DNA of 64,000 nucleotides from Levilactobacillus mulengensis. Lineage in GTDB: Bacteria; Bacillota; Bacilli; Lactobacillales; Lactobacillaceae. Of the stretch, positions 1 through 64,000 are shown one piece after another. The number at the start of each line of letters is the position of its first letter. Positions within the stretch are counted from its first letter, which is position 1. Position numbers and translations under genes: made by a program. The notes beneath the pieces were generated by a model, which made no database searches, had not been told where the DNA came from, and saw only the letters and a program-made list of their open reading frames with translations. Location of the stretch: positions 124,001 through 188,000 of the forward strand of contig NZ_RHNW01000005.1 in the NCBI RefSeq assembly GCF_003946045.1, read 5' to 3'.

Positions 1-725
1 GCATCATGATTGATGCCGGGTTGAGTGGCAAGAAGATTGAAAAGTTGATGGGCGATATCAACCGGAACATGAACGACGTGAACGCGTTGTTGGTCACCCA
101 TGAACACTCGGATCACCGGCAGGCTGTGGGCATTTTGGCGCGGCGGTACGAGCAGCTGAACGTGTACGCCAACAAGGGCACTTGGGACGCTATGGATAGC
201 AAAATTGGCAAGGTCGAATTGGCCCAAAAGCATTTGTTTGCGCCGGATACGGTCCAGACGTTCGGGGACATTGACGTGGAGAGTTTCTCCGTGTCCCACG
301 ATGCCGCCGAACCCCAATTCTACGCGATTCACTACCACGGGAAGACGTTTGTCATTTTGACGGATACCGGCTACGTTTCCGAGCACGTGGAAGGTGTGAT
401 CAAGGACGCCGACGCCTACCTGCTGGAGTGCAACCATGACGTGGAAATGCTGCGGATGGGCGAGTACTCGTGGCCACTGAAGCAGCGGATCCTGGGCGAC
501 AAGGGGCACTTGTCAAACGAAGAGGGCGCTGACGCGTTGATGGACGTGCTGGGCAACCGGACCAAGAAAATCTACCTCGGCCACCGGAGCCTGCACAATA
601 ACATGCAGTCACTGTGTCACCTGACCGTGGCCTCCATGATGGAAAACCGCGATTTCGGCGTCGGCCATGACTTCCAGCTGATCGATACCAATCCAGAAGA
701 AGCTACGCCACTGGTTGCGTTGTAG
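1..725 (+). CDS. walJ: WalJ/YycJ metallo-beta-lactamase-fold hydrolase, 5' end outside window
   Basis: Cytoplasmic metallo-beta-lactamase-fold hydrolase of the WalJ (YycJ, VicX) family, which accompanies the WalRK cell-wall two-component system. The metal-binding motif THEHSDH is at window codons near 95-115, and further His/Asp residues follow (HDAAEP, TDTGY, CNHD, GHLSNEEG, LGHRS), as expected for a dinuclear metal site. The frame is open to the left edge and the family normally has about 25 more N-terminal residues, so the start lies outside the window; the ATG at 6 is internal. The order walJ-htrA-rlmH is conserved in lactobacilli. The family is secure; its substrate is not established (a role linked to DNA or cell-wall homeostasis has been proposed). 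Confidence 0.92.
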   Translation, partial: IMIDAGLSGKKIEKLMGDINRNMNDVNALLVTHEHSDHRQAVGILARRYEQLNVYANKGTWDAMDSKIGKVELAQKHLFAPDTVQTFGDIDVESFSVSHDAAEPQFYAIHYHGKTFVILTDTGYVSEHVEGVIKDADAYLLECNHDVEMLRMGEYSWPLKQRILGDKGHLSNEEGADALMDVLGNRTKKIYLGHRSLHNNMQSLCHLTVASMMENRDFGVGHDFQLIDTNPEEATPLVAL

Positions 726-916
726 GCGAAATTGGTGAGTGGCAGATTGTTGGTTGGGATTAACTGAATCGAGTAAGAATAACCAGACAGATTAACAGCA
801 AGGCTACGCAATGTCACAACCTGCGTAAAGTCGAGCAGGCCCAACCAGTAAGTCACAAAACAAAACCAACAACCAAACAAGTAACCACCTAATTTACCAA
901 ACAACGACGAACCAGG

Positions 917-1104
917 GCTAAGCCAGTGTTAGCCGATAGGGCGGGCAAAATGGACTCAGCCGTGGGAATGCTCTTAGTGGCAGGTCTTGCCGCTTAGAGC
1001 ATTGGTATCTTTGAGACTCGGGTTGTGAGGCTCAAAGTAAGCTGGAAGACCGCACTTTGGCTTCCGGCGTCTGCCCACAGCGTCACGGTCCATTTTGACC
1101 GCCC
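917..1104 (-). ncRNA. Structured RNA candidate, copy 1 (two copies in window)
   Basis: This gap between walJ and htrA holds a 188-nt element that, on the minus strand, matches 41583-41767. It folds into a long closing helix (1088-1104 with 940-956, 17 positions, one mismatch), three internal hairpins and a terminal hairpin (917-935, GGCTAA/TTAGCC). The loop-proximal sequences CGTGACGCTGTGGG and CCCACGGCTGAG are identical in both copies, while the stems differ with pairing kept: AATGCTCT/AGAGCATT here against AATTACCT/AGGTAATT in copy 2. This pattern indicates selection on RNA structure. I do not recognise the family. The rest of 726-1190 shows no convincing gene. Confidence 0.7.
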
Positions 1105-1214
1105 GGCAAGGCGACCCAACACGTCTTACCCCAGGTTCTTCGTAAGATTTGGTAAACTTTAGGACTTCAGCACCGAATCGTCGAAAAAAATTCATACTCA
1201 CTCGTTAAGATGAA

Positions 1215-1292
1215 TATAATTAAAAAACGACGGCCGGAGCGGCAACGCCCCTGGCCGATAAATGAGGAGGGTTCGCGCGTTAGCGCAATGTG
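1215..1292 (+). promoter_or_regulatory. htrA promoter -10 and structured 5' leader
   Basis: A TATAAT hexamer lies at 1215-1220 without a clear -35. The leader then holds a hairpin (CGGCC 1231-1235 with GGCCG 1253-1257), a strong Shine-Dalgarno GAGGAGGG (1264-1271) and a second small hairpin GCGC-GTTA-GCGC (1275-1286). The Shine-Dalgarno is 21 nt from the ATG at 1293, too far for normal initiation, but the 12-nt hairpin would shorten the effective spacing to about 9 nt. Confidence 0.45.
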
Positions 1293-2639
1293 ATGGATAA
1301 CAATAACAACAATAATCAATTTGAAAATAATGATCAAAACCAAGCAACTCCAACGCCCACTCCGGAGCCACGAAAGCGGCAACGGGGCGGCCTGACCTTG
1401 ACCAAGGTGGCCGTGACGGCACTGGTCGCCGGGCTGTTAGGTGGGGGTGCCGCTTACGGCGGAATCACCTACCTGAATAATAGTGGTATCAATGATACAG
1501 CGGTGCCCGCCGGCAGTAATAAGAGCGGCAACGCATCGACGTCTAACGTGACGGTCAACGTGTCTAGCCAGTCCACCAAGGCCTTTAACCAGGTCAAGGG
1601 GGCCATGGTCTCCGTGATTAATTTACAAAAGCAAAACAGTAGTAGCAGTACGCTGGGGCAACTGTTTGGCGCCGAATCTTCTGGCTCGAATTCCAAGTCG
1701 AAATCCGAACTGGAGGAAGCGTCCGAAGGGTCCGGGGTCGTTTACAAGAAGGACGGCAATACCGCCTACATCGTGACGAACAATCACGTGGTGTCCGGGT
1801 CGTCCGCTCTGCGCGTGGTGACCAGCTCGGGTAAGCAGCTGCAAGCGAAATTAGTCGGGAAGGATTCCGTCACCGACTTGGCTGTCTTGAAGGTCAACGG
1901 GTCTGATTTGAAGACCGTTGCGTCGTTCGGGAATTCCGATAAGGTCAAGGTCGGTGAAACCGCCTTGGCTATCGGGTCACCACTGGGTAGCCAGTATGCG
2001 ACGTCACTAACGGAAGGGATCATTTCCGCTAAGAAACGGACGATTGAAACCACGAACTCATCCGGGACTCAGACGGGGAACGCCACGGTTATCCAAACCG
2101 ACGCTGCCATCAACCCGGGGAACTCGGGTGGTGCGCTGATCAACGTCGGCGGCCAAGTCGTCGGGATCACCTCTTCCAAGATTGCTAGCGATGCTGAAGG
2201 GACCAGCGTTGAGGGGATGGGTTTTGCCATTCCATCAAACGAAGTTGTCAACATCATCAATCAATTGGTCAAGAAGGGGAAAGTTGTGCGGCCAGCGTTA
2301 GCGATTACCTACGTGGACCTCGCCAACGTTTCCAGTGCCCAACAGAAGTCGATCTTGAAGCTGCCATCTAATGTGGAGAGCGGGGTCGTTGTGATGAGCG
2401 CCAGCGCCGGATCACCAGCGAAGAAGGCTGGGCTGACCAAGTACGACGTCATCACGGCCATGGGCGGTCACCAGATTTCCGACCAGTCCACGCTGCGTGA
2501 CATCCTGTACACTTACAAGTTGAATGATACGGTCTCGATGACCTACTATCACAATGGCAAGAAGAAGACGGCCAACGTCAAATTGACCGAGACGTCTTCT
2601 CAGTTGAGCTCCTCAACGTCAGCCAACTCAGAAAGCTAA
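1293..2639 (+). CDS. htrA: HtrA/DegP-type membrane-anchored serine protease
   Basis: Surface quality-control protease that degrades misfolded exported proteins. It has a short Asn/Gln-rich cytoplasmic N-terminus, one transmembrane anchor (about residues 37-58), a Ser/Asn-rich linker, a trypsin-like domain with His in TNNHVV (about 166), Asp in VTDLAVL (about 196) and Ser in NPGNSGGAL (about 279), and a C-terminal PDZ domain (about 340-425). The length (448 aa) is usual for Firmicute HtrA. The frame is closed by a TAG at 1281, so the start is either GTG 1290 or ATG 1293; both lie unusually far from the Shine-Dalgarno. A terminator follows directly. All catalytic residues are present. Confidence 0.96.
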   Translation: MDNNNNNNQFENNDQNQATPTPTPEPRKRQRGGLTLTKVAVTALVAGLLGGGAAYGGITYLNNSGINDTAVPAGSNKSGNASTSNVTVNVSSQSTKAFNQVKGAMVSVINLQKQNSSSSTLGQLFGAESSGSNSKSKSELEEASEGSGVVYKKDGNTAYIVTNNHVVSGSSALRVVTSSGKQLQAKLVGKDSVTDLAVLKVNGSDLKTVASFGNSDKVKVGETALAIGSPLGSQYATSLTEGIISAKKRTIETTNSSGTQTGNATVIQTDAAINPGNSGGALINVGGQVVGITSSKIASDAEGTSVEGMGFAIPSNEVVNIINQLVKKGKVVRPALAITYVDLANVSSAQQKSILKLPSNVESGVVVMSASAGSPAKKAGLTKYDVITAMGGHQISDQSTLRDILYTYKLNDTVSMTYYHNGKKKTANVKLTETSSQLSSSTSANSES

Positions 2640-2652
2640 TTGAATCTGAAAT

Positions 2653-2689
2653 GAAAGCGACCACCGGAATTTTCTGGTGGTCGCTTTTT
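2653..2689 (+). terminator. Rho-independent terminator of htrA
   Basis: A 12-bp hairpin (AAGCGACCACCG / TGGTGGTCGCTT, loop around AATTTT) followed by a T tract, 14 nt after the htrA stop codon. Confidence 0.9.
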
Positions 2690-2821
2690 GCGATGATAAT
2701 AAAATTAATGAAAAACCGAATTTTCCGACTGGCTTGGGGGAAATGAAAACGTGTCCGCTGGTCGGGAGCCCGAACGAAATGGGCGGAACGCCGGGAAGTA
2801 ATTCAGGGGCAAAAATAAGCC

Positions 2822-3159
2822 TGTGGACAACTGTGGATAACTGAGGGGATAAATGGCATAATAGAACAGTGGAAAAGTTATGAACAGGGTCAGACCGGCG
2901 ATGAAACCGGTGCAAAAGTTATCCACAGGCTCGGTGAGAGCCTGTGGATAGAAAAAGTTATTTGACCATTTAGCAGTGATAAACCCAGTAGCCATGCAGT
3001 TTGTAAGCGGATAGCCCGAACGGACGTTTCGTCTTAAAACGGTGGATAACTTATTTGATATTGACTTTTTAACAAAAAATAAATATGGGGGGTCTTCAAG
3101 CAGAACCCCCCAATATCTAGGAAAACGGGTTGTGCACCTGTGGATAACTTTGTGGACAA
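2822..3159. promoter_or_regulatory. DnaA-box cluster upstream of rlmH
   Basis: The 540-bp gap between htrA and rlmH contains at least seven DnaA-box-like 9-mers. Perfect TGTGGATAA/TTATCCACA copies are at 2832-2840, 2919-2927 and 3139-3147. One-mismatch copies are at 2822-2830, 2943-2951, 3041-3049 and 3151-3159. An AT-rich stretch lies at 3056-3086. The boxes at 2919 and 2943 are arranged head to head inside a perfect inverted repeat. dnaA and dnaN are not in the window, so this is not shown to be oriC; it may be a DnaA-titration or regulatory locus. Confidence 0.7.
2920..2950. repeat. Perfect 13-bp inverted repeat carrying two DnaA boxes
   Basis: TATCCACAGGCTC (2920-2932) and GAGCCTGTGGATA (2938-2950) are exact reverse complements separated by GGTGA. 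The half-sites are DnaA boxes extended by GGCTC. There is no T tract, so it is not a terminator. Confidence 0.85.
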
Positions 3160-3180
3160 CCTGTGTACAGGAGGCTAATT

Positions 3181-3660
3181 ATGAACATCAAATTTGTCGT
3201 TGTCGGTAAACTCAAAGAAAAGTATTTTAAACAGGGAATCGCGGAATACGCGAAGCGGTTATCACGGTTCTGTAAATTTTCAATCGTCGAGGTGCCCGAT
3301 GAAAAGGCGCCAGAAAATCTATCTCAGGCGGAAATGGACCAGGTCATGGCTGCGGAGGGTGAACGCATCCTGAGTAAGATCAAGGACCGCGAATACGTCT
3401 ACGCGCTGGCCATCCTGGGCAAGGAACGCTCGTCGGAGGAGTTTGCCAAAGAACTGAAGGATTTGACCACCTACGGCCACTCAGACATCACGTTCGTCAT
3501 CGGGGGCTCACTGGGCCTCACACCGGCCGTTCTGAAGCGCGCAGATACCCAGATTTCATTCGGGCGGTTCACGTTGCCCCACCAGCTGATGCGGTTGGTG
3601 TTGACGGAGCAGGTTTACCGGGCGTTTATGATTAATGAAGGGTCTCCGTATCATAAATGA
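3181..3660 (+). CDS. rlmH: 23S rRNA (pseudouridine1915-N3)-methyltransferase RlmH
   Basis: SPOUT-family methyltransferase that methylates pseudouridine 1915 in helix 69 of 23S rRNA on assembled 70S ribosomes. The start is ATG 3181, preceded by AGGAGG at 3169-3174; a GTG at 3163 in the same frame lies within the ribosome-binding site and is not the start. The 159-aa length is the family norm. The C-terminal SAM-binding knot is visible in [11 protein letters not shown] and the conserved [20 protein letters not shown] and EGSPYHK ending are intact. The gene is near the origin in Firmicutes and is the orfX site used by SCC elements in staphylococci; no such element is inserted here. Confidence 0.97.
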
Positions 3661-3691
3661 TGCGGGTTAATATATTATATCGATTACAGAT

Positions 3692-3740
3692 AAAAGAGTT
3701 TGGAACCAAAAGTCTCTAAATTTCAGTAATTAAAAATGGT
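3692..3740. repeat. Imperfect direct repeat, left copy
   Basis: About three-quarters identical to 4633-4681, starting with AAAAGAGTTTGG in both. The two copies bracket a small secreted-protein gene and a decayed surface-protein remnant, so they may mark the ends of an inserted or duplicated block. The right half runs into the rlmH terminator. Confidence 0.5.
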
Positions 3741-3776
3741 TCTAGAAACCACAAAACGATTTCTAGAACCATTTTT
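3732..3776 (+). terminator. Terminator of rlmH
   Basis: Long hairpin AAAATGGTTCTAGAAA / TTTCTAGAACCATTTT with about 12-nt loop and a T run. Symmetric, so it could serve both strands. Confidence 0.85.
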
Positions 3777-3886
3777 TCAATTCCCTTTCTATTTCCAACC
3801 TACGTTGTTAACAGATGTTCCAGTGAATAACTGATCTGCACGCTTTAAGTCACATACCTTAATCATTGTTGCTAGAATCAGTTACT

Positions 3887-4351
3887 TTATTTATAACGGT
3901 AAAGATATGCGCCAGGGCTTTTGATAATTGCACCAGGATAAGTGGCATGTAAGGCTGTCTTGCCGTGGTGCTTAACCCGTGTCCAAACAGCCCAATCATT
4001 TTGGTAAGATCCATAACTGGGCGAGACACGGTACCCCTTGCCAACTTTTTTAATCAATAGATCACTATTCCAGTTGTTGGATTTCGTCGCATATTTAAAT
4101 GAGCGTCCTGACAAGACGAACCAATTCGTTTTAGTTCCTGGAATAATGTTTTTTGATTCCCATTTTGTAAAAATCTGTTTATCATATCGGTGGAAAGACT
4201 TATTGTAAATTCGCCAATGCCCCCTCAGTTTTTTAGGCACTGTTGTGTAGTGCCTTTGCGCGGCTTGGGCGGGAACTGGTGTGGCAGTACTCAGCATGGT
4301 AGCACTAGTCACCGTTAGAATCAGTGTTGCTGTTAACCAAAACTTCTTCAT
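3887..4351 (-). CDS. Small secreted protein, PKxLRGTW family (member 1 of 6)
   Basis: 154 aa with a Sec signal peptide (residues 1-31, probable cleavage after AQA). The mature protein begins with VPKKLRGHW, the hallmark motif shared with five other genes in this window (29585, 30107, 35927, 49038, 49550). The remainder is rich in aromatic and basic residues with a predicted beta-rich character and ends in GAYLYRYK, similar to the aromatic-basic endings of the members at 29585 and 30107. No Cys, no anchor and no enzymatic motif is seen. It is a single gene on the minus strand between the two copies of a direct repeat. Function unknown. Confidence 0.8.
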   Translation of the reverse strand: MKKFWLTATLILTVTSATMLSTATPVPAQAAQRHYTTVPKKLRGHWRIYNKSFHRYDKQIFTKWESKNIIPGTKTNWFVLSGRSFKYATKSNNWNSDLLIKKVGKGYRVSPSYGSYQNDWAVWTRVKHHGKTALHATYPGAIIKSPGAYLYRYK

Positions 4352-4384
4352 ATGAATTCGATACCTACTTTCTATTAATGATGG

Positions 4385-4620
4385 TTATACGATTGTCTCC
4401 CTCCGATTTCGACGACGACACATGATGACGTATGGTCCAACAAAGGTTGCGGCAGTTAACAAGACAGAGTAGCGGCAATCGTGATGAATGGATTACTGTT
4501 ATCCTGCTTACTAGATGACTGATTGGCCTTTTGGTGAAGCAGTCTGCTCGATAGTGTTGGTTGACGCGAGCTACTGAGCTACCGTTTCAGCAGTGCCACT
4601 TTTTAGGACGAGAATTCCTC
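4385..4620 (-). pseudogene. Decayed C-terminus of a coiled-coil surface protein
   Basis: Reading the minus strand in more than one frame gives pieces that match the ends of the proteins encoded at 4713-8312 and 10881-12767. SGTAETVAQ corresponds to VTGETVAQ and VTGDTVAQ, then NQSSSKQDNSN to NQSSTANKDNK, then a hydrophobic stretch, then CRRRNRRE to FRRRRKD. In-frame stops and frameshifts separate these pieces, so this is the eroded 3' end of a third paralog. Confidence 0.55.
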
Positions 4621-4632
4621 TAAAAAGCAGCC

Positions 4633-4681
4633 AAAAGAGTTTGGTACTAAAAGATCCTGAATTCCGGTATTTAAAAATAGT
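4633..4681. repeat. Imperfect direct repeat, right copy
   Basis: Partner of 3692-3740, in the same orientation. It lies just downstream of the stop codon of the minus-strand gene that ends at 4713. Confidence 0.5.
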
Positions 4682-4712
4682 TGTCACGCGAGCGTAACGG
4701 CATGATACTTAA

Positions 4713-7700
4713 CTAGTCCTTGCGACGACGGCGAAATCCGAAGAACCACAAGAAGGCAGCTGCCACAATGACTGCCACACCACCTACGAGGTAGAGCTGA
4801 TGCTTATTGTCTTTATTCGCAGTGGATGACTGATTCTTTGTTGCAGAAGCTTGCTGCGTTGTTTGACCGGTCGTTGACTTAGAACTAGTTGTCTTATTAG
4901 ACTTTTCCTTGCTCTTGGAAGAAGCACTTTTAGCGTTCTTCTTAGCAGTGTCAGTCTTGTTGGACTTCTTAGATGAGGCGTCAGTGACAGCGGCTTGCGC
5001 AACAGTTTCACCAGTGACTTGGTCAAAAGCACGGGTGACGGCTGGAATAATAGCGGTCAAGGTACCTTGGTTGTGATTTCCGGCAAAGGTTAGAACAGAA
5101 GTCCCTTTATAATTTCCTGAACGAGAAGTGGTTAGCGCAGATTGATGTCTAGCGTTCGTTGTCACCGTTCGCTTACTACTTTGTTTAGTAATCTTCTTTG
5201 TAGCCTTTTTAGTCGTGTGTTTGGTAGCTTTGGTCTTAGCCTTCTTGACGGTCTTGGCTACCTTCTTTTGGGTAACCGGTTGATTAGTAGGCTCCGTCGT
5301 TGAAGGGGTGACGACTGGTTGATCCGTAGAATCTGAAATATTGGCATCAGCAGTGGTCGTTTGGCTAGGAGTCGAGGTTCCAGTTCCACTATTATTTTGA
5401 GGGTTCTTTGCGGAAATCAAGGCATCCAAGACGCTTTGACGAACGGTGGCCAGATATTGGTCAGCTGCGACCTTAGCCTGGTTAGCTTGATCAAGGGCCG
5501 CTTGAGTAGTATCTAATGTCTTTTGGGCAGTGCTCAAAGTGGTGTTCGCCGCATCACTCATGTTCTTGGCATCCTGGAGAGCTTGCCTAGCCTTAGCGAC
5601 AGTGCTATCAGCGTCATTGGAAGCACTTGAGGCGGTGTCAAACGCTTTTTGGGCATCACTTGCAGCTTGGCTAGCGTTAGCGGCGGTCAATTGAGCCTTT
5701 TGCACGTTAGCTGTCAAATTGGCTTGGTAGTTAGCAGCCAATTGGGCATCACTAGCAGCTGTTGAACTGGCCATTGAGGCATTATCGGCATTTTCTTGGG
5801 CGGCGGCAACGTTGGCAACAGCAGTGTTGTAGCCGCTTAGTTTAGCTTTTAAGTCGTTGAGTGTTTGTAAATCGGTTGCCGCTTGGCTCGTTTGAGAGTC
5901 CAATGTGCTCTTGGATTGATCCAGGTTAGCTTGTGCAGTTTTAGCAGTACTTTGAGCGGTTGCAAAGGCATTTGTAGCCTTAGTTGATGCATCACTAGCG
6001 TCGTTGTAAGCCGTCTTAGCATCGGCAAGTGCACTAGAAGCTGGTGTCAACTTGGAGTTGGCTGTATTGTTAGCGGTTTTTGCTGCGTCAAAGGTCGTTT
6101 GCTTGGTCGCGACAGTACTTGAAGCGTCAGCCAGAGCCTTATTCGCTGTGTCAGCAGGTGTCTGTGCGGCGTCAACGGTAGCTTGTGCTGAAGTCTGGAT
6201 GGTTTTGGCATCAGCTAATGCCTGTTTAGCACTGTCTAAGTTAGTTTCGGCTGTAGTGGCGGCTGTTTTGGCGTCGTTCAGAGTAGTTTGTTCACTAGCA
6301 AGTTGGGTAGTCAAATCATCGACTTGTTTTTGAACTGCCGCATAGTCGGTTGCGGTGGTATCAATAACATCCGTAGAAATATCTGCCTTGGTACTATCAG
6401 TCACGTTAGCCTTGGTGGCTTGTTCAAAGTGAATTTGACCGAGTGCATCAATTGAAAAGCCAAAGTAGGTTTGATCACTATTAGTGACACCGGACAAAGT
6501 GACGGCATCTCTAAATTGCGTTGAAGGATCGTCGGTAAACATCATTTGAACAATCGTGTTATAGATACCGCGTTTAACATCGTCTAATGTCTTGGCGCCA
6601 CTAAGGGCACTCTTAGAGCCGACAGTGTCGTAATTGTTGTTGGTAGTATCCAATCCATAATTGTTTGCAGCGGGAGTAACGGCTGAGGTATCGTAGATGC
6701 TTGAATCTTGTACGTGGGTATCAAAGTCCCAGTTAGCGGTACTGTATTGAGAGGCAACTTCTTGTGCAAATCCCATCATGTTTGTCGTCAGTGTCACAGC
6801 AGTTTGACCGAGACTTGTTCGAATCTGATTAATCAAGGACGTCGCAAATTTTGCGAGATCTTGATATTGCGCATCGGTCAGAGCACTCGCAGTCGTATAG
6901 GTAACGGATGCATCACTGGCATTAGAGTGGTATTGGTTGGTAGTGATAGTTGTTCCGGGATTGGCTAGAGCTGCTACGGTTGACACGGCTGGATTTACTG
7001 TGCTTGTCATAGCCGCTTGTAGAGCGACACCATCATCTTTGAATGTAGATTCGGCAGCTTTAGCGGCGGTTGATGCGGTGGCGTCATTTGGATTGGCTTG
7101 ACTGGCGGCAACCGCAGCACTCCAGGTAGCCTGGTCCTTTATGTACTGTGCAAGGGTTGGCGCAAAATCACTGTTGACACTGGCCATATTCTTGAGTGCA
7201 TCAGCAGTTAAGGTAATTGTGTTTGCAGTTTGAATCGCAGCCTGGGCAGAGGATAAGGCGTTTGATGTTGCTGCAAAAGAAGTTTCAGCATTAGTCTGGG
7301 CGGCAGTGGCGTCTGCTGCTGTTTTTGCTGCTGTGTCGGCTGCCTCAGTGTCTTTGGTGACATTACCTTGCGCTGTAGTTAAAGCGTCCTGAGCGCTCTT
7401 AAGTGTTGCATTGGCGTTGCTAGCTTGAGTGGTTGCGGTAGTTAGAGCGGTATTTGCTTCGGTCAGGGCTGTGCTAGCAGCATCTAGGTCAGTCTTTGTG
7501 GTGTCTGCGTTGTTCTGGGCAGTATTGAAGTCTGATTGAGCCTTATCTAAGGCCTCTTTAGCTGCTTGCAACGCAGCAGCTTTCTGGCTGGCTAACGTAG
7601 AATCCGTTTTGACTGCATCATTGGCGTTGTTAAGCGCCGTTGTTTGTTTATCAATGGCAGCGGAGGTTGTGTTAACATTTGTATCGTCTTGGTTAACAAC

Positions 7701-8312
7701 ACTGGTTTGGTCTGTAATTTGTTTTTGTAAGGCGTCAATATTAGCCGGCGTAGCATCGGTAGCTGCTGATTGTAAGTCAGCAAGTGATTTTGCAGCTGCG
7801 GCTGCAGAAGTTGCGGCATCATTGGCTGCTTTTTGGGCAGCAGCCGTGGAGGATAGGTTGGCGGTACTATCCTGGGTAGCCTTATCACTAGCATCAGCAG
7901 CTGACTGGGCGTTACTATTAGCAGTATTTAGTGCTTGCTGCGCACCAGCCTTAGTATTAGCGGCAGATGATTGGTTAATGGTGGCATCACTCAACGTCTT
8001 TTCAGCAGCGGATACCGCCTGTGATTTTTGACTAGCCGCAGATTTTGCTTGGGTGACGCCTGCAGCGGCAGAATCAGCATTCTGCTTGGCTGTGTCAACA
8101 GCTGCACTGGCTTTGTCGTCAGCAGTGCTGGCGGCCAGAACACTCGGATCAGCTTCAACTTGCGAGTTTAAGGCACTCTGGGCATCTTGGTTAACGGTGG
8201 TCGTGTCGCTGGTAGTTGGGACGGTAGCAGCGTTTGCGGTGATATTGTTAGTCATAATAGCACCGGCCAGTACTGCGGTAGTTCCAGCGACAATTTGAAT
8301 TGTTTTTTTCAT
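4713..8312 (-). CDS. SEC10/PgrA-type coiled-coil surface protein, membrane-anchored
   Basis: 1199 aa, start ATG 8312 after AGGGAG; the upstream in-frame ATG at 8381 lacks a ribosome-binding site. It has a signal peptide (cleavage near ANAA), long Ala/Ser/Thr/Asp-rich heptad coiled coils (about residues 60-360 and 640-940), and between them a globular domain (about 400-630) with INQIRTSLG and WDFDTHVQDSS that resembles the CAP-like domain of SEC10/PgrA surface-exclusion proteins. A Lys/Thr-rich linker, a conserved SRSGN...TVAQ module, a transmembrane segment and RRRRKD follow. No LPxTG is visible before the transmembrane segment, so anchoring is probably by the membrane. Its paralog at 10881 lacks the globular domain. 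Role in adhesion or aggregation is inferred only. Confidence 0.85.
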   Translation of the reverse strand: MKKTIQIVAGTTAVLAGAIMTNNITANAATVPTTSDTTTVNQDAQSALNSQVEADPSVLAASTADDKASAAVDTAKQNADSAAAGVTQAKSAASQKSQAVSAAEKTLSDATINQSSAANTKAGAQQALNTANSNAQSAADASDKATQDSTANLSSTAAAQKAANDAATSAAAAAKSLADLQSAATDATPANIDALQKQITDQTSVVNQDDTNVNTTSAAIDKQTTALNNANDAVKTDSTLASQKAAALQAAKEALDKAQSDFNTAQNNADTTKTDLDAASTALTEANTALTTATTQASNANATLKSAQDALTTAQGNVTKDTEAADTAAKTAADATAAQTNAETSFAATSNALSSAQAAIQTANTITLTADALKNMASVNSDFAPTLAQYIKDQATWSAAVAASQANPNDATASTAAKAAESTFKDDGVALQAAMTSTVNPAVSTVAALANPGTTITTNQYHSNASDASVTYTTASALTDAQYQDLAKFATSLINQIRTSLGQTAVTLTTNMMGFAQEVASQYSTANWDFDTHVQDSSIYDTSAVTPAANNYGLDTTNNNYDTVGSKSALSGAKTLDDVKRGIYNTIVQMMFTDDPSTQFRDAVTLSGVTNSDQTYFGFSIDALGQIHFEQATKANVTDSTKADISTDVIDTTATDYAAVQKQVDDLTTQLASEQTTLNDAKTAATTAETNLDSAKQALADAKTIQTSAQATVDAAQTPADTANKALADASSTVATKQTTFDAAKTANNTANSKLTPASSALADAKTAYNDASDASTKATNAFATAQSTAKTAQANLDQSKSTLDSQTSQAATDLQTLNDLKAKLSGYNTAVANVAAAQENADNASMASSTAASDAQLAANYQANLTANVQKAQLTAANASQAASDAQKAFDTASSASNDADSTVAKARQALQDAKNMSDAANTTLSTAQKTLDTTQAALDQANQAKVAADQYLATVRQSVLDALISAKNPQNNSGTGTSTPSQTTTADANISDSTDQPVVTPSTTEPTNQPVTQKKVAKTVKKAKTKATKHTTKKATKKITKQSSKRTVTTNARHQSALTTSRSGNYKGTSVLTFAGNHNQGTLTAIIPAVTRAFDQVTGETVAQAAVTDASSKKSNKTDTAKKNAKSASSKSKEKSNKTTSSKSTTGQTTQQASATKNQSSTANKDNKHQLYLVGGVAVIVAAAFLWFFGFRRRRKD

Positions 8313-8550
8313 AAAAGGTAATCTCCCTTGAAAATAAAAGTATATAAAACTAACTAGCATAGAAATGGCAATTGAAAGCAATAGTTGCTTCGACTGATAT
8401 GACGTTAACAGCAGCGATGAAAACGGTTACAAACGATTATAGCTGACGTTACACGCTCTTAGCGAAAAACGTTGTAGTATAACAATACTTCTAATGATAA
8501 TTTTAAATCCCAAAATACATGTAACATGTACATTGTTATGTGTAAAATCT

Positions 8551-8582
8551 ATTTTGCTTTCAGTGTACACCTTTTGCCTTGC
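8551..8582 (-). promoter_or_regulatory. Conserved upstream element containing GTGTACAC (copy 1)
   Basis: On the minus strand the core AGGTGTACACTG, with flanking GGCAA and GCAAA, is repeated almost unchanged at 13066-13097, about 250-310 bp upstream of the two paralogous surface-protein genes. GTGTACAC is palindromic, so a shared repressor or activator site is likely. Nothing else is recognised in the 8313-8730 gap, which is AT-rich. Confidence 0.5.
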
Positions 8583-8732
8583 ATAATAAATACTATAGTT
8601 TGATAATCATTATATTAAGGATGAAGTAATTGTATATAACACTCATAAAATGGTAATTACAGAATAAATGTTTGTGGGTCACCGTATCATAAGTGGGTAG
8701 TTACGGAAGGTCACACCATAAGTACAACACGG

Positions 8733-8770
8733 CAAACAAACAGGCCTCGAAATCATCGAGGCCTGTTTGC
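8733..8770 (-). terminator. Terminator after merR
   Basis: 13-bp hairpin AAACAGGCCTCGA / TCGAGGCCTGTTT. On the minus strand it is followed by a T-rich tract and it lies just after the merR stop codon. Confidence 0.85.
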
Positions 8771-8779
8771 TTATGCCGC

Positions 8780-9160
8780 TCACATCACCGCACTGTCTCC
8801 AGCTAAATACCGCTCAAGCTTATGGTCAATCACTTTCAGCTGTTCCTGCTTATCAGCAATCGCAGCGACGACTTGCTTACGCTGTTCGCGCATTAATTCA
8901 ATTCGTTGCGGCAAGCTGCTAGTGCCTTCACGTACTAAGGCCGTGTAGTGTTGGAGTTCAACGATTGACATGCCAGCTTCTCGCAAATAATGCAGATTAG
9001 TTATCCAGTGTAGGTCCTCATCATTAAAGACCCGTTGATTATTTTCATTGCGTTTTTCTGGTGGTAATAAGCCACACTCTAAGTAATACCGGACTGTTCG
9101 AATAGTAACATTAGCGGCTTTCGCAAACGCACCAATCCGCATCAATTTATTATTTGCCAT
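8780..9160 (-). CDS. MerR-family transcriptional regulator
   Basis: 126 aa from ATG 9160, chosen because GGGAGGTC precedes it; a longer frame to 9241 has no ribosome-binding site and would overlap the divergent gene. The N-terminus (MRIGAFAKAANVTIRTVRYY) is a standard MerR winged helix, followed by a coiled-coil dimerisation helix. It lacks the Cys cluster of metal-sensing members, so it probably senses an organic or redox signal. It is divergent from an SDR oxidoreductase gene whose promoter has the 19-bp spacer typical of MerR targets; regulation of that gene is inferred. Confidence 0.9.
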   Translation of the reverse strand: MANNKLMRIGAFAKAANVTIRTVRYYLECGLLPPEKRNENNQRVFNDEDLHWITNLHYLREAGMSIVELQHYTALVREGTSSLPQRIELMREQRKQVVAAIADKQEQLKVIDHKLERYLAGDSAVM

Positions 9161-9166
9161 TTCGAC

Positions 9167-9197
9167 TTGACCTCCCGTTACGTTAGGCTGATATAGT
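9167..9197 (+). promoter_or_regulatory. MerR-type promoter of the SDR gene
   Basis: TTGACC (9167-9172) and TATAGT (9192-9197) are separated by 19 bp, the over-long spacer of MerR-activated promoters. An imperfect inverted repeat CCTCCCG-TTA-CGTTAGG (9171-9187) lies in the spacer. The neighbouring merR gene is the obvious regulator. Confidence 0.75.
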
Positions 9198-9224
9198 AAA
9201 TCCATCATAACAGAAAAGGAAGCT

Positions 9225-9940
9225 ATGGATATGACTATCAAGACATTAATTACTGGTGCTGATCGCGGGATGGGTTATGAATTAGCCCTGGAACTTGGTT
9301 TGAAGGGCCAGTCTATCTATGTTGGTTCGAGGAATTTAGCTCGTGGTCAGGCCGCTGTTGCCCAGCTCGAGGCTGCTGGTGTTCAAGCTCAGGCGGTCCA
9401 GTTAGACGTGACCGACCATGAGTCGATTGTTGCCGCGAAAACGAGTATCGCTAATTTAGATATTCTCATCAATAATGCGGTATTGCCGTTGATCATGAGA
9501 CTAAGCCGTCAGAACTATCACTAGACGCAATTCGGCAAGATTTTAACGTAAATTATTTTGGCTTGATTGACGTCACACAGGTCTTCTTACCACTTTTGAA
9601 AGCAGCGCCGGCTGGCCGGATTATCAATATCTCCAGTGCGGTGGGGTCATTGACGCTGGCCAGCGATGCCAGCACCAGCATTCACAAGCTACAAGCATCT
9701 GGCTACCAGGCTTCTAAGTCAGCGGTCAATATGTTTACCATCAAACTCGCCGCGGAACTTGAGGGCACGTCTATCACGGTAAATGCCGTCAATCCTGGTT
9801 GGGTAGACACCAGTTTTGGCGGTGGTGGCGGTAATCGGACCGTGCAAGTGGGGGTGGCGCGGACCGTGGAATTGGCCACTTCTGATGCGTTAACTGATTC
9901 TGGTACGTTTTCGGATATCGATGGTATTGTGCCTTGGTAA
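9225..9940 (+). pseudogene. SDR-family oxidoreductase broken by a 1-nt deletion
   Basis: Short-chain dehydrogenase/reductase of about 239 residues if restored. The N-terminal piece has the Rossmann motif TGADRGMGYEL. The C-terminal piece has SSAVGS and the catalytic GYQASK (YxxxK) and NPGWVDT. The break is at about 9478, inside the codon for Ala of the conserved NNAG: one added base restores NNAGIAVDHETKPSELSL through into LDAIRQDF and the second half. All other motifs are intact, so the lesion is either recent or a sequencing error. The gene is divergent from merR and under a MerR-type promoter. Substrate unknown. Confidence 0.88.
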
Positions 9941-10037
9941 TCGGCTCAAAGCAAGTACGATAAATTAAGCAGATAAGGTCATCTCTAGAAGAGAAAATCA
10001 CTATTTTAGACAAGGTAGCTTAACAACTTCAAACCAG

Positions 10038-10079
10038 AGTCAATTGCCCCTGAATGAGTCCAGAGGCAATTGACTTTCT
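10038..10079 (+). terminator. Terminator after the SDR locus
   Basis: Hairpin AGTCAATTGCC / GGCAATTGACT followed by TTTCT, 100 bp beyond the SDR stop codon. Confidence 0.7.
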
Positions 10080-10153
10080 AGATAGAATGCCATATATTGA
10101 AAATTATGGAACGGGTATTAGGTGAATAAACAAAAATTAGGAGACGTGACTAC

Positions 10154-10693
10154 ATGTCTGAAATTGCTGCACTAGAAATTTTAGTCAAACTAAAGGACGT
10201 TAAACCGGCAGTCTCACGGAAGTTAATCGTTCCCGTGACAATTCGTTATGACCAGCTCCACGTGTTGTTGCAATTGGCCTTTGGCTGGACCAATTCCCAT
10301 CTGTATAGTTTTCGAGCAAAGCATCAACAAGACCGAGAATACGTGGGTTATGTGGACGATATGGATATCAGCGGCGAGCAAGTTTTAGCCAGCCAAGCCT
10401 ATGTCTATCCGGATTTACAGCAGAACGAAATTTTATACACGTATGATTTCGGCGAAGACTGGGAGCACGTGATTACCTTAAAGCGTGCTCTAACATTTGA
10501 TGAAATTCAAGACGTTCAGGTGCCAAGCTGTACCTGGAGTCGGGGAGCCAATCGTGCTGAAGATGGGCAGGACGCAGAGGACGCACTGGAGTTCAATCGT
10601 CAAAGTTTGAATCAGGAACTTGCCTTATGGTCTCGTGCGGGTGAACAAATGATCCGGGCAGATGATTTGGGATTGATACCTAAGTTTTATTAG
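10154..10693 (+). CDS. Plasmid pRiA4b ORF-3-like protein
   Basis: 179 aa, ATG preceded by TAGGAGA. It matches the PRiA4_ORF3 fold in its typical segments: LKDVKPAVSRKLIVP at the N-terminus, LHVLLQLAFGWTNSHLYSF, and YTYDFGEDWEHVITL in the middle. The usual Cys/Pro-rich motif near the C-terminus (PPEDvGG type) is altered to VPSCTWSRGANRAEDG, so this is a divergent member. Family members occur on chromosomes, plasmids and near insertion sequences; their biochemical function is not known. It stands alone between two terminators, and no transposase is near it. Confidence 0.82.
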   Translation: MSEIAALEILVKLKDVKPAVSRKLIVPVTIRYDQLHVLLQLAFGWTNSHLYSFRAKHQQDREYVGYVDDMDISGEQVLASQAYVYPDLQQNEILYTYDFGEDWEHVITLKRALTFDEIQDVQVPSCTWSRGANRAEDGQDAEDALEFNRQSLNQELALWSRAGEQMIRADDLGLIPKFY

Positions 10694-10728
10694 GCGAAAT
10701 GCGCAATCCGTCATTATAGAAAGCAACA

Positions 10729-10763
10729 GGGTCGCTCAACAACAGTTGGGGTGGCCCTTTTTA
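10729..10763 (+). terminator. Terminator of the pRiA4b-like gene
   Basis: GGGTCGCTCAAC paired with GTTGGGGTGGCCC using several G-U pairs, then TTTTTATT. Confidence 0.7.
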
Positions 10764-10768
10764 TTGTG

Positions 10769-10828
10769 AAAAAGCCCCTCTAGTCAGACATGCGTTGTTA
10801 CATGCGTGTCCACCTAGAGGGGCTTTTG
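10769..10828. terminator. Bidirectional terminator
   Basis: AAAGCCCCTCTAG / CTAGAGGGGCTTT with A and T tracts on both sides. It would also terminate the minus-strand gene ending at 10881. The loop carries a short direct repeat CATGCGT. Confidence 0.85.
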
Positions 10829-10880
10829 TTCACTATAGAACGTTCATTTCAAAATCATCGATTCAACCAATAACGCCAAA

Positions 10881-12767
10881 TCAATCCTCATCATGCCGAC
10901 GACGGCGTTCACCAAAGAACCAAGCGAAGGCACCTGCTGCAACGATAGCGGCACCCCAGAGGTAGAATGGCTGTGTATCGGTCCTCTTATCCGCAATTGA
11001 AGTCGTATCAGCCGCGCCTGCTTGTTGCGTAGTTGGGCTGGTGCTGGCTGACTTGGATTGCTTAGCAGACTTAGTTGTGTTTTGAACAGGGGATGTGGCC
11101 GCGGTAGTCGCAGCTTGCGCAACGGTGTCACCAGTGACCTGGGTAAAGGCATGCGTGGCAGCTGGAATAACGGCGGTCACTACGCCCAAGGCCGCTTGAC
11201 CCTGGTTAGTCATAAAGGTCAGGACGGATGCTCCCTGATGATTCCCAGAACGTGAGATCGTCAAGGTTGCGCGGTGCTTGGTTGCCGACGAGGAGTTAGT
11301 CGTCGTTACCGCTGCTGGGGTCGACGTTGTAGTTGCTTGATTAGCTGATTTTTCAACCGTTGTGGTAGTTTCAGGCGAAGGCTCGTCAGCTGTCACGGTG
11401 GTCGCGCCAGCATTAGTTTCCGAGGCTGCCACTTGGGCAGGCGTCGTGGTGCCAGGCTGACTACCGATACTGTGCGTATCGCCTGTGGTGATCACGGTAT
11501 CCAGTGCCTTTTGACGAGCGGTAGCTAGCGCTTGGTCAGCCGCGGTCTTAGTCTTATTAGCCTGATTGAGGGTGTCTTGCGCCGCACTTAATTTCGCTTG
11601 GACATCGCTCAGATTCTGGTTAGCCGTGTCACTGGCGGCTTGGGCGTCCTGAAGCGCCTTCTTGGCTGTAGTGACAGCGGTATCCGCAACACTAGCCGCG
11701 CTTGACGCGGTGTTAAATGTTTCTTGAGCGGCACTCGCGGCTTGGTTAGCGTTCGAAGCCGCCGCTTGGGTTTTGGTAACGGTGGCAGCGAGACTCGGCT
11801 GGCTGGCCGTGGCTGATTGCGCGGCGGAAGCGGCTGTGGAGCTATCGGCAGCGGTACTGTCGGCGGCAGTTTGGTATGCCAGCAGGGCTGCGTACGCTTC
11901 ATAGTTAGCTAGGGCCTGAGCTGATCTTGGGACTTCAATTGCGACTAGGTCTTGTAGGTCTTTGCGGATGATTTGTGCGGTGTCAAGATCAGTCGTGTGT
12001 AACTCGGTTTGGAGATCATACGTATTTCCTGAAGCAATCGCATCATTTTCTCTTTGTAAATGGGCGCTGTCGTCGTGGACAACTTCTGCCCAGTCTTCAG
12101 AACGCTGTTTCAAGTCAATGAGTACGGTTTGTTCTAAGACACTAGTGTCTTGGCTGAGGTCTATTTTCTTAGGTAAGTATGCAGTTATTTTAAGTAAATA
12201 AGCAGCATTGGATGACGTCGCTGCGGAAAGGTCTGATTGATGCGCGGCGAGGGCTGCTTGAGCCTCTGCCGCAGCGTTGGCGGCCTTTTGAGCGGCGGTG
12301 ATGGAAACTTGAGCCGCTGAACTATTGGAGACAGCCTGGCTATTGGCGGCGTTGGCCGTTTGGGCGGTCTGGTTAGCGGTGTCTAGCGCTGACTGGGCCG
12401 CTGATTTAGAACTCGCGGCTGAACTTTGGGTAGTGGTCGCGTCACTAAGCGTCTTTTGGGCACCGGATACGGCCTGTGACTGTTGATTAGCCGTGGCCGC
12501 AGCTGCAGTAGCCGCTGAAGAAGCGGCGACAACGTTATTTTTGGCCGTCTCAGCGGCTGCGTCAGCCGTAGCGGCGGCACTGCTGGCAGTTTGAACATCG
12601 GCTGAGGTCTCGACTTGCGGGTTTAAATCGTCCTGTGAGGCTTGATTAACAGTAGCGGTATTGTTGGTGGTTGGCGTTGTGGCGGCGTTTGCAAGCACAT
12701 TATTGGTCATAATGGTACCGGCAAGCACCGCGGTTGTTCCAGCGACAAGTTGAATGGCTTTTTTCAT
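10881..12767 (-). CDS. Coiled-coil membrane-anchored surface protein, paralog of 4713-8312
   Basis: 628 aa. The first 33 residues are nearly the same as in the protein at 4713-8312 (MKKAIQLVAGTTAVLAG), with a signal peptide ending at ANAA. Ala/Ser-rich heptad segments (about 50-190 and 310-420) flank a different helical insert (about 190-300, with YLPKKIDLSQD and QRSEDWAEVVHDD), in place of the SEC10/PgrA-like domain. The C-terminus has the same SRSGN...SVLTF...VTGDTVAQAA module, one transmembrane segment and RRRRHDED, again without LPxTG. A copy of the GTGTACAC element lies upstream, so the two genes are probably co-regulated. Binding partner unknown. Confidence 0.82.
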   Translation of the reverse strand: MKKAIQLVAGTTAVLAGTIMTNNVLANAATTPTTNNTATVNQASQDDLNPQVETSADVQTASSAAATADAAAETAKNNVVAASSAATAAAATANQQSQAVSGAQKTLSDATTTQSSAASSKSAAQSALDTANQTAQTANAANSQAVSNSSAAQVSITAAQKAANAAAEAQAALAAHQSDLSAATSSNAAYLLKITAYLPKKIDLSQDTSVLEQTVLIDLKQRSEDWAEVVHDDSAHLQRENDAIASGNTYDLQTELHTTDLDTAQIIRKDLQDLVAIEVPRSAQALANYEAYAALLAYQTAADSTAADSSTAASAAQSATASQPSLAATVTKTQAAASNANQAASAAQETFNTASSAASVADTAVTTAKKALQDAQAASDTANQNLSDVQAKLSAAQDTLNQANKTKTAADQALATARQKALDTVITTGDTHSIGSQPGTTTPAQVAASETNAGATTVTADEPSPETTTTVEKSANQATTTSTPAAVTTTNSSSATKHRATLTISRSGNHQGASVLTFMTNQGQAALGVVTAVIPAATHAFTQVTGDTVAQAATTAATSPVQNTTKSAKQSKSASTSPTTQQAGAADTTSIADKRTDTQPFYLWGAAIVAAGAFAWFFGERRRRHDED

Positions 12768-13065
12768 AAAGATGATCTCCCTTGGAAATAAAAGAATTCG
12801 AAATTTACGAATAGGACGAGTGGTTATCGTCCCGACCAGAAGTGATTTCTAAATTTACGTGGCAACGGTTATAAAAAATACATAGAAGTCAGCTAACGAC
12901 CCTAATGCGGTGACGCCCCCGATTTACTTAAATACATGAAGGTGGTTAGTTAGGGTGACTATCGGCGGTGTACTAGTCATAATGCTGCGGTAGCCAGTGT
13001 GATATTGTTCTGCCTAAGGTTGAAAACAAAGAAAATTTTTCCTGCGTGGCAAGTCTGTCTAGTCT

Positions 13066-13097
13066 TATTTGCCTCCAGTGTACACCTGTTGCCCTTA
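13066..13097 (-). promoter_or_regulatory. Conserved upstream element containing GTGTACAC (copy 2)
   Basis: Nearly the same as 8551-8582: minus-strand core CAGGTGTACACTGG with flanking GGGCAA and GCAAATA. The rest of the 616-bp gap 12768-13385 shows no gene; a TATAAT-like sequence at about 13333 may serve the next gene. Confidence 0.5.
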
Positions 13098-13385
13098 ATA
13101 GATGCATACTAAGTTTTTTAACCGGTGGAATCATCTATATTGGGGTTAGGTTGATAGATAAAGTGCATACAAAAAAACTGATATGACGAGCGTTAATTCC
13201 GTTTGCTCAAGTAAATATTGAACCTGCTTGAAGGAATGGTATTGGCTTGTTGCCACTGCCAATAACGGAATGATGCGAACCGTGTATATTACATAAAGTT
13301 AATATTCAGAATGCGCTTTCATATTCCTGATGATATAATTAACAAAGACAGTAAACTAATATAAATCTGAGTAGGAGGCTACATG

Positions 13386-15932
13386 ATGTTGTGGAGAAGG
13401 CTAGCGGTGTTGCTGGTGAGCTTAGCGATTGGCATCAGTGTACCGATTGGACTGACAGAAACGTCGGTAACAGGCGATACGACGGTTGCGCGGGCTGCAA
13501 ATACGGATTACAGTGGCACCCTGGGAACCTGTACGTGGCAATTAACGGCAGATGGGAAGACGTTAACGATTGATGGTGGTAGTGGTGGAATTTTGCCAGA
13601 GGGTGGCCCAGGAGAAGGGGGCGGCAGTAAAGATGGCATTATTCAACAGGCTATTGGTAAACAATTGCAGCTTAAGGGTGCTATTTTTGATATAGCTAAA
13701 TTGCGCAATCTAGAAACTGTTAATTTGACTGGTAAAATTAAAACTGGTAAGAGTGCAGAAAGACTGTTCGCAGATTTCCCGTCAGTCAGTAATCAAGAAG
13801 TAATGCTTAATGGTTTAGAGAATCTAGATACGAGTGATACCACCAACATGGCTGGCATGTTTAACGACACGCAGTTTAAGTCTTTAGACTTATCGAAATT
13901 CAATACCAAAAGTGTTACGGACATGTCAGATATGTTTACGAATTCTTGGTTCCTAACGACACTTGACCTTTCTAGTTTTGATACAGAAAATGTTACCAAT
14001 ATGGCGAGGATGTTTTCAACCTGTCCTGGAATTCAGGCACTGGATTTATCTAGTCTCAACACGGGAAAGGTTACAGATATGTCAGGAATGTTTCTGGAAG
14101 ATAGTTCGTTACAGGTGTTGAATCTATCAAGTTTTAATACTGAAAATGTGACGACTATGTGGGAGATGTTTGCTGGGCTTAGTGGCTTAAATCAAAGTAA
14201 CAGTCTAGTCTTGGGTGATGAATTTGATACGCATAACGTTACTAATATGAGACAAATGTTTTCAGGAGCTGGCATGCCAGCGCTGAACCTAGAGAAGTTT
14301 GACACTTCAAATGTGACTGACATGAGTAGCACGTTTAGTGGTATGCATAATTTGACTCAAATAGATGTGTCTAAACTCAACACATCAAAGGTTATACTTA
14401 TGGATGATATGTTTTCTAACGAAGATAATCTAGCAAGTATCAAATTTGGTGGAAAATTCGATAGCAGTCACGTCCAGTCCATGTCGGGGATGTTTAGTGA
14501 CACTAAAAAGTTAAATAATTTAGATCTTAGTGGACTCAATACTCGTGGTGTGACTAACATGCGTGCTATGTTCCAAAGGGCAACGGGTCTTGTTACGCAA
14601 GATCTGTCCACACTTGATACATCTAAGGTTACTGACTTTAGTTTTATGTTTGACGGAGATACTAATTTACAAGGCATAAACGTTTCTTCGTTTGACACCA
14701 GAAACGGTACAGATTTCAATCAGATGTTTCAAGAATGTACGAGCCTAAAAAAACTTGATTTATCGAGCTTCGATACAGCAAATGCTGTCAGAACTTATGG
14801 TGACATGGAGGACTACACGAATGGACTCTATCTCATGTTTAATAGTGATACAAGTCTAACCAGCCTAGATATTTCCGGATTTACCATGACGTATGATCAA
14901 GCAAGTGATCGATATACGGAAACTGACGGTATGTTTTCTGAGAACAACCACCTCTCGCGGTTGGTGTTAGGGCCTAACGTGCGTTTTGTTAAGATACGTG
15001 AATATTCTTCGGGCCCACAACTGCCTAACATAACTGCGAATAAGGTCTACACAGGCAAATGGGAGGCTGTCGGCGCTGGTACGGAGGAAAATCCCAAGGG
15101 GAAAACTTACGCAACCAGTGACGATTTGGTCAATGCCTACATGGGGGATGCACGGCCAACTGGGAAACAAGTCTATGTCTGGGAGCCAGTCAAACGGCCA
15201 GTGACACCACCAGCACCGTCGTTACCTGGTACTGGAACGGTAACCCCTAATCCTATCCCCGATAAAGTCTTCAAGGGCAGTAGCCTCGATGCGATTAAGA
15301 AAATTGGGCTTTACCGGCGGCCGACATTTACCAAGAGGAATCGGATTACCTGGTATGATAAGGCACCGCGAACGCGGCAACCGCAGTTTGTGGTCGTTGG
15401 TAAAGCGACTTCAAAACACGGTGTTGCGCGGTATCAGGTCCGAGACGTTAACCATCATTCAAAGACCTATCGACTGACAGGGTACGTGACGACACGGTCA
15501 GAGTATGTGACGCCGACTTATTTATCGCAGACTAGCAGTAAAGACGTGATTACAGTCATCAATCCGCAAGGCGTAAATGGGTATCAGCAGGCCAATTTGA
15601 CCCAGAAACGTAAGCATTATCGGCAGGGTCAGCAGTTGAAAGTCAAACGGATTGTCACGCACAATTTAACGACACGTTTCCAATTGACGAATGGCCAATA
15701 TGTGACGGCTAATCGGCAATGGGTGCAGAACGGCCAGCGACGTTATCCGCGAAAAATTACCACGAAGCACACGATTTGGCGTTACCAGGATGTGAATTTC
15801 AAAAAGGCAACGCATCACTATCGTCGCCATCAGCAATTAAAAGTTCACGGTTGGGACTACTCTGATCATGGGACTTTGCGTTACCGCGTGGCTGGCGGGT
15901 ATGTGACGGCGAATGCGCGGTTCATTAAATAA
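13386..15932 (+). CDS. BspA-like surface protein with DUF285-type repeats and DUF5776-like tail
   Basis: 848 aa with AGGAGG 7 nt before ATG 13386 (an ATG at 13383 is 4 nt away). The signal peptide ends near ARAA. About twelve roughly 24-residue repeats of the form LDLSSFDTxNVTxMxxMF (about 145-520) match the BspA/DUF285 class found in surface proteins of lactobacilli and mycoplasmas. A Pro-rich hinge (VTPPAPSLPGTGTVTP) leads to a basic C-terminal domain with repeats ending QYVTANRQWV and GYVTANARFIK, resembling DUF5776, which probably binds the wall non-covalently. There is no LPxTG or C-terminal membrane segment. Codon use looks more AT-rich than in the neighbouring metabolic genes. Ligand unknown. 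Confidence 0.85.
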   Translation: MLWRRLAVLLVSLAIGISVPIGLTETSVTGDTTVARAANTDYSGTLGTCTWQLTADGKTLTIDGGSGGILPEGGPGEGGGSKDGIIQQAIGKQLQLKGAIFDIAKLRNLETVNLTGKIKTGKSAERLFADFPSVSNQEVMLNGLENLDTSDTTNMAGMFNDTQFKSLDLSKFNTKSVTDMSDMFTNSWFLTTLDLSSFDTENVTNMARMFSTCPGIQALDLSSLNTGKVTDMSGMFLEDSSLQVLNLSSFNTENVTTMWEMFAGLSGLNQSNSLVLGDEFDTHNVTNMRQMFSGAGMPALNLEKFDTSNVTDMSSTFSGMHNLTQIDVSKLNTSKVILMDDMFSNEDNLASIKFGGKFDSSHVQSMSGMFSDTKKLNNLDLSGLNTRGVTNMRAMFQRATGLVTQDLSTLDTSKVTDFSFMFDGDTNLQGINVSSFDTRNGTDFNQMFQECTSLKKLDLSSFDTANAVRTYGDMEDYTNGLYLMFNSDTSLTSLDISGFTMTYDQASDRYTETDGMFSENNHLSRLVLGPNVRFVKIREYSSGPQLPNITANKVYTGKWEAVGAGTEENPKGKTYATSDDLVNAYMGDARPTGKQVYVWEPVKRPVTPPAPSLPGTGTVTPNPIPDKVFKGSSLDAIKKIGLYRRPTFTKRNRITWYDKAPRTRQPQFVVVGKATSKHGVARYQVRDVNHHSKTYRLTGYVTTRSEYVTPTYLSQTSSKDVITVINPQGVNGYQQANLTQKRKHYRQGQQLKVKRIVTHNLTTRFQLTNGQYVTANRQWVQNGQRRYPRKITTKHTIWRYQDVNFKKATHHYRRHQQLKVHGWDYSDHGTLRYRVAGGYVTANARFIK

Positions 15933-15947
15933 GAATGCGTAGAAGGC

Positions 15948-15982
15948 AGCAAAGTCAGTGAATTTGGCTTTGCTGTTTTTTG
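15948..15982 (+). terminator. Terminator of the BspA-like gene
   Basis: AGCAAAGTC / GGCTTTGCT hairpin with GTTTTTTG, 16 nt after the stop codon. Confidence 0.8.
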
Positions 15983-16223
15983 TTTAATAAGCTAGTCAGA
16001 GATTCTAAGTATGGGGCGAACTATGATTGTGATAACAATGGAGATAGCAGTTAAAACAGTTTAGCAATCACCACAACACTTTCATTGTGTAACATAGCAA
16101 TGGTATTAATAATATAATAAAATACATATGATGTTCATAAGTTATTCACAAATCACTGATATTCTGAAATCACTCGAAAAAAGAAAACAGCTCGCGACTC
16201 ACAGGGATAGGGAGGATTGCCTC

Positions 16224-18890
16224 ATGAAGAAGCTATTAGCAATTATTGCAGTGCTAGGATGTGTCCTAGGTTTGACCTCATACCTACGCATTCAAGCGCA
16301 AGACCGAAATGACGTTATTGAAAAGGCAACCCTCCAAGACCAGACGGGGCGAGTTGTTAAAAAATTGACTAGTCACCAGGCACAGGACCTGCAAGTGGCG
16401 CTGACCGTCAAGCTTCCCGCTGGGGAGACGATGGTGACGTTAGCTGACCAGGACAATGCCAAACTGATGACTGGAGAAATCACTGTAGATTCAAACCAGG
16501 AAGTTACAGCAATGGTTGACCAGAAGCGTCAATTGATTTTCAAGAATGACCAAAGCCAGGATCAGACGGTAGATTTAGTTGTACCGGTGAAGGTCACGCC
16601 GGCGCCACTCAGTAAAGACTTACAGTTGAAATTAAACGTTGCTGACCCGGAGCAAGAATATGAATTAGAGAAAATTGCGGTTGTTTCTAAAGAAGCCGAA
16701 ACGGAAACTAAAGCAGAAACAGGTGAAGCGGACGCAAAACTAGCAAAGGAAAAGAATGACGACACCAAAAAGGCTGCAGACGAAACGTCAGACACGAAAA
16801 CGGAAAAGAAGTCCGACACGAAAACGAAGAAGAAATCAGTTAAACAATCAACAAAGAAAGCGACAACGTCAAACGACAGTAAGACTACCAAGGATGCGCG
16901 GTCAAATCAGCAAACTACTGGTAAGACGCAATCACAGAAGTCAGCGACGACTGACAGTGAAGAAGATGTGATAGAAGCTGAGGAAGATGAAGCAGTTCAG
17001 GCACGGATGGCAACTACGAACCAGACGCAAGAACTGCCGAATATGCCCACTGAGTCGGTTAAGATTAGTCGTGGCCAAGTTCAAATGGAACAATGGTCAG
17101 ATAAATTGCTTATCGGTGGAACACTTTTAGAAAAAAAGGATAATACACAACTTATAACGAAAGTAATGGGACAGGATGGTATTTCCTCCGGCGGATATTA
17201 TGGTGGGGACCCCATCAAAGAATTTAACTATTTTGAAACTCGCTACCACTCCTCTTACCAGAAGAGGGGGACGGGAACCCAAAATGGAGAAATCGCTTAT
17301 GCTGTGGCTATTGACAACCAAAACATGGCAAATCCAAGTAGTGAAGACACCATCGTTGTTTACTATGACAATGTGGGGATGTACACGACGTCAACTGAAG
17401 ATGACTCTTTGAAGTATCCGATGGGAGTCATTGTTGAGATTTCAGATATTAAATACCATACGGATCTCGATACGCCACTGAGTTATGGTAAAAGCTACAT
17501 TGATTTTTCAAATAACTTTTACTCTGGACTGGTCTACAAAGGAATTGAGTCTTTCAATATCGACATGACGTTTACCAACTCGGATTGGAGTCAGGCACTT
17601 GAATTTCCTAAGGCAGTTAATGACAAGTATAAGAACTACTTTACGTTTGGTTCGTTAAACGGTAGAGCAGATAAGAAAAATGAATGGGCTGGGACCAGGT
17701 CTGAGTTAAAGGGAGAATTGTCGCCCAACTCAAAAGTTGAATATCGTGATCATGGCTGGTACGAAGGTATTGGTATCGGGCTTCCGAAAGATGATCCTGA
17801 TTACAAAGACGCCGATTGGGGCGATTACCTGGGTTCTGCTGATTATGAACGCGGCGCGGTTTCATTCCCAATGGTTGGGACAACGCAGCTGTTCAAGCTG
17901 AAAAGTCAGTTTGGATTCACGTGGCAGTCCTTCTCTAGTGGCTTCTTATTGCCACTGGAACAGCCAGAACCACACAAGACAGTTCACTCGAACGAAGAAA
18001 TTGATCCAAAGAATAACGACCGGGATGGTGTGACAATCGACCGGGACAAAGACGACACCGACTTCCTGTACTACACGATCTATCAACCCACTTACAATAT
18101 TCCGAATGACTCTATTGCTAAACCCAACGCGATTACGATGTGGGATCAATTGCCTGCCGGCGTGACAGTTGAAGAAAAAAATATTAACCTTTTCAATACT
18201 GATGGCACTCCGGTTAAGGCAAAACGTGGTGAAATTACCATTGTTAATGGCAAGGTCACCTATAAGTTATCCAAGGAAGAAATTGAAGAACTGATCTTTG
18301 ATGGTAACTCGTTTGCCATTCAAATGATGGTGAAACTTGATTCTGACTTTGTTGGGACGTTGGAAAATGAGGCTGAAATCGAATTTGATTCTGGGACCAA
18401 TCTCAAGTGGCCGAAGAAGACGAATAAAGTAATCACACACTACTTCAAGGGCGTTTACCAGTTCGAAAAGATTGATAGCACCACCAAGAAGTTACTCACC
18501 GGAGCTGAGTTTATCATTCAAGATAAAGCCGGTAACTACCTGAAGTTTGATACGAATGGTAAACGGACGGGCGAGGTTGCGGACAAAAATGAGGCAACCG
18601 TACTGAAGGGCGACGACAACGGAAACTTTAAGATTACAGGTCTCAAGACTGGCACGTACACGTTGATTGAAACTAAGGCGCCAGATGGTTACACGATTGG
18701 CGAACCTACTGAATTTACAATTTCAAAGGATAAACAGACTGGGCCGATTGAATCCAAGCAAGTTGAAAATGACCCAGAATACAGCTTACCCATCACTGGG
18801 GGCCAAGGCATCATCTGGTTCATCATTGTTGGGCTCATGCTCACCCTATCGGCACTCGCCATTTGGCGCACACACCCTAGAGGAGAATAA
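16224..18890 (+). CDS. LPxTG pilin, large subunit (isopeptide-forming, SpaA-like domain)
   Basis: 888 aa from ATG 16224 with GGGAGG upstream; in-frame ATGs at 16128 and 16131 lack a site. It has a signal peptide, a roughly 100-residue beta region, then a highly charged Lys/Thr/Asp/Glu linker (about 150-265), a large adhesive region, a fimbrial D2-like isopeptide domain (about 620-750, IYQPTYNIPND to FDSGTNLKWP), and a SpaA-like prealbumin domain (about 755-845) with E-box IETKAPDGY. The sorting signal is LPITG, then a hydrophobic stretch and WRTHPRGE. It is first in an operon with the backbone pilin 2 nt downstream, then two sortases. A tip or ancillary adhesin role is inferred. Confidence 0.9.
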   Translation: MKKLLAIIAVLGCVLGLTSYLRIQAQDRNDVIEKATLQDQTGRVVKKLTSHQAQDLQVALTVKLPAGETMVTLADQDNAKLMTGEITVDSNQEVTAMVDQKRQLIFKNDQSQDQTVDLVVPVKVTPAPLSKDLQLKLNVADPEQEYELEKIAVVSKEAETETKAETGEADAKLAKEKNDDTKKAADETSDTKTEKKSDTKTKKKSVKQSTKKATTSNDSKTTKDARSNQQTTGKTQSQKSATTDSEEDVIEAEEDEAVQARMATTNQTQELPNMPTESVKISRGQVQMEQWSDKLLIGGTLLEKKDNTQLITKVMGQDGISSGGYYGGDPIKEFNYFETRYHSSYQKRGTGTQNGEIAYAVAIDNQNMANPSSEDTIVVYYDNVGMYTTSTEDDSLKYPMGVIVEISDIKYHTDLDTPLSYGKSYIDFSNNFYSGLVYKGIESFNIDMTFTNSDWSQALEFPKAVNDKYKNYFTFGSLNGRADKKNEWAGTRSELKGELSPNSKVEYRDHGWYEGIGIGLPKDDPDYKDADWGDYLGSADYERGAVSFPMVGTTQLFKLKSQFGFTWQSFSSGFLLPLEQPEPHKTVHSNEEIDPKNNDRDGVTIDRDKDDTDFLYYTIYQPTYNIPNDSIAKPNAITMWDQLPAGVTVEEKNINLFNTDGTPVKAKRGEITIVNGKVTYKLSKEEIEELIFDGNSFAIQMMVKLDSDFVGTLENEAEIEFDSGTNLKWPKKTNKVITHYFKGVYQFEKIDSTTKKLLTGAEFIIQDKAGNYLKFDTNGKRTGEVADKNEATVLKGDDNGNFKITGLKTGTYTLIETKAPDGYTIGEPTEFTISKDKQTGPIESKQVENDPEYSLPITGGQGIIWFIIVGLMLTLSALAIWRTHPRGE

Positions 18891-18892
18891 CT

Positions 18893-20335
18893 ATGAAAAT
18901 CACAAAATTACGAAAACTGGTGCTCGCGGCGGTTGCCGTTTGTGGCTTGGCGCTGGGCGGACAAACAATTGCCCACGCTGCCGAGTCCAATGTGCCGGAA
19001 AAAGTGACGATAAAATTGCACAAGATGGACAATGAAGCGGAAAAGGAAATTGAAAACACTGGGGATGACTTGGGCGTTATGGAGGGGGTTAATCCCTATG
19101 ATGCCAAGCGGTTTGGCTCAGTGACCTATCGAATCTATGATATGACCGAATATCTTGCGAATGAAAATATTGTTAATGGTAAAACGAGTCACGAAGATTT
19201 TGAAAAAGCGCGGCAAGAGTTAGTCGACAAAATTACTGGTAAGCAGACAGATCCAGCTGCTGTGCTCAAGGCGCAACGAGCCTTCGTAAAGGAGCACAAT
19301 CTGCAGAGCATTGCGAAACAAACGTTAAGTGACAACAGTGGCATCCTAACGTTTTCAGAAATCGAAAATAGTGGGTTCTACCTGATTATGGAAACGTGGG
19401 CACCCGTTAAGAATCTGACGAAAATTTCAGCACCTATGCTCATCAGTTTACCCCTGAACGATAAGGACCCCGTTCACCTATACCCTAAGAACCTGATTGC
19501 TCGGAACGTTGACCCACTGATTCACAAAATTGGACTCGACCCAAAGAATCCAACCGGAAATACGTACGTACCATTAGGTAAGGTTAAGTTTACGTTGAAA
19601 GAGGTAGGGGAAAATAAGGAAACGCGGATTCTAGTAACCGATAAAAATGGTGACATTGAATTCGGAAATCTATCCGTAGGAACCCAATATGAGCTGAAGG
19701 AAGTTTCAAACCGGAAACAACCGTGGTATAAGCAGACAAACACCAAGGATACGGTTCTTTCTTTAATCTTTGAGGTTGATAAGAATGGTAATATCATTAA
19801 AGTAGAAGCTCAGCCAGATGACACCCACTTTAATATTGACAAGGATAAGATCGGCATCAAAAATGACCTGATTTTAGGCGGCGCTGAATTTCAAAAAATT
19901 GACGCTAATAGCGAAAAAGGTTTGAAAGGTGCTAAGTTTAAGGTCCAGAAGATTGATAAGAAAGGCAGAACTTTCTGGGCCGTGTTCAAAGATCAAACGT
20001 TTGTAAAATGGGTAACCAATAAAGACAAGGCTACTGAATTAACGTCCGGCGAAGAAGGAAAATTCAGTTTCACCGGCGTCCCTTACGTCTATGACCAGCG
20101 AAATGGCGACGTGACTTACAACCTGGTCGAAACGCAAGCCCCCGCTGGTTACGCGCTACTAAAGTCTGCAACCGAATTTAAGATTGGTGAGGACACAGGA
20201 ATCCAGCAAGTTAAGAACGAAAGCTACGCGCTGCCAACGACTGGTGGCATGGGCATCTGGCTCTTCCTGCTCATTGGGGCCCTCCTGATGGGTGGCGCCG
20301 GCTACCTGTACTACCGGCAAAAGCGTTCAGCATAG
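18893..20335 (+). CDS. LPxTG major (backbone) pilin
   Basis: 480 aa with a signal peptide ending AHA. The pilin motif VHLYPKN (about residues 195-201) carries the Lys used for polymerisation by class C sortase. Two SpaA/Cna-B-type beta domains follow, each with isopeptide-type features: an FTLKEV...YELKEV domain at about 220-310 and an FQKIDANSEKGLKGAKF domain at about 335-455, with the E-box NLVETQAPAGY. The sorting signal is LPTTG followed by a membrane segment and YYRQKRSA. The gene starts 2 nt after the previous stop codon, so the two pilins are translationally coupled. This is the best candidate for the pilus shaft. Confidence 0.93.
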   Translation: MKITKLRKLVLAAVAVCGLALGGQTIAHAAESNVPEKVTIKLHKMDNEAEKEIENTGDDLGVMEGVNPYDAKRFGSVTYRIYDMTEYLANENIVNGKTSHEDFEKARQELVDKITGKQTDPAAVLKAQRAFVKEHNLQSIAKQTLSDNSGILTFSEIENSGFYLIMETWAPVKNLTKISAPMLISLPLNDKDPVHLYPKNLIARNVDPLIHKIGLDPKNPTGNTYVPLGKVKFTLKEVGENKETRILVTDKNGDIEFGNLSVGTQYELKEVSNRKQPWYKQTNTKDTVLSLIFEVDKNGNIIKVEAQPDDTHFNIDKDKIGIKNDLILGGAEFQKIDANSEKGLKGAKFKVQKIDKKGRTFWAVFKDQTFVKWVTNKDKATELTSGEEGKFSFTGVPYVYDQRNGDVTYNLVETQAPAGYALLKSATEFKIGEDTGIQQVKNESYALPTTGGMGIWLFLLIGALLMGGAGYLYYRQKRSA

Positions 20336-20379
20336 ATTGATTAACCATTTAGACAATTAAAGAAGGGAGGAACCCCCTC

Positions 20380-21162
20380 ATGCGTAAATGGCTCATGATT
20401 TTACTATTCTGCGTTGGCCTGGGCCTGATTGGCTACCCAGCCGTCCGGAACCAAGTGACCGTTTGGCGTCAGCAGGGGGTTCTGGTGGCGTATAAGCGCC
20501 AGTTACGGACGGCGAGTAAGACGCAGCGCAAAGTCCTCAAACAGGCCTTACAGCGGCAGGCAACGGACAATCAGACGACCGCCTATGACCCGTTCAAGGA
20601 TGAAAATGACCGCTTCATTGACACGACACCCCTAGCGCTGGTGGCAATTCCTAAGATTGACGTGGAACTGCCGGTGTTTTCCGGGACCAGCGACCCCATT
20701 TTACAGAAGTATGCCGGGCTGGTTCACGGCACGGATATCCCGCAAGGCAAGCGCAATCAGCATAGTCTGATCACAGCGCACCGGGGATTGACCAGCGCGA
20801 AACTCTTCACCGATTTGCCTCGGCTCCAACGCGGTGACCGGTTCTATTTGAAAAATGCCTACGGGCTGATGACGTATGAGGTCGCGACCATTCGGACCGT
20901 GAAGGCGGCCACCCGCCAACCGATTCTGCGGACGGCGAACCAGAATCAAGTCACGCTGATGACCTGCACGCCGTACATGATCAACACCCATCGGCTCCTG
21001 GTCACCGGCCAGCGGATTCCAAACGAGACCCAGACGATTCCGCAAGGGAAAACGGTGTGGGACTGGTACAAAATTGTTTTACTGATTCTGGCGGCAACAC
21101 TCGTCATTGGCGGCGCGTGGCTGGGTTACCGCCGCTACCGCCAAGCAAGGGAGGGAAGCTAA
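20380..21162 (+). CDS. Class C (pilin-polymerising) sortase
   Basis: 260 aa membrane transpeptidase with an N-terminal and a C-terminal transmembrane segment, the class C arrangement. The lid motif DPF (YDPFKDEN, about residue 71) is present. Catalytic His is in TAHRG (about 134), Cys in TLMTCTPYMINTHRLLV (about 199) and Arg in HRLLVTG. It joins the pilin-motif Lys of one subunit to the sorting signal of another. AGGGAGG lies upstream. The next gene begins directly at the stop codon. Confidence 0.94.
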   Translation: MRKWLMILLFCVGLGLIGYPAVRNQVTVWRQQGVLVAYKRQLRTASKTQRKVLKQALQRQATDNQTTAYDPFKDENDRFIDTTPLALVAIPKIDVELPVFSGTSDPILQKYAGLVHGTDIPQGKRNQHSLITAHRGLTSAKLFTDLPRLQRGDRFYLKNAYGLMTYEVATIRTVKAATRQPILRTANQNQVTLMTCTPYMINTHRLLVTGQRIPNETQTIPQGKTVWDWYKIVLLILAATLVIGGAWLGYRRYRQAREGS

Positions 21163-21855
21163 ATGGCCACACGAAAACGACGTTCCAAGAAGGGCGCCCT
21201 CTGGTTGCTGGCGATGTTTGTGATTGGGGCTGGGCTGATCCTGTTGGCCCTGACGCAGACCTTCTCGGTGGAGCAGCTGGGTGACGCGGCGAAACGGGAA
21301 ATGACGGTCGCAAGCATCCAGCGCGCGACCCAGAAATCCAAGCAACAACCGGACGCGTTTAACTACGCGAAGACAGCACAGCTGAATCCCCTCACGGTAG
21401 GTGGCTACGGCTTGCGTGAGCTGACCGGTAGAAGCTCATACGGTGCGGTGGGCCAGGTGCGGGTTCCCGCGGTGGGACTGGACTTACCAATCGGCATCGG
21501 CGTGAGTAATTCGGTCCTGGTCCGAGGCGCGGGAACGCTGAAGGCAGACCAACGCATGGGTCAGGGAAATTATGCCTTGGCCGGACACTACATGACGCCC
21601 CGGCGCCTTCTGTTCTCGCCTCTCGAGGGCGTACGCAAGGGCAACGCCGTCTACCTGACGGATAAGCGCCAGGTCTACCACTACCGCGTGACTCGGGTCC
21701 GGATGATCGACCGCCACCAGGTGAGCGTCATCAACGATGTCCCTGGGCAGAAATTAGTGACGCTGGTGACCTGCGCCTCAGCGAAACGCGGCGAACCCAA
21801 GCGGCTGGTGGTGCAAGGGGAACTGCAGTCGGTGAGACCGGCGACGACGGCTTGA
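21163..21855 (+). CDS. Class A sortase in pilus operon
   Basis: 230 aa with one N-terminal membrane segment (about 12-32). The catalytic His is in ALAGHYM (about 142), Cys in TLVTCAS (about 202) and Arg in KRLVVQG. There is no class C lid and no C-terminal membrane segment, so it is class A and would attach finished pili or other LPxTG proteins to peptidoglycan. The ATG directly abuts the TAA of the class C sortase (coupled translation). A class A sortase in the pilus operon is less usual than a distant housekeeping srtA; whether the genome has another cannot be seen. Confidence 0.9.
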   Translation: MATRKRRSKKGALWLLAMFVIGAGLILLALTQTFSVEQLGDAAKREMTVASIQRATQKSKQQPDAFNYAKTAQLNPLTVGGYGLRELTGRSSYGAVGQVRVPAVGLDLPIGIGVSNSVLVRGAGTLKADQRMGQGNYALAGHYMTPRRLLFSPLEGVRKGNAVYLTDKRQVYHYRVTRVRMIDRHQVSVINDVPGQKLVTLVTCASAKRGEPKRLVVQGELQSVRPATTA

Positions 21856-21876
21856 GTGATGTTAATTGGATACAGT

Positions 21877-21903
21877 AAAGGCCCGGCATGTGCCGGGCCT
21901 TTT
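21877..21903 (+). terminator. Terminator of the pilus operon
   Basis: AAAGGCCCGGCA / TGCCGGGCCTTT with a very short loop and a T run, 22 nt after the stop codon. Confidence 0.9.
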
Positions 21904-22022
21904 AGGGTCCACAACTTTTTTGCTAAAAAATCCATCTAATTCATTGACTGTCACGTAACGTCATAGTTTAGTATGGCAGATAGTGAGTCAGTTATTGGGT
22001 TTGAAAGTGGGGTGGATGTGCT

Positions 22023-23213
22023 ATGAAACAAGAATCACTTTTTGCCGGTCGACCGGAGAATACGCCGTTGGCGAGTCGCGTGCGGCCCAAGGACTTGGAC
22101 CAGTTCGTGGGGCAACAGCATTTACTGGGATCGGGCAAGATTTTACGTGAAATTATTGAAAATGACCAAGTGTCGTCCATGATTTTCTGGGGGCCGCCGG
22201 GTGTGGGGAAGACGACCCTGGCAGAAATCATTGCCCGCAAGACGAAGTCCAGTTTTCTGAGCTTCAGTGCGGTCGACAGTAGCATCAGTAAGATTAAAAA
22301 GATTATGAAACAGGCCGAACTGGACCGCGAGATTGGTCAGCAGACCATGGTCTTTGTGGACGAAATCCACCGGTTTAACAAGGCCCAGCAGGATGCTTTT
22401 TTGCCGTACGTCGAACGCGGGAGCATCATCCTGATTGGTGCGACCACGGAGAACCCGTCGTTTGAAATCAACTCGGCCCTGCTCTCGCGCTGCAAGGTGT
22501 TTGTGCTCAAGGCATTGAAGCAGGCCGACATCGTCACACTGATTGAAAATGCGCTCCACAATCCTGAAGGCTTTGGCAAGCAGACCATTAAGATTGGTGA
22601 CGACGAGATTCAGGCCATTGCTAATTTTGCGGACGGGGATGCCCGCATGGCGCTGAACGTCTTGGAAATGGCCATTTTAAACGGTGACAAGGGCGAGCAG
22701 GCCACGACGGTCACCATGGCCGACCTGAGTCAATTGATCACGAAAAAGTTCGTGCTCTACGACAAAAATGGCGAAGAGCACTACAACATCATTTCCGCGC
22801 TGCACAAGTCGATGCGTAACAGCGATACCGACGCGGCCATTTACTGGTTGTCGCGGATGCTGGAGGGCGGCGAAGACCCGTTGTACATTGCGCGGCGGCT
22901 GGTGCGGTTTGCCAGCGAGGACGTTGGGTTGGCGGATACCAATGCGCTCAACGTGGCCATCAATGTGTTCCAGGCCTGCCAGTTTCTGGGGATGCCCGAG
23001 TGTGACATCCACCTGGTGGAGGCGGTGACCTACCTGTCACTGGCCCCGAAGTCCAACGCCATTTACAAGGCGCGGCTCACGGCGGCCAAGGACGTGAAGC
23101 AGACGGCCAACGATCCCGTGCCGCTCCAGATTCGCAACGCCCCAACTAAGCTGATGAAAGGCTTAGGGTATGGCAAGGGCTATGAGCTGGCGCATACGCC
23201 AAGGACAAATTGA
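22023..23213 (+). CDS. rarA: RarA/MgsA AAA+ ATPase, 3' end frameshifted
   Basis: Replication-associated recombination protein A, a clamp-loader-like AAA+ ATPase acting at stalled forks. Walker A is GPPGVGKTT (about residues 58-66), Walker B is VFVDEIHRF (about 110), and sensor 1 is IGATTENPSFE. The frame stops after 396 residues at ELAHTPRTN, whereas the family continues about 40 more. The missing tail (KDKLTTMKTMPPSL to RLAQIKAWH) is encoded in the +1 frame up to 23341. One extra A in CCAAGGAC at about 23200 would restore a full-length protein. The ATPase core is intact. This is either a real C-terminal truncation or a homopolymer sequencing error. Confidence 0.92.
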   Translation: MKQESLFAGRPENTPLASRVRPKDLDQFVGQQHLLGSGKILREIIENDQVSSMIFWGPPGVGKTTLAEIIARKTKSSFLSFSAVDSSISKIKKIMKQAELDREIGQQTMVFVDEIHRFNKAQQDAFLPYVERGSIILIGATTENPSFEINSALLSRCKVFVLKALKQADIVTLIENALHNPEGFGKQTIKIGDDEIQAIANFADGDARMALNVLEMAILNGDKGEQATTVTMADLSQLITKKFVLYDKNGEEHYNIISALHKSMRNSDTDAAIYWLSRMLEGGEDPLYIARRLVRFASEDVGLADTNALNVAINVFQACQFLGMPECDIHLVEAVTYLSLAPKSNAIYKARLTAAKDVKQTANDPVPLQIRNAPTKLMKGLGYGKGYELAHTPRTN

Positions 23214-23341
23214 CGACGATGAAGACCATGCCGCCTTCCTTGGAGGGACATGAATATTATTTGCCAACGAGTGAAGGTCATGAGCAACGGTTCAAGGACC
23301 GGTTGGCGCAGATTAAAGCCTGGCATCAACAGAATGGATAA
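23201..23341 (+). other. Out-of-frame C-terminal tail of rarA
   Basis: The +1 frame reads KDKLTTMKTMPPSL, EYYLPTSEG and RFKDRLAQIKAWHQQNG, then TAA at 23339-23341. These are the normal last residues of RarA. It has no start site of its own. Confidence 0.85.
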
Positions 23342-23343
23342 AC

Positions 23344-23381
23344 GAAAAGGGCGTTGCAGGATTTTCTGCAACGCCCTTTGT
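23344..23381. terminator. Bidirectional terminator between rarA and the SnoaL-like gene
   Basis: AAAGGGCGTTGCAG / CTGCAACGCCCTTT hairpin flanked by A and T tracts, between two convergent genes. Confidence 0.88.
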
Positions 23382-23387
23382 GATGGT

Positions 23388-23816
23388 TTAGACTAAAGTT
23401 TTCGTTTGACCAAAGTTCATATCCATTGGCCGGATGAAGGCCCAAGTGGAGTGGATGACTTTCCAGTCGGCACCCTCGCGTTCGTAAACTTCGATGCAGT
23501 TGTAGCGCATGTCGTTCAGCGAGGTCTTGGCGTACAGCTGGTAGGTCAGGACGGCCATATCGCCGTTGATCTGCACCCGGGGGTCCTCGAAGTCGTAGGA
23601 GTCAGCGAAGAGCTTACCCTCAACATTAGCCAGGACAAACTGCTTGATTTCGGCATAGGTATCGACACGGTGCGGCTTAGAGCTGTCAAAGTAGGAAAAG
23701 TTAGTCGGTGACCATAGGGTGAGGTAACCAGAGGTATCCCCCTTGAACCATTTGTCCAAGGCACCCTTTTCCAGAGCGATAATTTCAGCGGTTAAGGTAT
23801 CGGTTTCGTTTGTCAT
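23388..23816 (-). CDS. SnoaL-like/DUF4440 protein
   Basis: 142 aa, start ATG 23816 with AAAGGAG 7 nt upstream. It has the cone-shaped alpha+beta fold pattern of the NTF2/SnoaL-like group: an N-terminal helix pair (IIALEKGALDKWFKGD), then FSYFDSSKPHRVDTYAEIKQFV and strands VQINGDMAVLTYQLYAK and DWKVIHSTWAF. Such proteins bind small molecules or act as enzymes; the substrate is unknown. It is monocistronic. Its promoter has a MerR-type 19-bp spacer and an operator almost the same as that of the esterase gene at 36642, so the two probably share a regulator. Confidence 0.85.
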   Translation of the reverse strand: MTNETDTLTAEIIALEKGALDKWFKGDTSGYLTLWSPTNFSYFDSSKPHRVDTYAEIKQFVLANVEGKLFADSYDFEDPRVQINGDMAVLTYQLYAKTSLNDMRYNCIEVYEREGADWKVIHSTWAFIRPMDMNFGQTKTLV

Positions 23817-23849
23817 GAGCGTTCTCCTTTGTTTGTTCAAGATAGACTC

Positions 23850-23880
23850 AGTCTAAACTATGCCGTAACGTTACAGTCAA
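23850..23880 (-). promoter_or_regulatory. MerR-type promoter/operator (copy A)
   Basis: On the minus strand TTGACT (23880-23875) is followed by the perfect palindrome GTAACGTTAC (23874-23865), and TAGACT (23855-23850) lies 19 bp from the -35. The sequence from the -35 through GTAACGTTACGG is the same as at 36561-36578. No merR gene adjoins it. Confidence 0.8.
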
Positions 23881-23981
23881 GGGCGAGGTAATCGAAATTG
23901 GAAAAATTAACGATTGATAATTGGTAAATAGGTGTACAATTTGAAACAATAATAGATTGAATAAAAAGGGGGGAGTCGCCC

Positions 23982-24146
23982 ATGATGTTTGTCGTGGTAC
24001 TTGTACTGATTCTGCTAGTTCTTGCTATCGTCTATGGCGTTCGTCACCGGCAGTGGTGGCTGGTTATTCTGGCAGTGGTGGTCTTGCTGGCAATCGTTGT
24101 TTTTGAGATTGCGATGGAGATTGTGATTGTTGTCTTGGATGAATGA
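23982..24146 (+). CDS. Small two-helix membrane protein (54 aa)
   Basis: ATG 23982 has GGGGGGAG upstream at about 9 nt. The product is almost wholly hydrophobic: a first transmembrane stretch (MMFVVVLVLILLVLAIVYGV), a basic turn (RHRQWW), a second stretch, and an acidic end (VLDE). No family is recognised; small proteins of this kind may be membrane regulators or toxins, which the sequence alone cannot decide. The strong ribosome-binding site and clean stop support expression. The following stretch, 24147-24437, shows no gene. Confidence 0.6.
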   Translation: MMFVVVLVLILLVLAIVYGVRHRQWWLVILAVVVLLAIVVFEIAMEIVIVVLDE

Positions 24147-24437
24147 GCTTGGCGAAATATGAAAAGCTGCTTAGAAAGAGTGTGCGATAACCTTGGATGG
24201 GTTAGTTAGCGCATGCTTTTTAATAGTCACTCACCATTAGAATCGAACGTCCATATCATGATTAAAAGTATTTGTGAAAATGGGTTCAAACAATTTAGCC
24301 TATCCTAAATTATTTGGCGTATTATTTGTTATACTGGACGTGTATATAGGGTGTTTGCGCAGGTAAATATTTCGATGTGTGGAAATGAATTAGGTAGTAA
24401 TTAAGACCTTAATTATATTTCAAGGGGGCTGTACGAT

Positions 24438-26295
24438 ATGAAACATGGAGTAGTTGGGATTGTTTTAACAGCAGCCATCGTTTTTGGTGGTGCTCAGGTT
24501 CTGGGAAATCTATCGGGTATAGCAAGTAGTCCGACGGTAGTAGTCGCACACGCGGATGCAACTGCAACGCAAAGTGGTGTTATGGGAGATGGTGCTGACG
24601 CTTGCCACTGGCAGGTATCATCTGATGGTGTCTTACATGTTGGCACAGGCACACTGCCAGAGGCATCGAAGACAGAAGTTGAAAGACCAATAGGAACTCA
24701 GACGTATTGGTGGTCACCTTTCTATGATCTTATTTCAAACTTGAAAGACAGCGGTTTAACGATAAAGACGATTTCATTGGACGGAAAAGTTAAAGCACCA
24801 GTCAATGCTTCGTATTTATTTGCGCAACTTAATGCGTTCGAACCGACTGAGAATGGAACTGGTCCTCAAATTAAAAATTTAGGGAATTTAGATGTCAGCC
24901 AATCAACGAATCTGTCGTATATGTTTTTGGATGCTGATCAAGAAGTTATTGATGTGTCTAACTTTGACACTAGCCATGTAGATAATATGCGGGCCATGTT
25001 TTGCGGTAATGAGCGAGTCAAAAAGTTTGTAGGACTTGATAAGCTAGATACCAGTCAGGTTAATGACATGGGCCAAATGTTTGATGATGTTGGTGTTCAA
25101 GGTCAACCACTCACATTGGATTTATCCCACTTAAACGTTAGTAATGTCGGTATATCCAGCGATGAAGAAAATAATCATGATGTTAAGGAAACTGGATTTG
25201 ATGATATGATTGGTGCACCAGGTAGCTGTCGTTTAACGGTTAATATCTCAGGTTGGCAGCCTAAGATACCATTAGATAATTTGTTTGACAACTACTATGA
25301 GAACTTGAAGATTGTTAAGCTAACGTTAGGGCCTAATCAGGACTTAACGAATGCAGATTTACCTGATATCTGGTCGATCGATCCGAATAATAATGAGAAG
25401 ACGCCATATACAGGAAAATGGGAAAATGTCAAAGACCTGTACTCTACAGATACCAGTAAAGTACGTTATTCGCCTGCTCAGCTTATGGCACTGTATGGAA
25501 AAGATAGTGCGAAGAATCCACAGAATATCGAGACCTATGTTTGGGAGCCAGATAAAACGCCGGGAAATCCAGTGAAAGTTCACTTCGTCGATCAAGCGGG
25601 AAATACGATACAAACAGATCAATCAGTTCCAGGTGACATGGGAGCAGACTACACCATAACACCGCAAAAAATTCAAGGTTATCAATTTGTGAAGGCCATC
25701 AACGGCTCGCTGTCGGGAACTTTTACGTCAGATGCACAGGAAGTTACGCTGGTTTATAAAACAGTACCAGTTGCACCAGCTAACTCGAGTGTTGTATCCG
25801 GTAAGGATGAAACCAGTAGTAACGACAGTACTAGTAGTGAACCGAATACGGCGAATACAACGGCTTCACTGAGTAAGAAAGATCGAGCAGTGACTGCTGT
25901 TAAGAAGCTGGGTTTGTATGAGTCGCCTAACTTTACGAAACGTGCGCGAAAGTTCTACTATCCTCGTCAATCACGACTAAAGCGTGCTCAGTTTGTGATT
26001 ACAGGCATGGCTCAGTCAAGTAACGGAACGCCGCGGTCAGACTGGCTATGTTACGGCCAATGAGAAATTCTGGGTTCATACCTACTATCAAACGACACCC
26101 AAGACGGTTAAAGTGATTGCCACTAAGGGCGTTGATGCATATAAGAAAATGAGTTTGACAGGCGACGTTAAGCATTATCGGCAGGGTAAGGTATTGCGCG
26201 TTAAGCAAATCAAACGTTATCATTTAACGACACGATTAGTCTTGCGTAATGGTTGGTACATTACTGCTAATAAGAATTATGTCGTTGAAAGATAA
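24438..26295 (+). pseudogene. BspA-like/MucBP surface protein with frameshifted DUF5776-like tail
   Basis: The open frame runs to 26063 (541 aa). It has a signal peptide, a few degenerate BspA/DUF285 repeats (LDVSQSTNLSYMF, VSNFDTSHVDNMRAMF), a MucBP domain (about residues 374-440, VKVHFVDQAGNTIQTDQ to TLVYK), a Ser/Thr/Asn-rich linker, and the start of a DUF5776-like region (KKLGLYESPNF). At about 26034-26041 the frame shifts. The remainder (GYVTANEKFW, KVIATKGVDAYKKM, GWYITANKNYVVER) continues in another frame to a stop at 26293-26295. The gene at 13386 shows the expected intact layout. Without the shift this would be a wall-associated mucus-binding or adhesion-type protein. Confidence 0.82.
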
Positions 26296-26323
26296 GTGGT
26301 CTTTAAGATTAGACTAGTAATCA

Positions 26324-26362
26324 AATAGCCCCACTGCGTAGAAAAAACGCAGTGGGGCTATT
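26324..26362. terminator. Bidirectional terminator
   Basis: AATAGCCCCACTGCGT / ACGCAGTGGGGCTATT, 16-bp perfect stem between two convergent genes. Confidence 0.88.
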
Positions 26363-26376
26363 CGTTTAACTGTGAA

Positions 26377-27546
26377 TTACTTGGTCTCTTGTCCCAATTC
26401 CAACAGTCGTTGACGCAGGTCGTCATCGTAGGCCGTCAAGTACAGGCCGTACTTCCCGCGCTTCATCAACACGTTGAGGACGTTAGCGATGAAGTCCTTG
26501 TACTCGTCGCGTGAGAATTTCATATCCTTGCGCTTCTTGAAAATTTCCTTGTGAGAATATTTTTCGGGGATAATGGTCATGGTGTCGGTCGCTTTGTCGT
26601 AACCGAACGAGGGGCCGATGATCATGCCGACGTAGTTCAGGTCGAAGCCTTGCAGCGTGTAGATTGTGCCGACCTGGGTGATGGAGCCTTCCCGCTTGGC
26701 CCAGTGGGTCCGTTGCGGGTCCCATTCGTCCCAAGGCAGGCTGAACGAATCCATTTCCACGTTGTGGCGTCCATCGATTCGAGGGAAACCAGAGGTGGCA
26801 ACGACCCGGCTCATGCCGACTTCCTTGTTGCGCTTCTTGATATTTTCAAACAGCTCGCCAGCAGTATCGAACATTTTAAATTCGAAGTCGCTGTTGTCAG
26901 GGAAGGGCTTCAGGGGCTTTTCGGCCGTCAAATCGTCCATCCAGTCGACCTGTTCGTCGCTGGCGACCATCCGGTACTGGAAGTTCATGTTAAATTGCTT
27001 GTGGGGATGATTGCCAATGGTCTTGTCGAGCAGTGGCCGGTCCCAGTACATCTTGGACTGGAAGACCTGGTCGAAATCGTAAACGACCACGACGACCTTG
27101 GCCAAAGCCATCAAGTCGGTTAACTGGTTTTGCCCGCGGTAGTGCGCGTAGGGTTCTGATTTGGAGTAAAGCAGATGGGCTTCATCCACGAAGATGATGT
27201 CGTATTTTTTGTGATTCTTTTGCGCGTAGTTGATCAAAGAGGTTGGCCGGCGAATCTCACTGGCCTTCATGTTGGGGATGGATTCGGCCAGGTCCCGGTA
27301 GGCCTTGTACAGCTCGGGATGGTTGACCACCAGTGACGTCCGGTAGTGGCGGTCGGTCATGTACTGACGGACCAATTCCATCAAAACGACGGACTTCCCG
27401 GTCCCAGCCGCGCCTTCGATGACGGCAACGGAAGCCGTGTCGCCGTTCAGGCCTTGCTTGATGTAGTCGTTGATATTGGTGATAACAGTCTTCTGGTCGT
27501 CGGAAAGGTCATCGACGAAGAACTGTTCTTGTAAAATTTTATTCAT
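26377..27546 (-). CDS. DUF2075-family P-loop ATPase/helicase-like protein
   Basis: 389 aa. Walker A is EGAAGTGKSVV (about residues 44-54), Walker B is YDIIFVDEAHLL (about 115-126), and a helicase-like C-terminal portion has GTIYTLQGFDLNYVGMIIG (about 295-313), the segment that matches motif VI-like regions in DUF2075/superfamily-1-type proteins. The family occurs as stand-alone chromosomal genes and in defence-related loci; its substrate is not known. GGAGTTCC lies upstream. It is monocistronic and precedes the CRISPR arrays on the opposite strand, but no cas gene adjoins it. Confidence 0.85.
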   Translation of the reverse strand: MNKILQEQFFVDDLSDDQKTVITNINDYIKQGLNGDTASVAVIEGAAGTGKSVVLMELVRQYMTDRHYRTSLVVNHPELYKAYRDLAESIPNMKASEIRRPTSLINYAQKNHKKYDIIFVDEAHLLYSKSEPYAHYRGQNQLTDLMALAKVVVVVYDFDQVFQSKMYWDRPLLDKTIGNHPHKQFNMNFQYRMVASDEQVDWMDDLTAEKPLKPFPDNSDFEFKMFDTAGELFENIKKRNKEVGMSRVVATSGFPRIDGRHNVEMDSFSLPWDEWDPQRTHWAKREGSITQVGTIYTLQGFDLNYVGMIIGPSFGYDKATDTMTIIPEKYSHKEIFKKRKDMKFSRDEYKDFIANVLNVLMKRGKYGLYLTAYDDDLRQRLLELGQETK

Positions 27547-27673
27547 ACTGGAACTCCTTATGCCGTTATGGAATTTGAAAGACAGTTATTAGTATAGCAG
27601 TTATGGGGATGGGTGCTGTTAAAATTGTTGGGAAGCTGTCGAAAATAGGGAAATCGCGGGCTGGAAAAATATA

Positions 27674-27796
27674 TCGCTATAGCGGCAAAGAAATTGATTG
27701 TGGTTGGGGGAGGGCTGCTGTATGCTTAGGACACAAGTTAATTGAAAACCGGGTTTTGGTGATTTTCAAAGTGCGATGTGACGGCGTTTGCTTAGC
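27674..27796 (+). promoter_or_regulatory. CRISPR leader, array 1
   Basis: About 123 bp, near-identical to 29018-29139. It begins with the palindrome GCTATAGC, has a G-rich segment TTGGGGGAGGGCTGCTG, and runs to the first repeat. Confidence 0.8.
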
Positions 27797-28007
27797 GTAT
27801 TCCCCGCGGATGCGGGGGTGATCCTGAGGACAATCCCGAAATTCAGTTAGGAGCCAGGTATTCCCCGCGGATGCGGGGGTGATCCCCAGGTATAAGTCGG
27901 ATAGGTTTTAAGATTGTAGTATTCCCCGCGGATGCAGGGGTGATCCCGACACGTGGGATGAAGATGCTCCCGAATCCATGTATTCCCCACAGGTGTGGGA
28001 GCGAATC
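27797..28007 (+). CRISPR. Type I-E-like CRISPR array 1 (4 repeats, 3 spacers)
   Basis: 28-bp repeats GTATTCCCCGCGGATGCGGG...GTGATCC at 27797, 27858 and 27919 (one mismatch), and a degenerate terminal repeat at 27980. The spacers (27825-27857, 27886-27918, 27947-27979) are each 33 bp. The repeat forms the CCCCGC/GCGGGG hairpin of type I-E. The degenerate repeat is distal to the leader, so the array is read on the plus strand. No cas gene is in the window. Confidence 0.96.
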
Positions 28008-28042
28008 AAAAGGCCAGTTCTCTGCGTGAGAACTGGCCTTTT
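28008..28042. terminator. Terminator between CRISPR array 1 and the 28053 gene
   Basis: AAAAGGCCAGTTCTC / GAGAACTGGCCTTTT. It follows the last, degenerate repeat directly. Confidence 0.85.
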
Positions 28043-28052
28043 ACAAATAAGA

Positions 28053-28904
28053 TTAGTTGGCTTGAGGGTAGAAAATAGCAGTCGGCATGTAGTAATGCGT
28101 GCCGTTTACCAGATAGCCGCAAGAGACTCGGATGCTGCTGGTTACGTCCTTATTACGCTCAGGGGCGTAAGTTGTCGTATAAGTTGTATACTGACGCTTA
28201 ATTACTGTTAGATACTGAGCGCTACCAGACTTGCTGACACGCTTACCAATTGCGCTAGGAACGGCTTGCTTGGTGTAGAGGTAGGTTTTTCCACTGCCTG
28301 AAGGGAGTGCGGCTTTGGTAACTTTGATGGAAGTCGTGGGTTTGGGGTCGACGCCTACGCTAAAGACAGCAGTGTTAGCGTAGTACTCGAGATAGCCATC
28401 ACTGCTGACGTGAATGCGAGCGGCTTTAGCCGTGCTTTCGTTGCTGGCGTCTGGATACTTCAGTCCAGCAAAGAGGTTGCCATCCTGAGTCGCATTTAAT
28501 CCAATGTTTTCTGGATAGGATTTTTGTGTACTGTAGTACCGGAGATACTGGGGGACTGAGACTTTTTTAAAATCAGTTTTTTTCATAACGATATCTCGCG
28601 TCGAGGTCTCGTTTTTTCCAACATAGCTCTTTCGCAAATGGTAACTGAGTGTATCCATTTGAATATCCATGATGCGTTTTCCTTTAAGTGTGGTGACACC
28701 GCTGATTTGGACGATGGTACCTTTGGGGATAGTGAAGGCCTTTTTGTACTTGGTTTTAGCAAGAACAATTTTTTTCTTAGCTATCAAAAAATTGCCAGAT
28801 TTGGCGTTGACATAGCTGGTACTAGCCGCTGCTGTGACGCCACCGGTTAGGGCTAATCCGAGTCCAATTGCACCTATAGTAACTAAAATGTTCTTAAGTT
28901 TCAT
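28053..28904 (-). CDS. Secreted protein of unknown function, paralog of 30971-31837
   Basis: 283 aa with a signal peptide (cleavage near AAA, residue about 28) and GGAGGAG upstream. The mature protein is rich in Tyr, Lys, Ser and Thr. Segments shared with the protein at 30971: IPKGTI against LPKGTI; TDFKKVSVPQYL against KKFKKVKAPAYM; RIHVSSDGYLEYY against RITSNGYVELI; KTYLYTKQ against TRYLYLNT; and YLVNGTHYYM against YAVGGVTYYT. No catalytic motif, Cys pair or anchor is seen. The gene is on the minus strand between two CRISPR arrays that share a leader. Function unknown. Confidence 0.8.
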   Translation of the reverse strand: MKLKNILVTIGAIGLGLALTGGVTAAASTSYVNAKSGNFLIAKKKIVLAKTKYKKAFTIPKGTIVQISGVTTLKGKRIMDIQMDTLSYHLRKSYVGKNETSTRDIVMKKTDFKKVSVPQYLRYYSTQKSYPENIGLNATQDGNLFAGLKYPDASNESTAKAARIHVSSDGYLEYYANTAVFSVGVDPKPTTSIKVTKAALPSGSGKTYLYTKQAVPSAIGKRVSKSGSAQYLTVIKRQYTTYTTTYAPERNKDVTSSIRVSCGYLVNGTHYYMPTAIFYPQAN

Positions 28905-29017
28905 ATGTAGCTCCTCCTAAAAATGGTACCTTAACTACTCTAAGTATACGCTGCTAGGGTAAAAAAATCTGAGGTTAAGCGCTGGGAATTGATGTTGGTG
29001 TAAAGTGGTTAAGGTTT

Positions 29018-29139
29018 TCGCTATAGCGGCAAAAAAATTGATTGTGGCTGGGGGAGGGCTGCTGTATGCTTAGGTAGAAGTTAATTGAAAACCGGGATTT
29101 TGTGATTTTCAAAGTGCGGTGTGGCGGCGTTTGTTTAGT
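29018..29139 (+). promoter_or_regulatory. CRISPR leader, array 2
   Basis: Copy of the 27674-27796 leader with only scattered substitutions and a few short gaps. Confidence 0.8.
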
Positions 29140-29411
29140 GTATTCCCCGCGGATGCGGGGGTGATCCCAATCGTTGATCCCTTGGTGTTCTTCTTGAACG
29201 GTATTCCCCGCGGATGCGGGGGTGATCCTTGGCTTGCCGGCCTTACGTGCCTTACGGAGTTGTATTCCCCGCGGATGCGGGGGTGATCCTGAAGATGGGC
29301 TACTCACAGTCATATATCAGTAGTATTCCCCGCGGATGCGGGGGTGATCCTTCTTTTTAAAGGTGTAAGTCCATCTAACCTTAGTATTCCCCACGGATGT
29401 GGGGGCGATTA
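29140..29411 (+). CRISPR. Type I-E-like CRISPR array 2 (5 repeats, 4 spacers)
   Basis: 28-bp repeats start at 29140, 29201, 29262, 29323 and 29384. The last is degenerate (CCCACGGATGTGGGGGCGATT). Spacers of 33 bp are at 29168-29200, 29229-29261, 29290-29322 and 29351-29383. Repeat and leader match array 1 but the spacers differ. Downstream 29412-29584 is AT-rich with a TATAAT at 29529-29534 that could start the next gene. Confidence 0.96.
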
Positions 29412-29584
29412 ATTGTAAGTTCATTTTTTGAATTAATGTGCCATTCAAAAGTAAGAAAGCTAAGTATTTCTCTATTTGTAGAATATGAGTACGAAAATAT
29501 TTTTACATTTCGACAGTTAACGTTGTGCTATAATTATGGCGTGAGTTGGTAAGTAACAATCATTTCTAGATGGAGGGATATACA

Positions 29585-30070
29585 ATGAAAATTAAACATC
29601 TTGTAGCTGCTGTCGCAGTATGTTTTGGTGTTGCGGGGATGGCTACGACTATATCAGCCGCACAGCCAGCGAGTGCCGTGACCACTAGTAATAAAAATTT
29701 TCGTAAATATAAAACTATGCCGAAAGCTTTGCGTGGTACTTGGCAAACCAAGGGATACACTAAATATCGTAAGGGAATCAAGTCCAATGCTACATATCAA
29801 TTTAATAAGAACTCATATACCCTAATCATGAAGTTTAAAGGTGGTAGTGTGAAGTCTAAGACCATCCACTTCCCAAAGAATCAAATCGGTGGTATGTGGT
29901 ATGAGAAGCAAAGAAAGGTTTACGACGTTTTTCCAGGCGGGAAGATGTCCGATGCCAAGAAGGCCTACGCATCATACTTAACGCTAAAGCCAGTCCGTCG
30001 TAATGGGAAACGAGCTCTGGCCCTTTACCCAATTGGCGGCACCAAGATGACTTATTTCTACCGGAAGTAG
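29585..30070 (+). CDS. Small secreted protein, PKxLRGTW family (member 2)
   Basis: 161 aa. Start ATG 29585, with GGAGGG at 29572-29577. A signal peptide ends around QPASA; the mature region has TMPKALRGTWQTKGYTKYRKG (motif 1) and strands such as SYTLIMKFKGG and KSKTIHFPKN. The end is YFYRK. It is the first of a tandem pair with 30107-30589, with similar length and motif order. It is distinct from a lipoprotein (no lipobox Cys). Function unknown. Confidence 0.82.
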   Translation: MKIKHLVAAVAVCFGVAGMATTISAAQPASAVTTSNKNFRKYKTMPKALRGTWQTKGYTKYRKGIKSNATYQFNKNSYTLIMKFKGGSVKSKTIHFPKNQIGGMWYEKQRKVYDVFPGGKMSDAKKAYASYLTLKPVRRNGKRALALYPIGGTKMTYFYRK

Positions 30071-30106
30071 ATTCTATCTATTAAGTAACCCATTGGAGGG
30101 GAAATC

Positions 30107-30589
30107 ATGAAAATCAAGCATTTAGTACTAGCAGTAGTCTTAAGCCTAGGACTAGTTGGAGCTGTGACTTCAGTCTCTCAACCAGCCAGCGCCGCTACTA
30201 ATAATGCCAAGAACTACAAGACGTACAAGTCCATTCCTAAGCCATTGTGGGGGACGTGGCGGACTAAGGGATATACCGAGTACAATGGCGAGAGTAATAA
30301 AAAGGTGCGCTGGAGCTACTCGTTCAAAAAGCATACGTATTCACAGAAAGTGGATTTTCAAGGGAAGCGGAAGTCCAAGACCATTCACTTTCTAAAGAAA
30401 GAAATTCGTGACATTGACTACCGCTACAAGACCAAGCGATACGAGATTTATCCAACGGCAGTCAAGACGAAGAGTAAGCTTGCATATGCCTCTATCCTCT
30501 ACTTGAAGCTAGTTCGTCATAATGGGAAAAAGGCGTTAGAGATGTATCCGCGAGTTGATAACCACACGACTTATCTCTATAAGCGATAG
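30107..30589 (+). CDS. Small secreted protein, PKxLRGTW family (member 3)
   Basis: 160 aa, start ATG 30107 with GGAGGGG. The signal peptide is MKIKHLVLAVVLSLGLVG and ends near ASA; the mature start is SIPKPLWGTWRTKGYTEY, with Trp for Arg in the motif. RKSKTIHFLKKEI parallels SKTIHFPKNQI in member 2, and the ends YLYKR and YFYRK agree. The gap of 36 bp to member 2 suggests co-transcription. Tandem duplication is the simplest origin. Confidence 0.82.
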   Translation: MKIKHLVLAVVLSLGLVGAVTSVSQPASAATNNAKNYKTYKSIPKPLWGTWRTKGYTEYNGESNKKVRWSYSFKKHTYSQKVDFQGKRKSKTIHFLKKEIRDIDYRYKTKRYEIYPTAVKTKSKLAYASILYLKLVRHNGKKALEMYPRVDNHTTYLYKR

Positions 30590-30604
30590 CAATTTTGACC
30601 AAAT

Positions 30605-30638
30605 AAAGGCCCAATTCATCTGCGTGGATTGGGCCTTT
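30605..30638 (+). terminator. Terminator of the tandem secreted-protein genes
   Basis: AAAGGCCCAAT / ATTGGGCCTTT. Almost the same sequence is found at 31929-31961 after the 30971 gene. The rest of the 30590-30970 gap holds the parS-like site and no gene. Confidence 0.85.
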
Positions 30639-30716
30639 GATGTACTATTAGGAGAATAGCGTACGTGTTTTTAGGTGCTAATTTCACTAGAATCAAGATA
30701 ACTAAAGTAGAGTGAA

Positions 30717-30732
30717 TGTTTCATGTGGAACA
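30717..30732. promoter_or_regulatory. parS-like ParB/Spo0J site (two mismatches)
   Basis: TGTTTCATGTGGAACA compared with consensus TGTTTCACGTGAAACA. The weakest of the five sites in this window. Confidence 0.55.
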
Positions 30733-30970
30733 TTCGAGTGGAGAAATAGTATGCTAAAATTAGAAATTTATCAAAATAATGAAAAAGATCGGGCAAAATG
30801 CGGTTAAAGATGGGGAGCTAAATGTCTTCAAAGTTGTGAGAAAAGTGAGTATTGGTAGGATGAATGACACGATTTACTGGTTATGCTGGTTGGTAAATGG
30901 GTCACTTATATGAAAATAAGTGGTACCATTAATTGATGATACATTTAGTTCTAGGGAGGAACATAACCAA

Positions 30971-31837
30971 ATGAAAAAACAGATGATACGTTGGGTATTG
31001 GGATTTATTGCATTTGCGATGATCAGCATTGGCGGGATGACAGCTCAAGCTGCTACGTCAACGGTTAAAATCGGTGGCGTGAGTGTCGAACGCTCATTTC
31101 TCAATATTGGTACCTATTATCAGGCCAAGCGAGCAGCTAAAGCGACTGTTACATATTACAAGACAAGCAAGCCTGATACACAGTATACGAAAGTTATTAC
31201 GTTGCCCAAAGGGACGATTATGTCGGGATGGATTATCCCTAAGCATAAGTTAGCGAAGGGGCAATGGGGGAATGAGCTCGCATTAGTCGGTGGAAACCTG
31301 AACTATGGGTTGGTGAATGTGGGCGCCAAGAAGGGCTATTTAGCTTCTGGAGTCGTTTCGTATGCGTTAAAGAAATTCAAAAAGGTCAAGGCGCCAGCCT
31401 ATATGCCAACCTATAGTTATGGTGATCTGTACTTGGGTGGTGCTAAAGCTACTCGAGAAAGTGATAGTCAGGTGAAACAAATCGTGCGCATCACAAGCAA
31501 TGGGTACGTTGAGTTGATTCACCAAAATAAACGAACGAATAGCGATGGGGCTTTCGGTGGTAAGCCTAGCAGTCAAGCAAAAATCGTAAAGACCAAGGTT
31601 AAGGGAGCTACGCGCTATCTTTATTTGAACACGAAGATGAAGGGCGTTAAGACTACCCGTGTTGGGAAGAAAGGTGCGTATCAGTACCGCCTGGCATTGA
31701 AGAACTTACATCAGCCACAGAACTTAAGTGGTTATGATGATGATCGTGGCGAAATTTACGTCTTTGACAGTTTGTACGCAGTTGGTGGTGTGACGTACTA
31801 TACGTTGATTTGCAATGGCAGTGACATTGAAGATTAA
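30971..31837 (+). CDS. Secreted protein of unknown function, paralog of 28053-28904
   Basis: 288 aa. Start ATG 30971, with GGGAGGAA; a frame open from 30920 has no ribosome-binding site. The signal peptide ends near AQA (residue 26). The mature protein shares with 28053-28904 the LPKGTI, KKFKKVKAPAYMPTY, RITSNGYVEL, RYLYLNT and GGVTYY segments in the same order. It is beta-rich by appearance and has no Cys catalytic signature. It is preceded by a parS-like site and followed by a terminator nearly identical to that of the 30107 gene. Confidence 0.8.
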   Translation: MKKQMIRWVLGFIAFAMISIGGMTAQAATSTVKIGGVSVERSFLNIGTYYQAKRAAKATVTYYKTSKPDTQYTKVITLPKGTIMSGWIIPKHKLAKGQWGNELALVGGNLNYGLVNVGAKKGYLASGVVSYALKKFKKVKAPAYMPTYSYGDLYLGGAKATRESDSQVKQIVRITSNGYVELIHQNKRTNSDGAFGGKPSSQAKIVKTKVKGATRYLYLNTKMKGVKTTRVGKKGAYQYRLALKNLHQPQNLSGYDDDRGEIYVFDSLYAVGGVTYYTLICNGSDIED

Positions 31838-31928
31838 TTTATTTGCATTGTGATCTAAGCAGTCCGGTGTCTATGGGGTGGGTAAGCACTGTCTACCGCT
31901 ATCGGCAATAAAATTTCTAAACACATAT

Positions 31929-31961
31929 AAGGCCCAATTCATGTAGATGGATTGGGCCTTT
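31929..31961 (+). terminator. Terminator of the 30971 gene
   Basis: AAGGCCCAAT / ATTGGGCCTT, a near copy of the terminator at 30605. The next 200 bp hold no gene; a degenerate parS half-site (TGTTTCATGT) is at about 32017. Confidence 0.8.
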
Positions 31962-32160
31962 GTCACGTAATTTTTAGGGTGATGTGAGTCTTACAATAAT
32001 CATAAGATGACTCGAATGTTTCATGTAACCGCTTAGTATTCAACGGAAGCTTGGTGGCTAACTTGATCATAAAATTTACTGCCTGTTTTTTTAGTGAAAT
32101 TAAGACCCTAATCTCGCCTGAAAAGTAGCACGGTTGGCGCCGACAACAACGATAATCCCG

Positions 32161-33171
32161 TCAAGCCATCGTTACCACAATCTTGCCGCGCGCATGTCCC
32201 TGATGTGAGTAGGCTAACGCTTCAGGCAGTTCAGTCAGCGGAAAGGTTCGATCGATAATGGGGCGCAGGCGTTCTTGCGCAATCAGGTCCGTGAGAATCG
32301 TTAATTGGGCGTGGCTGGGTTTCATGAATAGAAAATGATACGAGACGTGAGCACGCCTAGCCGTTTGGGTTAGCCGGTGACTTGCCAACTGGATGAGCTG
32401 GCGTTTCCACCATGGCAATCCGTACGACCGGGCAAATTTAGCATCCGGCAGGCCTGAAATACTGACGACACGGCCACCCGGTTTCACGATTTGGAAGGCC
32501 CGCAACAGGTTGGGTCCCCCCAGCGTGTCGAACACCGCGTCGTAACCTGACAAGGTGGTTGCGAAGTCCTCATGATGGTAGTCAATGATCTTGTCAGCCC
32601 CCAGTGATTTGACAAACGCCGTGTTTTTCTGACTAGTCGTGGTCGTGACCTTGGCGCCTAGTGTTTTGGCCAACTGAATTGCCACCGTCCCAATACCACC
32701 GGCGCCGGCTTGAATCAGGACGCGCTGTCCCGGTCGCAGGTGCAACAGGTCGTGAAGTGCTTGATAGCTGGTCAGTCCCACCAGGGGAATCGCTGCGGCT
32801 TCGGTAAAACTGAGGTTGTGGGGTTTCAATGCGATATCAGCCTGGTCAACAGCTAGATATTCGGCAAAGGTTCCAATGCGGTGCTTACGGGGACGGCCGT
32901 AAACAGCATCGCCGACTTGAAAGTCAGTCACATGGGTACCGACTGCGACCACAATTCCGGCAAAATCGCTGCCGATAATCAGTGGCACTTGATAAGGCAA
33001 CAAGAATTTGAGCCCGCCGGCCATCGTTTTTAAATCAATCGGATTGATGCTAGCAGCCCTGATTTGGACCAGGACATCGTTGGCGTTTGGTGTGGGTATG
33101 GGGACGCGCTGAATGACCGGCGCGGCCTGACGGTAATGGGTAATTAGAGCGGCACGCATAGTTTTTGTCAT
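32161..33171 (-). CDS. Zinc-independent MDR oxidoreductase (quinone reductase-like)
   Basis: 336 aa medium-chain dehydrogenase/reductase. The N-terminal GroES-like domain has PLIIGSDFAGIVVAVG (about residues 62-78), and the NADP-binding Rossmann motif is VLIQAGAGGIGTVAIQLA (about 150-167). The Cys and His ligands of zinc alcohol dehydrogenases are absent, as in quinone or enoyl reductase members. ATG 33171 has AGAGG upstream. It is divergent from an ArsR-type regulator across a 165-bp gap with two similar inverted-repeat sites, so the regulator probably controls it. Substrate not identifiable. Confidence 0.88.
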   Translation of the reverse strand: MTKTMRAALITHYRQAAPVIQRVPIPTPNANDVLVQIRAASINPIDLKTMAGGLKFLLPYQVPLIIGSDFAGIVVAVGTHVTDFQVGDAVYGRPRKHRIGTFAEYLAVDQADIALKPHNLSFTEAAAIPLVGLTSYQALHDLLHLRPGQRVLIQAGAGGIGTVAIQLAKTLGAKVTTTTSQKNTAFVKSLGADKIIDYHHEDFATTLSGYDAVFDTLGGPNLLRAFQIVKPGGRVVSISGLPDAKFARSYGLPWWKRQLIQLASHRLTQTARRAHVSYHFLFMKPSHAQLTILTDLIAQERLRPIIDRTFPLTELPEALAYSHQGHARGKIVVTMA

Positions 33172-33187
33172 GAAAATAGCCTCTTTT

Positions 33188-33206
33188 ATGGTTTATATTT
33201 TTAAAC
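33188..33206. promoter_or_regulatory. Putative ArsR operator, site 1
   Basis: ATGGTTTATATTTTTAAAC. It shares ATGGTTTA and AAAC ends with site 2 (33299-33317) and contains the inverted TTTA...TAAA arms usual for ArsR operators. It lies just upstream of the oxidoreductase start. Confidence 0.55.
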
Positions 33207-33271
33207 GGATAAAAGGCATTATAGAATATTGGTTTAAAAATATCAACCTTTTAATTGGTGAATACATTCAG

Positions 33272-33317
33272 TTGACAAGCGGATTGATACATGCTTTAAT
33301 GGTTTAAAATAATAAAC
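33272..33317 (+). promoter_or_regulatory. arsR promoter overlapping putative operator site 2
   Basis: TTGACA (33272-33277), 17-bp spacer, TTTAAT (33295-33300), overlapped by ATGGTTTAAAATAATAAAC (33299-33317). The overlap would allow autorepression. Confidence 0.65.
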
Positions 33318-33335
33318 TAAAGAAGGCGATTCACT

Positions 33336-33674
33336 TTGCCAAGTTTGATAAAATTAAAGCATGAATTTACCCAATCCAGCGATTTTCTCGTGGCATTGGG
33401 TGATCAAAAGCGGCAAACCATTATCATTGCCTTGTTGGACGAAAAAGTGGTTCATCAGGGTCTACAGGTTACTGATTTAGTGGGAGTCACTGGGTTGTCC
33501 CGGCCAGCAGTTTCCCACCATTTAAAAATTTTACGGGACGCAAAATTGGTGGATTATCGCCGTGAAGGGACGAAAAATTTCTACTACCTGACGCACGATA
33601 CCACTGCCATTGATCAATTGAAGACGCTCTTGGACCACGTAATGGAGATTATGACATGCAACCAACAACTATGA
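33336..33674 (+). CDS. ArsR-family transcriptional repressor
   Basis: 112 aa from TTG 33336, with AGAAGG 9 nt upstream; no in-frame ATG lies near the start. The winged helix is visible in VTDLVGVTGLSRPAVSHHLKILRDAKLVDYRREGTKNFYYL. It lacks the CxC metal motif, so it is a non-metal-sensing member. It overlaps the DJ-1/PfpI gene by 19 nt and is divergent from the oxidoreductase gene. A three-gene stress-response unit is inferred. Confidence 0.9.
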   Translation: MPSLIKLKHEFTQSSDFLVALGDQKRQTIIIALLDEKVVHQGLQVTDLVGVTGLSRPAVSHHLKILRDAKLVDYRREGTKNFYYLTHDTTAIDQLKTLLDHVMEIMTCNQQL

Positions 33675-34354
33675 AGAAAATTCTAATCGTTGTAACGAAT
33701 ACGTTACACTACGGCCAAACGGATGATCCAACCGGCTTGTGGCTAGGTGAGGCAACCGAGTTTGCCCAGATTTTGGAGCAGGCTGGTTATGTGGTCGACT
33801 ACGTGAGTCCGCGTGGTGGGTTTGTCCCGTTGGATCCGCGGAGTATGAAATATACCGACGCCGAAATCATGGAAATGTACGCCACACCTGACTTTCAGCG
33901 CAAAGCACTCACGACGTCGCTGGCACCAGAACAGATTGATCCGGCGGACTATGCAGCTATTTATTATGCCGGCGGTCATGGGGTGATGTGGGACTTCCCC
34001 GACAACCAACCGCTGCAGGACATAGCTGCCAGCATTTACGCCAATGGGGGCTACGTCACGTCCGTTTGTCACGGAATTGCTGGCCTATTGAACATTAAGA
34101 CGGCGGCTGGCGATTATCTGATTGCTGATCATCAAGTGACGGGCTTCACCAAGGCAGAAGAAATTCTGGCTGGCAAGCAGCGCGTTGTGCCATTTTTTAA
34201 TCAGATTGAGGCGGAGAAGCGGGGGGCACATTTCCTGAAACGCCGGGCCTACCGCGAATATGCCGTACAGGATGACCGGCTGATCACTGGACAAAATCCG
34301 TTCTCGGCTAAGGCCGTTGGTCGATTGTTAGTGCAGAATTTACAAGCTAAATAA
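33656..34354 (+). CDS. DJ-1/PfpI-family (class I amidotransferase-like) protein
   Basis: 232 aa from ATG 33656 (or ATG 33671, giving MKKILIVVT). It has the DJ-1/PfpI fold signature: IYYAGGHGVMWDF and the nucleophile elbow SVCHGIAGL with Cys (about residue 141) followed by His. EATEFAQIL holds the Glu used in Hsp31-type members. Such proteins act as chaperone-like or glyoxalase III-type enzymes or amidases. The overlap with arsR indicates co-translation and suggests an electrophile- or carbonyl-stress role (inference). Confidence 0.87.
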   Translation: MQPTTMKKILIVVTNTLHYGQTDDPTGLWLGEATEFAQILEQAGYVVDYVSPRGGFVPLDPRSMKYTDAEIMEMYATPDFQRKALTTSLAPEQIDPADYAAIYYAGGHGVMWDFPDNQPLQDIAASIYANGGYVTSVCHGIAGLLNIKTAAGDYLIADHQVTGFTKAEEILAGKQRVVPFFNQIEAEKRGAHFLKRRAYREYAVQDDRLITGQNPFSAKAVGRLLVQNLQAK

Positions 34355-34396
34355 AAGCACCTGTTACTCTGAAAAAATGGGTAACAGGTGTTTTTT
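34353..34396. terminator. Terminator of the arsR operon
   Basis: AAAAGCACCTGTTAC / GTAACAGGTGTTTTTT, clear stem and T tract; the A tract on the left could also serve the minus strand. Confidence 0.88.
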
Positions 34397-34757
34397 ACAG
34401 TGCCCCCAAATCCTTTGGCTGCGTCCTATTTGCCACCAGTCGGTTGAACGCAGCGTGGAGGACTGGGTCGACGTGGTTGGTGCCGGGGAGGTAGTGAATG
34501 CTCTCGGTACCGGTCTGAAGCGCCGTTTTGTAATACCACTTTTTCCAGCGCAAAAAGTCGAGGGGATGTTGGGGTCGCGCCATTTTGGCTTCCAACTGAG
34601 CCTCGTGCTCTGCCAGAAAATCATAGCGGTCGTGTAACGTGCTGTCGCCAGTCATGCCCAGATCGATGAAGTGGCCAGTCTGTTTAACGGCGACGCCGGC
34701 TTCCTTGAGGCAGACGATGCCCTCCAGAAAATTAAAATCGTTATCTTTAAACCGGCG
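34395..34757 (-). pseudogene. MerR-family regulator, 5' truncated remnant
   Basis: The minus strand encodes only the latter part of a MerR regulator. RRFKDNDFNFLEGIVCLKEAG (end of the DNA-binding domain) begins at 34757, then HFIDLGMTGDSTLHDRYDFL and DFLRWKKWYY coiled-coil and effector segments, ending at 34395. The entire helix-turn-helix is missing. The frame upstream of 34757 (to 34877) is the antisense of the neighbouring SDR remnant and is not MerR sequence. There is no start site at the break. See the facing fragment 34758-35045. Confidence 0.7.
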
Positions 34758-34761
34758 CCGG
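34752..34761. repeat. Deletion junction at a 10-bp palindrome
   Basis: CCGGCGCCGG is a perfect palindrome located exactly where the MerR remnant and the SDR remnant meet. Confidence 0.5.
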
Positions 34762-35045
34762 CCAGCAAGTTCGGTGTCCACGGCCTGTCCGAAACGATTC
34801 GCCAGGAAGTCGCCGGCGATAACGTCCGGATTTCGTTGGTAGCCCCCGGTGCCGGGGAGACAGAACTGTTGACTCACGTGACCGATGCTGCGGCGTTAAA
34901 GGATTACGAAGCCTGGAAGCAGACCATGGGTGGCTTGACGTTGGATGCCAAATACGTGGCGCAGACCGTGAAGTTCATCTACGATATGCCGCAAGCGGTT
35001 AACATCCGTGAAATTGATTTGGCAGCGACCCGCCAAGATAGCTAA
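34758..35045 (+). pseudogene. SDR oxidoreductase, C-terminal fragment
   Basis: The plus strand encodes only the C-terminal half of an SDR: ASKFGVHGLSETIRQEV (the Lys of YxxxK, with the Tyr lost), VRISLVAPGAGETEL and VKFIYDMPQAVNIREI. The Rossmann half is missing. It lies back to back with a MerR remnant on the other strand, and both lack their 5' parts, as if one deletion removed the shared promoter region and both starts of a divergent merR-SDR pair like that at 8780-9940. Confidence 0.72.
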
Positions 35046-35061
35046 TGTTCCACGTGAAACA
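35046..35061. promoter_or_regulatory. parS site (one mismatch)
   Basis: TGTTCCACGTGAAACA, directly after the stop codon of the SDR fragment. Confidence 0.75.
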
Positions 35062-35075
35062 CGATGATTAATGAG

Positions 35076-35115
35076 CGCTCGACCACACGGCTTTTGCTTG
35101 TGGTCGGGCGTTTTT
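35076..35115 (+). terminator. Terminator
   Basis: CGCTCGACCACA / TGTGGTCGGGCG hairpin followed by TTTTT. Confidence 0.8.
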
Positions 35116-35170
35116 GTCGGGCAAGGGAATATGGTATGATAGCGGTATCAAATCTGAAAGGATGACCCTG

Positions 35171-35788
35171 ATGACTAACCGTGACAAGATGCATACTGGT
35201 GACCTGTACCTGCCAGACGACCCCGCCATTGAAGTGGAACAGAAGCGCTACCTTGACCGGCTCTATGACTACAATCATACCCGGCCGAGCGAGCCAGCGA
35301 AGCAGCAACAGATTCTCCATGAGCTGTTTGCCGACCTGGGGGAAAATTGCTACGTGGAACCGCCATTTCACGCCAACTTTGGTGGGCATCACGTTCATTT
35401 TGGCGCCAACGTCTACGCCAATTTCAACCTGACCATGGTCGATGACACCCACATCTACGTCGGCGACCACACCATGATTGGGCCCAACGTGACGCTGGCC
35501 ACGGCCGGCCATCCCATCAACGCCGAGCTACGTTCCCGGAACTATCAGTACAACATGCCGATTCACATTGGCCGCAACTGTTGGCTGGGCGCCGGGGTCA
35601 TCGTGCTCCCGGGCATCACGATTGGCGATAACGTGGTCGTGGGGGCGGGGAGCATCGTCACCAAGGACTTGCCGGACAACGTGGTAGCGGTGGGCAACCC
35701 GTGCCACGTGCTCCGGCCAGTCAGTGCGCATGACCATGAGTTTTACTTTAAGGACCGGCGAATCAATCCGGCATTATTTGAAAAATAG
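35171..35788 (+). CDS. Maltose/galactoside O-acetyltransferase-like LbH enzyme
   Basis: 205 aa, start ATG 35171 with AAAGGA 8 nt upstream. It begins with the Mac domain ([18 protein letters not shown]) and continues with left-handed beta-helix hexapeptide repeats ([43 protein letters not shown]). The catalytic His is in ATAGHPI (about residue 117). It transfers acetyl from acetyl-CoA to a sugar hydroxyl. A TATGAT-like -10 at about 35135 and the preceding terminator show that it is a single transcription unit. Confidence 0.93.
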
Positions 35789-35792
35789 ACAT

Positions 35793-35831
35793 GACGTCAG
35801 CTTCAGGCGAGTGCCGGAGCTGGCGTTTTTT
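35793..35831 (+). terminator. Terminator of the acetyltransferase gene
   Basis: GACGTCAGCT...AGCTGGCG hairpin with an inner GGC/GCC stem, then TTTTTT. Confidence 0.8.
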
Positions 35832-35926
35832 AATGAAATGCAGGTAATTTTTTCAAACGACATCATGTGTCATGCCAGAGGTGTACGCTAATCCTGTAAC
35901 GATTACATAAACTGGAGGAGAGAAAA

Positions 35927-36424
35927 ATGAAATTAACCCAAGCACTAGCCCTCATCACGGTCACCACTGGATTGGGAATCGCCGGAGTCGTCACGTTGCC
36001 CGGCAATACCACGCAGGCAGCGGCTAAGTCGACCCTGAAGACCTTTCCCAAGGCCTTTCGGCATAACTGGTATACGTCAGCAGGAAAGCGTGGTAATGCC
36101 ATGAAAATCAAGGCTAAAAAGGTGGCTATGCGCTATGACACTAATACAAGCTTTGCTCATTTCACATTGCACGCGCACAAGCTGCCATTCCCCAATAACA
36201 AGAATAAATACAACGGCTTATGGATCTACGCCAAAAAGCAGCACGGTACGATTCACATTGGGTTGTGGAATAAGAGTGTGACACTGCCATTAGAAGGTAG
36301 CTACCGGGTTAGAAACAAGACTTACAGGAACCGGAAGATTAAAGTGCTTCAAGAAGTTTCTGGCGGACACGTTGACAGCACGTACTACACCACGAAGAAA
36401 CTAGCAGCTCACTTTAACAAGTAA
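35927..36424 (+). CDS. Small secreted protein, PKxLRGTW family (member 4)
   Basis: 165 aa, with GGAGGAG upstream. The signal peptide ends near QAAA. The mature region has LKTFPKAFRHNWYTSAG (Arg-His-Asn variant of the motif), then FTLHAHKLPFPNNK, LWNKSVTLPLEGSYR, IKVLQEVSGG and TKKLAAHFNK. These segments recur in the same order in the protein at 49550-50068 (GFPLHAHKLPFTGTK, PWNRNVTLPLAGYYR, VTVVQEVS, TKKLARQF), so the two are close paralogs although 13 kb apart. Function unknown. Confidence 0.82.
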   Translation: MKLTQALALITVTTGLGIAGVVTLPGNTTQAAAKSTLKTFPKAFRHNWYTSAGKRGNAMKIKAKKVAMRYDTNTSFAHFTLHAHKLPFPNNKNKYNGLWIYAKKQHGTIHIGLWNKSVTLPLEGSYRVRNKTYRNRKIKVLQEVSGGHVDSTYYTTKKLAAHFNK

Positions 36425-36434
36425 TGGTCGAATC

Positions 36435-36486
36435 AAAAACTAGGGATAACGTTGTTCAGCAAGGACGGCGTTATCCCTAGTTTTTT
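36435..36486 (+). terminator. Terminator of the 35927 gene
   Basis: AAAAACTAGGGATAACG / CGTTATCCCTAGTTTTTT hairpin. Confidence 0.9.
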
Positions 36487-36560
36487 AGGCATCACCAGTG
36501 ATAATAACCAAGAAGAACCCAACACAGACGGCCGGTCATCGTCATTTTAGAAACTTCCCC

Positions 36561-36591
36561 TTGACTGTAACGTTACGGGACAGTTTACAAT
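36561..36591 (+). promoter_or_regulatory. MerR-type promoter/operator (copy B)
   Basis: TTGACT (36561-36566), palindrome GTAACGTTAC (36567-36576) and TACAAT (36586-36591), with a 19-bp spacer. The first 18 bases are identical to copy A upstream of the SnoaL-like gene. Confidence 0.82.
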
Positions 36592-36641
36592 GAAAACATA
36601 CCGAATTAGAGCAACGAAAAATGCGGAAGAAGGAATTTGAC

Positions 36642-38069
36642 ATGTCACATCCTAACTCAAAAAACGATAACGTTCAGGAATGGCTTGGCGTCCCCTATGG
36701 TACGGCCGACCGGTTCCAAAAGGCCCAACTGGTGCCATTTGACCCCAACCATGACTATAGCCAAAGCGGCCCAGTGTCACTGCAGTTAACGGATCCGGCC
36801 TTTTTAAATGCCGACAAGGGTGAAAGTGAAGATTGCTTAAACCTGAATATCTGGGCGCCAGATAATGTGCAAGAAAAACTGCCAGTCGTGGTTTATATCC
36901 ATGGTGGGGGCTGGACGTACGGTGCTAACTCCCAGGACACGTCAGATGTATCGGGCCTAGTTGCTAGTGGCAAGGTGATTGGCGTTTCCATTAATTACCG
37001 CCTGGGACCCCTTGGCTGGCTCGAGCTGTCCCAATATGGTGGGAAATTTAAGGACGCCAGTAACCTAGGCTTGCAAGACATCGTCCTCGCCCTAAAGTGG
37101 ATTCAACAATACATTGGGGACTTTGGTGGTGACGCCAGCCAGGTAACGCTTACGGGTCATAGTGCCGGCTCATTTTCACTGTTGACGCTCTTAGCGGTCC
37201 CTGAGGCAGACGGCTTGTACAAGAGATTAGCCGCATTTTCTGGTTATGCCGCCCGTTATATTCCAGCTTGGTGGGCGGAAGAATTGGCGGATAAGGTGTT
37301 AAAAACGTTAAAGCTAACGTCACCAGAACAACTATTAACGGTTGAGCCTAAATCCTTGATGAATGCTGTTAATCAAGTCTTACCAACGGACGTTTTGAAA
37401 CGCGGTAATTTAAATACCCTGTCAATCGGTATCGTCGATGATGAATTTTTACCAAATGGCGTGTTAAAAGCACACCCTGCTGATGTAATTAAAAGTGGGG
37501 AGCATAAGGATGTTGATCTAATCCTCACGTCGACCACGGCCGAAGCAAGTTGGTATGCCGCTAACATGCCAGACAATGTCGACCCCAAAACGATTGAGGC
37601 CGTCATTGATGAAATGGTTTACGATTGCCACATTCCACGCAAACAAGCTGAGGCCATCGCCTTACATTGCGGTGCCGGCAAAGCGTCACCCCTTAAGGTT
37701 CGGACCCGCTTCTTTACGGATTATAATTTCACCTTACCGGCTATTCGGGAAGCTCACGATCATGCGCAAGCAGGTGGGAGCGTTTATCAATTAAGTGTGG
37801 GGCCGGCCGAAGGGTCACCCGCTTATCATGGGACTGATATGTATGGCATCGTCGGCCAAGCTGCCCCTGATGCTAGTCAGGAACAACTTGATCGTGATAA
37901 TTTTATTAGTCAAACGTTACTCGACTTTGCGACTGACCAGCCTGAAAAGCTATGGTCACCGGTGAAGGCAGACCAATTAAATATCAAAGATATTGGTCAG
38001 CGACCTTATCAAGGTAACGAACATGCTCAAACCGTGCTACAGCTGTTTAAAGGCATTGCGCGGCCATAA
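36642..38069 (+). CDS. Type-B carboxylesterase
   Basis: 475 aa alpha/beta hydrolase, start ATG 36642 with AGAAGGAA; the in-frame ATG at 36621 lacks a site. It has the type-B features: ESEDCLNLNIW (about residues 65-75), oxyanion hole HGGGW (about 93), nucleophile GHSAGS (about 178) and Glu and His later (AYHGTDM). It hydrolyses small esters; the exact substrate is unknown. The promoter is of the MerR type, so expression probably responds to an aldehyde or similar small molecule. An MFS gene follows after a short hairpin. Confidence 0.93.
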   Translation: MSHPNSKNDNVQEWLGVPYGTADRFQKAQLVPFDPNHDYSQSGPVSLQLTDPAFLNADKGESEDCLNLNIWAPDNVQEKLPVVVYIHGGGWTYGANSQDTSDVSGLVASGKVIGVSINYRLGPLGWLELSQYGGKFKDASNLGLQDIVLALKWIQQYIGDFGGDASQVTLTGHSAGSFSLLTLLAVPEADGLYKRLAAFSGYAARYIPAWWAEELADKVLKTLKLTSPEQLLTVEPKSLMNAVNQVLPTDVLKRGNLNTLSIGIVDDEFLPNGVLKAHPADVIKSGEHKDVDLILTSTTAEASWYAANMPDNVDPKTIEAVIDEMVYDCHIPRKQAEAIALHCGAGKASPLKVRTRFFTDYNFTLPAIREAHDHAQAGGSVYQLSVGPAEGSPAYHGTDMYGIVGQAAPDASQEQLDRDNFISQTLLDFATDQPEKLWSPVKADQLNIKDIGQRPYQGNEHAQTVLQLFKGIARP

Positions 38070-38079
38070 GTGTGCGTTA

Positions 38080-38107
38080 AAAAGGCGGTTAAAAATCGCC
38101 TTTTTTG
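38080..38107 (+). terminator. Hairpin with T run between esterase and MFS genes
   Basis: AAAAAGGCG / CGCCTTTTTT, 11 nt after the esterase stop. It would reduce read-through into the MFS gene. Confidence 0.75.
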
Positions 38108-38144
38108 TTTGGCTGAATGGGATTTCAACAGAGAGGATCAGATT

Positions 38145-39311
38145 TTGACCAAGAAATTTTCGTTTTTTTCCAGAGACATTATTTGCGTCATGTTAGCAAC
38201 CTTCTTTTATCAATTCAGTATTCAGGCAGTTAATCCACTAATGAATGGGCACGCGCGTAATTTAGGGATTAATAGTGCCTTTGCCGGTATCATTGTGGGG
38301 GTTATGAGTCTCACGTCAATGGTATTAAGACCCTTTGCGGGAAACCTAACCGATCGCATTTCTAAATACCGGCTAGCCCTAATTGGGGGGAGTTTGTGTG
38401 CGGTCAGTGATTTTGGCTACCTGTTTGCTGCCAACGTCTCTTGGCTATTAACCTTTAGAATCGTCAATGGTGTCGGCTTCGTCCTGTGTACCATTTGCCT
38501 AGCGACTTGGATGGCCTTCTTAGTGCCACGCGAACATCTGGGCGCAGCGATGGGGTATTACGGTCTATTAAACGCGTTGGCCATGGCGATTGCACCGGCC
38601 CTAGCCATCAGCCTCTATCAACTGCTCGGCTATCAATTCATTCTCAACCTGGCCGCCGTGAGTGCCGTGGCGATGGTCGTTGCCATCCAATTCATTGATA
38701 ATCGTGCCAAACCAATCGTTGACGCAAAAGATCACCATTTCAAAATTATTCAACGAGATGCTTTGCCAGTGGCCATTATTTTTTCGCTACTGTCGATTCC
38801 CTACTTCGTTACCCAAGCGGATATTGTCATGTACGTCCAAGAACGCCATTTGAACGTTACCGTGAGCCTGTTCTTCTTGTGCTACTCACTGGCATTGATT
38901 GTGATTCGGATGCTACTGAAAAATTATTTCGATACGATTTCATTTGGCGTTTGGTTTTCCATCTGTATCATGGCCACAATCGGGTATATCATCCTACTTA
39001 CCATCATGCAAAATAACTTTGAGATGATTGTGGCAGCCGGCTTAATGGCAGTCGGGTTTGGGGTGATGGTGTCGGTTTCCCAGTCAACGTCGCTCTTGTT
39101 AGCGCCCATAGAAGAGCAGGGGCTGGCAAACGCGACTTACTATTTGGGCAGCGACGTTGGGATGTCCCTTGGCCCCATCATTGGGGGAATTCTCCCAACC
39201 GTTTTCCCACTTAAATTCTTTTACCCAGTGATGTTGGTGATTGTTCCGTTAACGGCCATTCCTTATCTGTGTAATCGGGGTAAACTTAATTCGGCCGTGC
39301 AGTATAATTAA
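38145..39311 (+). CDS. Major facilitator superfamily transporter
   Basis: 388 aa if started at TTG 38145, preceded by GAGAGGATC; a frame open from 38070 overlaps the terminator hairpin and lacks a site. About twelve hydrophobic segments are visible, with the MFS motif GNLTDRISKYRLAL after segment 2. It resembles small drug/metabolite efflux or sugar MFS proteins. It may export the product of the upstream esterase (inference from position only). Confidence 0.82.
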   Translation: MTKKFSFFSRDIICVMLATFFYQFSIQAVNPLMNGHARNLGINSAFAGIIVGVMSLTSMVLRPFAGNLTDRISKYRLALIGGSLCAVSDFGYLFAANVSWLLTFRIVNGVGFVLCTICLATWMAFLVPREHLGAAMGYYGLLNALAMAIAPALAISLYQLLGYQFILNLAAVSAVAMVVAIQFIDNRAKPIVDAKDHHFKIIQRDALPVAIIFSLLSIPYFVTQADIVMYVQERHLNVTVSLFFLCYSLALIVIRMLLKNYFDTISFGVWFSICIMATIGYIILLTIMQNNFEMIVAAGLMAVGFGVMVSVSQSTSLLLAPIEEQGLANATYYLGSDVGMSLGPIIGGILPTVFPLKFFYPVMLVIVPLTAIPYLCNRGKLNSAVQYN

Positions 39312-39333
39312 CGTGACTTTGATTTGAAATGTT

Positions 39334-39386
39334 AAAAAGGTCCGCTACTAGCTAGAGTTAGCCTCTAGTAGTAACGGATCTTTTTT
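39334..39386. terminator. Bidirectional terminator
   Basis: AAAAGGTCCGCTACTAG / CTAGTAGTAACGGATCTTTT long hairpin between convergent genes. Confidence 0.82.
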
Positions 39387-39410
39387 AGTTTGATGCAGTA
39401 TAGTTGTGAT

Positions 39411-40778
39411 TTAGCTCCGCCAGTAGCCATTCTCCTGTTCCACGGCCATTTGTCCCGCCAAGTTTAGGTAGTTGAACGGCTCGTTGAAATTAGGCGAGAA
39501 CAGCATGTCCAGCAAGGCTAGTTGATCGATGGTCCCGCCATTTTGAATCAGCGCGGACACCGTGTTGGCTGCCTGGGAAACGTCGTGCTTGCAGAGAAGT
39601 TGAGCGCCCAGAATTTTCCGGTTATTGCGGTCGTACAGCAGTTCCACCGTGATGGGGTGGGAGTCCGGCATGAAGTCTGGCCGGTAGGTGCCGGTGTACT
39701 CGACGTGGCCGACGTTCAGTTCCGCCGCGTGCGCTTGTGCCAGGGTCAGCCCGGTGCAGGCCATGGTGTTATCGAAAATCTGCATGCCCGTGGTGACCTG
39801 GGTGCCGAGTGTCCGTAAACGCCGGTCGCCGACGTTGATGCCGGCGACGGTACCTTGTCGGACGGCGCTGGAAACCAGTGGGGCGTAAGTGACGCCGGTC
39901 GACGGATTATTGCGACTGAGCACCGCATCGCCGGCCGCAAAAATATCGGGGTCGGAGGTCTGCAGGTAGTCGTCGACCAAAATTGCGCCGTTCTTAGCCA
40001 TTTTAACTTGGCCGGCCAACAGCTCCGTTTGGGGAATCATGCCGGCGCTAATGGCAGCCATGTCAACGTGGTAGCTGTCGTGATTGGTTTCAATCAATAG
40101 CTGATTATTTTCGGCATCTTGAAAAGAGGTGACGACCGTATTTGTTAAGATGCGGACGCCCTTGGCCGTTAAGAGCGCAGTGATTTTGTCCGCGATGGCT
40201 GGTTCAACGTAAGTGTTGAGCAAGTGCGCTGGTTTCTGGATCAGCAGGACTTGGTAACCAGCGGTCGCGTAGCCTTCGGCGAGTTCAACGCCGACGTAGC
40301 CCGCGCCAACGATGGCGACGCTCTGCTGACCGGCGGCGTAGGTGCACAGGTCGTGGGCCTCGTCGTAGGTCTTGCACAGCAGGACTTTGGGATTCTCCAC
40401 GCCGGAAATGGCGGGGATGGCTGTGACGGAGCCGGTGGCCATGATGAGCTTGTCATAGGTGTCACGTTCGATTTTTTTGGTAATTAAATCCTGGACTAAC
40501 AAACAGTGGGTCTTTGCGTTGATGCGAATGACATCGTGGTTGGTGGCCATGTTCACGCCTTGCTTGATGAAGTCTGCGGGTTCGGCGTAACGGGCGTCGG
40601 CAAGGGCTTCCACGGTGCCCTCAATATGTAAATACGTGGCACAGGACAGGTACGAAATCGCGTTTTGCCGTTCATAAACGGTGATTTCAGCGTCGGGATA
40701 ATAAGTTAAAATTTGTTTGACCGCAGCAATACCTGCGTGGGTACAGCCGATGACGACGACTTTCATAAGATTAATCAT
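39411..40778 (-). CDS. FAD/NADH-dependent oxidase or CoA-disulfide reductase family flavoprotein
   Basis: 455 aa pyridine nucleotide-disulfide oxidoreductase of the Nox/CoADR type. It has an N-terminal FAD motif with GCTHAG (His in the THAG typical of water-forming NADH oxidase), the redox Cys in ISYLSCATYL (about residue 46), the NAD-binding motif VAIVGAGYVGVELAEGYA (about 160-177), and the second FAD motif DIFAAGDAV. The single Cys suggests a sulfenic acid intermediate, as in NADH oxidase. The start is ATG 40778 or ATG 40766; no strong ribosome-binding site decides. It would reduce oxygen to water or peroxides and regenerate NAD+. Confidence 0.88.
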   Translation of the reverse strand: MINLMKVVVIGCTHAGIAAVKQILTYYPDAEITVYERQNAISYLSCATYLHIEGTVEALADARYAEPADFIKQGVNMATNHDVIRINAKTHCLLVQDLITKKIERDTYDKLIMATGSVTAIPAISGVENPKVLLCKTYDEAHDLCTYAAGQQSVAIVGAGYVGVELAEGYATAGYQVLLIQKPAHLLNTYVEPAIADKITALLTAKGVRILTNTVVTSFQDAENNQLLIETNHDSYHVDMAAISAGMIPQTELLAGQVKMAKNGAILVDDYLQTSDPDIFAAGDAVLSRNNPSTGVTYAPLVSSAVRQGTVAGINVGDRRLRTLGTQVTTGMQIFDNTMACTGLTLAQAHAAELNVGHVEYTGTYRPDFMPDSHPITVELLYDRNNRKILGAQLLCKHDVSQAANTVSALIQNGGTIDQLALLDMLFSPNFNEPFNYLNLAGQMAVEQENGYWRS

Positions 40779-40864
40779 TTCTTTCTATTACTAATTGACT
40801 TCATTATAGTATACTGTTCAGTAAGGTAAAGCAATGCAAATTGTTCATGAGGGGGTAGTATTAT

Positions 40865-41560
40865 TTGGAACCAATCTATCGGTATTTTGTGCAACCACAG
40901 ATTAATACGGAAACGAAAACAATTTTTGGTTATGAACTCTTGATGAAGCAATTGACCCCTGACGGTTGGCGTTTACCGGAATCTTTTTCCGCTATCGACC
41001 CACAGATCGTGGCAGACTTGCTCGTGGCAACCACGAAAGTTCTGTCGCCAAAGGTTCGGTATTGTTCAGTAAATGTTAACCGTGAGCAATTAATGACGAC
41101 GTCAATTGCGTCCGCTATCACAAAAAGCCAGGAACAGATTTATCCGACGCGTTTAGTCGTTGAGCTCACCGAAGATGATGGACCACAAAAGTATGCGGTC
41201 CAAGACCTGATTCCCCAGCTGAAAAAATTCATTGATCAGGGGATGGAACTGTCGCTAGATGACGTTGGCACGGGTGATAATTATTTCACAGATATCCAAG
41301 ATTTATTGCCGCTGGCGTCCGAAGTTAAATTTGCGTTACAAAACTTCAATCAAGGTTTCAGCGATCCCCAGATTCAGAAGCAGGTTCATTTCTGGCGCGC
41401 CATAACGGCAGAGTATGGGTTGCGCTTGGTGCTGGAAGGCATCGAGAATCACGAGGACAGCGTGCTGAGCAAGCGGTTAGGTATTCGGCTGAAGCAAGGC
41501 TACTACTTCAGCAAGCCGCGCCTGCTCAAGCTTCCCGGCGACTCATTTGACGCGGGTTAA
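40865..41560 (+). CDS. Stand-alone EAL-domain protein (degenerate)
   Basis: 231 aa, TTG 40865 with GAGGGGG upstream. The whole protein is one EAL domain, the c-di-GMP phosphodiesterase fold. The signature EAL reads ELL (GYELLMK). Later motifs are present: NVN, VELTE, LDDVGTG, LEGIE and QGYYFSKP. The KID segment is altered (EVKFAL), so a metal-site residue may be missing and catalysis is uncertain; it may bind c-di-GMP or act by protein contact. No GGDEF protein is in the window. The structured RNA copy 2 follows 22 nt after the stop codon. Confidence 0.86.
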   Translation: MEPIYRYFVQPQINTETKTIFGYELLMKQLTPDGWRLPESFSAIDPQIVADLLVATTKVLSPKVRYCSVNVNREQLMTTSIASAITKSQEQIYPTRLVVELTEDDGPQKYAVQDLIPQLKKFIDQGMELSLDDVGTGDNYFTDIQDLLPLASEVKFALQNFNQGFSDPQIQKQVHFWRAITAEYGLRLVLEGIENHEDSVLSKRLGIRLKQGYYFSKPRLLKLPGDSFDAG

Positions 41561-41582
41561 ACGAGTTGTTACTTACGCCTCC

Positions 41583-41767
41583 GGGCTGGTGAAAATGGGC
41601 CGTGACGCTGTGGGCGCCCGCCCGAAGCCTGAGGGGCGGTCTTCGGGCTTACTTTGAGCCGAAAAGCGCGTCTCAAAGATAGCAATTACCTAAGCGGGAG
41701 ACCCGCTAAGGTAATTCCCACGGCTGAGCCCATTTTCACCAGCCCTGCGGCTGACACTGATTTAGCC
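41583..41767 (+). ncRNA. Structured RNA candidate, copy 2
   Basis: Closing helix of 18 perfect base pairs (41583-41600 with 41728-41745), then hairpins 41620-41648 (GCCCGAAG/CTTCGGGC), 41652-41678 (CTTTGAG/CTCAAAG) and 41684-41716 (AATTACCT/AGGTAATT with an inner GCGGG/CCCGC), and terminal hairpin 41749-41767. The loops near the closing helix are identical to copy 1 at 917-1104. A further hairpin is at 41782-41807 (TCACCTAAG/CTTAGGTGA). The rest of the gap to 42175 is AT-rich without a gene. Confidence 0.72.
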
Positions 41768-42175
41768 TGTAAAACGCATCGTCACCTAAGTCTTTTGGCT
41801 TAGGTGATACCTTGAGTTTACTCCAGGGGTTCGGTGGTTGCTAATAACTTGACCCCGAACTTTCAAAGCAACTGGCATAAGCTTCAAAATAACAAAATTA
41901 ACTGATGCAACGTGTATTGTCTCTGGGTACGCGTTTTTTCTGTGCAGTAAAACGGTTAATTGTAGATAATAAAAATATTTTATACCTGACGGTGGTATTT
42001 AATGATTACTGTAACTATAATGGGGCTAGATAAGTTGACTACTGGTAACTATTGCAAAAATAATAATGGGCGACTAACCATTAAATCGGGATAAAGTGGT
42101 CAACAATATTTACTTATAATCCAGCAAAATAATGGATTCATTAAAAATCGATTTGGGGAGAAAGGGCGACGATGG

Positions 42176-44170
42176 ATGACAAGGAAACAATGGCAGGAGT
42201 TGCTGGTGGCGGCATTATTGGTGGTGTTGGCAATCGGAGTCTTACGTCGTCCACGTTCTCGGGTGCAAGCGGAAGCGGCGACTACGACCGTGCCGGGGAA
42301 GGGGACGCCCAGTGCTGCACCGTTTGGGTTGTTTGGGTTTTATTTGAATACGGGATTTAGTTTACAACCGGAGGACCGCTATACCTATGTCAATAACGCT
42401 AAGCTGTTGACGACTGATACGGCGCACTCGATGTGGGCAATATTTAATTTGACAGCCAAGGATCATTTTCAGTGGTATCAGTCGGTTGATGGCGGGAAAA
42501 ACTGGACTAAAGCGCAGGATGGCAATAAAGCCTCTGATAAGTATGGGACAACGCCGGATTTAATTGTGACACCTTCTCAAGAGGGTACCGTTTATTACCA
42601 AGCCACATTTCAGTATTATACGGTCCTGCCAATCTGGCCAGTGACGAGCACCTATTTCTCTAGAGTCGCAGCGGTGACAACCTTACCAGCGCCAATCGAT
42701 GCCAGTGGGATCAAAGTTTCAATTGATGATGATTACCTGTATAACAACCAGGATGCGGCGGCCTCGACGTTCGTTCACGGCCAACCGACCCCAGCGAACG
42801 CAACGGGAAATATCACCTGGACCAGTAGTGATCCAACAATCGCGGCGGTGGACGCTAAGACGGGGAAGGTCACGGCAAATAAATCAGGCAAAGACGGCCA
42901 GGTAACTATCACAGGGACCGTCCAAAATGATGGCCTCGTCGACGTGAGTGATTCGGTCACACTGACTGTGGGTGGTGGATTGGCAGATCAAACAGTTACG
43001 GAAGGGCAATCGGCTGACTTCCGTGTGCTGGGGAATATTGATCAGAAGCCGGACAACGTCGCTTGGCACCGGGTTGACGCTAATGGTCAGAATAAAGTTG
43101 TGGCCAACACGCAGAGCCTGAATTACCAGACCCCTGCGACCACGCTTCAGGACGACGGTGCCCTGTATTACGCTGAGGTCACGGTTACTATGCTAGATGA
43201 ACAGGAAAAACCACAGACGCAGACGATTAAGACGCGTCAGGCTAAACTGACGGTCAATCCAGACACGGCGCCTCGAGTCACCATCACCAGTGAGATGAAG
43301 AATTCAACGGCCTCGTCGGAAGCGGCCACCACTGCACAACAACTGTCTGGGACCGTTAATCCAATTCGAAATGATGATACTGCTCATAATCTGACCAACA
43401 TCGTGCAGGGTGATGAATGCCAAATTACAGGGACCATCACGGATGCCAATTGGCTTAATTCGACAATGGCTAGCGGGGAATTGACGTTTGAACTGCCTAG
43501 TAGCCTAAGTAATCAGGTGAAGTTTATACTCAATAATGTGCCACAGGCAGTTGCTAAACAAACAGTCGGATCAGAGACGATATTTTCGGTTAGTGGGCTT
43601 GATTTCAGCCAGGTGATTTTTGGGAGTTATGACTACGAAATTGACTTCACCTCACCTATCACGACTAACCAGCTCTACACCACCGGCGTGCGGTTGCGGG
43701 GAAGTGACAAGAACAATCAACTACTGGGGACTTACAGCGGACCCAGTCTCAGGCTGAACTTTACCGATGGTGTGATCGACGCAACGGCCCATCCCATTAC
43801 CTTTGGGACCCTAGATAAAACCAGCTTGGGGCAAACGGTGGCGGGCCAAGTCGTGGATGGTGGGAACCTGCTCGACGTTAGGGACAATCGGCGCCGGCGC
43901 GACCAGGTGGCCGTCCAACTTCAACAGAGCACCCCCTTTTACAGTGGGGACCGGCCCTTAGCGGCGGATTTATTCTACGATAGTGGCTCGTTGTCCTATC
44001 CGCTATCGAACGTTGCCCAAACCGTCATTAACGCGGGGGCTGGCATAGCGGTTCAGTCGATTGGGGCTAAGGGTGAGCACCTGAATCTGAAGCTGCTATA
44101 TGCCGCTTACCAGGCCGGCCACTACACCTCGACGTTGAACTGGACGTTTGCAGCAGTGCCTAGTGTGTAA
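42176..44170 (+). CDS. WxL-like surface protein with Ig-like repeats (copy 1)
   Basis: 664 aa. A signal peptide (about 1-36) is followed by a FHFQWYQSVDGGKNW-like N-terminal segment, a bacterial Ig-like domain (about 175-260, NATGNITWTSSDPTIAAVD), a second Ig-like domain (about 265-350, ALYYAEVTV), and a C-terminal domain (about 535-664) that ends HYTSTLNWTFAAVPSV. This ending matches the YxxxLTWxLxxxP of WxL domains, but the first WxL motif is replaced (LLDVRDNRRRRDQVAVQL). No sorting signal or DUF916 partner is seen; wall binding would be non-covalent. A tandem paralog follows. Function in surface attachment is inferred. Confidence 0.8.
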   Translation: MTRKQWQELLVAALLVVLAIGVLRRPRSRVQAEAATTTVPGKGTPSAAPFGLFGFYLNTGFSLQPEDRYTYVNNAKLLTTDTAHSMWAIFNLTAKDHFQWYQSVDGGKNWTKAQDGNKASDKYGTTPDLIVTPSQEGTVYYQATFQYYTVLPIWPVTSTYFSRVAAVTTLPAPIDASGIKVSIDDDYLYNNQDAAASTFVHGQPTPANATGNITWTSSDPTIAAVDAKTGKVTANKSGKDGQVTITGTVQNDGLVDVSDSVTLTVGGGLADQTVTEGQSADFRVLGNIDQKPDNVAWHRVDANGQNKVVANTQSLNYQTPATTLQDDGALYYAEVTVTMLDEQEKPQTQTIKTRQAKLTVNPDTAPRVTITSEMKNSTASSEAATTAQQLSGTVNPIRNDDTAHNLTNIVQGDECQITGTITDANWLNSTMASGELTFELPSSLSNQVKFILNNVPQAVAKQTVGSETIFSVSGLDFSQVIFGSYDYEIDFTSPITTNQLYTTGVRLRGSDKNNQLLGTYSGPSLRLNFTDGVIDATAHPITFGTLDKTSLGQTVAGQVVDGGNLLDVRDNRRRRDQVAVQLQQSTPFYSGDRPLAADLFYDSGSLSYPLSNVAQTVINAGAGIAVQSIGAKGEHLNLKLLYAAYQAGHYTSTLNWTFAAVPSV

Positions 44171-44171
44171 A

Positions 44172-44187
44172 TGTTTCACGTGAAACA
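44172..44187. promoter_or_regulatory. parS site, perfect consensus
   Basis: TGTTTCACGTGAAACA, 1 nt after the stop codon of the preceding gene. ParB (Spo0J) would bind here to help origin segregation. Confidence 0.93.
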
Positions 44188-44212
44188 ACGTTAGCCATGC
44201 TGATTAAAGAGA

Positions 44213-44249
44213 CGGCCAGTCCTACCACGCGTAGGGCTGACCGCTTTTT
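44213..44249 (+). terminator. Terminator of the first WxL-like gene
   Basis: CGGCCAGTCCTAC / GTAGGGCTGACCG with CTTTTTG. The following 400 bp before 44655 are AT-rich and hold no gene. Confidence 0.83.
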
Positions 44250-44654
44250 GTCAAGCAATAACTGCTATTTTGCGCTTAAATCGTTAAAATATTTTACGAT
44301 TAAAATGGTATTTGTTAAAAATAAAAAGTATAATAAAATCAGACAGAGTTGTTAATTTGTAACACCAGAAATGGCTGATTAACGAAATCTCACATAGACA
44401 TCAGATGTTTGCTAAAAACTAGGTTGGTAAACGAATGATCGTCAGGACTTATTGGATAATGGACTAGGCATTAATGACCGAAAAGTGTGACGGTTTTAAC
44501 CACTATTTGGTTGAACTTTTTATCATAGTAATTTTAGGTTGAGAATTAAATTGATGGAGTCAATTGAGATAGTGGGTACACGGAAACGTCAAGGCAGCTA
44601 GTTCAGGAAAAGGCTGCCAGGGCACTCTTCGCGTGTGTAAAGGGAGACGATGCT

Positions 44655-46586
44655 ATGACAAAGAAAAAATTAGGACGGGTGTTGCTGATGTTAGCAGCAT
44701 TGTTCGTTGCTGGCGGATTTTTCAATGGCACAAAGCGTGCGCCGGTTGCGGAAGCCGCGGTCACTGGCTACGGCACACCAACACCAGATATTAGTAGTTT
44801 TTTATTTTGGTACACGGGCACAGGATTTCGGCTGCAGCCACAAGATGAGTATACGGCGGCGGGGACGTCTAAGACGTTAACGACTGGGGTTGGGTATTCG
44901 TTTATGGATACCTGGTTTAATGCCTTGGCGTATAATCATTTTCAGTGGTACCAGTCAACTGATTCAGGGGCGAGTTGGCAATCAATCAAAGGGGCAACGA
45001 GTTCTAGCTTAACAGTTACGCCAACTACGCCAGGAACGACGTATTATCAAGAACGGTTTGGGTACTACCTCTTCATCCCACCATTTACACAGAGCATGTA
45101 TTACTATTCGCGGGTTGCTTCGGTTACGGCTTTAGGCGATCCCGTCAATGCGACAAGTTTGTCGGTTAAGGCGGATGACAATTACCTTTACAATAATCAA
45201 GATAATGCCGCGACAACCAATGTGCATGCGACACCAACGCCAGCTAATGCGACTGGGAGTGTAACTTGGAGTAGTAGTAATCCAAGCTTGGCTTCAGTTG
45301 ATAAGGATGATGGGACCGTGACGGCCAATAAAGACGGTAAGTCTGGAACAGTGACCATCACCGGGACCATTAAAAACGACGATGGCACGACTAAGAGTGG
45401 TTCCGTTGATATTAAAATTGGTGGTGGGTTGGATGACCAAACTGTCGATGTTGGGAAGACCGCGACCTTCAAGGTCCAAGGGACATTCCCATCAGCACCT
45501 AAGTCTGTTGTTTGGTACCGTAAGGCTCCTGGCAGCAGTACCGCAACTAAGGTTGCCAGTGGAACCAGCCTGACGTACACGACGCCAACGACGACCTCAG
45601 CGGACGATGGTGCGAGCTACTACGCTGAAGTGACGATTGCTTCGGACTCTAATTCAAAGACGATTACCACGAACACAGCTAATCTTAACGTGATGTTCAG
45701 TACATCTCCTAAGGTGTCAATTACCAGTAAAATTACGGATTTGACGGATAATACTGGGAACACCGACACTTACTTGAGTAACATTGTTGCTGGTGACAAC
45801 GTTGAAGTTTCAGGGACCATTACGGATTCTAACCCGGACTCCACGCTGCAAGGTGGTGTCCTGAAGATTAAGGTACCTGAAAATATTGGCAGCACGTTCT
45901 TCTACATTGACGATAAGTTAGTCAATAATACGGCAAAGCCCGAAGATAATGGTTCTGGCGGTTATGATTACTATTTGGTCCAAGGGACTGCATTAAAATC
46001 AGATCGAATCGATTTTAGTAGCCAACAAACACATAAGTACAAAATTGATTTTCAATCACTAGAGACAACGAACACAGATTTTACAACTAATGTGAAAGTA
46101 GACGGCTACGATGATACAACAGGTGGTACCATGCTGGACACCTACCAAAGTCAAAACCTAAGCATGAACTTCTCAGCGAATACGCTGACGGCGAAGGCCG
46201 GGAATGTCTCTTTTGGATCACTCTCCTATGTCAACGTCAATCAAGACATTGAAGGTCAAGTTGAAGGTGGCGGCGACCTGTTGGCCATTTCCGACGATCG
46301 GCGGACCAAGACGGGGACAACAATCACGCTGAGTCAAGCAACGCCGTTTAGAACCAGTGATGGCAGTCACACGTTGGACGCCACCCTGAGTTATTCCAAT
46401 GGGAGTTCGGCGATGCCGTTAACGGACAAAGCACAAACCGTTCAGTATTCTGGTCCTGGAATCACAGTGGGCTCGCTCAGTTCGGATCACGGGCAGAAAT
46501 TAATATTGAACATGGCTAGTCAGGCTATCTACACGGGAAGTTATTCCTCGACGCTTGATTGGACGATTACGATGGCACCATCATAG
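44655..46586 (+). CDS. WxL-like surface protein with Ig-like repeats (copy 2)
   Basis: 643 aa, paralogous over its full length to the protein at 42176: the same FSFMDTWFNALAYNHFQWYQ-type N-terminal part, Ig-like domains (SVTWSSSNPSLASVDKDDG; ASYYAEVTIASD) and C-terminal LLAISDDRRTKTGTTITL...YSSTLDWTITMAPS. The canonical WxL motif is again absent. AAGGGAGAC lies upstream. The 3' end and downstream terminator are copied at 48720-48812. Confidence 0.8.
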   Translation: MTKKKLGRVLLMLAALFVAGGFFNGTKRAPVAEAAVTGYGTPTPDISSFLFWYTGTGFRLQPQDEYTAAGTSKTLTTGVGYSFMDTWFNALAYNHFQWYQSTDSGASWQSIKGATSSSLTVTPTTPGTTYYQERFGYYLFIPPFTQSMYYYSRVASVTALGDPVNATSLSVKADDNYLYNNQDNAATTNVHATPTPANATGSVTWSSSNPSLASVDKDDGTVTANKDGKSGTVTITGTIKNDDGTTKSGSVDIKIGGGLDDQTVDVGKTATFKVQGTFPSAPKSVVWYRKAPGSSTATKVASGTSLTYTTPTTTSADDGASYYAEVTIASDSNSKTITTNTANLNVMFSTSPKVSITSKITDLTDNTGNTDTYLSNIVAGDNVEVSGTITDSNPDSTLQGGVLKIKVPENIGSTFFYIDDKLVNNTAKPEDNGSGGYDYYLVQGTALKSDRIDFSSQQTHKYKIDFQSLETTNTDFTTNVKVDGYDDTTGGTMLDTYQSQNLSMNFSANTLTAKAGNVSFGSLSYVNVNQDIEGQVEGGGDLLAISDDRRTKTGTTITLSQATPFRTSDGSHTLDATLSYSNGSSAMPLTDKAQTVQYSGPGITVGSLSSDHGQKLILNMASQAIYTGSYSSTLDWTITMAPS

Positions 46587-46632
46587 AATGAGTAATATGA
46601 AGTGGTCGACAGCGATGTCGGCTATTTTTAAT
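46537..46632 (+). repeat. Direct repeat: 3' end of copy 2 plus terminator (left copy)
   Basis: The last 50 bp of the coding sequence and the hairpin GTCGACAGCGATGTCGGC with T run. It is about 85% identical to 48720-48812. The two copies bracket 46633-48719. Confidence 0.8.
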
Positions 46633-46726
46633 GGCTAATTTTGTAAGGCGCTTAGTGGTCAACTAACGACCAGATGATATACTGAGCATATGTGACACTA
46701 GTCTTTTATAAGTGGTGATAAGAGAA

Positions 46727-47776
46727 ATGATAAGTTTAGCAGAAGTCCAAACAATTTGGCCTGAGTTCAGAGTGTCAGCAGTCTACGAAAAACTGGTGAC
46801 CGTTTCAGAGAAGCGTGGATTTGATACGGTGGTGTATATTTTTCAAGCGATGTCCGTGCTAGGAGCTCAGCAGATGGCGGATTGGTCTAGTGATAAGCTG
46901 CAGCAATTTGTTGATAGCGTGACGGCAATTTCTGTGGGAGACGCGGCTGAGCAGCCGGGAGTTGTGGCCGACAAGGTAACGGTGCAGGTGCTCGCAGCGC
47001 TGCTGGTGTTTGGTGTAGACACTAAGCGTCTTAAAATTTCGGATGAAGAACTAGTTGCTCTCTTATTTAGTCTCAATTTGGAAGATGTCGGTAGTCTTCT
47101 AGATATCCAGCGAATGCTTGGATTGCCGGCGGAGAACTTACCATTTAGCGATGACGAGCTTCCAAAGGGACAACCGGATAAAACGGAGACAGCGTTGCTA
47201 AATGATTTAGCCAAGGTTGTTGCGCACCCAGAACAGATGGTAGCGGTTGCGAAGATTTACGACCCAGACCCAGAAGAGGGCTATCTTCAGCGGCATGTCA
47301 AACGAATTGGTACTCGTAAATGGCAGAAGCACACAGCGCGGCAAGTTCATCGATTGGCCGTCCGGACAGGACTACAACTTTGGCTTTCGCGGCAAAAGTA
47401 TCCGCTGGCACCGTCAGCGACGGCAGGGCAAACGCTGGAGGATGTGATGTCGATGATCGATGCCATTTACGCCAAGACGTTAGAGACACCACAGGCTTGG
47501 TCGGATTTAGGCTGGCAAGATGTTTATGACTGGATTCAGGACGATCTTGATGACGAAAAGGTGCAGCAGAATCTGATACTGACTCTTACGAGCACGGTAC
47601 ATCTGTTGATGGATCAAGGCGAGCTGAATGTGCCTCAGGCGACAAGCATTTCAGCTATTTTACAAGGAGAATTTACGGCTGAAAAAGTAAAACCACCAGT
47701 TCGTAATCGGCATTCCGGAGGTCAGGGATTATCGCTGGCTGCAGCTAAGAAATTGCGGCGGAAGAAGCGCCATTGA
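46727..47776 (+). CDS. Uncharacterised cytoplasmic protein, module N plus module C
   Basis: 349 aa, start ATG 46727 with a GGTGA-type site; GTG 46712 is a poor alternative. No signal peptide or membrane segment. The N-terminal ~65 residues (IWPEFRVSAVY...) are shared with 47795 and 50307. The C-terminal part from about 180 (YDPDPEEGYLQRHV, TRKWQKHTARQVHRLAVRTGL) is shared with the C-terminal part of 50307 and ends in a basic tail KKLRRKKRH. The middle (about 65-175) is unique. Gap to the next gene is 18 nt, so the pair is an operon. No known family was recognised; function unknown. Confidence 0.82.
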   Translation: MISLAEVQTIWPEFRVSAVYEKLVTVSEKRGFDTVVYIFQAMSVLGAQQMADWSSDKLQQFVDSVTAISVGDAAEQPGVVADKVTVQVLAALLVFGVDTKRLKISDEELVALLFSLNLEDVGSLLDIQRMLGLPAENLPFSDDELPKGQPDKTETALLNDLAKVVAHPEQMVAVAKIYDPDPEEGYLQRHVKRIGTRKWQKHTARQVHRLAVRTGLQLWLSRQKYPLAPSATAGQTLEDVMSMIDAIYAKTLETPQAWSDLGWQDVYDWIQDDLDDEKVQQNLILTLTSTVHLLMDQGELNVPQATSISAILQGEFTAEKVKPPVRNRHSGGQGLSLAAAKKLRRKKRH

Positions 47777-47794
47777 TCGTGGAGGCATCAAGAA

Positions 47795-48700
47795 ATGACA
47801 GAAACAACAATAGAAGAGCTGTGGCAGGCATTTAAATTGTCAGCGCAGTATGGCGATGTCCAAAAGTATCCAGAAGAGGTCTGTCATGAAGCAATTCGAT
47901 TCATAGGGATGGCAATGACCTTGCAAGGGGTTACGGGAACAGACTGGCAACTCAGCAACCTGCAAGCGGCATTAGAGATTCTAGTTAGAGTGACGCCCAA
48001 GCAGCCAGAGGTTCGGATGGTTGTGACGGACATTTTACAGGGGTTAGTACACTTTATGGTAGTTAGCCATTTAGTAAAATTAGCAGCCAAGGATTTTGCA
48101 GACCTGTTGACTGCGTTTCGGCAATATCACTTGCCCGAACCACAAGTTCTGTTTTCAGGAGTGCCTAGTAAATGGCCGTTTGGGATGTCAATTGCGTCCC
48201 TACCGATGCCTTTGCAACGAATGACGGATCAAATCGCGTCGGAGACCAGCGAATGGCAAAATTCCTATCTGGCTAGTCCCCAATGGTCGGAGCGACCAGC
48301 AGGTGTCTCAGCTGAGTTTATGAAATTAGTTGTGGGGAGTTTTACCAAGATAGCTTACCAGGACTATCGGAAGACGCCGCTATCATGGGCTGGGCGCACA
48401 GTAACGGGGGTGTTGACCAATTACTTTGTTACGCAATTGGTTTTGCCTGGTGAGGCGTATTCGTTGGTCGTGCCAACACTACACCAAATGTTTAGCTTCC
48501 TAGGAGAAACCGAGCGCTTGACGCAACAACGAGTCAAGAAGTACCAGCGGCTTATTAAAGCGGCTGAGCCAAAAATGTTGGCGCATGTGACAGCATGGGA
48601 AAATCTGCCAGCGACTGATCAGTTGGTTCGGGGTATTCAGACAGCGGGTATCGACCTGTCAGCGAATGGGATTATTGGTCGGTATGTGATTCAGGGATGA
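47795..48700 (+). CDS. Uncharacterised cytoplasmic protein, modules N and M
   Basis: 301 aa, with GTGGAGG 9 nt before ATG. The N-terminal ~65 residues (ELWQAFKLSAQYGDVQKYPEEV) are shared with 46727 and 50307. The middle part (about 150-290; SYLASPQW, YQDYRKTPLSWAGRT, LPGEAYSLVVPTLHQMFSF) matches residues about 165-310 of the 517-aa protein at 50307. There is no basic tail. Together with 46727 it carries the parts that are joined in the 50307 protein, so the two may form a complex. No known family recognised. Confidence 0.82.
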   Translation: MTETTIEELWQAFKLSAQYGDVQKYPEEVCHEAIRFIGMAMTLQGVTGTDWQLSNLQAALEILVRVTPKQPEVRMVVTDILQGLVHFMVVSHLVKLAAKDFADLLTAFRQYHLPEPQVLFSGVPSKWPFGMSIASLPMPLQRMTDQIASETSEWQNSYLASPQWSERPAGVSAEFMKLVVGSFTKIAYQDYRKTPLSWAGRTVTGVLTNYFVTQLVLPGEAYSLVVPTLHQMFSFLGETERLTQQRVKKYQRLIKAAEPKMLAHVTAWENLPATDQLVRGIQTAGIDLSANGIIGRYVIQG

Positions 48701-48719
48701 AGGCGGCTGGTACCCAGAA

Positions 48720-48812
48720 ATGTTATTCCTCAACGCGTAATTGGACGATTACGACAGCACCATCATAAACCGAATAATATGAAATGGTCGACAGTGATGC
48801 CGGCTATTTTTT
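48720..48812 (+). pseudogene. Truncated 3' end of a WxL-like gene plus its terminator
   Basis: A copy of 46537-46632. The frame reads YSSTRNWTITTAPS and stops, matching the end of the 44655 protein. Nothing upstream belongs to that gene, so it is a fragment left by insertion or recombination. The next 225 bp to 49037 show no gene. Confidence 0.72.
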
Positions 48813-49037
48813 ATGGCGTTTTGTGGCTGATAGGGCTAATAGTTCGCCAATCAAAAACGCAATAAAGTCCTACCCAGCCGACACCAAATGTCGACCAGCG
48901 TATCCGCCACAAACTCCCGAACGATAAGCGTTGACCGCCAAAATTTGAAAGCGTATTCTGAAACTAAGCGTGACCTCCACAACTAGCCAGAGTTAGTTAA
49001 GGGGCACATTTAATCCAGAAATGGGGAGGACAAGTTA

Positions 49038-49502
49038 ATGACAAGAAACTGGCAACGCGGCCTGCTCGTAGCGGGCCTAATGGTGGCCGGACTCAGTATG
49101 GGACAATCAACACCGGCCAACGCGGCGACCAAGCTGGCCGTCGTGCCCAAGGCCCTGCGTGGCACCTGGGTGACCCACTATCGCGACAGCAAGAGTTATG
49201 GCGTAGAAATTTTCACGGCCACGACCTGGCGGGAACGGATCGGTCGAACGAAGACCCAAGCGCTGCACGCAAAGAATAAATCCCGGTATCGGCTGCGGCA
49301 AACCAAGCCAGTCAATCAGCGGACCTTCACCTTGACGGGGACGCGTAGCCATTGGCAGGCGCACTATCGTTTGAACGACATGGCCTTCCCCAACCAGAGC
49401 ATCTGGCTCAAGCACCGGCGGCTTAAGGGAAAGACCCAGCTCGTGCTGACGGCGTTTAATCCGGCCCGCACGGATGTCTTTACCAAGTTGACTAAGAAAT
49501 AA
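49038..49502 (+). CDS. Small secreted protein, PKxLRGTW family (member 5)
   Basis: 154 aa with GGGGAGGAC upstream and a signal peptide that ends near NAAT. The mature start is VVPKALRGTWVTHYRDSK, the closest to the family consensus. A central part rich in basic residues (KTQALHAKNKSRYRLRQTKP) and an end KLTKK follow. It precedes a close paralog (49550) by 48 bp and the two are probably co-transcribed. Function unknown. Confidence 0.82.
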   Translation: MTRNWQRGLLVAGLMVAGLSMGQSTPANAATKLAVVPKALRGTWVTHYRDSKSYGVEIFTATTWRERIGRTKTQALHAKNKSRYRLRQTKPVNQRTFTLTGTRSHWQAHYRLNDMAFPNQSIWLKHRRLKGKTQLVLTAFNPARTDVFTKLTKK

Positions 49503-49549
49503 TCAGATTTAATTACTAAAAATAATTATTAATAATTGGAGGAATTCCC

Positions 49550-50068
49550 ATGAAACTGACGACTCTCGTGACAGCGACACTCCTGACCCTAACGCTAGGC
49601 GTTGCCGGCGTCGCGCTGACGCCAGCAACCACTGGTCAGGGCAAAGCGAAGACCACCCTGAAGACCTTTCCCAAACAGTTGCGCGGCACCTGGTACGCGG
49701 ATGCCGGGAAAATTGACGGGTATCACTACTACAACGGGGTTCGGTTCACGGCCAAGCAATTCTATTTCCAAGCCAACGTCACCAAAAATTTTGTCGGGTT
49801 TCCGCTACATGCCCATAAGTTACCGTTCACCGGCACGAAGAAAGGCCATCTGGGTTGGGCCTACGCAACGAAGCATCACGGTTTAGTGAAGGTGGCACCG
49901 TGGAATCGTAACGTTACCTTGCCACTGGCCGGTTACTATCGGAAGACCACGACGAAAATCAAAGGACACAAGGTCACCGTCGTCCAAGAAGTTTCTGCGA
50001 ATAAGAAACACGTCAATTATCAATACTACGCCACCAAGAAATTAGCGCGGCAGTTTGCGAAACACTAA
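49550..50068 (+). CDS. Small secreted protein, PKxLRGTW family (member 6)
   Basis: 172 aa with GGAGGAATT upstream. It has a signal peptide and a mature start LKTFPKQLRGTWYADAG. Its later segments (FPLHAHKLPF, WNRNVTLPLAGYYR, VTVVQEVS, YYATKKLARQF) match the protein at 35927 in order. It is the second gene of a pair with 49038 and is followed by terminators. Confidence 0.82.
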   Translation: MKLTTLVTATLLTLTLGVAGVALTPATTGQGKAKTTLKTFPKQLRGTWYADAGKIDGYHYYNGVRFTAKQFYFQANVTKNFVGFPLHAHKLPFTGTKKGHLGWAYATKHHGLVKVAPWNRNVTLPLAGYYRKTTTKIKGHKVTVVQEVSANKKHVNYQYYATKKLARQFAKH

Positions 50069-50084
50069 TGATAATGACCTCGTA

Positions 50085-50204
50085 GAGTCTGGGACAAAAT
50101 CCCAGACTCGTTTTGTGTACCCATGAATATGGTCGAAACGTGCGACAGAAGGCACCCGGTTCCGCTTAAAACGGCTAACCGCCTTCTGTCCCACTCTCTT
50201 TTTT
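50085..50204 (+). terminator. Two tandem terminator-like hairpins
   Basis: First, GAGTCTGGGA / TCCCAGACTC (50085-50109) with GTTTTG. Second, GACAGAAGGC / GCCTTCTGTC (50144-50190) then CCCACTCTCTTTTTT. The TGGGACA of the first can also pair with TGTCCCA of the second, giving an alternative longer fold. Confidence 0.6.
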
Positions 50205-50306
50205 CTTAGGCCGGCTTTAGCAGGTGCATTCTATCGGTAGTTACGGTAAGATTGGCGTAATGGCTTTTAACGGTAACGACGTTTCACCATTCGGGAGGGG
50301 ATTGTA

Positions 50307-51860
50307 TTGACAAGTAGCGACATTGAAACGGCATGGCCCACTTTTCGGGCCGCCACGGCGTATAAGGTTTTGGAGTTGTATCCGGAGCAAATTGTGAAGC
50401 AAGTTTTGGTTACCTTTACCAAGATGCTCCAGGCGGTCAATCACGTTGATGCTAGCCAATGGGATAACCAGATGGTGGCAGAAGGACTAACCGTTTTGAA
50501 GCAACAGGCCCAAGAGGATAGTGACCCGCTATCCCTGATAATTTTGAAGCTAAACTACAGCGTGTTGAAACCGTTCTTGTTATTTTGGGCGCAGGCTAAG
50601 GAAAGCCAGCTGCAGGTAAAAGCGGTTCGTCAATTGTTAAATGAATTCGAATCGGTGACGGGGCTGGATGGGAGTACGATCGATGTGGATGCCCTAACAA
50701 TACAGGACCCAATGCAGAACGCAATTCCTGATCAGCCGTGGCTAGCAGAATGGCAGGAACGCACGGCACACGATATTCAGCGCTACACGCAAAGCTGGTT
50801 AGCCGAGTACTTGGAAAGTCCTGGATGGGCGCATAATCAAGCGACAGGTGTGACAGAAGACCAGCTGGATACGCTATTAAGGTATGTTGTGACGCAGGGG
50901 TATGATGAATACCGCAAGACCCCCAAAAGCTGGAGTAAGGCAGCGCTGGCCGGGGTTTTGGACGACGTCGTTGCTAATTTAAATCTGACGGCGGCGGACC
51001 TGGCACTGACAATTCCGGTCATGAGTCAATTACTGGGCTTTGCTGGTAAGAAGGGCTGGTTAAACGCGAAGAGGGCCAGCACGTATCAACGGTATTTGGT
51101 GGACCTCGCACCAGAAACGATTGAACGGGCCAAGGACGACAGTAATTTTGGACCGGAAAAGCAAATTTATTATGCCATGATTGCGCAGGGAATTGATCCT
51201 AACGACGCGACCGCAGCCAAGGCTTTTGTGGAAAAGATTCAAGCACAAGGTGGAGTAGATAGCAAATACGAGGGTGGCGCGCGCCTGCCAGATGGCATCG
51301 ACCTGACGGCTGACGAATTAGCAACCTTGTTGGATGACGAGGAGTTACTGTACACCTTCGCGGGGAGATATGATCCGAATCCACAGCGAAGCTACTTACA
51401 GGAACAGCATGTGATGACCTATGCGGGGCGAAAATGGCAAGAAAAAGAAGCCGTCGACGCCCACCTCTTTGGGGTCGTAGTAGGCCTGCAGGTGTGGCTG
51501 TTCAGAAAGGCCTTTCACCTCTCACCGCTGTGGCAATCATCTGAAAATACGCTTGACATGGTCGCGCGAATCGCGGATATGTTGTACGGCCAATGTGTCA
51601 TTTCACTCGAGCAATCGACACCAGACATTTGGCAGAATTTTGGCGAGTGGATTCAGGAAGCAACGTCTGATCCGGATGGTTTGCGGGAGCTGATGCGGGC
51701 GATCGCCAACGTTTTGCAAAATGAGGGGTACATGCCACCTAAATCGGCCGATAAACTGATTGCGGCCCTCACGGCAAGCCAACCGAAACATCAGAAAAAG
51801 ACTGGCAACGTGCTTTCATTTAAGGAAGCACGCAAACGGCGTAAACACAAGAAACGTTAA
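50307..51860 (+). CDS. Uncharacterised protein joining modules N, M and C
   Basis: 517 aa from TTG 50307 with GGGAGGGG. The N-terminal ~65 residues (TAWPTFRAATAYKVLELYPEQ) and the middle (YLESPGWAHN, YDEYRKTPKSWSKAAL) match the protein at 47795; the C-terminal 165 residues (YDPNPQRSYLQEQHV, GRKWQEKEAVDAHLFGVVVGLQVWLFRK) match 46727, including a basic end (KRRKHKKR). It thus looks like a single-chain version of the neighbouring two-gene pair, or the ancestor of both. No signal peptide, membrane segment or known domain was recognised. It stands 25 nt before the TetM-like gene, so co-transcription is possible. Confidence 0.82.
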   Translation: MTSSDIETAWPTFRAATAYKVLELYPEQIVKQVLVTFTKMLQAVNHVDASQWDNQMVAEGLTVLKQQAQEDSDPLSLIILKLNYSVLKPFLLFWAQAKESQLQVKAVRQLLNEFESVTGLDGSTIDVDALTIQDPMQNAIPDQPWLAEWQERTAHDIQRYTQSWLAEYLESPGWAHNQATGVTEDQLDTLLRYVVTQGYDEYRKTPKSWSKAALAGVLDDVVANLNLTAADLALTIPVMSQLLGFAGKKGWLNAKRASTYQRYLVDLAPETIERAKDDSNFGPEKQIYYAMIAQGIDPNDATAAKAFVEKIQAQGGVDSKYEGGARLPDGIDLTADELATLLDDEELLYTFAGRYDPNPQRSYLQEQHVMTYAGRKWQEKEAVDAHLFGVVVGLQVWLFRKAFHLSPLWQSSENTLDMVARIADMLYGQCVISLEQSTPDIWQNFGEWIQEATSDPDGLRELMRAIANVLQNEGYMPPKSADKLIAALTASQPKHQKKTGNVLSFKEARKRRKHKKR

Positions 51861-51884
51861 ACATTATAGAAGGAGAACACCAAC

Positions 51885-53846
51885 ATGAAACATATCGTAG
51901 CGGGAATCGTTGCCCACGTTGATGCCGGCAAGACCACGCTATCGGAAGCGTTACTGTACCAGTCCGGCGCGGTGCGGCAGCTGGGCAGAGTCGACAACGG
52001 GGATGCCTTTTTGGATCCGGACGACTTGGAAAAACAACGCGGCATCACCATCTTCTCTCACCAGGCCAGTTTGACCCATGACGACCTGCACCTCACCCTG
52101 CTGGACACCCCGGGGCACGTGGATTTTGCCTCACAAACGGAACAGGTGCTCAGCGTCCTGGACTATGCCATCCTGGTGGTGTCGGCCACCGACGGCATTC
52201 AGGGCTACACGCGCACCCTGTGGCGGTTGCTCGACCACTATCAGGTGCCGACGTTTATTTTCGTGAATAAAATGGATGCCCCCACGGCCGACCGCGACCG
52301 CGTTTTAAGTCAGCTACAGGAGACCTTCTCCGCCGGGTGCGTGGCCTTTTCGGGGACGGATTTGCCAGACGAGTCAGCCGAGGACGTTGCCATGCAAGAC
52401 GACGCTGTGTTGACGGACTATCTGGAGACCGGTAACCTCAGCGACGACACGGTTCGCCGGATGATCCAACAACGAAAAGTCTTTCCGTGTTACTTCGGCG
52501 CAGCTCTGAAATTAGACGGTGTAGACGACTTTTTGTCTGGATTATCTTACTGGACGCAAGAAAACACCTATCCAGCTGAATTTGGGGCCAAGGTCTTTAA
52601 GATTTCTCACGACCAGGACGAACGATTGACCTGGGTCCGGGTGACCGGTGGTGAGTTAGCGAACAAGGATGTTATTTTAGACGAGCAAAAGGTGAACCAG
52701 CTCCGCGTCTACAATGGAAGTAAGTTCACGATTCAGCCCACGGTGGCTGCTGGGGAGGTCTGTGCGATTCCCAATCTCACGGGCACCCATCCGGGGCAGG
52801 GCTTGGGACAACAGGTTGCGGCCCGGACACCGGAGATTCAGCCGGTGCTGACCTATACCGTGGATCCGCAGGGAGCCGACCTGCATCACTGCTTGACCGT
52901 GCTGCAGGAATTGGAGGACGAGGACCCACAGCTTCACGTGACCTGGTCCAACCAGCTTCAGGAAATCCGTGTCCAGATCATGGGGGCTGTTCAGCTAGAA
53001 ATTTTGCAACAGATGCTCCATGACCGGTTTGACCTGGATATTGGGTTTGGCGAGGGGAGCATCCTCTATCAGGAAACGATTACTCAGGCGGTCGAGGGCG
53101 TTGGCCATTTCGAACCGCTCCGGCACTACGCGGAGGTCCATCTCTTGATGACGCCGGCACCTCGGGGCAGTGGCTTAACGTTTGCCGCTGACTGTTCACT
53201 AGAAGTGCTGGGCAAGAACTGGCAACATCAGGTGCTCACCAACCTGCGGGCCAAGCAGCAGTTGGGGGTCTTGACGGGTTCGCCACTTACCGATGTGACC
53301 ATCACGTTGGTGACGGGACGGGCCAGCATCGTCCACTCGGTCGGTGGGGACTTCCGAGAAGCCACGTGGCGCGCCGTGCGGCAGGGGTTAATGATGTTGC
53401 GCGAGCAAGGTGCCTGCCAACTACTGGAACCCTGGTACCAATTCCGCTTGGAAGTTGGTCAGGACCAGGTTGGCCGGGCGATGAACGATATTCAGCGGCT
53501 CCATGGGCAGTTTGATACCCCGGACGACACCGCTAGTGCCAATGGCATGGTCGTTTTGACCGGGACCGCCCCCGTCGCTGAAATGCAGGGGTACTCGCAG
53601 GAGGTCTTGGCTTACACGCATGGTCAGGGCCAACTGGAATGCCTGGTCGATGGCTATCGGCCGTGTCATAATCAGGCGGAAATCGTGGCGGCGCAGGACT
53701 ACGCGCCCGTCGCCGACCTCCCCAATACGCCGGACTCCGTGTTCTGCGCGCATGGGGCCGGCTACCCCGTTCCATGGGATGAGGTGCCGGGGATGGCGCA
53801 CGTGGATTATGCCTATTCAGCCGCGGATCTACAGGCGTTAGGGTAG
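51885..53846 (+). CDS. TetM/TetO-like translation-factor GTPase
   Basis: 653 aa, EF-G-type GTPase of the ribosomal protection family. G1 is AHVDAGKTT (residues 10-18), G2 is RGITIFSHQ, G3 is DTPGHVDF and G4 is NKMDAP; domains II, III, IV and V follow as in Tet(M). ATG 51885 has AGAAGGAG. Known resistance proteins of this class remove tetracycline from the ribosome; the loops that contact the drug lie at the domain IV tip and cannot be judged here, and chromosomal relatives often do not confer resistance. It follows the 50307 gene by 25 nt. Confidence 0.88.
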   Translation: MKHIVAGIVAHVDAGKTTLSEALLYQSGAVRQLGRVDNGDAFLDPDDLEKQRGITIFSHQASLTHDDLHLTLLDTPGHVDFASQTEQVLSVLDYAILVVSATDGIQGYTRTLWRLLDHYQVPTFIFVNKMDAPTADRDRVLSQLQETFSAGCVAFSGTDLPDESAEDVAMQDDAVLTDYLETGNLSDDTVRRMIQQRKVFPCYFGAALKLDGVDDFLSGLSYWTQENTYPAEFGAKVFKISHDQDERLTWVRVTGGELANKDVILDEQKVNQLRVYNGSKFTIQPTVAAGEVCAIPNLTGTHPGQGLGQQVAARTPEIQPVLTYTVDPQGADLHHCLTVLQELEDEDPQLHVTWSNQLQEIRVQIMGAVQLEILQQMLHDRFDLDIGFGEGSILYQETITQAVEGVGHFEPLRHYAEVHLLMTPAPRGSGLTFAADCSLEVLGKNWQHQVLTNLRAKQQLGVLTGSPLTDVTITLVTGRASIVHSVGGDFREATWRAVRQGLMMLREQGACQLLEPWYQFRLEVGQDQVGRAMNDIQRLHGQFDTPDDTASANGMVVLTGTAPVAEMQGYSQEVLAYTHGQGQLECLVDGYRPCHNQAEIVAAQDYAPVADLPNTPDSVFCAHGAGYPVPWDEVPGMAHVDYAYSAADLQALG

Positions 53847-53861
53847 TCACCTAACGGTCAA

Positions 53862-53890
53862 TTGACGCGGAACTCATTCCGTGGTAATCT
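53862..53890 (+). promoter_or_regulatory. Promoter before the rsgA leader
   Basis: TTGACG (53862-53867), 17-bp spacer, TAATCT (53885-53890). Confidence 0.6.
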
Positions 53891-53908
53891 ACCAACAACT
53901 AATATATC

Positions 53909-54071
53909 GGAGGAATTGCCAGATGTCAGTCGTTCAATAGGCGTTACGCAGGTTGCTAAGAAAGTGGTCAAACACCGCTGACTTTAGTGTGCCCGTAAAT
54001 GCTTGAACGACGAAATGGACATCTGCGCCCTCATAAATCTTTTGGGGTGCAGTCACGACTGCGCCTTTTTT
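53909..54071 (+). promoter_or_regulatory. Candidate uORF attenuator upstream of rsgA
   Basis: GGAGGA (53909-53914) precedes an ATG at 53923 that opens a 5-codon ORF (MSVVQ, stop 53938-53940). Downstream, CTGCGCCC (54023-54030) can pair with GGGTGCAG (54045-54052), which would prevent the terminator GGTGCAGT-CACG-ACTGCGCC plus TTTTTT (54046-54071). CGCAG (53947-53951), within reach of a ribosome at the mini-ORF stop, can pair with CTGCG (54023-54027). The layout matches leader-peptide attenuation; the evidence is structural only. Confidence 0.5.
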
Positions 54072-54118
54072 GTCGTCAGCCTTTCGGGTACCGTCACGAA
54101 CGAGAGGATTTGAACGAA

Positions 54119-55192
54119 TTGAAAATCGATTTACAAGCGTACGGTTTAACTGAACGGGTCGTACAACTGGCGGCGACAGAACCAGCGTTGACTCTGGCCC
54201 GAGTGACCGAGCAGCATAGAGAAACCTACCAAGTCATCAATGCCGCCGGACCAGTCGCTGCTGAACTAGCTGGCAAGTTTCGACACACCGTGAAGGTCGC
54301 CGCGGACCTGCCAACGGTGGGGGACTGGGTGCTGGCGACCGTGGCCCCGGACGACCAATTGGCTGTGATTCAGCGGGTCTTACCCCGCCAGAGCGTTCTG
54401 GAACGGGCCGCTGTTGGCAAAACCGGTGCTGGTCAGCTGATTGCGGCCAACGTCGATACCATCTTCATCTGCATGTCGCTGAATGCCAACTTTAACGGGC
54501 ACCGCCTGGAACGCTACCTGACGATGGCCTGGGATAGTGGGGCCGTGCCGGTCGTTGTCCTGACCAAGGCCGACCTGTGTGCCGATGTGGCTGAAAAATT
54601 GGCGGCGTTGGCCGACGTGACGCTGGGCGTGGACGTGGTCACGTGTTCCGCCACCACGGGCGATGGTGTTGCGGCTTTGCAGGCCTACCTGACGGGCAAT
54701 CAGACCGTGTCATTTATCGGGTCATCAGGTGTTGGCAAGTCCACGCTGATCAACAGGTTGCTGGGCCACGAGACGTTGGTCACCCGAGAGATTCGGACGG
54801 ACGATGACAAGGGCCGGCACACCACCACGGCACGGGAGTTGTTGCGGTTGCCCAGTGGCGGTGTGGTCATTGACACCCCGGGGATGCGGGAGCTCCAAGT
54901 CCAGGGTGGGGACCTGACCAAGGCGTTTGCGGACATCACCACGCTGGCGGACCAGTGTAAGTTTCGCAACTGCACCCACCAAACGGAACCGGGATGTGCG
55001 GTGCAGGCGGCCATTGCGGCGGGTGAACTAGATGCGGAACGCTTAGCCAGCTACCGCAAGCTCCAGCTGGAAATGAGTTACAGCGATATGAGCGCCAGAG
55101 AACGAGAAAACGCCAAAATTCAGCGGTTCTTCGGTGGCAAAAAGGAAATGAAGCAGGCTAGAGACCACATGCAACAGATTCGCCGGCGGTAA
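54119..55192 (+). CDS. rsgA: Ribosome small-subunit-dependent GTPase RsgA (YjeQ/EngC family)
   Basis: Circularly permuted GTPase that acts late in 30S assembly. After an N-terminal OB-like domain, the G motifs occur in the permuted order G4 (LTKADL), G5 (CSATTG), G1 (IGSSGVGKST), G2/G3 (TTTAREL; IDTPGMREL), then a zinc finger with CKFRNCTHQTEPGC. The start is probably TTG 54119, about 12 nt after GAGAGG, giving 357 aa; a frame open from 53999 runs through the upstream attenuator and is not the start. It is followed directly by a parS site. Confidence 0.93.
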   Translation: MKIDLQAYGLTERVVQLAATEPALTLARVTEQHRETYQVINAAGPVAAELAGKFRHTVKVAADLPTVGDWVLATVAPDDQLAVIQRVLPRQSVLERAAVGKTGAGQLIAANVDTIFICMSLNANFNGHRLERYLTMAWDSGAVPVVVLTKADLCADVAEKLAALADVTLGVDVVTCSATTGDGVAALQAYLTGNQTVSFIGSSGVGKSTLINRLLGHETLVTREIRTDDDKGRHTTTARELLRLPSGGVVIDTPGMRELQVQGGDLTKAFADITTLADQCKFRNCTHQTEPGCAVQAAIAAGELDAERLASYRKLQLEMSYSDMSARERENAKIQRFFGGKKEMKQARDHMQQIRRR

Positions 55193-55208
55193 TGTTTCAT
55201 GTGAAACA
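55193..55208. promoter_or_regulatory. parS site (one mismatch)
   Basis: TGTTTCATGTGAAACA, directly after the rsgA stop codon. Confidence 0.88.
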
Positions 55209-55224
55209 TCCAAATGAATAGATG

Positions 55225-55273
55225 AACGCCCCCATTTTCAGCGAGAAGCCATGCTGAAAGCGGGGGCGTTTTT
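55225..55273 (+). terminator. Terminator of rsgA
   Basis: AACGCCCCC / GGGGGCGTTTTT with an inner CAGC/GCTG stem. Confidence 0.85.
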
Positions 55274-55389
55274 AGGTTAGACGCATTGCGACAGGGTGGT
55301 CAGGGTTGTGGTAAGCTAGGCTAAGTTACCGAGATACATAGGATTTGCCGCCGAATGAATGGTGGCCCAGAAGGGATTGACGAACGAAG

Positions 55390-56274
55390 ATGGACATTCA
55401 AGAAGGATTTATGCCGTTTGGCGAGTACCAAACCTATTACCGCGTGGTCGGCGACTTACAGGCCGGGCCAACGCCCTTGTTACTGTTACACGGCGGACCG
55501 GGGTCGACACACAACTATTTTGAAGCGTTTGATCAGCTGGCGGCGAAGACCGGGCGGCCAATTGTGATGTATGACCAATTAGGCTGTGGGCAATCTTCTA
55601 TGCCGGGTGACGATAGCCTGTGGCAGGCGTCAACTTGGGTGGCAGAGTTGCAGGCATTGCGGGACTACTTGGGCCTGAAGCGCGTTCATTTGCTTGGCCA
55701 ATCCTGGGGTGGCATGCTAGCCATCATTTATCTGTGCGACCACCAGCCAGCGGGGATTCAAAGCTTGATTCTAGCCAGCACGCTCTCTTCGGCCAAACTC
55801 TGGCAACAGGAGCAGCACCGGATGATTCGCTTCATGGCTTCAGCGGACCAAGCGGCGATTGCCCAGGCCGAAGCCAGTGGCGATTATACAGAGCCAGCGT
55901 ATTTGGCGGCGAATGACCGGTACATGCTGGCCCATGCGGCCGGACCCGTGACGGCCGATTCACCTGAATTCTTACGACGAGCTAAGCGGTCCGGTACCGC
56001 GGCTTACAACGTGGCCTGGGGGCCGAACGAATACTGTCCGACCGGGACGCTACAGGCTTACGATTACACGGCCAAGCTGGCTAAAATCACCATGCCAACA
56101 CTGGTGACCAGTGGGACCAATGATTTGAGCACGCCACTGGTTGCCAAGACAATGGTCGATCACCTGCCGCATGCAGAGTGGTCGTTGTTTGCCCACAGCC
56201 GGCACATGGCCTTCATTGACGAGCCGATCGCTTATTTTGAACGGTTGACGCAGTGGTTGGCGGCCCATGATTAG
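55390..56274 (+). CDS. Proline iminopeptidase-like alpha/beta hydrolase
   Basis: 294 aa, proline-specific peptidase family. HGGPGSTHNYFE holds the oxyanion-type loop, GQSWGGML the nucleophile Ser (about 105), GTNDLS the catalytic Asp and SRHMAFI the catalytic His. The FMPFGEYQTYYRVVG N-terminus is typical of lactobacillus PepI/PepL-type enzymes. The cytosolic enzyme removes N-terminal proline or other residues from peptides. No strong ribosome-binding site precedes ATG 55390 (AAGGGATTG lies 17 nt away). Confidence 0.9.
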   Translation: MDIQEGFMPFGEYQTYYRVVGDLQAGPTPLLLLHGGPGSTHNYFEAFDQLAAKTGRPIVMYDQLGCGQSSMPGDDSLWQASTWVAELQALRDYLGLKRVHLLGQSWGGMLAIIYLCDHQPAGIQSLILASTLSSAKLWQQEQHRMIRFMASADQAAIAQAEASGDYTEPAYLAANDRYMLAHAAGPVTADSPEFLRRAKRSGTAAYNVAWGPNEYCPTGTLQAYDYTAKLAKITMPTLVTSGTNDLSTPLVAKTMVDHLPHAEWSLFAHSRHMAFIDEPIAYFERLTQWLAAHD

Positions 56275-56288
56275 TGGATTTTAAATGA

Positions 56289-56327
56289 AAAACCAGCAAC
56301 GGCCAGGTTTCGGCGTTGCTGGTTTAT
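56289..56327. terminator. Terminator between convergent genes
   Basis: AAACCAGCAACG / CGTTGCTGGTTT-like hairpin (one inner mismatch) followed by ATTTA. Confidence 0.78.
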
Positions 56328-56352
56328 TTAGTTATTGCGTTAAATGATTCGC

Positions 56353-57585
56353 TTAGCCTTCGTTGACCTTACCCATTTTCCGTAGGCTCGGAATCGTGAG
56401 CATGACCGTGAAACTGATGATGTAGAGCACGGACAGGAAGCCCATGACGACGGTCAGCGTGTAGTGATCCATCAGGAAGCCAATCACGACTGAGGAGAAG
56501 CCCCCGATTGCCCGGCCGACGTTAACGATGACGTTGTTGGCCGTCGAGCGAATTTCCGTGGGGTAGAGTCGGCTGATGACCGCGCCGTACCCACCAAACA
56601 TCCCGTTAGAGAAGAAGCCGATGATGGCGCCCGCCAGAATCAGGGTCAGTTGGTTAAAGGCCAGTGTGATGCTGAAGACGGCGATGGCGGAGGCAATCAG
56701 GAAGATGCCAAATGCTCGCCGGGGACCGAAGTAGTCGAGAATGGACCCGAACGTCATCATTCCAACACTCATCCCAAGGATAGTGGCAATCATCCAGACG
56801 GAAGAGCCGGAAACTGTTAAGCCCAGCTTTTGTTGCATGATGGCCGGCAGCCAGTTCATCAGACCAAAGTAGCCGGCAATCTGTACGATAACCATAACCA
56901 TCAACGCTAGCGTTTGGTAAGCCAGTTGCGGCGTCTTGAACAGGGCACGGATCTGAACCGGCTTGCGTTCAGCCTTGGGAGTCTGTTGTTCGGCCAAAAA
57001 TTCATCACTTTCCCGCAGGTGGCGCCGGATGAAGTAGGTCAAAGCGACGGGAACCAGGCCGAGAACGAACAGGGCTTTCCAACCCAGCGTCGGAATAATC
57101 ATGGCGGCGGCAACCGCGGCGAGAATGGCACCCATCTGGCCACCGATGGCAGCAACCGAGGTCATCTTGCCAATCTTGTTACGCGAGAAGCTCTCGGCAA
57201 TCAGCGTGATGCCGACACCATACTCCCCACCGGCGCCAACACCGGCCAGAAACCGGAAGATGTAGATCCAGGTGATGTTGCTGGCGAAGGCCATGGCGGC
57301 GGTTGCGAAGGCAAAGATGAAGATGGTGTGTGAGAAGATGCGGACCCGGCCGTAGCGGTCGGCCAGAATGCCGAATAAAATGCCACCCGCCAGCATACCC
57401 AGGTTGGTAATCGATGAAATCAACCCAGCTTGGGCACCGCTAATGTGTAGATCGGCGATGATTGAGGAAAGGGCAAAGGATAAAAACATGACATCCATAT
57501 TTTCCAAGGCGAATCCTGCTGAGGTTGAGGCAATCGTCCACTTCTGGTGCTTACTGAGCGCGTGGTTCTGCGTCGTGGTTTCCAT
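56353..57585 (-). CDS. MFS transporter, organic acid/sugar-porter type
   Basis: 410 aa, start ATG 57585 with GGAGGA; an in-frame ATG at 57621 is less likely. It has about 12 transmembrane segments, the MFS motif GILADRYGRVRIF after segment 2 and a second GSILDYFGPRRAFG in the C-terminal half, and RFLAGVGAGGEYGVG in segment 4, as in aromatic acid/H+ symporters and related acid transporters. Substrate not identifiable. It is a single gene next to the pyr leader on the other strand. Confidence 0.86.
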   Translation of the reverse strand: METTTQNHALSKHQKWTIASTSAGFALENMDVMFLSFALSSIIADLHISGAQAGLISSITNLGMLAGGILFGILADRYGRVRIFSHTIFIFAFATAAMAFASNITWIYIFRFLAGVGAGGEYGVGITLIAESFSRNKIGKMTSVAAIGGQMGAILAAVAAAMIIPTLGWKALFVLGLVPVALTYFIRRHLRESDEFLAEQQTPKAERKPVQIRALFKTPQLAYQTLALMVMVIVQIAGYFGLMNWLPAIMQQKLGLTVSGSSVWMIATILGMSVGMMTFGSILDYFGPRRAFGIFLIASAIAVFSITLAFNQLTLILAGAIIGFFSNGMFGGYGAVISRLYPTEIRSTANNVIVNVGRAIGGFSSVVIGFLMDHYTLTVVMGFLSVLYIISFTVMLTIPSLRKMGKVNEG

Positions 57586-57815
57586 ATATTCAGTTCCTCC
57601 AAAATGAATGTTCACTGACATTCGTTATTTTTGCCGGTTACCCGGGCGTTGGCAATATTATGGCATGCTCGTCAGGAAAAAGCAACCGTTAATCCGGATA
57701 TTAAATTAATTATACGGGTTTACCAATCGCTAAATAATTAGGGAGAAAATTATTTTGGATACGGTTAGGTGGGAATTTATTTTCCCAGGTAAATCGGCTA
57801 ACCTGAAATTTATGG

Positions 57816-57844
57816 TTGACGGTCGGTGATTTATCGGCTAAACT
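57816..57844 (+). promoter_or_regulatory. pyrFE promoter
   Basis: TTGACG (57816-57821), 17-bp spacer, TAAACT (57839-57844). Confidence 0.7.
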
Positions 57845-57863
57845 CATTACAAACAACAGTTAA

Positions 57864-57966
57864 CTTAGCCCTGTGAGACTAAAACGACGAACGGTATGCC
57901 CCCCAGAAACGCTGGCAGTGGGCCTAAATCCGGCTAGTCCAACACAGGGCTAGCCGGATTTTTTTC
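57864..57966 (+). promoter_or_regulatory. PyrR-type attenuator of pyrFE
   Basis: The leader contains CCCTGTGAGACT (57869-57880), close to the PyrR-binding loop consensus, and TAGCCCTGTG (57866-57875), which pairs over 10 bp with CACAGGGCTA (57943-57952). That pairing would exclude the terminator AATCCGGCTAG / CTAGCCGGATT plus T run (57927-57966). UMP-bound PyrR is expected to favour termination. The pyrR gene is not in the window. Confidence 0.78.
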
Positions 57967-57984
57967 TGGAGAAAGGAACAAGAC

Positions 57985-58701
57985 ATGCGACCAGTCATTG
58001 TGGCACTAGATTTTGAAAATCAGCAGGTAGTTACCGACTTCTTAGATCAATTTCCAGAATCGGAACCGGTGATGGTCAAGGTGGGAATGGAATTGTTCTA
58101 TGAAGCGGGTCCCAGCATTTTACGAACATTACGTGAACGGGGTCTCCAGATTTTCCTGGATTTGAAACTCTACGATATTCCCCACACAGTCGAACAGGCC
58201 ATGCGCCAACTGGGTCGGCAGGGTGTGGCCATGGTCACGGTCCACGCGGCCGGTGGGGCGGCGATGTTGGCGGCAGCCCGTCGGGGGTTAGACCAGGGGA
58301 GTCGGGCTGCTGGCGTTGCCCCGGCCAAATTATTAGCGATTACCCAGCTGACTTCGACCACCGAAGCCCAAATGCAGGCCGAACAGCTAGTGACCGCCGA
58401 CCTGCCAACAACCGTCGCGCACCTGGCCCAACTCGCCCAAGCCAACGGGGCAGACGGCGTGATTTCTTCGGCACTGGAAGACCCGGCGATTCATGCGGCC
58501 ACGAGTCCGGACTTTCTCTGCGTCAATCCGGGCATTCGATTAGCCGCCGATGCAGTCGATGATCAAAAGCGCGTGGTTACGCCGGCTAGGGCGGCCGCGC
58601 TAGGCAGTAATGGTCTGGTCGTAGGCCGGTCCATTACCCAGGCAGCAGACCCGGTCGCGGCGTATCACCAAGTCTTAACGGAATGGGAGCGAGGAAAATG
58701 A
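57985..58701 (+). CDS. pyrF: Orotidine 5'-phosphate decarboxylase
   Basis: 238 aa, converts OMP to UMP in the last step of pyrimidine synthesis. The N-terminal PVIVALDFEN, the catalytic FLDLKLYDIPHTVEQA (Asp and Lys of the DxKxxDI signature, about residues 60-75) and the phosphate-binding GLVVGRSITQAADP near the end are all intact. AAAGGAAC lies upstream. The gene overlaps pyrE by 4 nt (ATGA). Confidence 0.96.
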   Translation: MRPVIVALDFENQQVVTDFLDQFPESEPVMVKVGMELFYEAGPSILRTLRERGLQIFLDLKLYDIPHTVEQAMRQLGRQGVAMVTVHAAGGAAMLAAARRGLDQGSRAAGVAPAKLLAITQLTSTTEAQMQAEQLVTADLPTTVAHLAQLAQANGADGVISSALEDPAIHAATSPDFLCVNPGIRLAADAVDDQKRVVTPARAAALGSNGLVVGRSITQAADPVAAYHQVLTEWERGK

Positions 58702-59333
58702 TGACAGTAACAGATAAAATTGCGGCGGACCTCTTGCATATTGGTGCGGTGACCCTGGCACCCAACGACCCATTTCTGTGGGCGAGCGGGATGCAAGCCC
58801 CCATCTACACGGATAACCGGCAGACAATTGCCTATCCGGAAGTCCGCGCAGCCATCGCGGACGGGCTAGCGGCGTTGATTCAGGAAAAGTATCCGACGGC
58901 GACCGTCATTGGTGGCGTGGCGACGGCAGGGATTCCGCATGCCGCTCTGGTGGCCGACCGGCTGGGGTTACCGATGAATTATGTGCGGTCAAAACCCAAG
59001 GATCATGGGCGGGGCAAGCAAATTGAAGGGCAGCTAACAGCGACCGACCAAGTCGTCTTGATCGATGATTTAATCTCGACCGGGGGCAGTGTGTTGGCCG
59101 CAGCCAAGGCGGTTCAAGCCACCGGTGCCACGGTTCTGGGCGTTGTCGCGATTTTCTCCTACGAGTTGCCTGATAGTGTCGTGAATTTTCAGGCAGCCGG
59201 CTTAACCTTGACGCCCCTGACCACGTACAGTGCGTTGATTGACGTGGCCCGGTCCGAGGGGGATATGACCCCAGCTGAGTTTGCCTCACTTCAACAGTGG
59301 CGTGAAGATCCGTGGGGCTGGTCCGGCGACTAA
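58698..59333 (+). CDS. pyrE: Orotate phosphoribosyltransferase
   Basis: 211 aa, forms OMP from orotate and PRPP. The PRPP-binding motif is VVLIDDLISTGGSVLAA (about residues 117-133), with MNYVRSKPKDHGRGKQIEG the flexible catalytic loop. ATG 58698 overlaps the pyrF stop codon (ATGA) with GAGGAAAA as site; an in-frame ATG also follows at 58701. A parS site follows directly. Confidence 0.96.
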   Translation: MMTVTDKIAADLLHIGAVTLAPNDPFLWASGMQAPIYTDNRQTIAYPEVRAAIADGLAALIQEKYPTATVIGGVATAGIPHAALVADRLGLPMNYVRSKPKDHGRGKQIEGQLTATDQVVLIDDLISTGGSVLAAAKAVQATGATVLGVVAIFSYELPDSVVNFQAAGLTLTPLTTYSALIDVARSEGDMTPAEFASLQQWREDPWGWSGD

Positions 59334-59349
59334 TGTTTCATGTGAAACA
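59334..59349. promoter_or_regulatory. parS site (one mismatch)
   Basis: TGTTTCATGTGAAACA, directly after the pyrE stop codon. Confidence 0.88.
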
Positions 59350-59366
59350 GCGAAAAAAGTCTAAAC

Positions 59367-59412
59367 GAAAAGCAGTGATTTCCCAATAACTCGGGTAAAT
59401 CACTGCTTTTTT
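59367..59412. terminator. Terminator of pyrE
   Basis: AAAAGCAGTGATTT / AAATCACTGCTTTTTT hairpin. Confidence 0.88.
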
Positions 59413-59419
59413 AGGCCAA

Positions 59420-60217
59420 TTAGGCCGCTGCTTTAATCAGTTTTAAGGGGTTTTTCCACGAATGTGCGTGGGGATTCTGCCAGTCATTTTGGGCACTGAC
59501 CCAGCTCTTGTGGTTGGTGACGCCCAGGTGTAGATGACCGGTCGCCTGAGTCGCAATGACCTGACCGACCTTGACCGTATCGCCGACGTGCACGGTATGG
59601 GTCGGGTGATCCATCGCAAATTCTTGGTAGATAACCTGATCCCCGTTTGCGGACTCGGTGACCACGACGTCCTTGCCCAGTCCTAAAGGATAGGCGTCGG
59701 TCACGCCGCGCTTCGTGGGGTTACCCACGAAGATGACTTCACCAGCGTGGACGGCGCGAATTTTACTGCCAACGCCTGCGTTGAAGTCTACGCCGTCATG
59801 CCACGGGGAGTCCGCCAGGTCGCGGTCACCAAAGGTTGAGGTGACGTGTTGACCACCCGTGTAGGGCCAGCCCCACTCAGCCGCTTCCTTGGCTGGTTGA
59901 GTGGCTGCGGTTTTAGGGGTTGTGCTGGCTGCCGCCGTGGTTGCGGTCGTGAGGGCTAACTTATGGGTTGGCTTTTCACCAGCCGCAGTCGCCTTTGCTG
60001 GGAAATACGCGACCCGCTTCGGTTGACTGGTTGCCCGCTCAGTTGGCGTATTAGCAATCGTTAGGGTTTCCGCTTCCGCCGTGCGGTCAGCGAAGAGGGG
60101 CAGGGTCAAGAGGACGCCTAACAGTAGCAGGAGCGGAATGGCCCCTACGAGTAAGTGACGTTGATAGCGATTTTTTAATGAACGTAAATGATTATATTTT
60201 TGATTCAGAGACGACAT
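59420..60217 (-). CDS. M23-family peptidoglycan endopeptidase, membrane-anchored
   Basis: 265 aa from ATG 60217 (GTG 60232 is an alternative). One N-terminal transmembrane segment (about 22-45) is followed by a Thr/Ala-rich linker and a LytM domain. The zinc ligands are seen in SPWHDGVDF (the HxxxD-type ligands) and in the HLHLGV motif. It would cleave peptide cross-links in the wall from the outer membrane face. It is a single gene convergent with pyrE. Confidence 0.9.
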   Translation of the reverse strand: MSSLNQKYNHLRSLKNRYQRHLLVGAIPLLLLLGVLLTLPLFADRTAEAETLTIANTPTERATSQPKRVAYFPAKATAAGEKPTHKLALTTATTAAASTTPKTAATQPAKEAAEWGWPYTGGQHVTSTFGDRDLADSPWHDGVDFNAGVGSKIRAVHAGEVIFVGNPTKRGVTDAYPLGLGKDVVVTESANGDQVIYQEFAMDHPTHTVHVGDTVKVGQVIATQATGHLHLGVTNHKSWVSAQNDWQNPHAHSWKNPLKLIKAAA

Positions 60218-60408
60218 TGTTTTGGGGACCACCTTTTTTCCGTAATAAAAAAATTGTACCAGTGTTTTGCGGTTTCTGCATTAAGAAATTGTGAAGATTT
60301 TGATTGGCGTGGGGCCACAAAACTTGAAGTTAGGCGGTCAAAGGCTGGTTAATTGGGCTTCTTTAGAACGTGTGAATAGTTAGTGTGGGGCTAAAAATAG
60401 TCAAAATA

Positions 60409-60450
60409 AAAGGATCAACTGGAGAACTTGACTCCGATTGATCCTTTTTG
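60409..60450 (-). terminator. Terminator of the YhgE/Pip gene
   Basis: AAAAGGATCAA / TTGATCCTTTT, with a T tract on the minus strand. Confidence 0.8.
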
Positions 60451-63216
60451 CTAAATTTCAGAAATATCCATCTCGTTGAGTCGTCCGTGTCGCCGTGCGT
60501 AGAACAGAATACCCATCGCCGAAAAGGCTAAGGCAATGACCAGTAAGACCAACATATTAGGAAGCGCTGAGTTGCCAATCATCAGCGTTTCTCGTAGGCC
60601 CGCGACCGAGTAGCTCATCGGCAGGTACGGGTGAATGGCCTGGAAGAAGCCGTTGGTCATCTGGAGCGGGTAGGTGCCGGCCGACCCACCGAGCTGCAGC
60701 ACCAGGAGCACCATGCTGAAGAAGGCACCAGGCTTGCCGAGGGTCAGATTTAGCCAGTAGACGATGCCCATGAAGGCCGCCCCGGTGATCAAAAGCATCA
60801 GCAGGGTTGCCCACGGATGAATCGGATTCAGGCCGTCAATGATTGCGAGCAGGCCGGTCATGAAGAGCGCTTCGCCGAGCACGAAGGCACTCATGATGGA
60901 GGCCTTCCCCAGCCACCAACGCCAGCCACTCCGCGGGTATTTGCGGGGCGTGTACATATCAAACATCAAGTTAAACGCCAGCGCGCCTACGAAGAGGGAA
61001 ACGGACATCATGTAGGGGGCCATGCCGGTGCCGTTGTCCGGTGCATCATCGTGATCGGTGTGCGTGGTCGTCGTTGGCTGGGCAAATTGGCGGTAGGTCA
61101 ACTGAGACGGGTGCACCGAAGCCTGCTGACCAGCCTGATTCAGCGAGGTCGCCAGCTTGGTGGTGCCGGTCTGAACCGTCGCTGCGCCGCTAGTTGCCTG
61201 AGTAGCCCCCGTGGCCAATTTATCAGCGCCGGTCGTGACCTGGGCCGTGCCCGCGGTGGCGGTTTGCAGGGCGGTGGTCAGTTGGGGACCACTGGTTGCC
61301 AGGGTGGTGAGGCCGCTCGTCAGGGTCGTGGCCCCATCGGCGAGTTGGGTGACGCCCTGGGTGAGTTGCGGCGTCTGGCCGTTCAGGCCGGCAAGACCAC
61401 CGGCGAGAGTCGCAGCCCCCGTGGTCAGGCTAGCGTTCTTGGCGGTTAGCTGGTGGGTCCCGGTGGCCAGTTGGGTGCTCCCCGTGGCGAGTTGATGCGT
61501 GCCGCTGGTCAGTTGTCCCCCTTGTGTCGCGAGTTGCGCCGTGCCACTGGCCAGTTGTGCGGCACCGGTGGCCAGCTGATTGACGCTACTGGCCAGCGTC
61601 GGTGTGTTAGCATGTAGCGTTTGCAGGCCCGTATTGAGTGTCGTCAGGACTTGATTTGCCTGTTGCAGACCACTAGCCAATGTTTGGGCGTTGGTCGTCA
61701 AAGTGGTGAGGCCATCGTTGAGTTTAGATTGTGCGCTGGCGGCCGCAGTCAAGCCAGCTTGCAGGTCACCGAGGGTGCTGGCCTGGGCATCGAGACTGTC
61801 GAGGTCGGTGCCGAGTTGCTCGGCAGCAGTTTGGGCAGCGGTGAGCGCAGTATTGTTGCCGGTGTCGCTGACGGCTTTGACCATGGCAGCCTTCTGGGTG
61901 GCGGTTAAATGTTGTGCGTCGGCCGCCGCGGCCACCTTGTGTTGCAGGGCCGTGTGGTCATCGGCGCTGGCAAGGGTGGTGAGTGCCGCCTGGAGTGCGG
62001 TCGCATCGGCTTTAACAGCGGTGGTGCTCTGAGCACTGCTGGCTAATTTGCTCACGGCGGTTTTTAACGCGACCTGCTGGCTTTGCGAGCTACTGAGGCC
62101 GGCTTGAATCTGCTTGAGGCCGCTGGTCAGCGCGGCACTCCCCGTGGTCAGTTTGGCAAAATTAGGGCCGAGGGCCTGGCTACCATTTGCCAGTTGGCCG
62201 ACGCTACTACTGAGTTGCTGGATGCTGCCGCTCAACGTCGTTAGGTGATGGCTGAGGTCTTGGGCACCCGTATTAACGGTTGTGACGCCGTTTACGTATC
62301 GGCGGGTACCGGCCTGAACGCTGTGGCTGCCACTAGCGAGTTGCTCTGCCGCGGCATTGAGGTGAGTCGCGCCCGCCGTGTAGGCAGTTACACCGCTACT
62401 GAGTTGGTGACTACCCCTGGCAAGTTGTTGGCTGGCAGTGATCAGGCGATGGGATTGACTTAGCAGCTGGTCGAGGCCAGTCGTCAGCTGTTGGCTGCCA
62501 GTCTGGGCCCGCTTGACGCCCGTGACATACTGACTGAGTTTGCTGGTCAGGGTGTGCTCGCCGTTGGTTAGCTTGACGGAACTGGCGGCGAGGGTGTTCA
62601 GCCCCTGGGCAATTTGCCGATCGGCGGCGGTTAACTTTTGACTGCCCGTCGCGAGCTTGCGGCTACCTGTGCCCGCGGTGGTCAGGCCGCGACCCAGGCG
62701 TTGGATGTCGGTAAATAGCGTTTTGGCGTAGGTCCGCGTCACCTGGGCACCCACGGCCTGGGCGGCGGCCTGGGCAGCCGAAGCCGTCATCTTGGAAGCC
62801 GTAAAATTGTGGCCGGCACTGGTTTGGTAGTGGAGCACCATCTGGTGGGGTGTCTTGGCCATTAACGTGGTCGCGTTGTGGGAAAAATTATCGGGAATCG
62901 TCACAATCATGTAGTACTTTCCGGTGGTTAGGCCGTGTTGCGCGCTGGCTTCACTGGCGACTGGCGTGAATTTCATGGCGTCAGAGTCTTTCAGATTCTG
63001 AGTCAGGTCGTGGCCCGCCGTTAAGCGCCTCCCCTGATAGCTGACCGGTTGGTCCTGATTGACCACGGCCACGGGGAGGTCGGCAAGCTTGCCATACGGG
63101 TCCCACATCGATTTCAAAAAGGTGACGGCGTAGATAGACGGAATCAACATGATGACCACCAACACCACCAATAGTAATTTATGCTTAAATAAATATCGCC
63201 ATTCTGCGTGAATCAT
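60451..63216 (-). CDS. YhgE/Pip-domain membrane protein with Leu-Gly heptad repeats
   Basis: 921 aa, start ATG 63216 (the in-frame ATG at 63252 has no site). An N-terminal transmembrane segment (KHKLLLVVLVVIMLIPSIYA) and YhgE-type domain (LPVAVVNQDQPV) are followed by a very long extracellular stretch (about 180-680) of LxxGxxxLxxG heptads (LATGTHQLTAKNASL), and about five C-terminal transmembrane segments in an ABC2-like arrangement. The family includes Pip, the phage infection protein of Lactococcus, and parts of ESX/T7SS accessory factors; here no ESX gene adjoins. A divergent TetR gene lies 158 bp away. Confidence 0.88.
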   Translation of the reverse strand: MIHAEWRYLFKHKLLLVVLVVIMLIPSIYAVTFLKSMWDPYGKLADLPVAVVNQDQPVSYQGRRLTAGHDLTQNLKDSDAMKFTPVASEASAQHGLTTGKYYMIVTIPDNFSHNATTLMAKTPHQMVLHYQTSAGHNFTASKMTASAAQAAAQAVGAQVTRTYAKTLFTDIQRLGRGLTTAGTGSRKLATGSQKLTAADRQIAQGLNTLAASSVKLTNGEHTLTSKLSQYVTGVKRAQTGSQQLTTGLDQLLSQSHRLITASQQLARGSHQLSSGVTAYTAGATHLNAAAEQLASGSHSVQAGTRRYVNGVTTVNTGAQDLSHHLTTLSGSIQQLSSSVGQLANGSQALGPNFAKLTTGSAALTSGLKQIQAGLSSSQSQQVALKTAVSKLASSAQSTTAVKADATALQAALTTLASADDHTALQHKVAAAADAQHLTATQKAAMVKAVSDTGNNTALTAAQTAAEQLGTDLDSLDAQASTLGDLQAGLTAAASAQSKLNDGLTTLTTNAQTLASGLQQANQVLTTLNTGLQTLHANTPTLASSVNQLATGAAQLASGTAQLATQGGQLTSGTHQLATGSTQLATGTHQLTAKNASLTTGAATLAGGLAGLNGQTPQLTQGVTQLADGATTLTSGLTTLATSGPQLTTALQTATAGTAQVTTGADKLATGATQATSGAATVQTGTTKLATSLNQAGQQASVHPSQLTYRQFAQPTTTTHTDHDDAPDNGTGMAPYMMSVSLFVGALAFNLMFDMYTPRKYPRSGWRWWLGKASIMSAFVLGEALFMTGLLAIIDGLNPIHPWATLLMLLITGAAFMGIVYWLNLTLGKPGAFFSMVLLVLQLGGSAGTYPLQMTNGFFQAIHPYLPMSYSVAGLRETLMIGNSALPNMLVLLVIALAFSAMGILFYARRHGRLNEMDISEI

Positions 63217-63236
63217 CGGCGACGCCCCCAATCTGT

Positions 63237-63283
63237 GGTATCCTGTGGGCAAGGATATGCCTCACATGTGGCTAAAGGATACC
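63237..63283. promoter_or_regulatory. Inverted repeat in the YhgE-tetR gap
   Basis: GGTATCCT (63237-63244) and AGGATACC (63276-63283) are exact inverted arms 31 bp apart; AGGATAT is also at 63252. A plausible TetR operator for the divergent pair. Confidence 0.45.
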
Positions 63284-63374
63284 GAGTCGGCCGGGAGTCG
63301 TCCACAACAGATGCGTTCACTCTGTGGATTAAGCCGCACTTTCGCCACAACTGGGGTCTAACGGGAGGGATTCG

Positions 63375-63956
63375 ATGACGGATAGGCGAGTTGTGAGAAC
63401 TAACCAAGCGCTGCGAGCGGCCTTCAGAAAGCTGGCCCAGCAGTATCGGTTTCGGGAAATTACGGTCCAACAGTTAACGGCGGAGGCCAATATTAATCGC
63501 AAAACTTTTTACCTACACTTTGACTCGATTGATGATTTAGCGGATAGTTTTACCGCGGAAATTGCCGACCAGCTGTTGGGACTTCTCTTGCAGGAGCCCA
63601 CCAAGCATGGTTCGCTACGGCACCCGGGCGTTTGGTTCGATCGGCTGAGTGCCTACTTTGATGAGGCGCCGACATTTTATACGTTCATCCTGACGTCGGA
63701 CGACTACAGTTTCCTGTCACGGCGGGTCAAACACCGAGTGGCGGCGGGCTTGGCGGCTAATTTCCAACAGGATTATCAGTTGAGTGCGACCGATGCCAAA
63801 TTAGGCGTGAATTTCCTGATTGACAGCACGTTGACCCTCTTTCGGCTGTACATCACCAAACAATTGGGCATCTCGAAGGCGGAGTTCCGTCAGCGAATGG
63901 TAACGCTGAACCTACAGGGGATGCAGGGGTTCTTGGCGTTGACCGGGGGCAAGTAG
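63375..63956 (+). CDS. TetR-family transcriptional regulator
   Basis: 193 aa, ATG with GGGAGGG upstream. The helix-turn-helix is FREITVQQLTAEANINRKTFYLHF (about 27-50). The ligand-binding helices are unremarkable and end at LTGGK. It is divergent from the YhgE/Pip gene, the usual arrangement for a TetR that controls its neighbour. The remaining 44 bp of the window hold nothing further. Confidence 0.9.
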   Translation: MTDRRVVRTNQALRAAFRKLAQQYRFREITVQQLTAEANINRKTFYLHFDSIDDLADSFTAEIADQLLGLLLQEPTKHGSLRHPGVWFDRLSAYFDEAPTFYTFILTSDDYSFLSRRVKHRVAAGLAANFQQDYQLSATDAKLGVNFLIDSTLTLFRLYITKQLGISKAEFRQRMVTLNLQGMQGFLALTGGK

Positions 63957-64000
63957 GCGGCATGGTCAGGCTTGGGAAAACCACTTTACGATCGCAGCTC

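Follow-up and report, generated by a model that had tools for sequence, protein, structure and literature searches.

The two structured stretches of Levilactobacillus mulengensis DNA described here lie within a segment of 64,000 bp (the window) and are, with near certainty, copies of a dispersed high-copy repeat family. The repeat consists of a long stem, whose outer arms are locus-specific, crowned by a conserved core that measures some 100-140 nt and contains two or three inner hairpins. Beyond the arms that the copies share, many copies have a 3′ flank that mirrors their own 5′ host flank as an imperfect reverse complement, coding sequence included. We give about even chances to the explanation that the repeat is a selfish, hairpin-capped intergenic element whose arms were made by fold-back template switching.

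The two copies in the window

Copy 1 consists of a type A core with its closing helix at positions 933-1115 of the minus strand and scores 167.5 bits with R1, a covariance model built on 44 copies of the repeat. Pfam identifies its neighbours as a gene for a protein of the metallo-β-lactamase fold on one side (6-725, plus strand, PF12706) and a trypsin/PDZ, HtrA-like protease gene on the other (1290-2639, plus strand, PF13365 and PF13180). The outer 5′ arm (1116-1163, minus strand) is host-side flank from the region upstream of the HtrA-like gene, and the outer 3′ arm (888-932, minus strand) is an imperfect reverse-complement copy of it; the two pair over 48 and 45 nt, respectively, with an extension score of 47, against a mean of 5.4 for swapped pairs elsewhere. 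Copy 2, also of type A (41574-41750, plus strand, 201.1 bits with R1), starts 13 bp past the stop codon of its upstream neighbour, a gene coding for an EAL-domain protein (40865-41560, plus strand; PF00563, E 2.7e-20). Its outer 5′ arm (41539-41573, plus strand) takes in the last codons and the stop of that gene, and pairs weakly, with a score of 9, with the outer 3′ arm (41751-41781, plus strand). A separate short hairpin, TCACCTAAG...CTTAGGTGA, lacking a T tract, is found right 3′ of copy 2 at 41782-41808.

Pairwise alignment showed that the two copies can be aligned over their entire length. The original prediction had proposed a common architecture, and a closing helix with three inner hairpins is indeed present in both folds, the minimum free energies being -114 kcal/mol for a 270-nt stretch with copy 1 and -144 kcal/mol for a 285-nt stretch with copy 2. 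The loops CGTGACGCTGTGGG and CCCACGGCTGAG are identical in both, and the alignment and the folds bear out the statement that the helices differ between the copies at matched positions on both sides. When the window was searched with R1 at E values up to 1, only copies 1 and 2 were found, two additional rows corresponding to their reverse strands. The terminator-like sites detected all fall outside the two copies, and no promoter-like site was found upstream of either copy on its own strand in the scanned stretches.

A dispersed family of several core types

The structure had been thought to exist in two copies. In the genome to which the window belongs (G000, 3,110,930 bp in 36 contigs) R1 yielded at least 149 matches, a number that is a floor because 150 of 1702 candidates were scored, and with this a two-copy RNA gene was rejected. 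A DNA search of the same genome recovered at least 40 near-full copies, copy 2 among them. The pattern CCGTGACGCTGTGGG, with up to two mismatches, occurs there 58 times on the forward and 52 times on the reverse strand, where the reversed control occurs once each, and a second pattern across the middle hairpin occurs 42 and 41 times (0 and 0 for the control). Contig C12 of this genome (369,699 bp), which was scanned in full with R1, gave 105 rows at E 0.001. They represent 80 non-overlapping copies once reverse-strand doubles are removed: 31 above 90 bits, which we call type A, and 49 weaker relatives. The spans of the model alone account for about 4% of the DNA of C12, and the genome total would be several hundred if this contig were representative, though density is uneven. 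The window itself is sparse in repeats, with 2 per 64 kb as compared to 80 per 370 kb of C12.

Cores can be assigned to type A, type B, and others. Types A and B have the middle hairpin in common, as well as the arms in tandem arrays, while the B core is longer and different; these arrays are seen in the order A-X-B-X. High-scoring A copies in G000 share about 25 nt of arm. Copies in plus-then-minus order, such as those at 83774 and 84191 of contig C31 of G000, often lie tail to tail in one intergenic region, and tail-to-tail pairs are present in loci of other genera too. In another genus (G112:C4, 201759-202465) three cores in tandem with a period of 168 bp are followed by one in the opposite orientation.

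The search of Lactobacillaceae genomes with a covariance model, which had been proposed as a check, uncovered further homologues. At E 1e-5 with stricter filters R1 matched 60 of 251 genomes of this family, belonging to 10 of 40 genera, and at E 1e-6, with at most 78 candidates scored per genome, it matched 33 of the 35 Levilactobacillus genomes. A second model, R2, built on 15 sequences of the two-hairpin form, had matches in 23 of 395 Lactobacillales genomes and 7 of 80 genera, all of them Lactobacillaceae, and none in the genomes of this set beyond that family. A search of named genomes with an exact pattern, which may skip records close to that of the window, gave 69 stretches, all in Levilactobacillus wangkuiensis and L. 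lanxiensis. Distant copies keep the core, with variants (GGCTGGAACG..., TTTGAGCC...GTCTCAAAG, CTAAGCGG...CCGCTAAG, ...GCTGAGCC), and their arms are mutually unrelated sequences, each of which is self-complementary. A comparison with Rfam had also been called for, and the repeat reached no known family of Rfam 15: there were no matches in the whole window at the gathering cut-off, relaxing the threshold to E 5 for the 281 bp surrounding copy 2 added only three matches at chance level, and the element in distant loci (L194-L215) had no match in 20 of 22 cases.

Reversed host sequence in the outer arms

The extension of the arms into host DNA was scored by anchoring the comparison at the ends of the element. 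For 66 type A copies, a set that counts orthologues in more than one species, own pairs scored 19.5 on average and swapped pairs 5.4 (MWU p 4e-23). Thirty-two of these copies exceed the 95th percentile of the swapped pairs, 13 of 31 and 19 of 35 in the individual species, and the median extent is 52 nt. For the other types the corresponding numbers are 25 of 49 and 26 of 54. In an initial test only 4 of the 66 passed the 99% level; this test skipped the 30 nt beside the element and nearly hid the signal, which was recovered by anchoring. The match between inverted flanks is far from perfect, and a fold-back reading therefore needs error-prone copying or great age.

One gene end was tracked through the genus (32 of 35 genomes matched, 30 loci examined) by pairing a segment made of the final 60 coding bases and 25 more with the downstream DNA. 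Four genomes have an A or B core at this place, and their pairing is 50-60; the core is of type A in G015, G000, and G006, the last of which has a B core further on, and of type B in G029. Among the 26 without an A/B core, in 19 of which an apparent next gene is present already within 60 bases past the stop, the pairing is 17-29 in 25 and 49 in G002. At this gene end (L341) G002 has a different hairpin type of the same make, with a third core type, and the reversed coding end is present. The reversed copy reaches 45-65 bases before the stop-codon end in the four A/B genomes and 29 in G002, and shuffling the downstream DNA of these five genomes gave means of 24-26 and maxima of 33-39 against the observed 49-60. 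As the four A/B genomes share one inherited reversed copy, the locus amounts to two independent cases, that of G002 included. A pre-existing palindrome acting as the target was rejected because, of the 26 genomes that lack an A/B core, all but one pair at 29 or less. Downstream of the same gene end G014, which has no A/B core, carries a core-like motif, and a short CCATGGGGTTGTCGTGGCTGGG..., perhaps another repeat family, follows the gene in G030, G025, and G003 (L338, L339, and L340, respectively) as well as in G006.

The outer arms decay. In the 14 of 18 orthologous pairs of C12 and G015 that were scored, 84 changes are one-sided and 3 are double Watson-Crick changes, numbers that become 78 and 1 when the doubtful orthologue at C12 2868 is removed. 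Since one-sided changes far exceed double ones, the arms resemble relics and not a maintained pairing, and selection maintaining outer-arm pairing was rejected.

A fold-back model for the spread of the repeat

In the model that we favour, a growing DNA strand would switch template into a copy of the core elsewhere and copy that core. The strand would then fold back on the stem of the core and copy its own upstream strand, thereby producing the reversed gene end, and would finally return. Repeated rounds of folding back, or recombination through the arms, could generate the tandem A-X-B-X arrays, and the same processes may keep the stems matched by introducing double changes in single events. 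Four observations led us to infer this mode of spread: coding sequence is present in reversed form, tandem arrays follow the order A-X-B-X, double changes have few intermediates, and the copies are biased in orientation. According to PMC8794818, hairpins are both created and mended by template switching. A bolder version, which we offer only tentatively, is that of a self-extending mobile hairpin, a conserved core that spreads by fold-back replication, needs neither a transposase nor a reverse transcriptase of its own, stamps a reversed copy of the flanking gene end at new sites, and has given rise to hundreds of loci per genome in part of one bacterial family.

Turnover between sister species and the question of a transposase

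Contig C12 and contig C2 of G015 are syntenic with about 92% identity, and the region 1-100 kb of the latter is mostly 92-97% identical to G029:C2. The arrangement of A and B motifs in orthologous intergenic regions, tallied with fuzzy motifs on which the counts depend, is the same in 22, different in 19, one-sided in 2, and without motifs in 133 regions for C12 and G015; the respective numbers for G015 and G029 are 6, 13, 4, and 42. Of the latter four one-sided sites, one was cleanly inserted or lost, another is a spurious match of the motif, and a third has a deleted core; one of the one-only sites of a separate comparison was false, being located at the border of a 20-kb chunk. At C12 137405, G015 67353, and G029 240541 the same locus-specific arms enclose an A core in one species and a B core in its sister. 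At G015 57841, G029 266173, and C12 59367 an A core and a repeated arm-plus-spacer precede a remnant of B where the relative has B alone. The original prediction of an RNA as opposed to a simple repeat is not supported: the copies are interspersed in high number, and the repeat undergoes insertion, loss, duplication, and exchange of cores.

One insertion could be polarised. The site at about 10,860 of G015:C2 is empty, G029 carries there a B element about 345-350 bp long that is flanked by TTTCT at each junction, a feature of this single site, and a homologous B element occupies the matching position in G000. All eight outgroup genomes that have both flanks are empty, with 17-144 bp between them; six more genomes that match one flank were excluded from this count. 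Most simply, the B element was gained before the split of the three species and precisely lost in G015. The TTTCT pair could be the target-site duplication of an ordinary transposase. The tail of the insertion has no clear copy of the local flank, and fold-back copying is for this reason not universal.

The main rival explanation, unlikely in our judgement but stronger than those that follow, supposes a non-autonomous MITE-like element that is mobilised by a transposase in trans and that owes its arms and core swaps to later recombination and quasi-palindrome correction. The clean filled and empty site with TTTCT at both junctions agrees with it, as do the dispersed, intergenic copies of about 180-350 bp and the inner arms common to high-scoring A copies, as in a conventional element; MITEs are short, folded, and trans-mobilised according to PMC3049150. 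However, what is conserved across types and genera is the apex and not the ends, and the arms differ. The Y1 transposase (PF01797) is encoded in 23 of the 35 genomes of the genus without tracking the copy number of the repeat, is absent from eight genomes with at least 20 element matches (G002, G003, G017, G018, G020, G026, G029, and G033), and occurs five times in G012, where R1 finds no match. R1 had no match at the five Y1 (IS200/IS605-type) loci of G000 either, and an IS200/IS605 origin was rejected on both counts, the comparison covering IS elements of the Y1 kind. One of these five loci (L061, 1489-3258) carries an IS605-type pair, a TnpA of 139 amino acids and a TnpB-like protein of 430 amino acids, named by resemblance.

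A blastn search with copy 2, which distant types would escape, matched none of 72,556 plasmid and 50,697 phage records, and R1 had no match on three Lactobacillaceae plasmids with a total of 126,743 bp. Phage or plasmid carriage was rejected on these results; viral contigs contain the core motif once in exact form, an occurrence that its surroundings led us to attribute to chance. The reverse transcriptase domain PF00078 (RVT_1) is found in 10 of the 35 genomes of the genus, does not track the repeat either, and has no match in G000; reverse transcription by a retroelement was rejected on this last result.

Covariation of the core and the possibility of an RNA

Over 147 copies of the core (146 distinct), 97.8% of the cells are paired and 738 are double-changed, against 88.8% and 148 in column shuffles. 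Chance is excluded because none of 500 shuffles attained the observed pairing or double-change value. Double changes affect 41 of the 60 core pairs, so the conserved covarying structure anticipated from two copies is strongly supported. An RNA transcribed from the plus strand is expected to have G.U mismatches in excess of A.C. The 35 transition-covarying core pairs have 103 A.C and 46 G.U, and RNA status is therefore not demonstrated by the covariation; 47 of the 103 A.C mismatches come from three positions, and the 35-pair set does not include two G.U pairs that are nearly fixed. A tRNA control, on only six tRNAs, gave G.U 10 and A.C 0. By RNA energy, the named (plus) strand is the more stable one in only 35 of the 147 copies.

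Comparison of 17 orthologous copy pairs showed 953 of 1001 base pairs to be identical. Ten have double Watson-Crick changes, 36 have one-sided changes (16 A.C, 10 G.T, and 10 other), and 2 are altered on both sides without Watson-Crick restoration. Unpaired sites differ at 118 of 962 positions while about 3% of paired core sites have changed, and this greater conservation of the stems makes a function possible. The mismatches of the outer arms, counted in pairings scoring 15 or more only, are G.T 129 and A.C 41, with G.T 159 and A.C 99 for B arms; this excess of G.T, which possibly comes from strand composition, points the opposite way from the core in the strand test.

Placement was analysed for the 31 type A copies of C12, with gene boundaries taken from genes called by a simple script. 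In 25 of them 9-63 bp separate the 5′ end from a gene boundary; the neighbour on the 5′ side is a gene end in 19 of the 31 and a gene start in 12, and the 3′ side faces 106-1144 bp of non-coding DNA. Copies above 185 bits are co-oriented with the local GC skew in 54 of 65 cases (14/14, 18/20, and 22/31 in three species), counts that are not independent because the species share orthologues, and with the direction of the gene in 38 of 65. Lower-scoring copies are co-oriented with the skew in 26 of 50 cases; the use of bit score as a proxy for the age of a copy is an assumption.

A cis-acting structured RNA, either a 3′-UTR or a leader, that was multiplied and then kept by selection for a role such as transcript stability or termination would account for the strong covariation, the slow change at paired sites, the closeness of 25 of the 31 type A copies to a gene boundary, and the preponderance of G.T over A.C in the outer arms. 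We nevertheless consider it improbable, given that the core has no G.U excess, that the 5′ side faces gene starts as well as gene ends, that A and B cores are interchangeable while the outer arms decay, and that the terminator-like sites do not coincide with the window copies. A family of trans-acting small RNA genes with their own promoters would suit the compact conserved fold but is very hard to reconcile with the number of copies in one genome and with the lack of promoter-like sites upstream of the two window copies in the stretches scanned. Most likely, the repeat is selfish or neutral and influences the transcripts next to it as a side effect.

Relation to known repeats

The lactobacilli gain a repeat class of which our literature searches listed no description, and its arrangement differs between sister species. 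The reversed ends of neighbouring genes hint at an unusual way of spreading DNA within a genome. If the fold-back model were true, the repeat would constitute a traceable record of replication template switching as a route for the spread of DNA. Long covarying stems would then arise without selection on an RNA, a reason for caution in RNA discovery based on covariation.

ERIC and the EFAR repeats of Enterococcus are large imperfect palindromes located between genes, like the repeat described here, which by its features may broadly be of the same kind as BOX, REP, and MITE repeats. The BOX element of Streptococcus pneumoniae is likewise interspersed, folded, and modular, with a variable number of inner modules according to PMC3049150, a likeness of architecture alone; unlike BOX as presented there, our repeat has outer arms that are specific to the locus and often contain host sequence in reverse, and one set of arms can enclose entirely different cores. 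REP sequences, organized in BIMEs and associated with a RAYT transposase, also exceed 100 palindromic copies per genome and form oppositely oriented pairs, according to PMC2817692. REP has an associated RAYT there, whereas Y1 genes do not track our repeat, and REP sequences are 20-40 bp long in PMC3733652, compared to about 180 nt with inner hairpins here. In the hairpins attributed to template switching, reverse-complement copying builds and mends stems as we propose for the repeat, although those in PMC8794818 belong to RNA genes and ours to a dispersed repeat family. As far as these partial descriptions of BOX, REP, and MITE elements go, it is the locus-specific arms, apparently copied from the host, that set the repeat apart.
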